From Candidatus Saccharimonadota bacterium (GTDB taxonomy: Bacteria > Patescibacteriota > Saccharimonadia > Saccharimonadales > Saccharimonadaceae): a DNA stretch of 34,353 bases. The translations under genes and the position numbers were made by a program. Numbering within the stretch: the first letter of the stretch is position 1; each line of letters begins with the position of its first letter. Shown in pieces: positions 1 through 34,353 of the stretch. The stretch lies in contig JAILQE010000005.1 in assembly GCA_024699125.1 (NCBI GenBank), positions 1-34,353 on the forward strand, written 5' to 3'. The notes under the pieces were generated by a model. That model was given only the letters and a program-made list of their open reading frames with translations. It was not told the DNA's origin and did not search any database.

Positions 1-377
1 CTGGGCCGTGTCTCAGTCCCAGTCTGGATGATCATCCTCTCAAACCATCTAACGATCGTCGACTTGGTAGGCCGTTACCCTACCAACTATCTAATCGTAC
101 GCAGGCCAGTCCCAAACCGGATAAATCCTTTAATCCGAAGATCATATGCGGTATTAGCTAATCTTTCGACTAGTTATCCCTCAGTTTGGGGTCCGTTCCC
201 ACGCGTTACTCAGCCGTCCGCCGCTCGTCAGCAGCTTCACTGTTCCCTCGAAACTAACAACCTACGATAGCACGCTAGGTGTGTCAAGGAAACGGTGAAG
301 CCCTGTTACCGCTCGACTTGCATGTATTAGGCACGCCGCCAGCATTCATCCTGAGCCAGGATCAAACTCTCCATTAA
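1..377 (-). rRNA. rrs: 16S ribosomal RNA, 5' part (truncated by window edge)
   Basis: Read on the minus strand, the segment begins with the universal 5' element AGAGTTTGATCCTGGCTCAG (positions 351-370). It contains the ACGGGTGAGTAACGCG-type conserved block and ends at the window edge in CTGAGACACGGCCCAG, which corresponds to about E. coli position 337. The mature 5' end is placed near 377 by analogy with E. coli. The piece is about 40 nt longer than its E. coli counterpart because helix 6 (V1, about 233-302) is extended. The rest of the rRNA operon lies outside the window to the left. Confidence 0.97.
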
Positions 378-605
378 AGACTTTAAAAGTCATAATTTAG
401 AAATTTGAAAACTCAAATTGAAATAAAAAAACTGACGATGAAAATTTGAAAAACGAAGTTTTTCGAAATTTTCTTTAGAAAATTTCAGGAAGCGAAGCTT
501 CCAAATTTTCAGCGAAGGGCGCGTTAGCGACCTACGATGAAATACTTCGTTAACAAATATTAATTGCACAACTAAATTGTTAAAAAATCTCTAAGAACTA
601 CCAAG
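378..605 (-). other. rRNA leader with boxA-like antitermination signal
   Basis: No coding signal is seen. On the minus strand positions 590-576 read AGATTTTTTAACAAT, resembling the boxA element (TnCTTTAACA) of rRNA antitermination. Nearer the 16S gene are small AT-rich hairpins, including GGAAGC-GAA-GCTTCC at about 491-505, that could take part in pre-rRNA folding or processing. The boxA assignment rests on sequence resemblance and its position. Confidence 0.5.
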
Positions 606-634
606 ATAATGCCTCGCAGTTAATAGACTGTAAC
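606..634 (-). promoter_or_regulatory. Candidate rRNA promoter
   Basis: On the minus strand GTTACA (634-629) and CATTAT (611-606) are separated by 17 bp, predicting a start near 599 that would include the boxA-like element in the transcript. Both hexamers are imperfect. The -35 lies inside the end of the surface protein gene, so read-through from that gene is also possible. Confidence 0.35.
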
Positions 635-1957
635 CATCTTATCGCTAATGGCGAAAAAAGTCAAGACCTTTTTTAAAGATTTTTTGACTTTTTTGAAGAA
701 TTTGAACGGCCAAAGCCACCAAACCGCCAAAATCCCTGCTCCAATCAGTGGTAAGACCAAAAATCCCCACGCTTTTTCGCGGTTTTTGTACCCTGTATTT
801 GGCGCCAAAAGCTCGCTAAATACCATTTCTTTGACCGCTGCTTCCCCACCCGTTGGTTTGTTTTCGGCCACCAGCGCCACCGATCCCAGTTCGAGTGCGA
901 GCTTATCGTTTTCCGGCTCTGCAATTTCCTCGCTGGTGGGCGCGCTGGCAACTTCAATAATCGGTTCCGGCTCCGCGTCCGGCTCAAATGCCTCTAGTTC
1001 TAGCTCTGGATCAGGCTCAGGTTCAGGTTCTGGCTCTGGCTCCATCTCTGGTACAACAACTTCCACTACCGGTTCCGGCTCAATCTCTACCTCTGGCTCC
1101 GGTATCACTACCTCTGGTTCAACGACTTTGGGTTCCTCAATAATCTCCGGTTCGATAGTCTCTGGCTCAACCACTTCTCGCACTATTACCTCTGGTTCCG
1201 GTTCCACAATTTCCGGCTCTATCACCTCTGGCTCCACCGTATTTATCTCTGGCACGCCGGGATAAATGTCGTCAAAACTACCGCCCACCTCTATAAAATT
1301 CGTATTCAGGCGCCGAAACGACGTATACTCTAACCTGTCGTCCCCAGTAATTACCAGATAACATTCATTGTCGTAATCTTCATAGCAAGCACGAAAATCT
1401 ATGTAGCCATCAGTATAAAACCCAAACGCTTCGAGATAATAATACAATCTTCCCTGTTTATTTTCGGCAAGCCGCGCTCTTAACATACTTGCCGGCAGCT
1501 CCACTTCTATCATATCCGGTATTTGAAACCCACCATAAGGCGCCAAACGCTCCCTAAATAGAGTGCGATAATCATAATATTCGTGCCTTCCACCCCTATT
1601 CAGCGGTGTATTAAGAAAACGCGCCTCATCATACAAAAGATTGTCGCCTGGCCACCCCAACACCAACTCGCCTATGCCATTAGCCATCATCTCGCCAAAA
1701 AACTGCTTGCGTTTATCCATTTTTAAGAGGTATTCTACGTCAAACAGCACAAAAATCCGATTATTTTTTAGATCTATCCGCGTAATACTAAGCGTATTTC
1801 GATACTTAAAGCGCTGCGTGTCACTATTCACAAACTCTGCATAGTCCCGAAATACACCCCTAATATTAGACGGGTGTACATAGGCCGAAACCGCCACCCC
1901 ACCAAGAGTCGCCACGGCAAAAGTCGTTATTATAGTAATAATTATCTTTTTTCTCAT
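620..1957 (-). CDS. Pro/Glu-rich surface protein with APNTG sorting-like C-terminus
   Basis: About 445 residues. The start at 1957 is chosen over upstream ATG/TTG codons because AAAGGAG sits just before it and the protein then opens with a clean signal sequence (MRKK followed by about 22 hydrophobic residues ending in VSA-Y). A globular extracytoplasmic part (residues about 30-230) is followed by a Pro/Glu/Val-rich stretch of EP/PEV repeats (about 235-350), typical of a rigid wall-spanning stalk. The C-terminus has LLAPNTG (APNTG at about 385-389), a hydrophobic helix (about 397-417) and a Lys-rich tail, the order of an LPXTG-type sorting signal with Ala in place of Leu. No sortase is encoded in this window. 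Function unknown; a host-contact or cell-envelope role is plausible for an episymbiont but inferred. Confidence 0.8.
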
Positions 1958-2033
1958 GTCTCCTTTCGATAATTTTGCCCACATCAAAACACGCCCCCTA
2001 TATTTTTACAACCCCCCTCACTACCCCTGAAAA

Positions 2034-2066
2034 CGCCTAGGCTTAAATTCAAACCGCCTAGGCTTA
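2034..2066. repeat. Tandem CGCCTAGGCTTA motifs, 21 bp apart
   Basis: CGCCTAGGCTTA occurs at 2034-2045 and again at 2055-2066; the CCTAGG cores are exactly 21 bp apart, about two helical turns. The same paired arrangement and flanks recur at 12035-12068 between ssrA and comM. Here it lies upstream of the surface protein gene (minus) and beyond the gyrA terminator. It may be a double operator; the regulator is unknown. Confidence 0.55.
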
Positions 2067-2087
2067 TTTTTACCTCTGTTAACCAAC

Positions 2088-2120
2088 AAAAAACCGCCTA
2101 CTTATTTTCGGCGGTTTTGT
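2088..2120 (-). terminator. Rho-independent terminator of gyrBA
   Basis: On the minus strand AAAACCGCC (2118-2110) pairs with GGCGGTTTT (2098-2090) around an 11-nt loop and is followed by further T residues, just after the gyrA stop codon. Confidence 0.85.
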
Positions 2121-2128
2121 TGTGCTTT

Positions 2129-4771
2129 TTACTCTTCAGCTTCTTCGACTGGTTCTTCAGCCACTTCTTCGGCAGGCTCTGCGGCCGGCTCTTCTTTAGC
2201 AGCGGCTGCATCAGCCAAAGTCGGGGCAGCTGCGTCGTCTTCTTCCTCTGGAAGCACGATACCGATAGAGGCTACAGTGTCGCCTTCGGCCATGCGCATA
2301 ATGCGAACACCCTGGGTAGCGCGACCAAGCGTTGGGATTTCAGCCATTGCTACGCGGATTGCTTGACCCTTGGTAGACATCATGATCACCTCTTTGGCGA
2401 GTGGATCTAAGGTGTGAACTGCTACGATTGGACCAGTCTTGGCCGTAACCGTAGCCACCTTAATACCTACGCCGCCACGCTTGTGTGGTGGGAAGTTAGC
2501 GACTAGGGTGGCTTTGCCGTAACCGTTGGCAGATACCGCGATCAACTTTTGCTTTGGATCAGTAATCACATCCATACCGACAATTTCATCTTTTGGACGG
2601 AGTCTCATGCCGCGTACACCCATCGCTGAGCGACCCATCACGCGCACCTCTTTTTCGTTGAAGCGAGTGGCTTGACCAGCGGAGGTAGAGATTACGATAT
2701 CCTGCTCACCGGTGGTTTCTTTCACCCAGCGGAGTTCATCACCGCTGTCGAGCTTGATAGCGATCAAACCGTTAGAGCGAACATTAAAGAAGTCTTTGAT
2801 TGCGCTCTTCTTGATGGTGCCCTTCTTGGTAGCCATAAAGAGATATTGATTTTCACCGGCGTCACCTTGTTTGATGATGGCAGTAATCTTCTCTTCTGGA
2901 TGCATGTTAAGCATGTTCACCGCGGCAGTACCCTTGGCAGAAAGTGATGCCTGTGGCACTTCGTAAGCTTTCATGCGGAACAAACGACCTTGGTTAGTGA
3001 AGAACAACAGATAATCGTGCGAGTTAGCCGTAATAATCTGTGCAATCACATCTTCTTCCTTAGTGGTCATACCGCGTTTGCCTTTGCCACCTCTGTTTTG
3101 GCGACGGAAGTCGTTTTGCGGTACACGCTTCATGTAGTTTTCGGTAGTAAGCAGGATTACGCTCTCTTCCTCTGGAATCAACTCTTCTTCGGAGAACTTA
3201 CCAACTTCATGATTAATAATCTTGGAGCGGCGTGGATCGTCGTATTTCTCTTTGATAGCGATGAGCTCTTCCTTGACTACGCGAAGCACCTCTTTTTCAT
3301 CAGCAAGAATAGCTTCGAGTTTCTTGATAAGCTCGTGAAGTTGCTTGAGCTCTTCTTCGATTTTGTCGCGTTCGAGACCTTGCAAACGGCGAAGCTGCAT
3401 CTGAAGGATAGCGTTTGCCTGGATTTCAGAGAGGCCAAAGCGCGTCATGAGTTGCTTATCGGCATCATCATAAGAGGCGCGAATTACCTTAATCACCTCA
3501 TCGATGTTATCAAGAGCAATCTTCAAACCCTCGAGGATATGAGCACGTTCTTTAGCTTTCTTGAGGTCGAACTCGGTACGGCGACGAATCACCTTCTGGC
3601 GGTGTTTAATAAACTCTGCCAAAATCTCTTTGAGGCCAAGAATACGAGGTTGAATACCATCAACAAGTGCCAACATATTGTAGTGGAACGAAGTCTGAAG
3701 TGGAGTCAACTTATAGAGTTGGTTCAAAATCTTCTTCGGGAAAGCGTCTTTCTTGAGCTCTACCACCACGCGGATCTTACCGCGAGCCGACTCATCACGA
3801 GCATCAGCGATGTGATCAAGCTTCTTAGCCAGCACCAAATCACGCACCTTATCGATGAAGTCTTCCTTGCTCATGCCGTAAGGCACCTCTGTAATCACGA
3901 TGTTGTAGCGACCATTCTTGCGCTCTTCGATATTGGCTACGGCACGAATCGTTACCGAACCTTTACCGGTTGCGTAAGCCTGTTTCATTGGCGCACCACC
4001 ATAAACTTCAGCACCAGTAGGAAAATCTGGGCCTTTGACATATTTCATCAAGCCTTCAAGCGAGATTTCTGGATTATCAATCTGGGCCACGGTAGCATCG
4101 ACTAACTCACCAAGGTTGTGTGGTGGAATGTTGGTAGCCATACCTACGGCGATACCCATCTGGCCGTTCAAGAGAATGTTTGGCACAGCGGCCGGCAAAA
4201 CTGCTGGCTCTTTCTCGGTACCATCGAAGTTATCACGAAAATCTACAGTTTCCTTCTCGATGTCAGCCAAAAGCTCAGCACCTACCTTATCAAGGCGAGC
4301 CTCAGTATAACGAGATGCAGCGGCTTCATCACCGTCCATCGAACCAAAGTTACCTTGGCCTTCAACTAGGGTATAGCGCATCTTCCATGGTTGCGCGAGG
4401 TTCACCATGGCATCGTAAATCGAAGAATCACCGTGTGGGTGGTACTTACCCATCACCTCACCGACGATACGAGCGGATTTCACCGTAGCGTGTGGGGCTT
4501 TCCAGCCGTTTTTGTTCATTGCATATAATATACGGCGGTTCACAGGCTTAAGACCATCGCGTACATCTGGGAGTGCGCGGTCTACGATCACAGACAAAGA
4601 GTAACGCAGGAAGTAATCTTCCATCGTGTTCTCTACGGTGCGAAGCTCGATACCATCCTCGGTGATCACTTCACCATCGGTAGCTTTTACGGCTTCAACC
4701 TGCTCGATATCACCACCAAAATCGATGTGTTTGCCTTCGTCGGATTCGATTTTTTTGTTGTCGTCTTCCAT
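2129..4771 (-). CDS. gyrA: DNA gyrase subunit A
   Basis: DNA breakage-reunion subunit of gyrase, which with GyrB introduces negative supercoils. It is 880 residues with a strong GGAGG before the ATG. The winged-helix/tower core includes [20 protein letters not shown] and the catalytic Tyr at about residue 155 in ASRYTEARL. The C-terminal part carries the wrapping domain and its GyrA-box (QNRGGKG, E. coli QRRGGKG), which distinguishes gyrase from topoisomerase IV. The quinolone-region Ser and Asp of E. coli (Ser83, Asp87) are kept as Ser116 and Asp120. About 30 residues precede the usual N-terminus, and an Ala/Glu-rich acidic tail ends the protein. It starts 9 bp after the gyrB stop, so the two are cotranscribed and probably translationally linked. 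Confidence 0.98.
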
Positions 4772-4780
4772 CTTTCCTCC

Positions 4781-6766
4781 TTAAAAGTCCAGATCATCAA
4801 GGTTAACCGAAGCGGCCCTTGCCTGAATAAAGTTTTTACGTAAATCAGCTTGGTCGCCCATCAACTTCGTGAAGATGGCGTCGGCCTTTTCGGCATCTTC
4901 AATGTTGACTCTGATTAGCACGCGGTTAGCTGGGTTCATTGTGGTTTCCCAAAGCTGCGCTGCGTCCATTTCACCAAGACCCTTAAAGCGTTGCTGTGCG
5001 GTGTAACCGGCTTGCTTAAAGCGTTCATCTTCTTCGTTAATCTTGGTGCCAGCGGCTTTTCTTTCTTCAATCTTCTTGGTCAAAGTTTCTTCTAGAGCCT
5101 GTTCATCATAAATATAGTCGATCTTGCGGCCGTTGCCAGTACCCTTAATCAGGCCGAATAGCGGTGGTTTAGCAAGATAAACGTGACCAGCCTTAATCAC
5201 CTCCGGCATATAGCGGAAGAAGAAAGTGAGAAGCAAGGTGGAAATATGTGAACCATCGACATCGGCATCCGTCATGAATACAATCTTGTGATAACGAAGA
5301 CCTTCGATATTAAATTGGTCACCAATACCTACACCAAGACCCTTAATCAGGGATACGAGCTCGGCGTTGGCTAGCATTTTATCAAGGCGAGCGCGCTCGG
5401 TGTTAAGCACCTTACCACGCAGTGGCAAGATTGCCTGAATCTTGGAATCGCGACCTTCCTTAGCGGAACCTGCAGCAGAGTTACCCTCTACGATAAAGAG
5501 CTCACACTCTTCAGCGTTTCTAGATGAACAGTCGGCAAGCTTTGATGGCAAGTTCAAGCCTTCAAAGGCACCCTTGCGGATGATGTTATCGCGAGCTGCC
5601 CTAGCGGCCTTGCGGGCCCTAGCGGCAAGCGCGGCTTTGCCAACGATTTTCTTAGCAATAGCTGGGTTTTCCTCGAGGTAGTAACCAAAGTATTCGGTCA
5701 TTACCTTATCTACATAACCACGAATTTCTGGGTTACCGAGTTTGTTCTTGGTCTGACCTTCAAACTGTGGATCCGGAAGTTTGACCAAGATAACAGCGGT
5801 AAGGCCCTCCTTGATATCATCACCAGAAAGGTTTTCTTCTTTCTCTTTAAGGAGGCCGTTTTTACGGGCATAATCATTAATGGTACGGGTTAAACCAGAA
5901 CGAAAACCAACTACGTGCATACCGCCATCTGGGGTAAGAACGTTGTTAGCAAATGGTTTCAAAATTTCTGAGAAAGTATCATTATATTGCAAAGCAATTT
6001 CTACTTCAGAATCTTCGATTTTCTTCTCTACGTAAAAGATGTCGTCCGAAAGCACCTCTTTACCGTTGTTCAAACGTTTGACGTAGCTTCTAATACCGCC
6101 TTCAAAGTAGAATGATTCGTGCGCACCAGTGCGCTCATCGTTGACGGTGATCAAAATCCCCTTAGTAAGATAGGCTTGGTGGCGAGCATAGTTCGACACC
6201 CAGTCGTAATCAAAAGTTGTGGTTTCTTTAAAGATAGTTGGATCTGGATAGAAGGTGATAGAAGTACCGTGTTCTTTTGGTGCTCCTGGGGTAACCTTGA
6301 GATCCATCGTGGTTTTACCGGTATCAAACTCAATATGGTGAGTCTTCTTATCGCGGTAGACCTCGGCGATCATGTGGGTAGAAAGGGCGTTTACCACCGA
6401 AGAGCCTACACCATGAAGGCCAGATGATACTTTGTAACCGCCATCACCGAATTTACCACCGGCGTGGAGTACTGTAAGCACGGTTTCAAGGGTAGATTTC
6501 TTGGTTTTTGGGTGGATATCTACAGGAATACCACGCCCGTTATCGTCGACCCTTACACCGCCGTCATTTAATATTGTGATATCGATTTTGTTTGCGTAAC
6601 CCGCAATTGCCTCATCGATAGAGTTGTCTGCGATCTCTTTGACCAAGTGATGTAGCCCATCATAACCGGTAGAACCGATATACATCCCAGGGCGCAGCCT
6701 AACTGGCTCCAAACCCTCAAGCACCCGAATCTCAGACGAGTCATAAGCTTCCGCTTTGTCGGACAT
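4781..6766 (-). CDS. gyrB: DNA gyrase subunit B
   Basis: ATPase subunit of gyrase, 661 residues. The N-terminal GHKL ATPase shows KEIADNSIDEA, the DDNGRGIPVD loop and GLHGVGSSVVNALS. The TOPRIM domain follows, with Glu427 in VEGNSAAGSAKEG and the metal-binding MTDADVDGSHI, and the C-terminus ends in the usual QRFKGLGEM region. There is no E. coli-type ~170-residue TOPRIM insertion, as in Gram-positive-type GyrB. The normally invariant EGDSAGG is EGNSAAG here: Asn429 replaces the Asp equivalent to E. coli Asp426, and Arg450 occupies the Lys447 position. First gene of gyrB-gyrA, with a good promoter 30 bp upstream. Confidence 0.98.
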   Translation of the reverse strand: MSDKAEAYDSSEIRVLEGLEPVRLRPGMYIGSTGYDGLHHLVKEIADNSIDEAIAGYANKIDITILNDGGVRVDDNGRGIPVDIHPKTKKSTLETVLTVLHAGGKFGDGGYKVSSGLHGVGSSVVNALSTHMIAEVYRDKKTHHIEFDTGKTTMDLKVTPGAPKEHGTSITFYPDPTIFKETTTFDYDWVSNYARHQAYLTKGILITVNDERTGAHESFYFEGGIRSYVKRLNNGKEVLSDDIFYVEKKIEDSEVEIALQYNDTFSEILKPFANNVLTPDGGMHVVGFRSGLTRTINDYARKNGLLKEKEENLSGDDIKEGLTAVILVKLPDPQFEGQTKNKLGNPEIRGYVDKVMTEYFGYYLEENPAIAKKIVGKAALAARARKAARAARDNIIRKGAFEGLNLPSKLADCSSRNAEECELFIVEGNSAAGSAKEGRDSKIQAILPLRGKVLNTERARLDKMLANAELVSLIKGLGVGIGDQFNIEGLRYHKIVFMTDADVDGSHISTLLLTFFFRYMPEVIKAGHVYLAKPPLFGLIKGTGNGRKIDYIYDEQALEETLTKKIEERKAAGTKINEEDERFKQAGYTAQQRFKGLGEMDAAQLWETTMNPANRVLIRVNIEDAEKADAIFTKLMGDQADLRKNFIQARAASVNLDDLDF

Positions 6767-6803
6767 TTTGTTTTACCTCAACTTTTAATATATATACCAT
6801 TCC

Positions 6804-6832
6804 AGTATACCCCCCATTGCCGTAAAAATCAA
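6804..6832 (-). promoter_or_regulatory. gyrBA promoter
   Basis: On the minus strand TTGATT (6832-6827), a 17-bp spacer and TATACT (6809-6804) predict a start near 6797 and a 30-nt leader with GAGGT before the gyrB ATG. Confidence 0.75.
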
Positions 6833-6847
6833 CCCTAGGACGCGTTT

Positions 6848-9541
6848 TTACAAGCCAAATGGGTCCTGTGACGCGGCTGGAGTTTCAGGCGCTTCTGAAG
6901 GCATTCCTGACGGCCCTAGCGGCGTCTGTATCTGTTGCGGTTCCTGAATTGGCTGCATAGCAGCTGGTTGTGGCTCGGCTGGCGCTGCAGGCGCTTCTGG
7001 GGCCCCTCCAGGGTGCTTTTTAAGCCAATCATCTAAGAATCCACCCTTTTGTTGCTTCTCTTCCTGCTCGGCCACAGCGGCTTTTTCCCTGTCTACCGCA
7101 TTCCAACGTTCATTAATCTCACGCTCCACCTCTGCCCTAGTCTTGCCATACTTAGCGGCAGTGTAAACCTTAAGATTCTTCATTAACTCTTCGTTTGGCT
7201 CACCCATTGGAGCAGGGAGATTCATTGTAAAGGCCGCGGACGGCATACCAAACATCATCACTTTACAGATAGCAGCGTGGTTTGGCGTCTTGGTAAGGTC
7301 CTCAGCCGTAAAGGTTGGCGTAAAGGCCTTCACCATCAGCTCGGCATCCGTCACACCTACACGACCACAGATAATCGTACCCACGTTACCGAGAATTGCT
7401 TCCCTAATCTTATCGGTAAGCTGCGTCATAAACTGGTTGGCCACGATGAGGTTCAAGCGATACTTACGAGCTTCAGATAGAATCGACTCAAAGCTCTCTG
7501 TTGCGAAGTTCTGGAACTCATCCACGTAGAGACAGAAATCTTTACGTTCGTGCTCTGGAATATCAGCGCGGCTCATAGCGGCCTGTTGGAACTTCATCAC
7601 GAAGATCATACCAAGAAGCTGCGCGTTAAGATCCCCTAAGCGACCTTTAGAGAGGTTCACCAGGAAGATCTTTTTATTATCCATAATTTCGCGAATATTG
7701 AAGCCAGATTTTGCCTGACCCAAGATATTGCGCATAATCGTATTAGAGAGGAATGGACCCCATTTTGATACGAACCACGTAATCACCTCACCGGCATCGT
7801 TAGATTTCTGCGAGGCTGGGAACTCTTTGGTCCAGTAATCGTACACAGCCTTATCTGTTACGTACTTCAATTTAGACTTCACGAACTCTGGGTCGGTGAA
7901 ACATTGCGGAATGTCTACGAAGGTAGCACCATTTGGATCAGACATGAGAAGAAGGGCGGCGTTACGGAACATGTGCTGACCGCGTGGCCCAAAGAAGCCT
8001 TGGTTTTGCGGATCAAAGAGGCTTTGAAGCATGTTAATACCCTCTTGCACGATAAAGTCTTTCTGATCCGGATCTGAGAATTCAAACATGTTCATACCTA
8101 CCGGATGCTCAATATCAGCCGGATCAAAGTAAATCACATCGTCAATTCTCTCTTGTGGCACACGCTGGAGCAATGCTTCTACGGCATCACCGTGCGGATC
8201 GATAAAAGCAAAGCCACGCCCCGCCATCATATCCTGGTAAGCGATATTCTCGAGAAATACAGATTTACCCATACCAGTTTGACCAATTACATACATGTGA
8301 CGACGGCGGTTATCGTCATCAAGGTAAATCTGCTTTTTAATGCCTCTAAATTCATTAGTACCAAGCAGCACACCCTCAGTAGCTAATCTAGCTGGGCCAT
8401 CCACCTGTTTAGTCAACTGACGTTCAACTTGCGAGTTTGGAATCGCATTTTGCTCTGGCAAATGGAAGATAGATGCAAGCTCCACACTGTTCAAAATATT
8501 TGAACACACTTTTAAGGGGAAAAAGCGGAAAGTATAGTCAACAACCAACTTCTTTGGATCCTTAAAAGTATTTACTTTAAAGCCGTTCAAGGTAGGAGAA
8601 TCAAACTGCGAGAATGCCGATACTACACCACCCATCACTGCATCTGCCCTAGCCTTATTTGGTGCGCTTGCAATTACCCTAATCAATGTTTCAAAGGCCG
8701 GGTAACGCATCTTATTGACTACTGCGTTAAGCTCATCTTGTTTGATAGTCGTAATCTGGGTAGATTCTTCGGATTTCTTTTCGTGTTCTTTTGGCACTTC
8801 GATCGGTGCCCACAAGACATCAGAAACCAAATCGCCAATCGATGCACCAATTGTTTTGGTCTTTTTACCTTTTTGTGTATTTTCGACATATTTTTTGGCC
8901 GGCTCACTCCACTTTTTGTTTGCAGGGCGGAACAAAATTTGTACAGCCGCACCTTCGCCTTTGCCCACGAGCGACAAAGCGTTCAAGATTGCCATGCTAG
9001 CATCACGCCTAGTATCTTCATAAGTGGCGATTGGCAGATAGCCGTTCTTTTTAAGGCTCAGCTCTGCGCCAGACACGCCATCAAGCTTACCCTCTTTAGA
9101 GAAGATATTCTCTTCCATCCGCTCTTCAACACGCGCTGTAGGATAAGCAGCCTGAACTGCTTGGCGCACCGTCTCTGTTAACACGGCTGGCACAATCGCG
9201 TAATAACGAATAATTCCCTCTTTGGCGATAATTTCAAACGAAAAATGTCTCTGGCCATAGAGCCTTGCATTGTTGCCCTTGGTTAAAGTAGACGCCAAGA
9301 TCGAATACATCACCTGTGCCTGGGAAACGATCTCGCCGGTTAGATCGCGTTCGTCGCGCCCACCCTGTTGAATATCATCCGTAGTTGGTGGCAAATGGAT
9401 AAGAAGTGGCACCATCTTGAGGCCACGTTCATATTTTTTGTGTTTCCTAAGAGAAGAAATGCGAACGAACACCAAAATCGCCGTTGTAATCGCAAGAAGA
9501 GCTACTACCACCAGAACCGTAATCACCACCCAGAGTTCCAT
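6848..9541 (-). CDS. Membrane-anchored VirD4/TraG-like type IV secretion DNA-binding ATPase
   Basis: 897 residues. One N-terminal transmembrane helix (about 4-26) precedes a long N-domain. The RecA-like ATPase has Walker A GQTGMGKS (420-427), followed by FAFIDPHGDAVEALL, and Walker B LYVDEFQNF (from about 671), then LIVANQFMTQL. This architecture matches the coupling-protein/HerA-FtsK branch (TraG/VirD4/TrwB-like), whose members pump DNA or protein across membranes. The last ~75 residues are Pro/Ala/Gln-rich and probably disordered. The ATG overlaps the stop of the 143-residue ORF upstream by one base (TAATG), so translation is coupled. No other secretion-system component is present here. A role in DNA uptake, conjugative transfer or secretion towards a host is inferred. 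Confidence 0.85.
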   Translation of the reverse strand: MELWVVITVLVVVALLAITTAILVFVRISSLRKHKKYERGLKMVPLLIHLPPTTDDIQQGGRDERDLTGEIVSQAQVMYSILASTLTKGNNARLYGQRHFSFEIIAKEGIIRYYAIVPAVLTETVRQAVQAAYPTARVEERMEENIFSKEGKLDGVSGAELSLKKNGYLPIATYEDTRRDASMAILNALSLVGKGEGAAVQILFRPANKKWSEPAKKYVENTQKGKKTKTIGASIGDLVSDVLWAPIEVPKEHEKKSEESTQITTIKQDELNAVVNKMRYPAFETLIRVIASAPNKARADAVMGGVVSAFSQFDSPTLNGFKVNTFKDPKKLVVDYTFRFFPLKVCSNILNSVELASIFHLPEQNAIPNSQVERQLTKQVDGPARLATEGVLLGTNEFRGIKKQIYLDDDNRRRHMYVIGQTGMGKSVFLENIAYQDMMAGRGFAFIDPHGDAVEALLQRVPQERIDDVIYFDPADIEHPVGMNMFEFSDPDQKDFIVQEGINMLQSLFDPQNQGFFGPRGQHMFRNAALLLMSDPNGATFVDIPQCFTDPEFVKSKLKYVTDKAVYDYWTKEFPASQKSNDAGEVITWFVSKWGPFLSNTIMRNILGQAKSGFNIREIMDNKKIFLVNLSKGRLGDLNAQLLGMIFVMKFQQAAMSRADIPEHERKDFCLYVDEFQNFATESFESILSEARKYRLNLIVANQFMTQLTDKIREAILGNVGTIICGRVGVTDAELMVKAFTPTFTAEDLTKTPNHAAICKVMMFGMPSAAFTMNLPAPMGEPNEELMKNLKVYTAAKYGKTRAEVEREINERWNAVDREKAAVAEQEEKQQKGGFLDDWLKKHPGGAPEAPAAPAEPQPAAMQPIQEPQQIQTPLGPSGMPSEAPETPAASQDPFGL

Positions 9542-9972
9542 TACGATGCCTTCCCTATTTCCTTACCAAACGATTTTAGGTTTGCCGGCATTAAGCCTTC
9601 CCTGATATCCTCATAAAACTTGTTAGCATCACCGGTGTTACCAAGCTCGCTCATCTCAGCCTCGATAGCCCTTACGCCACCCTCAGATAGACCGGTTTTC
9701 TTATCGGTTTTGATCACGTCGGGATTGAAAGAAGTAATTGCGCCAGGCATCTCTTGCGTGCCACCAGGGACATCCATCACGACACCCATCTGTGGCATTT
9801 CGCCACCAATCTGTGGGCCAGCCTCAGCAGTTATTGGGCCGTTTTCAGGGTTAAAATTCAAAATCTTGTTGCCAGTCGCCTGTAAATCCGGGCTCATCTC
9901 AAAAGGATTCGGGGTTTGACCTTGAAAAACCTCCGGATTGAAGCCATTTACCTGATTACGACCATTATCCAT
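9541..9972 (-). CDS. Hypothetical protein coupled to the VirD4-like ATPase
   Basis: 143 residues, family not recognised. The N-terminal 75 residues are rich in Asn, Pro, Gly and Gln (NGFNPEVFQGQTPNPFEM) and look disordered. The C-terminal third (about 95-143) is predicted helical and charged. No signal peptide or membrane segment. The stop overlaps the ATG of the downstream ATPase by one base, which argues for a shared function, perhaps as a cytoplasmic accessory. No Shine-Dalgarno is seen; an extended -10 (TGG-TAAAAT, 9987-9979) ends seven bases before the ATG, predicting a leaderless mRNA. Confidence 0.75.
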   Translation of the reverse strand: MDNGRNQVNGFNPEVFQGQTPNPFEMSPDLQATGNKILNFNPENGPITAEAGPQIGGEMPQMGVVMDVPGGTQEMPGAITSFNPDVIKTDKKTGLSEGGVRAIEAEMSELGNTGDANKFYEDIREGLMPANLKSFGKEIGKAS

Positions 9973-9978
9973 ATGCTT

Positions 9979-9987
9979 ATTTTACCA
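9979..9987 (-). promoter_or_regulatory. Extended -10 promoter, predicted leaderless start
   Basis: TGGTAAAAT on the minus strand. The last T of the -10 is at 9979, so the expected start (+7) is 9972, the A of the ATG. Confidence 0.6.
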
Positions 9988-9990
9988 CAG

Positions 9991-10344
9991 TTAAATCCGT
10001 TTGCACACAAAAAACTCCGCTAAAGCCACGAAAACCGCAATAAGAGATATCGTCCAGAGAGTAACCGCACCAAAAGACCGCGCGATAAGAAGCATTACTG
10101 GCCCAAATGCCGCCACTGCTGCATAGAGGTAATCCTTGTTTCTGAAAGAGTTGCGTTTTAAAGCCAATTTATAGAATAACTTGATCAAGAAAGTCATCAC
10201 GCCAAAGATAAAGACATAAACTGTTGTAAAAAATAATAAAACCCCAGACGGACCAATTTCCGTCGGAGATGTAAGATTTAGCATTAAGATTAAAACAGCC
10301 AAGCTGATGATGCTTGTAAGAATGATAATCCGGTTATGCTTCAT
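9991..10344 (-). CDS. Small integral membrane protein, unknown function
   Basis: 117 residues from the chosen start (10344). Four hydrophobic segments at about 6-24, 33-55, 71-90 and 95-112, separated by short basic loops (KLALKRNSFRNKD). No catalytic motif is visible and the family is not recognised. The ATG at 10344 is preferred to the one at 10350 because the promoter's extended -10 (TGATACAAT) predicts transcription starting exactly at 10344, and no ribosome binding site exists for either. It ends 18 bp before the next ORF of the same strand begins, but that ORF has its own promoter. Confidence 0.7.
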   Translation of the reverse strand: MKHNRIIILTSIISLAVLILMLNLTSPTEIGPSGVLLFFTTVYVFIFGVMTFLIKLFYKLALKRNSFRNKDYLYAAVAAFGPVMLLIARSFGAVTLWTISLIAVFVALAEFFVCKRI

Positions 10345-10350
10345 AACCAT

Positions 10351-10379
10351 ATTGTATCACAACTGTTTGTAGCCCCCAA
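10351..10379 (-). promoter_or_regulatory. Promoter of the small membrane protein gene (leaderless)
   Basis: TTGGGG (10379-10374), 17 bp, then TGA-preceded TACAAT (10356-10351) on the minus strand. The +7 position is 10344, the A of an ATG. Confidence 0.6.
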
Positions 10380-10750
10380 GTAATATTAACTGCGATTCCC
10401 CCTTAATGTACTTTATGGGAGAAAGCGGGCGGTTATCCGGCGCATTATACAATTACTTTAGGCCGCAACCGTAACCCCGCTATTCTCTCTTTTGACCGCT
10501 TCACGTATAGTGAAGCATTGATCCTTGTTAGTGTTTTCTCTTATTCTTGTTTATGTTTGTGTTTGTTTTGGAATGTGCTAATAAGAGATTTACCAACGCG
10601 CTCAACGCCCTTGGCGGAGCTCTAGGTAATTCCTAATGATGTAATTTATGGCTAGAAATTACCTTTTCACCCGCCAAATGCGGTTTTAAGTCTTTCGTTT
10701 CATTTTAAAGTTCCTTTTGTTTTTAGTTTTTTATCTTAGTCATCTCGACT
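10380..10750 (-). ncRNA. Candidate structured leader or small RNA with a five-codon ORF
   Basis: No protein gene fits. Nested complementary segments are present: 10419-10441 with 10462-10487 (long stem with a bulge); 10498-10504 with 10510-10516 (GCTTCAC/GTGAAGC); 10537-10545 with 10580-10588 (9 bp); 10611-10617 with 10671-10677 (TTGGCGG/CCGCCAA), enclosing 10625-10631 with 10657-10663. A good minus-strand promoter predicts a start at 10750. Near the 5' end is a Shine-Dalgarno (AAAAGGAAC) and a mini-ORF ATG AAA CGA AAG ACT TAA (10703-10686, MKRKT), just before the first stem. It could be an attenuation-type leader of the membrane protein gene or a free RNA. No known RNA family is recognised, and the strand is inferred from the promoter. 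Confidence 0.45.
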
Positions 10751-10756
10751 GATTTC

Positions 10757-10785
10757 ATATTAGCATAACCTGTTAAAAACTTCAA
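10757..10785 (-). promoter_or_regulatory. Extended -10 promoter facing left
   Basis: Minus strand TTGAAG (10785-10780), 17-bp spacer, TGC-TAATAT (-10 at 10762-10757); predicted start 10750. Confidence 0.65.
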
Positions 10786-10804
10786 GCTTATGTGCCCGAA
10801 TTTG

Positions 10805-10912
10805 TGTTGTATTATTTACAACACCGTATTCTGTTACTACTCTGTTAGATTTTTGTTGTATTTTTTACAACATAACCCACATTTTGACCCCATTGTTGCA
10901 AAAATTACACAC
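10805..10912. repeat. Three spaced TGTTGTA-N5-TACAACA inverted repeats
   Basis: Two perfect 19-bp inverted repeats at 10805-10823 and 10854-10872, both with a T-rich 5-bp centre, and a degenerate third (TGTTGCA-AAAAT-TACACAC) at 10894-10912. A half-site TACAACA lies at 10919-10925. They lie 20-130 bp upstream of the leftward promoter, so they look like operators of a dimeric regulator. An iteron-like role cannot be excluded. Confidence 0.6.
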
Positions 10913-10925
10913 ACTATTTACAACA

Positions 10926-11340
10926 TTTTCCCTGTACTATATTTTTAATAACTCAACACCCGCGTGCAAATATTTTATAGCCCAAAAACGCCAGCAATGT
11001 AATTCCGACATTGTTCTGGAATGCCATTGTTTTTAATTTTTGTTTCATGGAACATGCATTGTTTTACTAGGCCTCGTTTTGTTTTTAATTCAACACGACG
11101 GCCAAAATTTGTCACAAAATTTTATACGCCAAAAATCACACAAAACGCACGCGATCGCACAAAAATTCGTTTTCAGTTTTCAAAAATCCAACAAAAAATC
11201 TATTAAAAATTTTACAAAAATTTCATTAATTTTTTTTCACACTTCGATTCCCCCAAATTACTAAAATCATAAAATTATTAACCATCTAAAACCTGTGGAA
11301 AACTCGGCAAAAAATATACAAAAATTGTTCAAAAAAAGTG
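10926..11340. other. AT-rich region without genes
   Basis: Very AT-rich with no ORF that has a start signal or protein-like composition. Visible elements are an imperfect inverted repeat CAATGtaATTCC/GGAATgcCATTG (10995-11029), a near-palindrome TGTTTCATGGAACA (11041-11054) and one TGTGGAAAA resembling a DnaA-box variant near 11293. The short plus-strand ORFs here are Lys/Asn/Phe-rich and low-complexity, and are not credible genes. Confidence 0.5.
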
Positions 11341-11369
11341 TTGACATAAGCATTTTTTCACGTTATTAT
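11341..11369 (+). promoter_or_regulatory. Near-consensus promoter of the candidate sRNA
   Basis: TTGACA (11341-11346), 17 bp, TATTAT (11364-11369). Predicted start A at 11376. It is among the best sigma-70-type promoters in the window. Confidence 0.75.
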
Positions 11370-11375
11370 AGAGGT

Positions 11376-11485
11376 AACTTCTGAATAAAAAAATTACTCG
11401 GAAGTCAAAAACAAAAATATAGCCAAAATAACTCCACACTCTACACGAAAAGACCGGTTTTCCTCGCAGTTACCGGTCTTTTCAC
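11376..11485 (+). ncRNA. Candidate small RNA
   Basis: About 110 nt between a near-consensus promoter and a terminator-like hairpin. The 5' end can fold at once: ACTTCTGA (11377-11384) pairs with TCGGAAGT (11398-11405). A purine- and A-rich unpaired middle (11406-11446) follows, then a 12-bp stem GAAAAGACCGGT/ACCGGTCTTTTC (11447-11458 with 11472-11483). No ORF with a start signal fits inside. Class unknown; expression and targets cannot be judged from sequence. Confidence 0.5.
11447..11483. terminator. 12-bp hairpin, probable terminator
   Basis: GAAAAGACCGGT and ACCGGTCTTTTC form a perfect stem with a 13-nt loop. T residues lie at both stem ends, so it could act in either direction. It ends the candidate sRNA. 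Confidence 0.55.
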
Positions 11486-11547
11486 TTGCTTAATGACATT
11501 TTTTTATGTTAGTTTTTACAAAAATCACGTAGCGATTTTTAATGATC

Positions 11548-11583
11548 AAAAAACGAATCGGAATTCACTTTCGATTCGTTTTT
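11548..11583 (-). terminator. tmRNA terminator (possibly bidirectional)
   Basis: AAAAACGAATCG and CGATTCGTTTTT form a perfect 12-bp stem with an 11-nt loop and T-runs on both strands, 50 bp downstream of the tmRNA 3' end. A second small palindrome ACTTTCTTTCAAAGAAAGT lies between them (about 11604-11622). Confidence 0.75.
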
Positions 11584-11633
11584 AATACTAAGTTCTTTGC
11601 TAAACTTTCTTTCAAAGAAAGTTCAAGCCTATG

Positions 11634-11991
11634 TGGTGGAGCTGCCGGATACTGCCTCCGGGTCCGAAAAATCACGTGGATATCATTCTACGCGTATAGT
11701 CTGCTGTTTCATCTCGGCGGATACTAGCAGCAGCAACAAACCAAACTGCTAGACGCCATGACTAAATTTTCGAGCAACTTGTCGTCAGTTAAATCACCTT
11801 ATTCCCGTTGTATGATAATTCGAATCCTACGGAACCTTAAATCCGAACCAGCCTATAGATATAAATTAGGCAAAAGCTGGCATGTATGCAACATGCGTTA
11901 GCTTAGTGTTTTTAGCACTTATTTAATACTTACGGTATTCAATCGACGCGCCTGATATCTGTTAATAATCCGTCTAAGCTTTGTCAGCCCC
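11634..11991 (-). ncRNA. ssrA: Transfer-messenger RNA (tmRNA)
   Basis: 358 nt; rescues ribosomes stalled on broken mRNAs. The 5' GGGGCTG pairs with 3' CAGCTCC followed by ACCA, giving the alanine-type acceptor. The long helix under the tRNA-like part is seen as GATATCA and CGCG near the 5' end pairing with CGCG and TGATATC near the 3' end. The conserved ATTTTTCGGAC precedes the T-arm. The tag reading frame starts at GCT (11916-11914) after the typical TAAGT context and encodes AKNTKLTHVAYMPAFA, stop TAA (11868-11866). The T-arm stem CCGGA/TCCGG is intact but its loop is GGCAGTA, not TTCRANY. The D-loop region also lacks the usual GG. Identity is secure; the loops are unusual. Confidence 0.93.
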
Positions 11992-12002
11992 AACTATCTG
12001 TT

Positions 12003-12031
12003 ATTATAGCACGCTTCCCTTAAAAACTCAA
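12003..12031 (-). promoter_or_regulatory. ssrA promoter
   Basis: Minus strand TTGAGT (12031-12026), 17 bp, TGC-TATAAT (-10 at 12008-12003). The expected start at 11996 is five bases before mature tmRNA G1. Confidence 0.8.
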
Positions 12032-12034
12032 TAC

Positions 12035-12068
12035 CGCCTAGGCTTATTTTCTAAAATGCTAGGCTTAA
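12035..12068. repeat. Second pair of GCCTAGGCTTA motifs, 21 bp apart
   Basis: CGCCTAGGCTTA at 12035-12046 and TGCTAGGCTTA at 12057-12067. The cores (12037-12042 and 12058-12063) are again 21 bp apart, as at 2034-2066, and the flanking bases ATTTT and CGG/CCG are shared. The pair lies between the divergent ssrA and comM genes, just upstream of the ssrA -35. Confidence 0.55.
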
Positions 12069-12118
12069 AAAATGTGGCCCCGGTTGTAAAATTTTCACCC
12101 CCATGCTATCTAGGGCTC

Positions 12119-13633
12119 ATGATCGCAAAAATATATTCTGCCATTCCTTACGGTTTTGAGGGCCGGCTAGTCGAGGTTGAGGGCGATATCAACCGCGGCC
12201 TCCCCGCTTTTAACATCGTCGGCATGGCCAATAAAACCATCAATGAAGCCAAGGAACGTGTCAAAAGCGCCATCTTGAACTCTGGGTTTATGTTCCCGAG
12301 CAAAAAGATCACCATCAATCTCGCCCCAGCAGATCTCCTAAAAAACGGCTCATTTCTAGACCTACCCATTGCGTTATCGGTGCTAGTCCTCTCTGGCCAG
12401 CTACTCGAACGAGACCTAGAGGGTAGTTTGTTCGTGGGAGAGCTCTCTTTAACTGGCGAGCTTCGCCCCGTGAAAGGCATCATCAATATCGTCGAATTGG
12501 CCAAGAATTCTGGCACTCGCAAAGTGTTTGTGCCAATTCAGAATCTCCCGCAAGCACAGCTAGTGAAAGGCGTCGAAATATATGGCGTAAAAACGCTAAA
12601 AAGCTTGTTCTTACAACTCAAAAACCTCCAGCCGCTAACTAATGCGTCTAATTCTAAAACCGGGCTTAAAACGGCTCCTACGGCCTCGCTTGGGCCGTTT
12701 CTAGACCATATTAGGGGCCAAGAGCTAGCCAAACGCGCCATGGCAATTGCCGTGGCTGGGCATCACAATATCCTCATCTCCGGGCCACCAGGGGCTGGCA
12801 AAACCCTGCTCGCCCGTGCTGCCGCAAATTTACTGCCGGATCTCACCGAAGAGGAGCAGATCGACATCACCAAAATCTACTCCCTGGCTGGTCTCACAAA
12901 TGACGAGATCATTAGTTCCCGCCCCTTTAGAAGCCCCCATCATACCTCTAGTTTAATCTCGCTCGTGGGCGGTGGCGCTAGCATTACCCCTGGAGAAATT
13001 TCATTAGCTCATAAGGGCATTCTCTTTCTAGATGAAATCCCCGAATTTCCACGAGCTACCCTAGAATCGCTCCGCCAACCCCTGGAAGACAAAACCATTT
13101 CCCTGGCCCGCGCCGGCGAGAAAACTACCTATCCTGCCGATTTCATGCTGATCGCCACAATGAACCCCTGTCCATGCGGTTATTACGGCGACCCAACTCA
13201 TCGGTGCACCTGCACCACCACGCAGATCCAGAACTACAAAAGAAAGCTCTCCGGCCCACTTTTTGACCGCATAGACCTTAATATTACAGTCGAAAAAGTA
13301 AAAAATACTGAACTCATAAACAACGAAATAACAGATAGAAAACAGCACGACGTTGTAAAAAACACAATAAATAACGCCATCAAAGCCCAACAAGCACGTT
13401 ACGGCCGCCCCGGCATCTTTAATAGCTCGCTTTCGTCCTTTGAAGTGTCAAAATTACTCGTTTTAGAACCAGCAGCCAGACGCTTACTTGCCGAAGCGTC
13501 CGAAAGGCTCAACCTTTCCGCCCGTGCCTATTTCAAAACCATCAAGGTCGCTCGTACCATTGCGGACTTAGACGGTTCAAGCACCATCAAAACCGCCCAC
13601 ATCACTGAAGCGCTCAACTTCAGAAAACGCTAA
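12119..13633 (+). CDS. comM: ComM/YifB-family Mg-chelatase-like AAA+ ATPase
   Basis: 504 residues. The start at 12119 (MIAKIYSAIPYGF) matches where ComM proteins begin; a 46-codon upstream extension of the frame runs through the ssrA 5' region and is not used. The N-terminal lon-protease-S5-like domain contains GLPAFNIVGMANKTINEAKERVK. The AAA+ module has Walker A GPPGAGKT and Walker B ILFLDEIPEF, followed by the cysteine cluster PCPCGYYGDPTHRCTC, and a C-terminal Mg-chelatase domain closes the protein. ComM is a hexameric helicase that promotes branch migration when transformed DNA recombines. With the VirD4-like ATPase nearby, this supports, but does not prove, natural competence. Confidence 0.95.
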   Translation: MIAKIYSAIPYGFEGRLVEVEGDINRGLPAFNIVGMANKTINEAKERVKSAILNSGFMFPSKKITINLAPADLLKNGSFLDLPIALSVLVLSGQLLERDLEGSLFVGELSLTGELRPVKGIINIVELAKNSGTRKVFVPIQNLPQAQLVKGVEIYGVKTLKSLFLQLKNLQPLTNASNSKTGLKTAPTASLGPFLDHIRGQELAKRAMAIAVAGHHNILISGPPGAGKTLLARAAANLLPDLTEEEQIDITKIYSLAGLTNDEIISSRPFRSPHHTSSLISLVGGGASITPGEISLAHKGILFLDEIPEFPRATLESLRQPLEDKTISLARAGEKTTYPADFMLIATMNPCPCGYYGDPTHRCTCTTTQIQNYKRKLSGPLFDRIDLNITVEKVKNTELINNEITDRKQHDVVKNTINNAIKAQQARYGRPGIFNSSLSSFEVSKLLVLEPAARRLLAEASERLNLSARAYFKTIKVARTIADLDGSSTIKTAHITEALNFRKR

Positions 13634-13639
13634 TTCCCC

Positions 13640-13668
13640 TTGAAATTACCTGAAAAACTTGGTATAAT
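13640..13668 (+). promoter_or_regulatory. infC promoter
   Basis: TTGAAA (13640-13645), 17 bp, TATAAT (13663-13668). Predicted start near 13675, 26 nt before the infC start codon. It lies just after the comM stop codon. Confidence 0.8.
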
Positions 13669-13700
13669 CACCCCAGATAAAAAGATTAGAAAGGATCACT

Positions 13701-14222
13701 ATCAGCAATTCACTCAACCGCACCAAAATCAACGGCGAAATCCGCTATCCGGAAGTCCGCGTTATTGGTGCCAGTGGCGAACAACTCGGCATTATGTCTA
13801 GCCGCGAAGCTCAGCTTCTTGCCAAAGAGCAAGGTGTAGACCTCGTCGAGATCGCTGCCAATGCCAACCCTCCAGTTGTAAAAGTCATCGATTGGGGCAA
13901 ATACCAATACCAAAAGATGAAAGAAGAGGCCAAAAACCGCAAAAAAGCCCGCGAAAAACAATCCGAGCTCAAGCAAATGAAAATCGGTCTCAAGATTAGC
14001 GATAATGATCTTAATATCAAAATCCGCAAAATCCGCGGTTTTCTTGAAGATGGTGACCACGTTAAAATCCTGATTGTCTTCCGTGGCCGCGAAATGGCCC
14101 ACAAAGAAATCGGCGAACAACTCTTAAATCGTATTCTTGAAGAGCTCAAAGACGACGCTATCGTCGATGGCAAGTCTCAATTCAACGGCCGCAACCTCTC
14201 GATCGGTATTCGCCGCAAATAA
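13701..14222 (+). CDS. infC: Translation initiation factor IF-3 with AUC start codon
   Basis: Binds the 30S subunit, prevents premature 50S joining and proofreads the start codon. 173 residues from ATC at 13701, which is preceded by AAAGGA at good spacing. The first ATG (13794) would remove the conserved N-terminal domain residues (ISNSLNRTKINGEIRYPEVR), so an AUC start is far more likely. The N-domain is followed by the basic linker (KYQYQKMKEEAKNRKKAREK) and the C-domain (LKQMKIGLKISDNDLNIKIRK, VKILIVFRGREMAH). A rare start codon fits the autoregulation known for E. coli infC, whose AUU start is rejected when IF-3 is abundant. First gene of infC-rpmI-rplT-rpmB, though rpmI also has its own promoter. 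Confidence 0.95.
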   Translation: MSNSLNRTKINGEIRYPEVRVIGASGEQLGIMSSREAQLLAKEQGVDLVEIAANANPPVVKVIDWGKYQYQKMKEEAKNRKKAREKQSELKQMKIGLKISDNDLNIKIRKIRGFLEDGDHVKILIVFRGREMAHKEIGEQLLNRILEELKDDAIVDGKSQFNGRNLSIGIRRK

Positions 14223-14224
14223 TC

Positions 14225-14253
14225 TTGCATTTTTACTCTGTCTTTGCTATAAT
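14225..14253 (+). promoter_or_regulatory. rpmI-rplT-rpmB promoter
   Basis: TTGCAT (14225-14230), 17 bp, TATAAT (14248-14253); predicted start near 14260. Confidence 0.75.
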
Positions 14254-14259
14254 AATCAT

Positions 14260-14375
14260 CACAAGTCGATTTTTTGTGTGTTGAGCATAAAAAAGACCTG
14301 CAAATAAAATGACGCCCAACGGTTCCCTACACCCCAAAGCGCCGTAAACATCAACTAAAGTAGGAAAGGTATAAT
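14260..14375 (+). promoter_or_regulatory. Long leader of the L35-L20-L28 transcript
   Basis: About 115 nt between the promoter and rpmI. The first 45 nt can fold, with GTC and a T-run (14265-14275) pairing with an A-run and GAC (about 14288-14297). The remainder has no clear stem. Leaders of rpmI-rplT operons in other bacteria bind L20 for autoregulation. The position fits this, but the known L20-leader sequence is not recognised. Confidence 0.35.
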
Positions 14376-14570
14376 ATGCCAAAACTTAAAACCCATAAGG
14401 GCACTGCTAAGCGCATCAAAATTACCGGCTCCGGTAAGCTTGTTCGCGAGCGTGCCTACGGCAACCATATTCTTGCCAAAAAATCTAAAGCCCGCAAACG
14501 CAACATGAAAACTGCTGCAGTTATCAACGGCAAAATCAAGAAAAACGTTAAAACTGCATTAGGAGTTTAA
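14376..14570 (+). CDS. rpmI: 50S ribosomal protein L35
   Basis: 64 residues, the usual length. Begins [21 protein letters not shown], the diagnostic L35 N-terminus, and is Lys/Arg-rich throughout, as expected for an rRNA-binding protein. AGGAAAGG precedes the ATG. Two bases separate its stop from the rplT start, and the rplT Shine-Dalgarno lies inside the rpmI 3' end, giving tight coupling. Confidence 0.97.
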
Positions 14571-14572
14571 TC

Positions 14573-14920
14573 ATGAGAGTCAAACGTGGAGTCGCAGCAC
14601 ATGCGAAACATAAGAAAATCTTAACTGCCGCTAAAGGCATGCAACACGCCCGCACCCGTAGCTTCCGCTTGGGCAATCAAGGCGTCATCAAGGCTCTTCG
14701 CTATTCATATCGCGATCGCCGCAATAAAAAACGTGATTTAAGAGCTCTCTGGATCACTCGTATCAACAACGCTTCTCGCGAACTTGGTCTTTCCTACTCT
14801 CAGCTCATCGCTGGTATGAAAGCTAAAAACATCAATCTCGATCGCAAAGTTCTCGCTGACCTCGCTGTTAACGATCCAAAAGCTTTTGCACAAATTGTTA
14901 ATACGGTAAAGGAGAAATAA
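14573..14920 (+). CDS. rplT: 50S ribosomal protein L20
   Basis: 115 residues, typical length. Begins [20 protein letters not shown] and contains [36 protein letters not shown] and [10 protein letters not shown], all characteristic of L20. Binds 23S rRNA early in 50S assembly and represses its own operon in other bacteria. AGGAG precedes the ATG. Confidence 0.97.
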
Positions 14921-14921
14921 T

Positions 14922-15131
14922 ATGGCTATCTGTGAAATTACCGGCAAAGGTAAAATGTACGGTCACAACGTTTCATTCTCCCAACGCCACACTCGCAAAG
15001 TCTTCAAACCAAATGTCACCAAACGTACTTTGGTTATCAACGGCCAAAAAGTAAAATGCAACGTTTCTACTTCAGCCCTTAGGACTTTGAAGAAAAAAGG
15101 TCTTTTAGACGACAAAAAAGCTGCAAAATAA
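14922..15131 (+). CDS. rpmB: 50S ribosomal protein L28
   Basis: 69 residues. CEITGKGKMYGHNVSFSQRHT and RKVFKPNVTKRTL match the L28 family core, and the C-terminus is Lys-rich (LKKKGLLDDKKAAK). It follows rplT with one base between stop and ATG and has AAAGGAG upstream. L28 is not normally in the infC-rpmI-rplT operon of model bacteria, so the addition here is a lineage feature. A strong terminator follows. Confidence 0.95.
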   Translation: MAICEITGKGKMYGHNVSFSQRHTRKVFKPNVTKRTLVINGQKVKCNVSTSALRTLKKKGLLDDKKAAK

Positions 15132-15140
15132 ATTTGCAAT

Positions 15141-15173
15141 AAAAAATATCACCCCAAAGGGTGATATTTTTTT
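15141..15173. terminator. Bidirectional terminator between rpmB and rnpB
   Basis: AAAAATATCACCC and GGGTGATATTTTT form a stem around a CAAA loop with T-runs on both strands, serving the convergent rpmB (plus) and rnpB (minus) transcripts. Confidence 0.9.
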
Positions 15174-15189
15174 GTCTTATACAGACTTA

Positions 15190-15526
15190 AATGAGCTATC
15201 GATAAGCCGGGTTCTGTATCTATACAAAGTATAGACGATGACCATCTATCTAGACGCTACATTGCTATAGCGCTCAAGCGGTGAGCGTGCATCCCCGAGT
15301 CAGGGTATCTAGCACTCCTTGCAGCCAGTAGGGTTTGCCTCTGTAACGTGTCGCCACATCACACTGTGAGCTCTTGCCTCACTCTTTTCACCTTTGCCTG
15401 TAAAACAGGTAGTATTGTCTCTGTGGTACTTTCCCTATTCTTGCGAACGGTCGCCGTTAGCGACTACCGTGCTCTTTGCTGCCCGGACTTTCCTCTTGGT
15501 AACCCAAGCGGTCATCTTTCAAGCTC
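15190..15526 (-). ncRNA. rnpB: RNase P catalytic RNA
   Basis: The ribozyme that trims tRNA 5' leaders. On the minus strand it contains the invariant GAGGAAAGTCCGGGC near the 5' end and ACAGAACCCGGCTTATCG near the 3' end, the two conserved halves of the catalytic core. The 5' GAGCT (15526-15522) pairs with AGCTC (15197-15193) as P1, fixing the ends near 15526 and 15190, about 337 nt. The expression signal is TGC-TAAAAT (-10 at 15538-15533), whose +7 position is 15526. Confidence 0.95.
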
Positions 15527-15532
15527 CCCTAT

Positions 15533-15541
15533 ATTTTAGCA
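15533..15541 (-). promoter_or_regulatory. rnpB extended -10 promoter
   Basis: TGCTAAAAT on the minus strand; the predicted start coincides with the first base of P1 (15526). Confidence 0.7.
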
Positions 15542-15549
15542 AAAAATCC

Positions 15550-16398
15550 CTAATTTTTCAACATCTGATCGATGGCTAAATTGGCTTCCCTATCTGCCGC
15601 TGCATTCTGCGATCTCGGCACATGTGAGAAGGCTACCACCTCAAAATCATCCAGTAATTTTTGAACATCCTCATAGATTGGCAAGATATCTTGATTTTTA
15701 ATCTGGAAAATACCGTTCATCTGGTTTGCTACCATCAAACTATCCGTCACAAAGCGCACCGATTTCAAACCCATATCAATCGCCACTTTCATGCCCTCTT
15801 CAAGCGCATAGTATTCTGCCACCCTGGAAGTAGCAAAGCCGATAAACTCGCCACCCTGTTTCAAAACCTCGCCAGTTTCGGAAACCACCACATACCCCAC
15901 ACCAGATGGACCCGGATTTCCTCTTGAGGCGCCATCCACATACACCGTAGCCGAATTCGCCGTATCTCTTGGCGAAACTTTATTAATGCTAATATGACCG
16001 TTTTCAATCTCAAATACCATCATGGTGGCTTCGTTAAGCTTCACGCCAGCCGCGATTGGATCGCGCAAGAATTTGTAAGCCGTGTATCTGTCACGCGGGT
16101 CTGGTTTTGCCCCGTCCGGCACTTGTACTTCATATACTATATATAAATTACTCAGCTGGCTCGAGCCTTCGAGCGCCATAAATGTTACCACATCTTTAAG
16201 TTTTAAAGAGGTGGCAGAAAGCCCAACGTTCTCCGCTAGAGAGCGCACCATTGCCTCCTCTGGTTGTTCGCCAAAGGAGATCTTACCAGTTGGAAGTTCC
16301 CAAAAAACCGGGGCCTCACTGCGACCACGGTTACGTTTCAAAACTAAAACCCCATCCGAGTTTCTAATAATCCCAACTACACGAATTCTCTGTTTCAT
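15550..16398 (-). CDS. Fusion of a degenerate Nudix domain and an RNase H type I domain
   Basis: 282 residues. Residues 1-130 form a Nudix fold, but the Nudix box is eroded: G38 and E44 of GKISFGE are kept, while the following REUxEExGU reads RSLAENVGL, losing two of three metal-binding Glu (Ser53, Asn57). Residues 148-282 are RNase H of the bacterial YpdQ/Rv2228c-like type, with YVDGASRGNPGP, the catalytic carboxylates Asp155, Glu195, Asp219 and Asp269, and His259 in SHVPRSQN. The RNase H part should cleave RNA in RNA-DNA hybrids; the Nudix part may only bind a nucleotide or do nothing. ATG at 16398 with weak GGTGGG upstream. The transcript probably starts at 16548 and carries the structured RNA described there. 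Confidence 0.9.
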   Translation of the reverse strand: MKQRIRVVGIIRNSDGVLVLKRNRGRSEAPVFWELPTGKISFGEQPEEAMVRSLAENVGLSATSLKLKDVVTFMALEGSSQLSNLYIVYEVQVPDGAKPDPRDRYTAYKFLRDPIAAGVKLNEATMMVFEIENGHISINKVSPRDTANSATVYVDGASRGNPGPSGVGYVVVSETGEVLKQGGEFIGFATSRVAEYYALEEGMKVAIDMGLKSVRFVTDSLMVANQMNGIFQIKNQDILPIYEDVQKLLDDFEVVAFSHVPRSQNAAADREANLAIDQMLKN

Positions 16399-16417
16399 GT
16401 CCCACCATTATTATCAT

Positions 16418-16548
16418 AAAACCCTATCAGCCTGTTTTCCCCGTAATAGATACAAGGTGGGTAAAATCTTATGCGATACATCCACGGATGTAAGCCACGA
16501 AATCCCTAAAACATGATTATTCAGGAAAATCATGCTGCCGATAGGGCT
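16418..16548 (-). ncRNA. Candidate structured RNA or leader upstream of the Nudix/RNase H gene
   Basis: About 130 nt. The first transcribed bases AGCCCTATC (16548-16540) pair with GATAGGGTT (16428-16420), so the RNA closes on itself with a T-run following. Inside are CATGATT/AATCATG (16533-16511) and ACATC-CGTG-GATGT near 16480, giving a multi-branch fold. The promoter is TGG-TATAAT (-10 at 16560-16555), lying on the stop codon of the upstream protease gene. It does not match tmRNA, RNase P, SRP or 6S consensus as far as can be seen. It may be a regulatory leader, since the next ORF starts 20 nt later. Confidence 0.5.
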
Positions 16549-16555
16549 ACCTTAA

Positions 16556-17197
16556 TTATACCACATGCACACCAACGACCCAGTAGAAAAAGTTCAGGAT
16601 ACCGTTGACGCCACCCGCCATCAAACTCGAGAAAGCGCTACCAAAGACTAGGATTAGTGCATACACAATAAAGATGCCATAAGTCTCCATCTGCAAGAGG
16701 AATCTGCGTACTATATCTGGCGAAATAGCATACAAAATCCTTGAGCCATCAAGAGGTGGAATCGGAATCAAGTTAAAGATCATGAAGCCAAGATTAGTTA
16801 GTACCATCTGTTGGAAGAAGAACCCAGTAAGGTCGAACCCATAAATCATCCCCGTAAAATGACCAATTAGGAAGAAAATAAAAGCAAGTAAGAAGTTTGT
16901 AAGCGGGCCGGCCACCGCTACAAGCGCCATTCCCCACTCGTGCCATTTGAGATTACGCGTATTAATTGGCACTGGTTTAGCACCACCAAAAACCGGCGCA
17001 TTCATTACATATAATAATACTGGCACCAAAATAGACATGTATGGATCGATATGTTTTAAGGGGTTAAGGCTGAGTCTGCCAGCTTCCTTGGCAGTTCTAT
17101 CGCCCAACCAGTAAGCCACCACCCCATGAGCTAGCTCATGCAAAACCACCGAAACCACGATGATTACGAGGACAATAATTATTTCTGCTACCTGCAC
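16556..17197 (-). CDS. Site-2 protease-like membrane metalloprotease (M50 family)
   Basis: 213 residues, about five to six transmembrane helices. Zinc-binding HELAH at residues 20-24 lies in the first helix and the third ligand, Asp150, is in NLIPIPPLDGSRIL, the usual second motif. This is the compact, PDZ-less YwhC/Rip-like M50 subgroup. Such enzymes cut membrane proteins inside the bilayer, often to release a regulator; the substrate is unknown. The GTG start at 17197, with AGGA upstream, is chosen because there is no ATG before the HELAH. It is the last gene of thrS-miaA-wHTH-MBL-like-protease, 10 bp after the preceding gene. Confidence 0.9.
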   Translation of the reverse strand: MQVAEIIIVLVIIVVSVVLHELAHGVVAYWLGDRTAKEAGRLSLNPLKHIDPYMSILVPVLLYVMNAPVFGGAKPVPINTRNLKWHEWGMALVAVAGPLTNFLLAFIFFLIGHFTGMIYGFDLTGFFFQQMVLTNLGFMIFNLIPIPPLDGSRILYAISPDIVRRFLLQMETYGIFIVYALILVFGSAFSSLMAGGVNGILNFFYWVVGVHVV

Positions 17198-17207
17198 CCT
17201 AAGATTC

Positions 17208-17657
17208 CTAGTTTAAAACTACGATTTCTCTAACAGTTGGCAAACTATCTAGGCCTCTTACTTTGAGTTTCTTATCAGTACGAGCGCTAAGTTTTAGCTC
17301 GGCTACCATACTATCGACGTTGCCCATCGAAACAATCAATTTTGGTTCGATTTCGCGCACGGCTCTAAGCGAAGAGGTACAAAGAATGTCGGCCACACCA
17401 AGATCATCGAGGCCTTCTTCAATTGGACCAACAATACCGGTATGCACACCACCAATTTCAACATCATAAATGGTTTTGCCGCCCTCAGTAGGAATACCAC
17501 GCACAGTAGCATCACCGATTTCGAACTCGCCAGGGCCAGTGATTTTGCCAACCATTAGGCCTGCATCTACTGTGGCATCAGCAATATTAAAAGTAATCGA
17601 TGTTTTTTTGGTGATAATCGTCACTTCGTCTGGATTTTTGCTTTCAATTTCAAACAT
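17208..17657 (-). CDS. Metallo-beta-lactamase-fold-like protein lacking metal ligands
   Basis: 149 residues. The beta-rich pattern KITGPGEFEIGDATVRGIPTEG, then YDVEIGGVHTGIVGPIEEGLDDL, resembles the middle of UlaG-type MBL-fold hydrolases. The HxHxDH motif and other zinc ligands are absent, and the N-terminal part is short. It is therefore probably a non-enzymatic or remodelled MBL relative, a call made from pattern likeness only. AAAGG precedes the ATG; it starts 3 bp after the wHTH gene and precedes the M50 protease by 10 bp. Confidence 0.55.
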   Translation of the reverse strand: MFEIESKNPDEVTIITKKTSITFNIADATVDAGLMVGKITGPGEFEIGDATVRGIPTEGGKTIYDVEIGGVHTGIVGPIEEGLDDLGVADILCTSSLRAVREIEPKLIVSMGNVDSMVAELKLSARTDKKLKVRGLDSLPTVREIVVLN

Positions 17658-17660
17658 TTT

Positions 17661-18269
17661 TTACCTTTCTTTTATGATTTTCTCTGGATCAACGATTTCG
17701 GTGATTTCCATTTCCATCACGTCCATCACAAACCTATCACGGACGCTCTTCCTATAAACAAAATCTTCTGGGGACATAATCACATAATTGATTGGTTTGC
17801 CCTGTTTTTTCTCGATAACTTCAGCCCAACGGGTAAGCTTCTTAGTGCGGTCATCGCCGATAATCAAGAGGTCAACACCATCTTGGCCTGGCAAACGATT
17901 AGTAACTACAAGACCACTAAGATAGTTTTTAACTGGGCGGCAAAGCGTTTCCCAAATGCTTTCTTTTGCTTCCTTTTCTTGCTTGCCACCATCCTTTTTG
18001 GCAAAGATTTCAATCATTGCATGGCTGAATGGATGTTTCTTATTGGCTGAGTAATAAATTTTATTGTCAAAAGTCTCTTTTTTAATGATGTCGATGCTTT
18101 CCAAATTGAGTAGTTCACGGCGAACGGAATTAATTTGTTCATCGATTACACGTGCCATCTCACGCACGTAAAAAGATTTCTCCGGACTTTCAAAGAAAAG
18201 TTGTAATAATTTTGCCCGAGTCTTCGAGCCAAATAGTTTTTCAGTTGGTGTGCTATTTTCTTTGCTCAT
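17661..18269 (-). CDS. Winged-helix regulator fused to a nucleotidyltransferase-like domain
   Basis: 202 residues from the ATG at 18269; the longer frame to 18308 overlaps miaA and is not favoured. The N-terminal winged helix (about 10-85: SKTRAKLLQLFFESPEKSFYVREMAR, with recognition helix near NSVRRELLNLE) is of the ArsR/MarR-like type. The C-terminal part has GVDLLIIGDD, like the start of a minimal nucleotidyltransferase fold. Such pairs are common in archaea and CPR and are usually called transcriptional regulators; ligand and targets are unknown. The ATG follows the miaA stop by one base (TAGAATG), and an extended -10 TGC-TACAAT (-10 at 18284-18279) inside the end of miaA predicts a 3-nt leader. 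Confidence 0.75.
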   Translation of the reverse strand: MSKENSTPTEKLFGSKTRAKLLQLFFESPEKSFYVREMARVIDEQINSVRRELLNLESIDIIKKETFDNKIYYSANKKHPFSHAMIEIFAKKDGGKQEKEAKESIWETLCRPVKNYLSGLVVTNRLPGQDGVDLLIIGDDRTKKLTRWAEVIEKKQGKPINYVIMSPEDFVYRKSVRDRFVMDVMEMEITEIVDPEKIIKER

Positions 18270-18270
18270 T

Positions 18271-19053
18271 CTAAATACATTGTAGCACGAATGAATAAAT
18301 TTTTTCAAGCGGCAACCAATTTATTTCCGGTGTTCGTTTAAACCATGTTAACTGCCGCTTCGCTAAATGCCAATCGTCATAAATAAATAGTTCTTTTGCC
18401 CGCTCTAAACTAATTTCTCCACTCAAATATTGCCAGACAAACTGATAAATATTGCTTTTCATGGCCTGCGAATCCCAACCGTATTTTTCTACCATTTTTT
18501 GCGTTTCGTCGTAGAGTTCCGTGCAAAACATTTGTTCAGCCCGAACAGCCAATCTTTCCCTTAAAACCTCTGGATCCGTCTTTACGCCAACTAGTAAATA
18601 ATTTGTACAAATGGTTTTTCTGTCTGTCATTTCTTTGGCGTTATCTTTGCGATGATATGGGTTAATTTCACTACGCTCACCATCATTTTTGAACTGGTAG
18701 TTATACACCAAAGCATCAATATATAAACCGGTCCCGCCAACTACCATTGGTACGTGACCGCGAGATCTAATCTCTTCGATTTTCTCTTCAGTATAGGCCT
18801 TCCAATCCGCCACCGTGAAGCGTTCACCAGGCTCCACCAGGTCGATACCAAAATGTGGCACACCGTCTTGCTCTTCAATGCTCGGTTTAGCGGTGCCAAT
18901 ATCCATTCCCTTGTAGATGGCGCGGGAGTCTGCCGAAATCACCTCGCCATTTACGGCTTTGGCAATCTTAATAGACACCCCAGTCTTGCCCGAACCAGTG
19001 GGCCCCAAAATGACTACCACCGGTCCGTTGTATCTAGGCAAGTTATTATTCAT
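18271..19053 (-). CDS. miaA: tRNA dimethylallyltransferase
   Basis: Transfers a dimethylallyl group to A37 of tRNAs reading UNN codons, stabilising codon pairing. 260 residues, shorter than E. coli MiaA (316). The P-loop LGPTGSGKT is at residues 16-24, followed by GEVISADSRAIYKGMDIGTAKP, VVGGTGLYIDALV and the C-terminal AKRQLTWFKR. All core motifs are kept; the insert that contacts the anticodon stem appears reduced. The ATG overlaps the thrS stop by one base (TAATG), so the two are coupled. Confidence 0.95.
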   Translation of the reverse strand: MNNNLPRYNGPVVVILGPTGSGKTGVSIKIAKAVNGEVISADSRAIYKGMDIGTAKPSIEEQDGVPHFGIDLVEPGERFTVADWKAYTEEKIEEIRSRGHVPMVVGGTGLYIDALVYNYQFKNDGERSEINPYHRKDNAKEMTDRKTICTNYLLVGVKTDPEVLRERLAVRAEQMFCTELYDETQKMVEKYGWDSQAMKSNIYQFVWQYLSGEISLERAKELFIYDDWHLAKRQLTWFKRTPEINWLPLEKIYSFVLQCI

Positions 19054-20810
19054 TATTTAAGGTTAAGTAAGAAATCTTTAAGATCAGCAAGTTTGACCTT
19101 TTCTTCAGAATCGCGGAGATGTACAGTAACTTCACCAGTCTCAACATCTTTAGGGCCAACAATGATAAGGGCAGGAATCTTCAACGTAGTAGCACGTTTG
19201 ATCTTCTTGCCAAGCGAGTCGGAAGAATCATCTAGGCTATAGCGAAGCGCGTTATTCTTAATAGGGTCATCAAGCTCGATATCATCGAGAATCTTGCGAA
19301 TATCCACCACATAATCGTTCACGGAATCGTTCACGGTAAGGATACGAACCTGTTCTGGTGCACACCAAAATGGGAACCAACCAGCCGTATGTTCAATAAA
19401 CACGCTCATAAAGCGCTCAATCGAGCCAATCAAAGCACAGTGAATCATGATAGGCGTCTTTTTGCTGCCGTCAGCATCAACGTATTCAAGGCCAAAGCGT
19501 TTTGGCATGGCGTAGTCGAGCTGCACCGTAGCAAGTTGCCATTCGCGGCCCAAGGCATCCTCGGCCATGAAGTCCATTTTAGGGCCATACATGGCGGCTT
19601 CACCAAGACCAATGAAATATTTCATCTTAAACTTGTCAGCCATCTTTTGGATCGAATTTTGGGCTTTCTCCCACATTTCTGGGTCGCCAATATAGCCATC
19701 GCCATCGTCACGGAAGGACAAACGGAGGCTGAGTTTCATACCTACGCGAGCGTACAAATCTTTTGCAGACTCAATCAACTCGCCAAACACACCCTCAACT
19801 TGGTCATCAGTACAGAAAACGTGTGAATCGTCTTGAGTAATCGAACGTACACGGGACAAACCACCAAGCTCACCCTTGCGTTCATCGCGATAAACCATCG
19901 TGGTTTCAAGATACTTAATTGGAAGTTCCTTATAAGAACGTGGTACGCTAGCAAAGATTTGGCTGTGGTGTGGACAGCTTACCGGCTTGATTGCAAGTTC
20001 ATCACCAGATTCGGAGCTCACAAAACGGAGTAGTTCTGGGAATTTCTCAAAGTGACCAGAAGTCTTATAGAGGTCAACGTTAGCAATGTGTGGGATGCAA
20101 ACCTTTTTGTAGTTGCAACGCAAGCGATAACCCTGAGTAAAATCATTGAGTAAATCACGCAAAATTGTACCGCGTGGGGTAAAGAGTGGCAAACCAGCAC
20201 CCACGAGGTCTGAGAAGCAGAAGAGATCAAGCTCTTTACCGAGTTTGCGGTGATCACGAGCCTTGGCTTCTTCTTGTTGTTTAAGATAAGCATCAAGCTC
20301 TTCTTGAGTTTCAAAAGCTACACCGTAAACACGGGTAAGCATTTCGCGTTTTTCATCGCCGCGCCAGTAAGCACCAGCCACGCGCATCAATTTAAATGCA
20401 CCGATTTCTTTCATTGATTCTACATGTGGACCCTTACAGAGGTCAGTAAATAGCACCTTGCCATCAGGGGTGACCATGTCGTAAAACGAAATGGTTTCAT
20501 CTTCTGGTAGGTCATTAATCAGTTCAACCTTAAATTTTTGGCCGTTTTCTTTAGCCCATTTCAAAGCGTTCTCGCGAGATTCTTCCCTGCGCACCATCTT
20601 GCAACCCTGTGCAATAATGCCACGCATCTTTTTCTCAATTTTTGGAAGCTCCGCATCAGAAACTTTGGCATCACCAAAGTCGATATCATAGTAAAAACCG
20701 TTGTCGATAGCTGGCCCTACCCCAAATGTTGTAGTTGGATAAAGCTCCCGTACCGCAGCAGCAAGTACATGACTAAGCGTATGTCGCATTTTTTCTATTT
20801 TTTCTTCCAT
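19053..20810 (-). CDS. thrS: Threonyl-tRNA synthetase without TGS domain
   Basis: Charges tRNA-Thr. 585 residues; the ~60-residue N-terminal TGS domain of most bacterial ThrRS is missing and the protein opens directly in the editing domain (HTLSHVLAAAV, with CKGPHV as the second editing motif). The class II core follows: the three zinc ligands are Cys in PVSCPHH, His in DDSHVFC and His in MIHCALIG, motif 2 is VYRDERKGELGGLSRVR, and the C-terminal anticodon-binding domain starts near APEQVRIL. GGAT precedes the ATG, which is the only start near the domain boundary. First gene of a five-gene operon. Confidence 0.96.
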   Translation of the reverse strand: MEEKIEKMRHTLSHVLAAAVRELYPTTTFGVGPAIDNGFYYDIDFGDAKVSDAELPKIEKKMRGIIAQGCKMVRREESRENALKWAKENGQKFKVELINDLPEDETISFYDMVTPDGKVLFTDLCKGPHVESMKEIGAFKLMRVAGAYWRGDEKREMLTRVYGVAFETQEELDAYLKQQEEAKARDHRKLGKELDLFCFSDLVGAGLPLFTPRGTILRDLLNDFTQGYRLRCNYKKVCIPHIANVDLYKTSGHFEKFPELLRFVSSESGDELAIKPVSCPHHSQIFASVPRSYKELPIKYLETTMVYRDERKGELGGLSRVRSITQDDSHVFCTDDQVEGVFGELIESAKDLYARVGMKLSLRLSFRDDGDGYIGDPEMWEKAQNSIQKMADKFKMKYFIGLGEAAMYGPKMDFMAEDALGREWQLATVQLDYAMPKRFGLEYVDADGSKKTPIMIHCALIGSIERFMSVFIEHTAGWFPFWCAPEQVRILTVNDSVNDYVVDIRKILDDIELDDPIKNNALRYSLDDSSDSLGKKIKRATTLKIPALIIVGPKDVETGEVTVHLRDSEEKVKLADLKDFLLNLK

Positions 20811-20835
20811 GCTTTATCCTTTCTTTTATCTCGCA

Positions 20836-20844
20836 ATTATACCA
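20836..20844 (-). promoter_or_regulatory. thrS operon extended -10 promoter
   Basis: TGGTATAAT on the minus strand, predicted start 20829, 19 nt before the ATG. No T-box leader precedes thrS. Confidence 0.7.
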
Positions 20845-20875
20845 TAAAAATAAGAGAGAGCCAAGAAACCCCATG

Positions 20876-20904
20876 AAAAAACGGCCCCGAAGGACCGTTT
20901 TATA
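20876..20904 (-). terminator. pyrE terminator
   Basis: On the minus strand AAAACGGTCC-TTCG-GGGCCGTTTTTT forms a tetraloop hairpin with a T-run, between pyrE and thrS. Confidence 0.85.
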
Positions 20905-20917
20905 CAATCTACACGTT

Positions 20918-21625
20918 TTATGCCGGATTCCAGTGTTCATCATCCTGTTCTACAGGACTATATTTCTGACGATATTCCTCGATAGCTCTATTTATATCGT
21001 CACTCAGGCCAGTATCTTTCTCTTCTCTAAGAACACTAAGCACCTGATCCATAGTAACAATTCCTTCTACCGGCATTATATTCCGGCGCGAAACTTCCTG
21101 AACAGCTGTGATGGTACGGTCGGTGCCAACCTCCTGGCGATCCACCGCAACCAACATACCCCGAATCATCGGATTCAATACCTGTTCGCGGATAGCCTTA
21201 ACAACAGTTTCAATCGTGCCTCCAGACACAATGACGTCATCAATAATCACGATCCTGCTGCCTTCTTTTGGCTTAGTACCGCGGAAAACGTTGGCGCCCT
21301 CATAATCGACACCGCCATAAATGCAGGTATCAACGCTAATGCCGTAATTCCTATAGAGGGCTGTAGCCGTTGCGATTACGAGCGGCATGCCCTTATAGGC
21401 GATACCGCATATTACATCGATACTCCCTCCAAAGCGGGCATAGATGGCTTTCGCGTAGAACTGCCCAAGTTTCGACAGCTGTTTGCCCTTATAGAGGTCT
21501 TTTCCGTCAATAAAAACAGGCGAAATTCTTCCAGACTTCAATTTGAACGAGCCAAATCGAACAATATGGCTTTCTCTTAGGAACTTAATAAACTCAGCTT
21601 GAGACTTCTTAACCTTCTTTGCCAA
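20918..21625 (-). CDS. pyrE: Orotate phosphoribosyltransferase-like protein
   Basis: About 235 residues. GSFKLKSGRISPVFID, GIAYKGMPLVIATA and the PRPP-binding loop IVIIDDVIVSGGT define the OPRT branch of type I phosphoribosyltransferases, which makes OMP from orotate and PRPP. No other pyrimidine genes are nearby, so orotate would be imported or the enzyme may act in salvage. The frame opens at GTG 21634, but GAGGAGG abuts that codon; TTG at 21625 lies eight bases after it and is the better start. The C-terminal ~30 residues, acidic and ending in DDEHWNPA, exceed the usual family end. Confidence 0.85.
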   Translation of the reverse strand: MAKKVKKSQAEFIKFLRESHIVRFGSFKLKSGRISPVFIDGKDLYKGKQLSKLGQFYAKAIYARFGGSIDVICGIAYKGMPLVIATATALYRNYGISVDTCIYGGVDYEGANVFRGTKPKEGSRIVIIDDVIVSGGTIETVVKAIREQVLNPMIRGMLVAVDRQEVGTDRTITAVQEVSRRNIMPVEGIVTMDQVLSVLREEKDTGLSDDINRAIEEYRQKYSPVEQDDEHWNPA

Positions 21626-21674
21626 GGTTTCCACCTCCTCTCGTATTATGTGTGTAGATTGTTAATTTTCGGGG

Positions 21675-21730
21675 TAAAAAAATAAACCCTTGCCGCCATT
21701 CTATCACAAAGTGACAGGGGCGACAAGGGG
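21675..21730 (-). terminator. Terminator of the membrane-anchored protein gene
   Basis: Minus strand CCCTTGTCGCC pairs with GGCGGCAAGGG, enclosing an inner CTGTCAC/GTGATAG hairpin, then TTTATTTTTTT. Confidence 0.85.
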
Positions 21731-21747
21731 TAGTAATCTAAAGCACT

Positions 21748-22320
21748 CTAGAATCTGCCAGAAGCCAAAGTGCAATAACCGCTTTCGTTGAAGATACCAA
21801 ACAAATATCCGCCATCGGAATTATACCAGTGATAGGTTTTGCTAGATGAATCAACCTTATCCAGCACACCTTGCACGCCGCCAACCAAACTTACAAATTC
21901 ATCATAAGTAATTTTGTCACCCTTCTTAAGCTTAGATTGAATTTCGTCCCATCTTGAAAAATCGGCGCCGGTTGGTCTGAGGTCATATGAAAATTCAGCT
22001 TCAATCGATGCTGTACCGTATTTTTGTGAAATCATCGCCTCGATAGAAGTATTTTCGGAAAGCTCCCAGACATAAGTCTTGTAAAGCTCAGTTTCGCTCT
22101 TAAGTTCACCCTCAAAGCCAATCACGCTATTAATATCAGCTACCGACATATTGCCGTTAAGCTGTTCCATACATTCAAGAATCTTACAATTCCCTTTTGA
22201 CTCTTCGCTAGCCAGAGGATTGTCATATCTCTTATTAATCATTATTATTGCAAACACTACGCCAGCGATCACAATCACACCAGCCAAGATTAAACTGAAT
22301 AATTTTTGGTTATTTTTCAT
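21748..22320 (-). CDS. Membrane-anchored extracytoplasmic protein with two BLIP/SmpA-like repeats
   Basis: 190 residues. One N-terminal helix (about 7-29) anchors the protein; there is no lipobox Cys at its end. The outside part holds two similar units: MSVADINSVIGFEGELKS..YKTYVWE..SIEAMIS (about 59-100) and ITYDEFVSLVGGVQGVLDK..KTYHWY..GYLFGIF (about 137-175). The pattern helix-VxG-xxG-x5-YxWxx-beta resembles the tandem SmpA/BLIP-like fold, which often binds other proteins. Two Cys near the anchor (CKILEC) may pair. AAGGAG precedes the ATG; a good promoter and terminator make it monocistronic. Function unknown. Confidence 0.7.
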   Translation of the reverse strand: MKNNQKLFSLILAGVIVIAGVVFAIIMINKRYDNPLASEESKGNCKILECMEQLNGNMSVADINSVIGFEGELKSETELYKTYVWELSENTSIEAMISQKYGTASIEAEFSYDLRPTGADFSRWDEIQSKLKKGDKITYDEFVSLVGGVQGVLDKVDSSSKTYHWYNSDGGYLFGIFNESGYCTLASGRF

Positions 22321-22341
22321 AAAACTCCTTCTTATGTCTTA

Positions 22342-22370
22342 ATCATACACTATTCCGAAGCGACGCTCAA
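22342..22370 (-). promoter_or_regulatory. Promoter of the membrane-anchored protein gene
   Basis: TTGAGC (22370-22365), 17 bp, TATGAT (22347-22342) on the minus strand. Confidence 0.7.
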
Positions 22371-22387
22371 TAGGCATGCAAACATAG

Positions 22388-22452
22388 TTTGTCAAAGCAA
22401 TATTGACAAATTTAAATATATTTTCCCTCTGTTAGCGACAATAAATTATTGT
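22388..22452. promoter_or_regulatory. Two inverted repeats between divergent promoters
   Basis: TTTGTCAA-N7-TTGACAAA at 22388-22410 and the palindrome ACAATAA-A-TTATTGT at 22438-22452. They lie between the leftward promoter at 22342-22370 and the rightward promoter of the large RNA (-35 at 22458), so either or both could be regulator sites. Confidence 0.5.
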
Positions 22453-22457
22453 TACTA

Positions 22458-22486
22458 TTTACTTTTTTGCAGTTTTATTGTATACT
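22458..22486 (+). promoter_or_regulatory. Promoter of the large structured RNA
   Basis: TTTACT (22458-22463), 17 bp, TATACT (22481-22486). Predicted start A at 22493. Confidence 0.65.
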
Positions 22487-22492
22487 ATAAGC

Positions 22493-23023
22493 ATGTACCG
22501 CTATGTGCGTTAGAACCCAGGGTGGTTCATTAGCGTTGACTGGGCACAACATTTACCGTTTGCCCAGGGTCAATGAAGTTTTGCACGAAGCCAAGAGGTT
22601 AATATCTCTGGCGTGCACGCCAGAAGTATTAATCTACCTTTGGCGGAAACGTCAAAGGATGGTGAACTGCGAAGCTGAGTTGATCGGGCCCACCGAGTAG
22701 GCGATGCTCGGGATTGATGAAGTGTTCACGAACCAAGAAATTAAAACTCTTGGTGTGCACGCCAAGAGTATTAATTTACCTTTGGCGGACGCGTCAAAGG
22801 ATGGTAGAAGGGACATGGAGTCAATCGGAGGATTTAAGGCTTTCCTGCCTAAGTGGAAAACCCGGCGGATTTTACTGGTTTTCCTGCCGAAGTGGAAAAT
22901 CTGATTTGTGGATGCTTTTTCAGACTTTCCTGCCTTAGTGGAAAATCTGACATAGTAACAAAAAAGGGCGCCAAACACAAAGCCCTTAACCCTGGCAGAA
23001 CGGCATACGCCAGGGCTTTTTTA
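22493..23023 (+). ncRNA. Large structured RNA with duplicated, covarying domains
   Basis: Independent RNA gene between a promoter and a strong terminator. CTATGT (22501-22506) pairs with ACATAG (22950-22955) to close the molecule. Within it: hairpins at 22513-22528 and 22540-22567; domain 1 (22568-22685) closed by GGTCAA/TTGATC; hairpin CCGAG/CTCGG (22693-22711); domain 2 (22712-22826) closed by GATTGA/TCAATC. Each domain holds a TGCA-loop hairpin (22607-22624; 22747-22768) and a 9-bp hairpin CCTTTGGCG/CGTCAAAGG (22637-22658; 22779-22800). The domains are sequence repeats, and several stems differ by compensating changes. Three hairpins follow with stem TTTCC/GGAAA and loop TGCCNNAGT (22841, 22880, 22926). 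No ORF has a start signal or spans the structure. Family not recognised. Confidence 0.8.
22991..23023 (+). terminator. Terminator of the large RNA
   Basis: CCCTGGC and GCCAGGG form a stem followed by CTTTTTTATT. A preceding AAGGGC/GCCCTT pairing (22964-22986) shares bases with an extended form of this stem, so two alternative folds exist. Confidence 0.88.
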
Positions 23024-23027
23024 TTGC

Positions 23028-23033
23028 TATAAT
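23028..23033 (+). promoter_or_regulatory. def -10 element, predicted leaderless start
   Basis: TATAAT preceded by TGC (extended -10). The +7 position is 23040, the A of the def ATG. It directly follows the terminator T-run. Confidence 0.7.
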
Positions 23034-23039
23034 ATAGTT

Positions 23040-23591
23040 ATGACAGTTTTAAAAGTTTTAACTACTCCAGATCAAACCCTGCGCGTAAAAAGCCGCAACC
23101 TCAGCGTTGCTGAAATTAATTCTGAAGAAGTTAAAACTCTTATAAACGACATTTATGAAACCCTGCGCGCCGGCGAATATGGCGTTGGTATGAGTGCCAT
23201 CCAGGTGGGTAAACCCCTTGCAGTTACCGTCGTCATGATTCGTCCTACACCTAATCGTCCGGAGCTTACCAACTTCAACAAAGTCTACTTTAACCCTAAA
23301 ATCATCGAAACCTTTGGCAAAAAAGAGCCTATGTGGGAAGGCTGTTGCAGCGTATTAGACGAAAACTCGAATCCAGTTTACGCCAAAGTGCCACGTTACA
23401 CCAAAATTCGCGTTGAATACCGTGACGAAGCCGGCAAAAAGCACCGCAATCTGGCCGACGGTTTCCTGGCCCATGTTTTGCAGCACGAAATCGACCATAA
23501 TAATGGCATTTTGTTCACTGATTTAGTCGATGCAAAAGACATCATTTCACAAGAAGAATATCGCAAATTGAACAAAATTATTACTCAGTAA
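23040..23591 (+). CDS. def: Peptide deformylase
   Basis: Removes the formyl group from the N-terminal Met of new proteins. 183 residues. Motif 1 is GVGMSAIQ (usually GxGLAAxQ), motif 2 EGCCS with metal ligand Cys102, and motif 3 QHEIDH with His149, Glu150 and His153, so the metal site is complete. No Shine-Dalgarno is present; the -10 lies exactly seven bases upstream, so the mRNA is probably leaderless. Its 3' end overlaps the convergent dehydrogenase gene by 7 bp. No fmt is in the window. Confidence 0.95.
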   Translation: MTVLKVLTTPDQTLRVKSRNLSVAEINSEEVKTLINDIYETLRAGEYGVGMSAIQVGKPLAVTVVMIRPTPNRPELTNFNKVYFNPKIIETFGKKEPMWEGCCSVLDENSNPVYAKVPRYTKIRVEYRDEAGKKHRNLADGFLAHVLQHEIDHNNGILFTDLVDAKDIISQEEYRKLNKIITQ

Positions 23592-24493
23592 TTTACTCCG
23601 TTAATTGGCGTTTCTGCCGTCGAAATCATTATATTTACCCAAATCTCAAACATCTTTTTGAGCGACTCTCTGGTGTAATATGCGTTATGTGGAGTTACAA
23701 AAACGTTGCCATTGTACTGTTTGCTTAGGTCATCACTTTCAAAAGCAACACCGCCCAGCTTGCCGGCTTCTGCCAGCTCCGCCATTCGCTTCGCTACATC
23801 CTCAAAACCATTCGCCACGATAATCACCTTGGTTTTTGAGCTAAATTTGGACAAATCGTCAAAGAGCGCCAGGCTCTCCTTGTTCTTGGAAATCGTAATA
23901 AACATGTATTCGCTCTTTTCAAGCATCTTATCAAAGTCCATATAATGGTATTCTGGATCGTCTTTGCGATGCGAATAGTAGCAAATCTCTTCTCTGCCCA
24001 CCAAACCATCTAGCTTTCTAGCAAGCGCATGACCAATCTCGCCAAAGCCAATAATGTCAGTAGGTTTACCAAGCATATCCTCGCCCACAAACTCCGCATC
24101 CCAGTTCATCTTGCCTTCTTTTTCAAAAAGCGGCAGTTTTTTGGCCAAAGCGAGCGCCATCATCACGCATTTTTCTGCCACTGAATTAGAAGCATAGTGC
24201 GGCACATTGGTTACGACAATTCCCTTTTTGGCGCAGTATTCGCCATCCACCCACTCATAACCAGTAGTTTCAAGACAAATCGCTTTAAGGTTTGTGATCT
24301 TGTCGATCGTTTCATTCTTGAACTCCCAATCAACAACATCTGGATCGAGAGCGATTACTTTTGGTTCATTATCCTCGAATAGCGGCGCAAAATCTGCTTG
24401 ATTCAGGATTTTTACACTCTGGAATTTCTGATTTAAAGCCTCCATCTGAGCGGAAGATAGATCGTTTGGTTGGCAATAGACGTATAAATTCAT
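23585..24493 (-). CDS. D-2-hydroxyacid dehydrogenase family protein with altered active site
   Basis: 302 residues. The NAD-binding domain has DIIGFGEIGHALARKLDG (GxGxxG) and the family-typical ETTGYEWVDGEYC and TPHNAY, with His269 in the position of the catalytic His. The catalytic Arg of NxARG is replaced: the segment reads IIVANGFEDV with Asn228 there, and the usual D-V-x3-EP segment is VAFESDD, so the Glu is not obvious. It may catalyse a different reduction or have lost catalysis. AAGGAG precedes the ATG at 24493. It is divergent from the methyltransferase gene. Confidence 0.85.
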   Translation of the reverse strand: MNLYVYCQPNDLSSAQMEALNQKFQSVKILNQADFAPLFEDNEPKVIALDPDVVDWEFKNETIDKITNLKAICLETTGYEWVDGEYCAKKGIVVTNVPHYASNSVAEKCVMMALALAKKLPLFEKEGKMNWDAEFVGEDMLGKPTDIIGFGEIGHALARKLDGLVGREEICYYSHRKDDPEYHYMDFDKMLEKSEYMFITISKNKESLALFDDLSKFSSKTKVIIVANGFEDVAKRMAELAEAGKLGGVAFESDDLSKQYNGNVFVTPHNAYYTRESLKKMFEIWVNIMISTAETPINGVNY

Positions 24494-24529
24494 CGCTTAT
24501 TTCTCCTTAATAATATGGTAGCATAATAT

Positions 24530-24551
24530 CCTAGACTAGGCGTGTTATAAT
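24530..24551 (+). promoter_or_regulatory. Methyltransferase promoter (leaderless) with CCTAG-A-CTAGG palindrome
   Basis: Extended -10 TGT-TATAAT (24546-24551) places the start at 24558, the A of the ATG. The palindrome CCTAGACTAGG (24530-24540) lies in the spacer region and may be an operator; its half is the CCTAG seen in the repeats at 2.0 and 12.0 kb. Confidence 0.6.
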
Positions 24552-24557
24552 CACCTT

Positions 24558-25217
24558 ATGGGAAAAGAATCTGAAAACACTCTAATTATCGAAACTAATA
24601 AAGTTTGTTACAACAAGCTCGGCAAGCTCTATGAAGATGGCGAAAAAGACCTGCAAATCATAACCGATCTTGGCTGCTGGCAAGAATTCATCGATTCCCT
24701 CGGCGGCAAGCGTGTTCTAAATGTTGGCTGTGGCCAAGGTGATGCTTCTGCAGATCTCATCAAAAAAGGTTTTAAGCTCACCAACACCGATTTATCCGAA
24801 GAAATGATCAAAATTGCCAAGAAAAAATGCCCGAAAGCCGAAAATATCGTGCTTGGCGCCACCGATTTAAACCAACTTGGCGACCAAAAATTCGATGGTA
24901 TTATGGCTATCCACCTCTTACAAAGTCTCAATAAAGACATGGCTCTAGATTTCTTTAAGCAAGCCCATGACCTTCTCAACGAAAACGGCAAACTATTCCT
25001 AGTATTCACAAATACTTGCTACATAAAAAGCGGACTCCAACCAGAGGGTGGCGCCATAGAAGACAACATGATTTACTGGCTCAAGTGGAAAATCGAAGAT
25101 GTTATTTCCCTGGTCAACAAAGCCCACTTTAAACCAACCAGTGTGCGCATGCAAAAATCCCTCGTCAACACCTGTGGTTACATGGAACCATTCGTGATTA
25201 TTTGCGAGAAAAAATAG
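24558..25217 (+). CDS. Class I SAM-dependent methyltransferase
   Basis: 219 residues. Motif I is VLNVGCGQGDASADL (SAM-binding glycines), followed by the acidic residue in LTNTDLSEEMI, motif II/IV FDGIMAIHLLQSL and LLNENGKLFLVF. The Rossmann-like core is complete. Substrate cannot be told from sequence; UbiE/COQ5-like small-molecule enzymes and protein/tRNA enzymes share this core. No ribosome binding site; a leaderless mRNA is predicted. Confidence 0.88.
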   Translation: MGKESENTLIIETNKVCYNKLGKLYEDGEKDLQIITDLGCWQEFIDSLGGKRVLNVGCGQGDASADLIKKGFKLTNTDLSEEMIKIAKKKCPKAENIVLGATDLNQLGDQKFDGIMAIHLLQSLNKDMALDFFKQAHDLLNENGKLFLVFTNTCYIKSGLQPEGGAIEDNMIYWLKWKIEDVISLVNKAHFKPTSVRMQKSLVNTCGYMEPFVIICEKK

Positions 25218-25237
25218 CCTCACCACAATATCCATTA

Positions 25238-25266
25238 TTGACCTTTAGGCCATAATATTATATAAT
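25238..25266 (+). promoter_or_regulatory. Promoter of the transglutaminase-like gene
   Basis: TTGACC (25238-25243), 17 bp, TATAAT (25261-25266). Predicted start near 25273, just before a CCTAGG (25275-25280); 42-nt leader. Confidence 0.8.
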
Positions 25267-25314
25267 ATATAAAACCTAGGCCCGTTCTATCCCTGTTGAA
25301 AGGTGGTAACATGA

Positions 25315-26202
25315 ATGGTAGAAAGAACTTTTGAAAGAAACTATACCTATTTAACCTGTTTAATTGTTATTCTGTCCACAGATATCCTCTTTATCGTTCT
25401 GCTTATAGCTGGGCAGGCAAAGAAATATCCTGTACTATTTATTACGGCCTGTATTATGTCAGGATTAGCAACAGCCGTAGTTGTGCGTTCCGCGTTGTCC
25501 CGGCTTAAGATGTTTCACATCCATAAGCTGCGCACCACGATCTTAAAACGCGCCGACGAACTATATTTTTATGAGTTCAAACTTCGTCGCTATCTTGAAA
25601 TGGACGCATTAAGGCGGTTCCAAATCTATCTCGGCTATGGCATGTGTCGTGAGTTATCAATCTTGGCTATGATTTTGGCTAAAGATTATAAGTCTGCGAG
25701 GCTCTGCCAGGGAGAATATCATACCAAGAATCACAGTACTAAACACGCGTGGGTAGAAGTTAAAATTCCCTTTGCCGGTTGGATCGTGCTCGACCTATCC
25801 CTAATAAACGAGGTCATCACTAAACAGTCTTATCGAGAGCTATTTGAACAGCTCACCTGTGAATGGACATGCTCTTATGAAGAGTTTTGGGAAATTACAT
25901 TCCTTGAACCCTTCTTAAAGGCAATGGGGAAACCGGAGACTTCTTACATCTTGCCAGAAATGACAGTCTTTAATACCGAAATGGACGAAAACGGAATAGG
26001 TAAATATGCCTACACCTTAAATACACTGTATTTCGACTATTCGCAAGAAAAGAAAGCTCCTGCTTACCGCTCAATCCGCGGCAAGCCAATCTCTACGCAA
26101 ATTATCCAGGATTTCCTCGACAATCCTAAGTGCGATAAGCCCAAGAAAGAATCTATCTTGGCAGCAGAAGAAGAAATCAGACAAAATGAAGAATCGGCCT
26201 AA
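25315..26202 (+). CDS. Membrane protein with transglutaminase-like Cys-His-Asp domain
   Basis: 295 residues. Two transmembrane helices (about 12-33 and 38-60) form an N-terminal hairpin that leaves the rest in the cytoplasm or outside, depending on topology. The soluble part has GYGMCRELSILAMIL (Cys111), KHAWVEVKIPFAGWIVLDLS (His144, Asp160), the spacing and context of the transglutaminase/cysteine-protease-like core (G-C, HAWVEV, W-x3-D). The C-terminal 60 residues are charged and helical. Likely peptidase or amide-forming activity; substrate unknown. AAAGGTGG lies about 10 bases before the ATG; an ATG four bases earlier is out of frame. Confidence 0.75.
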   Translation: MVERTFERNYTYLTCLIVILSTDILFIVLLIAGQAKKYPVLFITACIMSGLATAVVVRSALSRLKMFHIHKLRTTILKRADELYFYEFKLRRYLEMDALRRFQIYLGYGMCRELSILAMILAKDYKSARLCQGEYHTKNHSTKHAWVEVKIPFAGWIVLDLSLINEVITKQSYRELFEQLTCEWTCSYEEFWEITFLEPFLKAMGKPETSYILPEMTVFNTEMDENGIGKYAYTLNTLYFDYSQEKKAPAYRSIRGKPISTQIIQDFLDNPKCDKPKKESILAAEEEIRQNEESA

Positions 26203-26207
26203 GGTTT

Positions 26208-26236
26208 GCCCCCTCGTAATGAGGGGGCGTTTTTTT
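26208..26236 (+). terminator. Terminator of the transglutaminase-like gene
   Basis: GCCCCCTC-GTAAT-GAGGGGGC then GTTTTTTT. Confidence 0.92.
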
Positions 26237-26321
26237 GCAAGAGGTAGGGATGTCGCAAGGGGCAGGGATCTCGTTCGCTTCGCTCACTCGATTCGAACCC
26301 CGTGGGCCGAACCCGCCCAAG
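26237..26321. repeat. tRNA-derived and palindromic repeat fragment
   Basis: GTCGCAAGGGGC (26252-26263) duplicates the 3' arm of the neighbouring tRNA-Val (26369-26380). The stretch also holds CTCGTTCGCTTCGCTCACTCG, an imperfect palindrome, and a T-arm-like TTCGAACCCC (26292-26301). It does not fold as a complete tRNA. It is probably debris of a duplicated tRNA end or a past integration. Confidence 0.45.
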
Positions 26322-26362
26322 CAGAATAAAAAAACAAGCCCGTTGGGCTTCTTTTTTTATTC
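26322..26362 (-). terminator. tRNA-Val terminator, nearly perfect palindrome
   Basis: CAGAATAAAAAAACAAGCCC and its complement flank a small loop (GTT/AAC). On the minus strand AAGCCC-AAC-GGGCTT is followed by GTTTTTTT. It directly abuts the tRNA CCA end. Confidence 0.85.
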
Positions 26363-26439
26363 TGGTGGGTCGCAAGGGGCTCGAACCCCTGACCTTCTCG
26401 GTGTAAACGAGACGCTCTAGCCAACTGAGCTAGCGACCC
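26363..26439 (-). tRNA. tRNA-Val (anticodon TAC)
   Basis: 77 nt on the minus strand. GGGTCGC pairs with GCGACCC, followed by encoded ACCA. The D-arm is GCTC-AGTTGGCTA-GAGC, the anticodon stem TCTCG/CGAGA around loop TTTACAC (TAC, reads GUA), and the T-arm AGGGG-TTCGAGC-CCCTT. Promoter TTGAAG-17-TATAAT lies at 26480-26452, inside the 3' end of the adjacent gene. Confidence 0.96.
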
Positions 26440-26451
26440 TAGACTTAGGCT

Positions 26452-26480
26452 ATTATAGCATAGGTTCTAGTTTTCTTCAA
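26452..26480 (-). promoter_or_regulatory. tRNA-Val promoter
   Basis: Minus strand TTGAAG (26480-26475), 17 bp, TGC-TATAAT (-10 at 26457-26452); start near 26445, six bases before the tRNA. Confidence 0.78.
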
Positions 26481-27060
26481 TCGTTCCCCTAGGGATCAGC
26501 GAGTAGAATACCAAATTCAGTAGTACATAGCCAGATTCCAAGATGTACATATGTTCAGTAAAGAAAACTATGCCAAACAGGAATCCTGCTACCACGGCAA
26601 GAGAAAGTACAATCGCAGACGCACCAAAAACATGCATGATGATTCCCTTTTTAACCTCGTACATCGTCACCGCCGTGATCAAAATCATCATCAAAAACAG
26701 TGTATAAGCCGAGCATTGGTGAATGTTACTCACGGTACCGAAGCGGCCCCACGCCGCGTCAAAGAGCCCAACTGGAAAAATGCTTAGCATCACGTAAGCC
26801 ACCACCATCACAAGAATCAGAATCCACCAAAGTAAAGAAAGGTGATGTTCCCTTTTTACGCCGTATAAATATTTTAATACCAACGCAATCACGACAAAGT
26901 TTGACAAACAAAATAATATTGCACTCCATGGCTCGCTGCCCATGTAGCGGCTAATGGACCAGTTCAAATGGAAGCCCTTAGAAAACGAATGTATAAAAGT
27001 TATTACCGCCACCGTTAATATGAATAACAGAGTGGCAAATCGTACTAGTTTTTTATTCAT
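26467..27060 (-). CDS. Six-helix membrane protein, DUF998-like
   Basis: 197 residues, about six transmembrane helices (near 8-27, 42-64, 74-97, 115-135, 141-163, 169-190). The SKGFHLNWSISRYMGSEPWSAILFCLSN start and the HQCSAY..FLMMI pattern resemble the DUF998 family of predicted membrane proteins. No catalytic residues are clear. The ATG overlaps the stop of the glycosyltransferase gene by four bases (ATGA). It is the last gene of the DUF308-hypothetical-GT2 operon, so it probably serves the same envelope pathway. Confidence 0.65.
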   Translation of the reverse strand: MNKKLVRFATLLFILTVAVITFIHSFSKGFHLNWSISRYMGSEPWSAILFCLSNFVVIALVLKYLYGVKREHHLSLLWWILILVMVVAYVMLSIFPVGLFDAAWGRFGTVSNIHQCSAYTLFLMMILITAVTMYEVKKGIIMHVFGASAIVLSLAVVAGFLFGIVFFTEHMYILESGYVLLNLVFYSLIPRGTIEEN

Positions 27061-28682
27061 CTTTTTATCACTTTCTTTGTTACATCAAATTTTTCCATAT
27101 ATTTACCAAGAAGTAAACGGGTTTGGGCATAAAATGCCGACAAACTCTGATATAAAATCGACGTCACCGGCATCAAAATCCACTGCAAAACCATCAAAAT
27201 TGTACGGCCCTTGCGGTAGCGTTCCGGGCGGCGTGGCAACATTTTAAGGGACACCAGCACCGTAATCAGAAGACCAATCGAAGCAATCGTCTGTACCATA
27301 CTCACCACGCTCGGCAGATTATAAACCACCATATCGCGCGAAGTATTATTCATAATCAACGGAATCCAGCCGCCAAATGCCACCATCGGCGCCATAATTG
27401 CGAGCGTCACGTGGCCATCGAGCAAGCGCCAGAACTTCGCGAGTAATGGGAAGAATGGCATTCCCCGTTTGCTGCGCGACCTAAATAGTCTCACCCCCAC
27501 ATAAGCGATGTCGCTTGCGCCATAATTCCAACGTCTAACCTGTACAAACTGTGCCTTCATTGTCTTCCAAAGCGTTTCATCCATCACGGCATCCTGGTAA
27601 ATCGGCAAACGAATCGGCAGCACCGAATAATCGCCGTCAAAGAAGAACAAACTGCGCCAGAATTGGTGACCATCCTCCACGATCGTACGTTTGCTCCAAT
27701 AATCCATCGCTTTAAGAGCCTGCAAAGGCTGCGAGTGTGAAGCAAAATTACGAATTGCGTGTGGGCGCATCGTCGAAATAATATTGAAGAACGAGTTGGA
27801 CACTGCCACCACGCGCGTTGGCGCTGGCGCATCCCAAATATTGTTCATAAAAAGCGACACTGGCTGGTAGCTCAACCTCTGACGATTCGGGTGCACCACG
27901 AATTCATAAGCCACCGCGTCCAAATATTTTGGTGCCATACGGTTGTCGCTATCAAGCGACGTCACGATCACGTTTTCAATTGGGATCTTCAGTTTTTGCA
28001 CTTTTTCGGTCAAGAAACTACCCGCATAAGTTAGGTTTGGTCCCTTACCAATCACCTCACCAGCCATGTCTTTCGGGTGTTTCACTAGCATAAATTCCTT
28101 AAACACTCCCTTAAACTTTGCAGCTAGGTCGTTCACAGTCTTTTCGATCTCTTCCCCACCGCGCTCTTCGTAAGCCATCACAAAAATGATCCGCTCATTC
28201 GGGAAAGTTGAATCTTTGATCGCCTTAATAGACGGCTCCAAAATCTCCGGACCTTCGTTATAAGCCGTCATAATCACCGCATGATAGATCTTTTCCGGCT
28301 TTGGATACTCGCTCTGCATCGCGGTCAGCATTCTCAGGTTCTCAACGTGAATATTAAAGTTGTAACTCTTGGAAGACTTGCCTCTTAAGCGCTCAAACGC
28401 CTCGTGCGGGTTCTCAAGATCCTTCATCCGGCCACGCCAATCCACCTTGCCGGCCTTTTTCACTACCTCATAACCCTGTATAGTGCGAAACGCCACGCTA
28501 ATAGCTTTCACCAAAGTAGCCGCAATAATAATAAACAAATAGCAGGCGCCGAGAATCGGGCTAATCCACGACAAAACAAAAAGCATTATAATCGCCGTAT
28601 AGCTAATCAACCCCGGCAACATTTCAAAAAACCGGTAGAGCGGGGTGCGTTTGCCGCTTGGAATTTCCAGATTCTTTCTCAT
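27057..28682 (-). CDS. Membrane glycosyltransferase, family 2 (processive type)
   Basis: 541 residues. Two N-terminal helices (about 17-55), a cytoplasmic GT-A domain and about three C-terminal helices. Catalytic signatures: HAVIMTAYNEGPEI (nucleotide-sugar site), DSD in VTSLDSDNRM (metal site), ED in IVEDGHQFWR (acid/base) and QVRRW (QxxRW, acceptor binding). This set is that of cellulose synthase/hyaluronan synthase-like processive enzymes, which polymerise and often export a polysaccharide. The sugar is unknown. The ATG overlaps the preceding stop by one base, and its own stop overlaps the next gene by four. Confidence 0.9.
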   Translation of the reverse strand: MRKNLEIPSGKRTPLYRFFEMLPGLISYTAIIMLFVLSWISPILGACYLFIIIAATLVKAISVAFRTIQGYEVVKKAGKVDWRGRMKDLENPHEAFERLRGKSSKSYNFNIHVENLRMLTAMQSEYPKPEKIYHAVIMTAYNEGPEILEPSIKAIKDSTFPNERIIFVMAYEERGGEEIEKTVNDLAAKFKGVFKEFMLVKHPKDMAGEVIGKGPNLTYAGSFLTEKVQKLKIPIENVIVTSLDSDNRMAPKYLDAVAYEFVVHPNRQRLSYQPVSLFMNNIWDAPAPTRVVAVSNSFFNIISTMRPHAIRNFASHSQPLQALKAMDYWSKRTIVEDGHQFWRSLFFFDGDYSVLPIRLPIYQDAVMDETLWKTMKAQFVQVRRWNYGASDIAYVGVRLFRSRSKRGMPFFPLLAKFWRLLDGHVTLAIMAPMVAFGGWIPLIMNNTSRDMVVYNLPSVVSMVQTIASIGLLITVLVSLKMLPRRPERYRKGRTILMVLQWILMPVTSILYQSLSAFYAQTRLLLGKYMEKFDVTKKVIKR

Positions 28683-29044
28683 TAGCCCTCTTTTAATAGC
28701 CTAAACATCACCACAAACGCGCCGAGGATTAGCATTACGGTAGTTACCAAGAAGAATTTTGCCATGCCGGCACCGCGTTTGCGGAAAATCTTTAGCACTA
28801 GCAGATTATGCAAGATGCCAAATAAGATTGCAGCCAAAGAAAAAGTGAATTGATTGGTCCACGAACCGTCTCTGTAGCCGCCAATATCACCATATCCAGT
28901 TTTAATCATGGCGCTGTTTGGATTGAGATTGATTAGTGAAAGAACCAATAGTAAGACCGCAAGCAAAAAGTTCAAAATCATCAACACCAGCACCGCTTTG
29001 TCGCTGCGCACGATATTTAAAAAGTCTTCTTTTAGGCCTTTCAT
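28682..29044 (-). CDS. Small three-helix membrane protein
   Basis: 120 residues. Helices at about 18-39, 65-84 and 95-115; the first loop (NLNPNSAMIKTGYGDIGGYRDGSW) is probably outside. No family recognised. It overlaps DUF308 by ATGA upstream and the glycosyltransferase by TAATG downstream, so it is translated with the GT and could be its partner. Confidence 0.7.
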   Translation of the reverse strand: MKGLKEDFLNIVRSDKAVLVLMILNFLLAVLLLVLSLINLNPNSAMIKTGYGDIGGYRDGSWTNQFTFSLAAILFGILHNLLVLKIFRKRGAGMAKFFLVTTVMLILGAFVVMFRLLKEG

Positions 29045-29658
29045 TTAGTTAGCTTCTCCACCAAAGCGTTCACGTATTGCATAAACATCACATCGCCCAC
29101 AATGCCGACAATACCGGCAAGAATCATAATCCAGCCAATTATCGAAGTAACGAGGCCAACCGCCACGAAAATACCGATTATCAACATGATAAGGGCCACG
29201 AGCATCGTATAGCGCCAGGCCTGAATGCCCGCGCCGCTCATCTTGAAAGCGGTATTCATGCGCACCAAAGCTTCGTAAATAATCCAGATACCAACTACGA
29301 GTTGAAAGGCGTTAAAGATGCCTTCGCCCATTACAAGGATCACGACGCCAGTAATCACTGAAATCACGCCCCAAAGCAAATCGTTATTAAAGAAATCCTT
29401 CTGCCCTTTCGCAGCAAAATAACTCAAGATTCTAAAGCCACCTTTTACAACCAAGAATGTGCCGATCACATAGGCAACCACTCTTACCACCTGGTTTGGC
29501 CAAATCACGAGTAGAAGCCCGAGGATTACAAGGGCGATTGACTCAAAAAACGCCATCCAAGCACTTTTCTTGATCACTTGGCCGGTTTTGTTTTTCTTCG
29601 TGTAGTGCCCACCGTTATCAGATTCGTCTGGGCGTTTGATAATTTCCACCTCTGACAT
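29041..29658 (-). CDS. DUF308/HdeD-like membrane protein
   Basis: 205 residues with the start at 29658, preceded by AAGGAG; the longer frame to 29691 crosses the promoter. About six helices arranged as three similar hairpins, typical of the DUF308 family (FFESIALVILGLLLVIWP.., GVISVITGVVILVMGEGIF.., LVALIMLIIGIFV..). Family members respond to envelope stress but have no defined activity. First gene of the operon; the -10 TATAAT is at 29680-29675. Confidence 0.8.
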   Translation of the reverse strand: MSEVEIIKRPDESDNGGHYTKKNKTGQVIKKSAWMAFFESIALVILGLLLVIWPNQVVRVVAYVIGTFLVVKGGFRILSYFAAKGQKDFFNNDLLWGVISVITGVVILVMGEGIFNAFQLVVGIWIIYEALVRMNTAFKMSGAGIQAWRYTMLVALIMLIIGIFVAVGLVTSIIGWIMILAGIVGIVGDVMFMQYVNALVEKLTK

Positions 29659-29674
29659 ATTTCTCCTTTTTCTA

Positions 29675-29680
29675 ATTATA
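29675..29680 (-). promoter_or_regulatory. -10 of the DUF308-GT2-DUF998 operon
   Basis: TATAAT on the minus strand, predicted start 29668, ten bases before the ATG. No good -35. Confidence 0.5.
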
Positions 29681-29703
29681 CAACAAAACACCGTTTAAGA
29701 GTA

Positions 29704-29712
29704 TGCTATAAT
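29704..29712 (+). promoter_or_regulatory. tRNA-Thr (and dut) extended -10 promoter
   Basis: TGCTATAAT; predicted start 29719, two bases before the mature tRNA. Confidence 0.65.
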
Positions 29713-29720
29713 GAAAAAGT

Positions 29721-29796
29721 GCCGCTGTAGCTCAGTTGGTAGAGCAGCTCATTCGTAACGAGCAGGTCACAGGTTCGACCCCTGCCAGCGGCTCCA
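29721..29796 (+). tRNA. tRNA-Thr (anticodon CGT)
   Basis: 76 nt. GCCGCTG pairs with CAGCGGC, followed by encoded TCCA. The D-arm is GCTC-AGTTGGTA-GAGC, the anticodon loop TTCGTAA (CGT, reads ACG), and the T-arm CAGG-TTCGACC-CCTG. The last anticodon-stem pair is A-C. Confidence 0.95.
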
Positions 29797-29854
29797 TATT
29801 TCGTATTTATAACACTTAATTAGTTGGGAACCCGTGTAGCGGCCCAAGGGGCTA

Positions 29855-29887
29855 TCACAGGTTCGAACCCTGCCATCGGCTCCATTT
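29855..29887 (+). repeat. Duplicated 3' end of tRNA-Thr (pseudo-tRNA)
   Basis: 33 bp matching the T-arm and acceptor of the adjacent tRNA-Thr (29767-29799) with three differences, including an encoded CCA. The upstream 50 bp do not supply a 5' acceptor strand (CATCGGC would need GCCGATG), so no full tRNA exists. It is the type of direct repeat left by integration at a tRNA 3' end, or a decayed second tRNA. dut starts seven bases after its CCA. Confidence 0.75.
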
Positions 29888-29891
29888 TATT

Positions 29892-30353
29892 ATGAGAGAT
29901 TTCGAAAAAATAAGCTTTGAACAATTTAAAAAAGATGTCGCGGACGACCGTGCATTATATGATAGCTTTACCCTACCAATGCGCACCACCAAAAAGGCCG
30001 CCGGCTACGATTTCGTTTTGCTTCATGATCTCACCATCAACCCAGGCGAGATCGTTAAGCTCCCTACCGGTGTCAAAAGTTTCTTTGCTCCCGATGAAAT
30101 GCTACTAATTATTGTTCGCAGTTCCACCGGCTTTAAATATAATATCCGCCTTGTTAACCAGGTCGGCGTAATTGATTCCGACTATTATAATAACCCGGAC
30201 AACGAGGGCCACATCTTTATTAAAATCCAAAACGAAGGCGATAAAGCCGTCTCATTTAAGGCTGGCGACGCCGTCGCTCAGGGTATTTTTGTAAAATATC
30301 TTGCCACCGACACCGAGCGCACCATCGACGCTAGCCGCGGTTCAAAGTATTAA
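29892..30353 (+). CDS. dut: dUTPase-family protein
   Basis: Likely hydrolyses dUTP to dUMP, keeping uracil out of DNA. 153 residues of the trimeric dUTPase fold: motif 1 AAGYDF, motif 2 RSSTG, motif 3 NQVGVIDSDYYNN (catalytic Asp), motif 4 GDAVAQGIFVKY. Motif 5, normally RGxxGFGSTG, is reduced to RGSKY at the very C-terminus, so the phosphate-capping arm is incomplete. There is no Shine-Dalgarno; the ATG lies seven bases after the CCA of the pseudo-tRNA, and the nearest clear promoter is that of tRNA-Thr. Its stop abuts the convergent rel gene. Confidence 0.85.
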   Translation: MRDFEKISFEQFKKDVADDRALYDSFTLPMRTTKKAAGYDFVLLHDLTINPGEIVKLPTGVKSFFAPDEMLLIIVRSSTGFKYNIRLVNQVGVIDSDYYNNPDNEGHIFIKIQNEGDKAVSFKAGDAVAQGIFVKYLATDTERTIDASRGSKY

Positions 30354-31811
30354 TTATTTCTTTTTTCCCTGTTCTTGATGTTCTTTTTCGTTCAAGCGGT
30401 GAAGTAGTTTCGCCCTTGCGTGTGACGTAAAAATTTTACTCAGCCACGACTCCTTTGGTGTTTGGTTTTTGGAAGTCAGAATCTCTACGATGTCGCCCTG
30501 TTCAAGTTTTTTATTGAGGTTAGACATCTTGCCGTTGATTTTGACACCCACCACGTGATCACCAATTTCCGAGTGCAAACGGTAGGCAAAATCTAGTGGC
30601 AACGACCCCTTAGGCAGGTCCACAATGTCGCCCTTTGGCGTGTATACAAAAATTTTATCCGCAAATAAGTTGAGCTTGAGCTTTTCAAGGTCTACTTTTT
30701 TACCCTCGCGAAGTTTTGCCGCCGTCTGCTGCAACTCCGTAATCCAAAGCAAATTCGTCGGCAAATGCTCAATTTTACCGGCCTTGTAGTTCTCTGTCAC
30801 CTTTTGCTCATTGTAATAGAAGCTAGCTGCAAGACCACGCTCGGCATATTCGTGCATCTCGCGCGTGCGAATCTGGAATTCCACCACCCGCTTATCCTCA
30901 GTAATCACCGTGGTGTGAATCGACTGATAGCCATTTTGCTTTGGCATCGCGATATAATCCTTCACGCGGCCTTCCATCGGCGTATAAAGTGAGTGAATCA
31001 CGCCAAGCACCAGATAACAAGTCGTTACGTCCTCCACAATAATGCGAAGTGCAGTAAGATCATAAATCTCGTTGATGTTTTGATTGTGCTTAGCCATTTT
31101 CTTGTGAAGGGAGTAAATCGATTTCACGCGACCCGAGAGCTCAAACTTAATTTTCTCTTTTTTAAGGGCCTCCGAAATCTCGCCCTCAATCTTTTTCAAG
31201 CTTTTAGCGGCCTGGCGGTTGTGCTCTTCAATCAAATTTTTGAGGTAATCGTAGCGCTTTGGATCCACATATTTGAAGGCCAAATCACTCATTTCCACCC
31301 TGAGCTGCCCCATGTTAAGCCTATCGGCTAGCGGTGCAAACACTTCCAAAGTCTCTTTGGCAATCTTTTTCTGCTTATCTGGCGGCAAGGCCGACAGCGT
31401 GCGAATATTATGCAAACGGTCCGCAAGCTTGATAATCAGCACGCGGATATCTGCTCCAAGCGCAATCAGAAGACGCAAAAAGTTGTCCTTCGTCTCAGGT
31501 AGATACGTATCAATGTCACGCATCCCGGCGCGCGCGGTCGAAAGCTTGGTCACGCCATCCACCAAAAACGCTACCGATTCGCCAAACTCTTTTCTAATGT
31601 CATCAAGCGTTACCGAGGTATCTTCCACCGTGTCGTGCAAAACGCCCGCGATAATCGTGTCTTCATCCATTCCCCACTCTTCAAGAATCTTCTTTACGGC
31701 CATCGGATGCACGATATAAGGCTCGCCGGTCTTCCTGAATTGGCCCTCATGAGCCTTCTTAGCAAGCTCTACCGCCCTTAAAACTCTTTCTGATTCTTTT
31801 GGTTTTTCCAT
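30354..31811 (-). CDS. rel: Rel/SpoT-family (p)ppGpp synthetase/hydrolase, short form
   Basis: 485 residues, against about 730 for typical Rel. The hydrolase domain keeps the HD motif (GVLHDTVEDT) and LADRLHNIRTL. The synthetase domain has GRVKDYIAMPKQNGYQSIHTTV and VEFQIRTREMH, with the RxKD charge pattern of bifunctional enzymes. The TGS domain follows (VYTPKGDIVDLPKGSLPLDFAYRLHSEIG), and the protein ends soon after, lacking the helical, zinc-finger and ACT regions that sense ribosomes. It should both make and degrade (p)ppGpp. It has its own consensus promoter just below parB. Confidence 0.95.
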   Translation of the reverse strand: MEKPKESERVLRAVELAKKAHEGQFRKTGEPYIVHPMAVKKILEEWGMDEDTIIAGVLHDTVEDTSVTLDDIRKEFGESVAFLVDGVTKLSTARAGMRDIDTYLPETKDNFLRLLIALGADIRVLIIKLADRLHNIRTLSALPPDKQKKIAKETLEVFAPLADRLNMGQLRVEMSDLAFKYVDPKRYDYLKNLIEEHNRQAAKSLKKIEGEISEALKKEKIKFELSGRVKSIYSLHKKMAKHNQNINEIYDLTALRIIVEDVTTCYLVLGVIHSLYTPMEGRVKDYIAMPKQNGYQSIHTTVITEDKRVVEFQIRTREMHEYAERGLAASFYYNEQKVTENYKAGKIEHLPTNLLWITELQQTAAKLREGKKVDLEKLKLNLFADKIFVYTPKGDIVDLPKGSLPLDFAYRLHSEIGDHVVGVKINGKMSNLNKKLEQGDIVEILTSKNQTPKESWLSKIFTSHARAKLLHRLNEKEHQEQGKKK

Positions 31812-31829
31812 TTTTTAGCCTAACCTTTT

Positions 31830-31858
31830 ATTGTAACACGCTTATGCTAAAATGTCAA
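31830..31858 (-). promoter_or_regulatory. rel promoter
   Basis: Minus strand consensus TTGACA (31858-31853), 17 bp, TGT-TACAAT (-10 at 31835-31830). Confidence 0.85.
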
Positions 31859-31860
31859 CC

Positions 31861-32712
31861 CTAAGCCTGTAACTTCAAAATCAATTCCCTTAAATCTTGA
31901 TCATTCTTGCATTTAAACGTCAAACTGCGGCCCGAAACTCTCGCCACCACGTTGTATTTGGCAGACAAAGCGTCCTCGTCTTTGCGGTAGGCATCGCTTT
32001 TTACTAGTCTAGCCGAGCTCTTCTGTTTGTTCTCTGCTACATAACGCTCTACTTTGCGCGCCGTCCAGCCTTCGTCCACGATTTTTGGCAAAACCTTGCG
32101 CATCATCGCTTCGTCCATCGTCACGAGCGGACGCATCACACCCTCGGACAACTTTTCTTTGACCATGGTTTTCTTTACATCGTCTGGCAAATTCAAAAGG
32201 CGCATCGTGTTAACCACCGAAGCCTCGCTCTTGCCTACGCGAGAAGCAATGTCTTTGGCGGTCAGATTAAACTGCGTCTTGAGCTTGGCATAAGCCGTAG
32301 CAAGCTCAATTGCGTTCAAATCTTCACGTTGAGCGTTCTCGATAATCGAAAGCTCCAAACGGTTTTGCGTATCAAGCGAACGAATAATTGCTGGAATCTT
32401 AGTAAGGCCAGCCATCTTAGAAGCGCGCCAGCGACGTTCGCCGGCCACAATCTTGTATTTACCATCCTCACGCGTTACCACAATTGGTTGCAACACGCCG
32501 TGCTCTTTAATAGACGCAGCCAAAGCCTCGATAGCTTCCTGGCTAAACTCTTTGCGTGGCTGTTCTTCGTCGCGCACCACCTCAGAGATTGGGAGCTCTT
32601 TTAGCTCGCTCGACTTTTTATCCTCAATTGCGGTTGGATCAAACTCATCGTCAATCAATTCGGTAGGAATCAAACTATCAAAACTGCGGCCTAAACCCTT
32701 TCCCAAACTCAT
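31861..32712 (-). CDS. parB: Chromosome partition protein ParB
   Basis: CTP-dependent DNA clamp that loads at parS and spreads. 283 residues. The N-domain shows LPISEVVRDEEQPRK, GERRWRA (CTP-binding) and ENAQREDLN; the helix-turn-helix (LTAKDIASRVGKSEASVVNTMRLL) binds parS. The C-terminal dimerisation region is short. The ATG overlaps the parA stop by four bases. Confidence 0.95.
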   Translation of the reverse strand: MSLGKGLGRSFDSLIPTELIDDEFDPTAIEDKKSSELKELPISEVVRDEEQPRKEFSQEAIEALAASIKEHGVLQPIVVTREDGKYKIVAGERRWRASKMAGLTKIPAIIRSLDTQNRLELSIIENAQREDLNAIELATAYAKLKTQFNLTAKDIASRVGKSEASVVNTMRLLNLPDDVKKTMVKEKLSEGVMRPLVTMDEAMMRKVLPKIVDEGWTARKVERYVAENKQKSSARLVKSDAYRKDEDALSAKYNVVARVSGRSLTFKCKNDQDLRELILKLQA

Positions 32713-33482
32713 TTTGTTCTCCCTTCTACCTCTTTGGCGAGGTCGCGATAGGCTTTTGCGCCCTTTGAAAACTTATCATACGCGCCCACCGGCACTCCAT
32801 GACTTGGCGCTTCCGCCACCCGCACATTGCGCGGAATCGTGGTATTAAAGACCAATTTCTTGAAGTATTTACGAATCTCATCTAAGACCTGCGCCGAAAG
32901 CGACGTACGCTTGTCATACATCGTAGCAAGCACACCGAGCAACTTAAGGTCTGGATTGGCCTGCTTCATCACCAATTTCATGCTTTCAAGGAGCTGTGCT
33001 ACACCTTCAAGCGCGTAAAACTCAGTTTGCACTGGCAGTAACAAATAATCCGACGCAATCATGCCATTCACAGTGAGAAGCGACAAGCTTGGTGGCGAAT
33101 CAATAATAATATAGTCGTATTTATCGGCAACTTTGCGCACCGCATCGCGTAGACGCACGAATTTGCGCTGCATCGAAGTCATCTCAACCTCGGCGTTGGC
33201 GAGTTCTGGCGTAGCCGGAGCGAGATCAAAATATTTATACTTGGTTTCGCGGATGGCGTCCGTAATATCGGACAAGCCCATCACCACCTCAGTCATCGTC
33301 ACACCCAACGCCTCAGCGTTGTTTTTCTCGATACCAAGGCCAGAAGTAGCATTACCCTGCGGGTCAAAATCAATTAGAAGTGTCTTAAATTTATCTTTTG
33401 CGAGGTAATAAGCCAGGTTAACGGCCGTGGTGGTTTTACCAACACCGCCTTTTTGATTAGTCACACATATTACCTTCGCCAT
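32709..33482 (-). CDS. parA: Chromosome partition ATPase ParA/Soj
   Basis: 257 residues. Deviant Walker A KGGVGKTTTAVNLAYYLA (signature Lys kept), LLIDFDPQGNATSGLG and YIIIDSPPSLSLLT. It moves ParB-bound origins. The usual Soj N-terminal extension is absent. A TGT-TATAAT promoter (-10 at 33497-33492) predicts a start three bases before the ATG, with no Shine-Dalgarno. Confidence 0.96.
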   Translation of the reverse strand: MAKVICVTNQKGGVGKTTTAVNLAYYLAKDKFKTLLIDFDPQGNATSGLGIEKNNAEALGVTMTEVVMGLSDITDAIRETKYKYFDLAPATPELANAEVEMTSMQRKFVRLRDAVRKVADKYDYIIIDSPPSLSLLTVNGMIASDYLLLPVQTEFYALEGVAQLLESMKLVMKQANPDLKLLGVLATMYDKRTSLSAQVLDEIRKYFKKLVFNTTIPRNVRVAEAPSHGVPVGAYDKFSKGAKAYRDLAKEVEGRTK

Positions 33483-33491
33483 AATGCATAT

Positions 33492-33521
33492 ATTATAACA
33501 CGCTCATCCTTGTTGCGTCAA
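33492..33521 (-). promoter_or_regulatory. parAB promoter
   Basis: TTGACG (33521-33516), 18 bp, TGT-TATAAT (-10 at 33497-33492); predicted start 33485. The -35 overlaps the T-run of the adjacent terminator. Confidence 0.7.
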
Positions 33522-33545
33522 AAAGGAGCGACATCAGTCGCCCCT
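33519..33545 (-). terminator. Terminator of the 128-residue ORF
   Basis: Minus strand GGGGCGAC-TGAT-GTCGCTCC followed by TTTTTG. Confidence 0.85.
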
Positions 33546-33555
33546 CTTGAGGTTT

Positions 33556-33942
33556 TTAAAAGATTTCTTTAGACACATTGACGGACGTAGTGACAAGGGT
33601 TTTCCCTTTAATCCCCTTGAATCCGACTCTAGATATCCGTCTACATAGCTCGTTCAAGCGTTCCTTATCAAAGAAAAACTTTTTCTCATCTGTTTCTGTT
33701 AATTCAGGAATCATGTACGGCACACTGTTAAACTTTATTTCAATGAGTCTCTCAAACCCTTTTCTATTCTCAGCGTGCCCTCCCCTTACTTCGATATAAA
33801 CGAATTTTGCGCCATTCCAGCCTACTTCTTCTCCAAACTCCTTCACGGCTTTCTTAATCGATTCCAAGATGCCAGGAGTTCCTTCAACGTTACTACGCGT
33901 CTTTCGCTTAACGATAATCTTTTCTACGGTGATACCGCTCAT
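33556..33942 (-). CDS. Hypothetical protein, 128 residues
   Basis: Not recognised. The start at 33942 has GGAGGT four bases upstream; the longer frame (to 34029) crosses the promoter and is hydrophobic by chance. The protein is soluble, mixed alpha/beta and basic: VEKIIVKRKTRS, a helix ILESIKKAVKEFGEEV, a strand KFVYIEVRGGH, FERLIEIKF, then a helix FFFDKERLNELCRRISRVG. The ending TLVTTSVNVSKEIF is beta-like. No catalytic motif. The promoter TGT-TATAAT (-10 at 34000-33995) gives a 46-nt leader containing a small TGCTC/GAGCA hairpin. Monocistronic, with its own terminator. Confidence 0.7.
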   Translation of the reverse strand: MSGITVEKIIVKRKTRSNVEGTPGILESIKKAVKEFGEEVGWNGAKFVYIEVRGGHAENRKGFERLIEIKFNSVPYMIPELTETDEKKFFFDKERLNELCRRISRVGFKGIKGKTLVTTSVNVSKEIF

Positions 33943-33994
33943 TTCAACCTCCAAAGTACAAACTATGCTCCAAAACCTAGAGCACGCAAAAAAT

Positions 33995-34003
33995 ATTATA
34001 ACA
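33995..34003 (-). promoter_or_regulatory. Extended -10 promoter of the 128-residue ORF
   Basis: TGTTATAAT on the minus strand, predicted start 33988, 46 nt before the ATG at 33942. The leader holds a TGCTC/GAGCA hairpin (about 33982-33965). Confidence 0.6.
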
Positions 34004-34012
34004 CAAAAACAA

Positions 34013-34043
34013 CAAAAAACAAGCCCCAAAGGGCTTGTTCTTA
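34013..34043 (-). terminator. rplU terminator
   Basis: Minus strand AACAAGCCC-TTTG-GGGCTTGTT then TTTTG, immediately after the rplU stop. Confidence 0.85.
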
Positions 34044-34352
34044 TTAAGCAATTTTCGTGATTTCGATTTCCGAATATTTCTGGCGGTGACCAGTTTCGGT
34101 GTGAACACGTTTTTTGGAGTGGTAACGGATGACGCGAACTTTGTCGCCGGCAACCTTTGGTTCCACAACTTTAGCTGAAACCTTCACGCCCTTAACGGTT
34201 GGAGTGCCGACAGTAGTCGTATCGCCATCGATAAGAAGCAAAGCGTCAGTTTCGAGCTCTTTAGTGCCTTCCGGGAGGAGGTCCACCCGTAGGGTCTCTT
34301 TCTCTTCGACGAGATATTGTTTCCCGCCAACGAGGATAACTGCTTTCTTCAT
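34044..34352 (-). CDS. rplU: 50S ribosomal protein L21
   Basis: 102 residues. AVILVGGKQYLVEEKETLRVDLL is the L21 N-terminal signature, and the C-terminus KVRVIRYHSKKRVHTETGHRQKYSEIEI is the rRNA-binding part. The ATG lies one base inside the right window edge, so the ribosome binding site and promoter cannot be seen. rpmA is not downstream: a terminator follows at once. Confidence 0.96.
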   Translation of the reverse strand: MKKAVILVGGKQYLVEEKETLRVDLLPEGTKELETDALLLIDGDTTTVGTPTVKGVKVSAKVVEPKVAGDKVRVIRYHSKKRVHTETGHRQKYSEIEITKIA

Positions 34353-34353
34353 A

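Follow-up and report, generated by a model that had tools for sequence, protein, structure and literature searches.

In a canonical T-loop, the closing pair is U54·A58, of the trans Watson-Crick/Hoogsteen type. In the 2004 work of Doyon, Steinberg and co-workers, selected suppressor tRNAs reportedly needed either G18 together with U55 or A18 together with G55; that rule is said to come from in vivo selection in the laboratory, whereas the same rule is encountered here in nature, in tmRNA, and repeatedly in evolution. In the elbow of canonical tRNA, residue 18 intercalates between residues 57 and 58, with G18 bonded to pseudouridine 55, and the exposed pair is G19=C56 (PMC4810234). The trans Watson-Crick/Hoogsteen family also includes a nonstandard 54/58 pair of eukaryotic tRNA-Ala and initiator tRNA, where an A54·A58 purine pair replaces U·A with retention of the T-loop fold, measures 12.5 Å against 9.8 Å for U·A, and is accompanied by no 18/55 exchange in the excerpted text of that source (PMC7566577). 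In tmRNA, m5U and pseudouridine are known modification sites of the T-loop (PMC3968760). Guanines replace U54-U55 in the mitochondrial tmRNA of Reclinomonas americana, and G replaces U55 in Caulobacter tmRNA, according to the excerpted part of Burks et al. 2005 (PMC1168896), which mentions neither the D-loop partner nor an exchange at 54/58. The two-piece tmRNA of Alphaproteobacteria (alpha_tmRNA, RF01849) combines, in nearly all usable sequences, a GGCRGTA T-loop with A18-G19.

The window, that is, the whole 34,353-nucleotide stretch of DNA analysed here, contains an intact one-piece tmRNA gene (ssrA) of 358 nt, including the encoded ACCA, at 11634-11991 on the (-) strand (Table 1). The original prediction of a tmRNA is confirmed by a covariance match to RF00023 that runs end to end (11991-11634, model positions 1-374) with 83.2 bits against a gathering score of 47 (E=4.8e-31); besides this full-length match, the gene has an acceptor with G3·U70 and CCA as well as a tag frame, and the genome encodes SmpB. 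It is the single tmRNA match above the Rfam cut-off in its own genome (765,546 bases, rated 98.8% complete), where the remaining RF00023 matches score as tRNAs. Like the two-piece alphaproteobacterial tmRNA, it carries the GGCRGTA type of T-loop with A18-G19, but RF01849 tmRNA is circularly permuted and made of two RNA pieces, whereas the window gene is one piece in the standard order, with the D-loop at the 5′ end and the T-arm at the 3′ end; in agreement with this order, Rfam reported no tmRNA_permuted in the window, the best match of the clan being RF00023. The Reclinomonas and Caulobacter RNAs likewise share G at 55 with it, but are organelle and two-piece forms, and the eukaryotic tRNAs have A·A where the window tmRNA has G·G. 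The tag frame begins with an alanine resume codon and closes with a hydrophobic tail and a stop; the tag and its AFA ending had been read correctly at the outset, and this ending is ordinary, differing by a single step from the AYA with which tags of the genus end. The predicted promoter is good and precedes the mature 5′ end by 11 nt, and the candidate terminator, which has an 11-nt loop and an AT-rich stem, was not called by the terminator scan. The T-arm folded alone was uninformative beyond its stem (z -0.3). Elsewhere in the window, a gene for a ComM/YifB-type Mg-chelatase-like AAA protein (12122-13633, +) is divergent from the tmRNA, a class A RNase P RNA gene (15188-15527, -) lies ∼3.2 kb away, and a 16S rRNA gene occupies 1-377 (-), so that the window begins inside it.

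Table 1. Features of the ssrA locus, in window coordinates.
Feature	Position	Strand	Basis and remarks
Sigma-70-type promoter, TTGAGT-17-TATAAT, TG before -10	12003..12031	(-)	10/12 matches, consensus match only
5′ acceptor strand GGGGCUG	11985..11991	(-)	sequence; pairs with 11638-11644; G3·U70 is the alanine identity pair
D-loop ACAAAGCUUAGAC; A18=11980, G19=11979, C20=11978	11972..11984	(-)	sequence; register from alignment with >200 relatives
Tag reading frame AKNTKLTHVAYMPAFA + UAA	11866..11916	(-)	sequence; conserved in genus
T-stem 5′ strand CCGGA; closing pair A53-U61, not G53=C61	11657..11661	(-)	sequence
T-loop GGCAGUA; G54=11656, G55=11655, C56=11654, A57=11653, G58=11652	11650..11656	(-)	sequence
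T-stem 3′ strand UCCGG	11645..11649	(-)	sequence
3′ acceptor strand CAGCUCC	11638..11644	(-)	sequence
Encoded 3′ ACCA	11634..11637	(-)	sequence
Candidate terminator, inverted repeat of 11 bp without mismatches (AAAACGAATCG/CGATTCGTTTT) + T run, downstream of ssrA	11550..11582	(-)	by eye

Compared with canonical tmRNA of the E. coli type (RF00023), the window gene has the same gene order, G3·U70, tag frame, CCA, G19, C56 and purine 57, but differs at positions 54, 55, 58 and 18, and in its genus the T-stem is closed by A-U rather than G=C. It has G at 54, 55 and 58, so that the canonical U54, U55 and A58 are absent, together with A at 18, whereas C56, the purine at 57 (A57) and the D-loop G19 are present. 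The D-loop had been described as devoid of GG, which is true of the dinucleotide itself; the loop reads A18 G19 C20, however, so that just G18 is replaced and G19, the partner of C56, is in place. Elbows were parsed from >200 tmRNAs of the order Saccharimonadales and of the phylum, with a few loci and the permuted genes re-parsed or left out of the T-arm parse and two loci (L118, L124) one base off register. The T-loop GGCAGTA is found in 34 of the 34 tmRNAs parsed from the same genus, all of which also close the T-stem with A-U and have the AGC D-loop. Since every one of these relatives shares the T-loop, the unusual loops are not an error, and chance or faulty assembly can be excluded; the search among relatives for a normal T-loop, proposed as a check on the loop read initially, thus returned none within the genus and spoke for a real feature. 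A genome-wide habit of tRNAs was likewise ruled out, as TT is retained at 54-55 by every tRNA detected in this genome (36/36), where the GG change is confined to tmRNA. One member of the genus (G175, 99% complete) gave no tmRNA above the cut-off even with lax filters, and its ssrA may be lost, diverged or unassembled.

Beyond the genus, the base at position 18 follows that at 55. Among distinct Patescibacteria tRNA-like domains, the combination A18/G55 occurs 95 times and G18/U55 60 times, whereas A18/U55 (3) and G18/G55 (2) are rare, the D-loop register being assigned in each case from the distance to the conserved GAC, as the length of this loop varies by 1-2 nt; in the remaining domains, position 18 is C or U, position 55 is C, or G19 cannot be clearly placed. 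Both G18/G55 cases read AGG in the D-loop and may, by homology with relatives, represent A18-G19-G20. When the D-loop spacing was kept fixed and G19 was not required, 40 tmRNAs with C56 had A18-G19/G55 and 39 had G18-G19/U55, and A18-G19 occurred with U55 in only 2 tmRNAs. On a maximum-likelihood tree of SmpB, at least 15 changes fall at position 55, and in 15 contrasts on separate tree paths position 18 switches along with position 55 in 14 and in the opposite sense in none, albeit on a short and weakly supported tree in which just 4 of the 15 contrasts fall on well-supported branches. A18 is not absolute: several G55 tmRNAs carry C18 or U18, or lack a clear G19, so that looser contacts may be tolerated in some elbows. 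In tmRNAs with G55, position 20 is free, with C, U, A and G all seen.

Positions 54 and 58 change together as well. Across the parsed tmRNAs they read U·A in 134, G·G in 76 and C·A in 3, next to a few A·U, A·A and pyrimidine pairs, and no clean half-changed form (G·A or U·G) was present among them. C56 is retained in 212 of 221 tmRNAs and a purine at 57 in all 221. The GGCAGTA loop is also carried by the tmRNA of TM7i (L354), a cultivated Saccharibacterium. A third T-loop type, YUCAYUA, with a pyrimidine at 58, was seen in five loci (L157, L163, L311, L330, L305), four of which have U18-G19, and it occurs beside the A18/G55 type inside one family (f80). T-loops of 6 nt (CTCATA, ATCAAA, TTCAAT) were parsed in L105 and L113 of the order and in L159 and L162 of the phylum; they are possibly a further elbow variant, possibly a parsing artefact.

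When named genomes were scanned for GGAC-N5-GGCAGTA-N5-CAGCTCCACCA, matches came from Saccharibacteria and from at least eight Alphaproteobacteria, and the five of the latter that were scanned with Rfam all match the alpha_tmRNA and permuted-tmRNA families. Nearly all of 55 usable alphaproteobacterial two-piece tmRNAs have a GG-C-R-G T-loop, and 54 of the 55 combine G55 with A18-G19, the other one reading GGC with G55 in the fixed register. These sequences mark the Alphaproteobacteria as an independent replicate of the 18/55 pairing, and the GGCRG loop is thus the rule in one bacterial class and recurs in another phylum. It probably has separate origins in Alphaproteobacteria and in Saccharibacteria, which are unrelated lineages.

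Taken together, the window gene is very probably a working tmRNA with a tRNA-like elbow built from alternative but equivalent tertiary contacts. Because the odd bases switched jointly here, in many other lineages and in almost every alphaproteobacterium sampled, the elbow is most likely kept by substitute base contacts and not lost. In such an elbow, G54·G58 would replace U54·A58, presumably within the same trans Watson-Crick/Hoogsteen family, A18·G55 would substitute for the specific contact G18·U55, and the purine at 18 would still be inserted between purine 57 and base 58; we infer the geometry of the G·G and A·G pairs from the sequences, and the greater width of purine-purine 54·58 pairs relative to U·A weighs against this reading. 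The outer pair G19=C56, whose flat face is read by the ribosome, would be unchanged, and with the elbow folding normally SmpB, EF-Tu and AlaRS would use it as usual. Because both uridines are gone, the window tmRNA would be unable to receive m5U54 or pseudouridine 55.

The original prediction, right as to the tmRNA, its loops and its tag, had interpreted the loops as the loss of both docking partners, with the elbow held by SmpB or another factor. The SmpB gene of this genome (PF01668, 110 bits, G000:C7:70815-71183, locus L005:1468-1881), which was to be inspected on this account, is indeed unusual: the central segment has 11 residues versus 20 in Aquifex and Thermus, and just 13 residues, versus about 20, follow the DKR motif to the C-terminus. 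Such remodelling would suit an elbow held by protein, the more so as a contact with the tRNA-like domain has been attributed to the central loop of SmpB (PMC4131195). Loss of this loop has been described for Carsonella, Hodgkinia and hemoplasmas (PMC4131195). The 11-residue loop is however limited to the clade of the window, being shared by four sampled relatives (L266, L279, L283, L284), and to scattered others, and it does not follow the T-loop class: many species with GGCAGTA have a full-length SmpB loop, and canonical T-loops occur alongside some of the short-loop SmpBs, so that loop loss fails to explain the elbow. The shortened SmpB is rather a noteworthy second oddity of this clade. Moreover, conservation of G19, C56 and purine 57, together with the correlated exchange of 18 with 55 and of 54 with 58 throughout the phylum, would not be expected of a dispensable contact, so that the loss of both partners is contradicted and a truly lost contact relieved by SmpB or another factor is very improbable.

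A different docking, in which G19=C56 and C20=G55 form an antiparallel kiss of two base pairs, is suggested by the AGC D-loop of Saccharimonadales, the antiparallel complement of G55-C56, which is present in 101 of 111 cases. Yet canonical G18/U55 tmRNAs, too, most often have C at position 20, the same position of A18/G55 tmRNAs outside the order is C in 20, U in 8, A in 7 and G in 2, and in Alphaproteobacteria it is mostly G; it is position 18, rather than 20, that changes along with 55. This freedom of position 20 in G55 tmRNAs disfavours C20-G55 pairing, and we consider the kiss very unlikely. Drift of an elbow under relaxed constraint, in a tmRNA grown unimportant in reduced genomes, could be read from the small genome (0.77 Mb), the truncated tail and loop of SmpB and the 149 of 392 order members that have no tmRNA above the Rfam cut-off under strict search filters that lose weak matches. 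Drift is hard to reconcile with an identical T-loop in every genus member parsed, a conserved tag frame, 54/58 pairs that are never half changed, the unaltered TT of the tRNAs in the same cell and the fixation of the same loop in large-genome Alphaproteobacteria; it is largely refuted and extremely unlikely.

The window ssrA was undetected by ARAGORN, and in a bare test this program detected 0 of 76 G54..G58 tmRNAs, compared with 50 of 70 U54-G55 and 51 of 64 canonical ones. Annotation that relies on ARAGORN is therefore biased against the G54..G58 class, the genes of which are likely missing from such annotations. A literature search in which coverage of key papers was incomplete returned no description of the loop in Patescibacteria, Saccharibacteria or candidate phyla, and no published description of 18/55 coupling in tmRNA. 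The GGCRG loop itself is not new, because among the sampled Alphaproteobacteria it is near-universal in two-piece tmRNAs, together with A18-G19; what is new, as far as the literature searched shows, is that G54-G55 is spread among one-piece tmRNAs, that tmRNA follows the 18/55 rule and that ARAGORN is blind to such genes.

More tentatively, and with considerable doubt on our part, A18·G55, often joined by G54·G58, might constitute a second elbow code exclusive to tmRNA, one that evolved many times and became fixed in Alphaproteobacteria and most Saccharimonadales while the tRNAs of the same cells stayed canonical; a code of this kind would escape the enzymes that modify U54 and U55 and may help to tell tmRNA from tRNA. 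What looked like a defect would, with substitute contacts, become natural evidence that the long-known elbow contacts 18/55 and 54/58 are exchangeable as units, and have been exchanged many times. The exchange concerns an RNA that the ribosome still has to accept as a tRNA, and it predicts a tmRNA elbow that would do without m5U54 or pseudouridine 55.

Follow-up and report, generated by a model that had tools for sequence, protein, structure and literature searches.

What does the most strongly folded part of this DNA encode? Within the window, by which we mean the whole analysed stretch of 34,353 nucleotides from a Candidatus Saccharimonadota bacterium, positions 22493-23023 have a minimum free energy of -210.3 kcal/mol, compared with -156.0 ± 6.2 kcal/mol for shuffled sequences (z = -8.75, 0 of 100 shuffles equal), and when both strands of the entire window were scanned for folding, the 200-nt pieces at 22501 and 22601 ranked first and second, above RNase P RNA. 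The stretch is intergenic, with a divergent gene of 190 aa on one side and a peptide deformylase gene downstream, and a frame check identified no protein-coding frame of note within 22493-23023. The initial annotation, made from the letters alone, had proposed a large structured RNA gene of no known class, set between a promoter and a strong terminator. Its coordinates are right and both signals are present (Table 1; the terminator was overlooked by a simple scan because its loop is 12 nt long), and the proposal of a structured RNA is upheld by the excess of folding and by the homologues and covariation described below. With respect to class, none of the 4227 models of Rfam 15, HEARO and raiA included, matched the window RNA at gathering score, the best stray matches being far below it, and OLE, ROOL and GOLLD were not among the Rfam matches at E ≤ 10; the homologues L106-L111, L113 and L155 did not match Rfam either. 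The literature yielded no description of an RNA of this kind from Saccharibacteria or Patescibacteria, which is weak evidence, as subscription papers and most preprints were outside the search. Very few bacterial RNAs of at least 500 nt with a conserved ornate fold are known, and each of them was unexpected.

Table 1. Coordinates of the RNA gene, its predicted parts and its neighbouring signals in the window
Feature	Position	Strand	Basis or remark
Promoter-like site TTTACT-17-TATACT	22458..22486	+	promoters also precede homologues L155 and L161
Whole RNA gene, about 530 nt	22493..23023	+	folding excess, no protein frame of note
Possible closing helix CUAUGU (5' strand), ACAUAG (3' strand)	22501..22506, 22950..22955	+	centroid fold only
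5' hairpin CGUUA..GAACC..GGUUC..UAGCG	22507..22536	+	predicted fold
Hairpin just 5' of domain A, CUGGGCA/UGCCCAG	22540..22567	+	placed like the CCAG..CUGG hairpin of homologues
Core domain copy A	22568..22685	+	P1 22568-22574/22679-22685, P2 22577-22585/22668-22676
Copy A junction helix, P3 and P4	22590-22593/22660-22663, 22596-22635, 22637-22658	+	shared fold and covariance models
Hairpin separating domains A and B, CCGAG/CUCGG	22693..22711	+	predicted fold
Core domain copy B	22712..22826	+	P1 22712-22718/22820-22826, P3 22738-22777
Copy B P4	22779-22800	+	bears the GACG loop of the family
UUUCC-UGCCNNAGU-GGAAA hairpin copy 1	22841..22859	+	pattern match and family comparison
UUUCC-UGCCNNAGU-GGAAA hairpin copy 2	22880..22898	+	pattern match and family comparison
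Hairpin copy 3, UCAGA-C-UUUCC-UGCCNNAGU-GGAAA-A-UCUGA	22920..22950	+	nearest of the three to the family form
Intrinsic terminator CCCTGGC/GCCAGGG and T-run	22990..23023	+	read directly from sequence
Second, paralogous peptide deformylase gene (def)	23040..23591	+	own promoter-like TATAAT; neighbour, not part of the RNA

The two repeats of about 116 nt that had been noticed in the RNA are real: their cores (22591-22663 and 22733-22805) share 82% identity over 73 nt, and we placed the repeat ends at the closing helices. When copies A and B were compared on their shared fold, both sides were altered in 6 of 47 pairs, compared with 3.0 ± 1.2 in shuffles (reached in 3 of 500), in agreement with the earlier observation that helices of the repeats differ in sequence and still pair. 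Domains A and B are 68% identical to each other vs. 48-63% identical to any other copy, and because this likeness exceeds that to any other copy, the duplication would most simply have been local. The three hairpins with a common stem and loop were likewise found to exceed chance by far, with 3 matches to the DNA pattern TTTCC-TGCCNNAGT-GGAAA (starts 22841, 22880 and 22926) vs. 0.05 expected (0/100 shuffles); their loop letters are conserved and their flanks drift. Across the genus, the hairpin pattern TTTCCTGCCNNAGTGGAAA, with 2 mismatches allowed, occurred at background level only, neither the hairpin nor the P4 pattern was found in viral contigs, and the covariation of a possible UGCC/GGCA loop contact was not above that of shuffles. 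The weakest item of the observation is the helix CTATGT/ACATAG, which had been thought to close the RNA around the repeats: it is present in the centroid fold and has no comparative support.

BLAST searches with the window RNA gave no real match elsewhere in its own genome, in 197 relatives, in all 174 members of the genus, or in phages and plasmids. A covariance model (R1) was therefore not drawn from relatives but from the two window repeats only, the internal duplication serving as the alignment, and it identified full-length structural homologues in six further genomes of the genus (E = 1.3 × 10−8 to 3.8 × 10−7 per genome). These lie in intergenic regions of comparable length, and several have visible promoters and terminators. 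Reciprocally, a model of six relatives from which the window was left out (R2, based on the hand-registered alignment A6 with N padding) recovered both window repeats (E = 1.7 × 10−9 and E = 3.5 × 10−6), so that the expected homologues in sister genomes do exist. Sequence search alone thus misses such RNAs, as BLAST gave no relative of the window copy, whereas the model of its two internal repeats found the family.

With R2, the family comprises 14 loci in 12 other genomes, of which 13 loci are in 11 genomes of the genus and 1 is in the sister genus. Eight of the homologue loci belong to Candidatus Saccharibacteria, several of them from sheep gut, and two genomes (G072 and G235) have two gene copies each. 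The class is sparse, being present in 12 of the 174 genus genomes and 1 of the 45 sister-genus genomes, which implies that the RNA is not essential to the group. Among 296 genomes across the phylum, only the window's own genome was matched, and no homologue was identified in phages, plasmids or viral contigs; as far as searched, the class appears confined to one family of Saccharibacteria. Similar promoters (TTTACTTTTTG...TATAAT) precede the homologues L155 and L161. At L160 (near 10790, - strand, in G036), the 5' half of the homologue is lost and a promoter-like TTTACTTTTTG leads directly into the central part of the RNA. Several candidates were rejected: a P3 DNA pattern run over the genome contig collection gave 21 stretches, of which those outside Saccharibacteria fail the model and represent chance; a match in G387 (E = 0.04) is weak and inside a protein-coding frame; and minus-strand model matches in the window mostly reflect a backward reading of the near-palindromic P3 hairpin.

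In the window and in nearly all relatives, the parts follow the same order, namely an adjacent hairpin, the three-way-junction domain and a UUUUCC-UGCC…AGU-GGAAAA hairpin. P1 closes the domain and is followed by an internal loop (GAAA vs. AUAA in relatives), a short AGCC/GGCU helix and a three-way junction with P3 and P4; P4 is capped by GACG in 14 of 15 copies. Across 15 sequences of the domain, pairing holds in 94.9% of cells and both strands have changed in 24 of the 41 pairs, compared with 11.3 ± 2.0 in shuffles and 4 to 10 in slid controls, which keep relatedness. This alignment was fitted to the model and so favours the proposed structure; in the first, hand-made alignment, 15 of the 41 pairs changed on both sides. 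Ten near-full-length RNAs were compared in a plain sequence alignment that was not fitted to structure, and here 26 of 70 pairs outside the domain change on both strands (11.1 ± 2.2 in shuffles, 1 to 8 in slid controls). A scan of all column pairs that was blind to the proposed structure ranked the same helices at the top. Beyond the junction, support extends to a GUGUGUC/GACACAC helix, although two rows are partly misaligned there; a CCUAUCC/GGAUAGG hairpin; a 5' H-type pseudoknot (CUGC/GCAG, CUAC/GUAG, CUGU/ACAG over UUUCCGC/GCGGAAA); a closing helix CCUGCA/UGCAGG (variant CCUACA/UGUAGG) that brackets the adjacent hairpin and the junction domain; the CCAG..CUGG hairpin; the UUUUCC-UGCC..AGU-GGAAAA hairpin with its base UAGAU/AUCUA; and a 3' helix with a hairpin capped by GAAA, followed by a final hairpin ahead of the terminator. 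The covariation that the initial annotation had named as a check is present, and these comparisons of aligned sequences show a fold that has been kept by compensatory change under selection; we have hardly any doubt that the RNA is genuine, conserved and structured.

The window member departs from the others. It has two adjacent hairpins (counting the one between the domains), two junction domains and three UGCC..AGU hairpins, vs. a single UGCC..AGU hairpin at the same place in each relative matched, and it has no recognisable 5' pseudoknot, its 5' part being short, and no recognisable 3' GAAA helix. Given these absences and an identity to other members of only about 50-60%, its function may have changed. 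Doubling is seen elsewhere too, as the 5' unit GGCUCC..AUGAGCC..AAGUGU..CACAUUGGCC is present twice in L154 and L162 (tandem duplicates of GGCTCC..ATGAGCC..AAGTGT..CACATTGGCC at L154 7618-8250 and L162 3450-3715).

At the family level, this is a new RNA class that is closest in behaviour to OLE, ROOL and GOLLD and is a member of none of them. Those are large ornate bacterial RNAs whose structures have been determined (PMC12286853). Like them, the new RNA is large, ornate and non-coding, has pseudoknots and apparently its own transcription units, is sparsely distributed, and belongs with RNAs whose function is partly known or unknown; like GOLLD, it combines a conserved 3' region with a variable 5' region. 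Unlike ROOL and GOLLD, which typically occur in phages and near tRNA islands, it is located in chromosomal housekeeping neighbourhoods, and the phage or tRNA-island context expected of such RNAs was absent at the loci scanned, where there was no phage cluster. The tmRNA and RNase P RNA are likewise large and folded, are of similar length and contain pseudoknots or junctions, but both are encoded separately in the window (11634-11991 and 15188-15527, respectively), and the new RNA matches neither model.

As to what the RNA does, the best explanation is a structural RNA of about 500 nt that is transcribed independently, acts in trans and serves as a scaffold, by itself or with proteins; to this explanation as a whole we give an even chance. 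Independent transcription would rest on the promoter and terminator only, and the scaffold step is inferred solely from the size of the RNA, its rigidity and near-invariant loops, and its repeated modules, without data on transcripts, partners or phenotypes. Tertiary or RNA-RNA contacts would be made by the junction domain, which is rigid and has a near-invariant GACG loop and an A-rich internal loop (GAAA/AUAA), the UGCC..AGU hairpin would be the docking site for a partner, and the window version would have gained valency by copying modules in cis. It is conceivable, although we put this forward only tentatively, that the product is an RNA-only or RNA-protein assembly in episymbiotic Saccharibacteria, with the junction module as the building block, most species assembling it from RNAs with a single module and the window's species having fused two, together with three docking hairpins. 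The host Patescibacteria have genomes of about 1 Mb or less, in which keeping such an RNA must pay, and with the alignment, the covariance model and the named genomes now available, transcription, structure and partner can be tested.

The RNA might instead form a homo-oligomeric, RNA-only particle like OLE, ROOL or GOLLD, with the doubled domain of the window standing in for a dimer by fusion. Length, ornate fold, pseudoknot and module duplication are all reminiscent of those RNAs (PMC12286853), and the P3 loops are palindromic in the window (UGCA within GUGCAC) and in L164 (UGCGCA) and could kiss; the other members, however, mostly have a non-palindromic GACG loop in P3, so that the class as a whole lacks a common kissing contact, and we consider such a particle unlikely. 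We are similarly doubtful of a sponge or decoy, in which an RNA-binding protein is titrated, as by CsrB, through the UUUCC-UGCC..AGU-GGAAA hairpins, and the large domains contribute nothing but stability. The three near-identical hairpins of the window, with their constant loops, do recall CsrB and CsrC, but many protein-binding hairpins in every member, as in CsrB/C, are not found here, where the window has three and each relative matched has one; conservation and covariation are strongest in the three-way-junction domain, not in the hairpin; and the UGCC..AGU loop differs from the GGA-in-loop motif of CsrA. The suggestion that the hairpins are repeated protein-binding sites remains plausible, as relatives keep one copy at the same place, but it is without partner data.

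For the preferred scaffold, action in trans is suggested by the genomic context. Seven loci have neighbours in common within an interval of a TrmB-type regulator, the RNA, MazG, a SpoU methylase and a small conserved upstream protein, although not every gene occurs in every locus (L165, and L161 in part, have pieces). In seven loci, tRNA-Ala and tRNA-Ile, which are the usual pair of rRNA operons, lie a few kb from the RNA, and one of the two G072 copies adjoins smpB. The genes downstream of the RNA differ between loci and several converge on it from the other strand, and a role in trans, as opposed to that of a def leader, would be the simplest reading of this variation. The window, L154, L164 and L152 are outside the TrmB/MazG/SpoU interval, and these differing sites, the sparse distribution and the duplicated modules could point to a degenerate or mobile element that folds stably while the RNA itself has no function. 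We regard this as very improbable, since compensatory changes need selection on the RNA, since eight loci keep parts of an ancestral TrmB - RNA - MazG - SpoU - tRNA-Ala/Ile neighbourhood, indicating largely vertical inheritance, and since the neighbours scanned included no recognisable transposase, integrase or phage cluster, the sole phage-type match being a GH25 lysozyme near L154.

The second def gene is rare, with 4 of 118 genomes having it at 66% identity or more (three orthologues in 117 others), and the usual def copy is on another contig of the same genome. Homologues of the RNA had been predicted upstream of def, and this was not the case: the relatives are beside TrmB, MazG, SpoU or smpB, and the window RNA is absent near the three orthologues of the second def (in G117, G029 and G113). 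Two orthologous def loci (L054 and L055) and the L083 locus were rejected as homologues, having no such RNA. That the RNA regulates def or the following gene in cis, as a leader or attenuator perhaps operating by CCAAGA/TCTTGG strand exchange, is largely refuted and merits almost no credence: def begins 17 nt past the terminator, and the alternative pairing, which the initial annotation had read as two competing folds, exists and is possible in 96.7% of cells, but def has its own promoter-like site, the homologues adjoin unrelated genes, some convergent, the orthologous def loci do without the RNA, and the alternative helix has no covariation (260 of 500 shuffles were as good), leaving a switch unsupported.

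In G117, which belongs to the same genus, an intergenic region upstream of the second def orthologue holds another, unrelated candidate for a structured RNA, of about 560 nt (L053:659-1220), which has its own promoter-like site and terminator and no Rfam match. Conservation of its homologues (L093-L099) is 89-94% in five genomes and 74% in one more, and 28 of its 185 predicted pairs change on both sides; neither BLAST nor a covariance model detected similarity between this RNA and that of the window. Elsewhere in the window, the tmRNA gene was found by the Rfam model and missed by ARAGORN. Positions 10390-10720 on the - strand are also strongly folded (z about -5.6), with no protein frame of note and no Rfam match, and adjoin an AT-rich region that contains a DnaA box of the TGTGGAAAAC type and resembles a replication origin.
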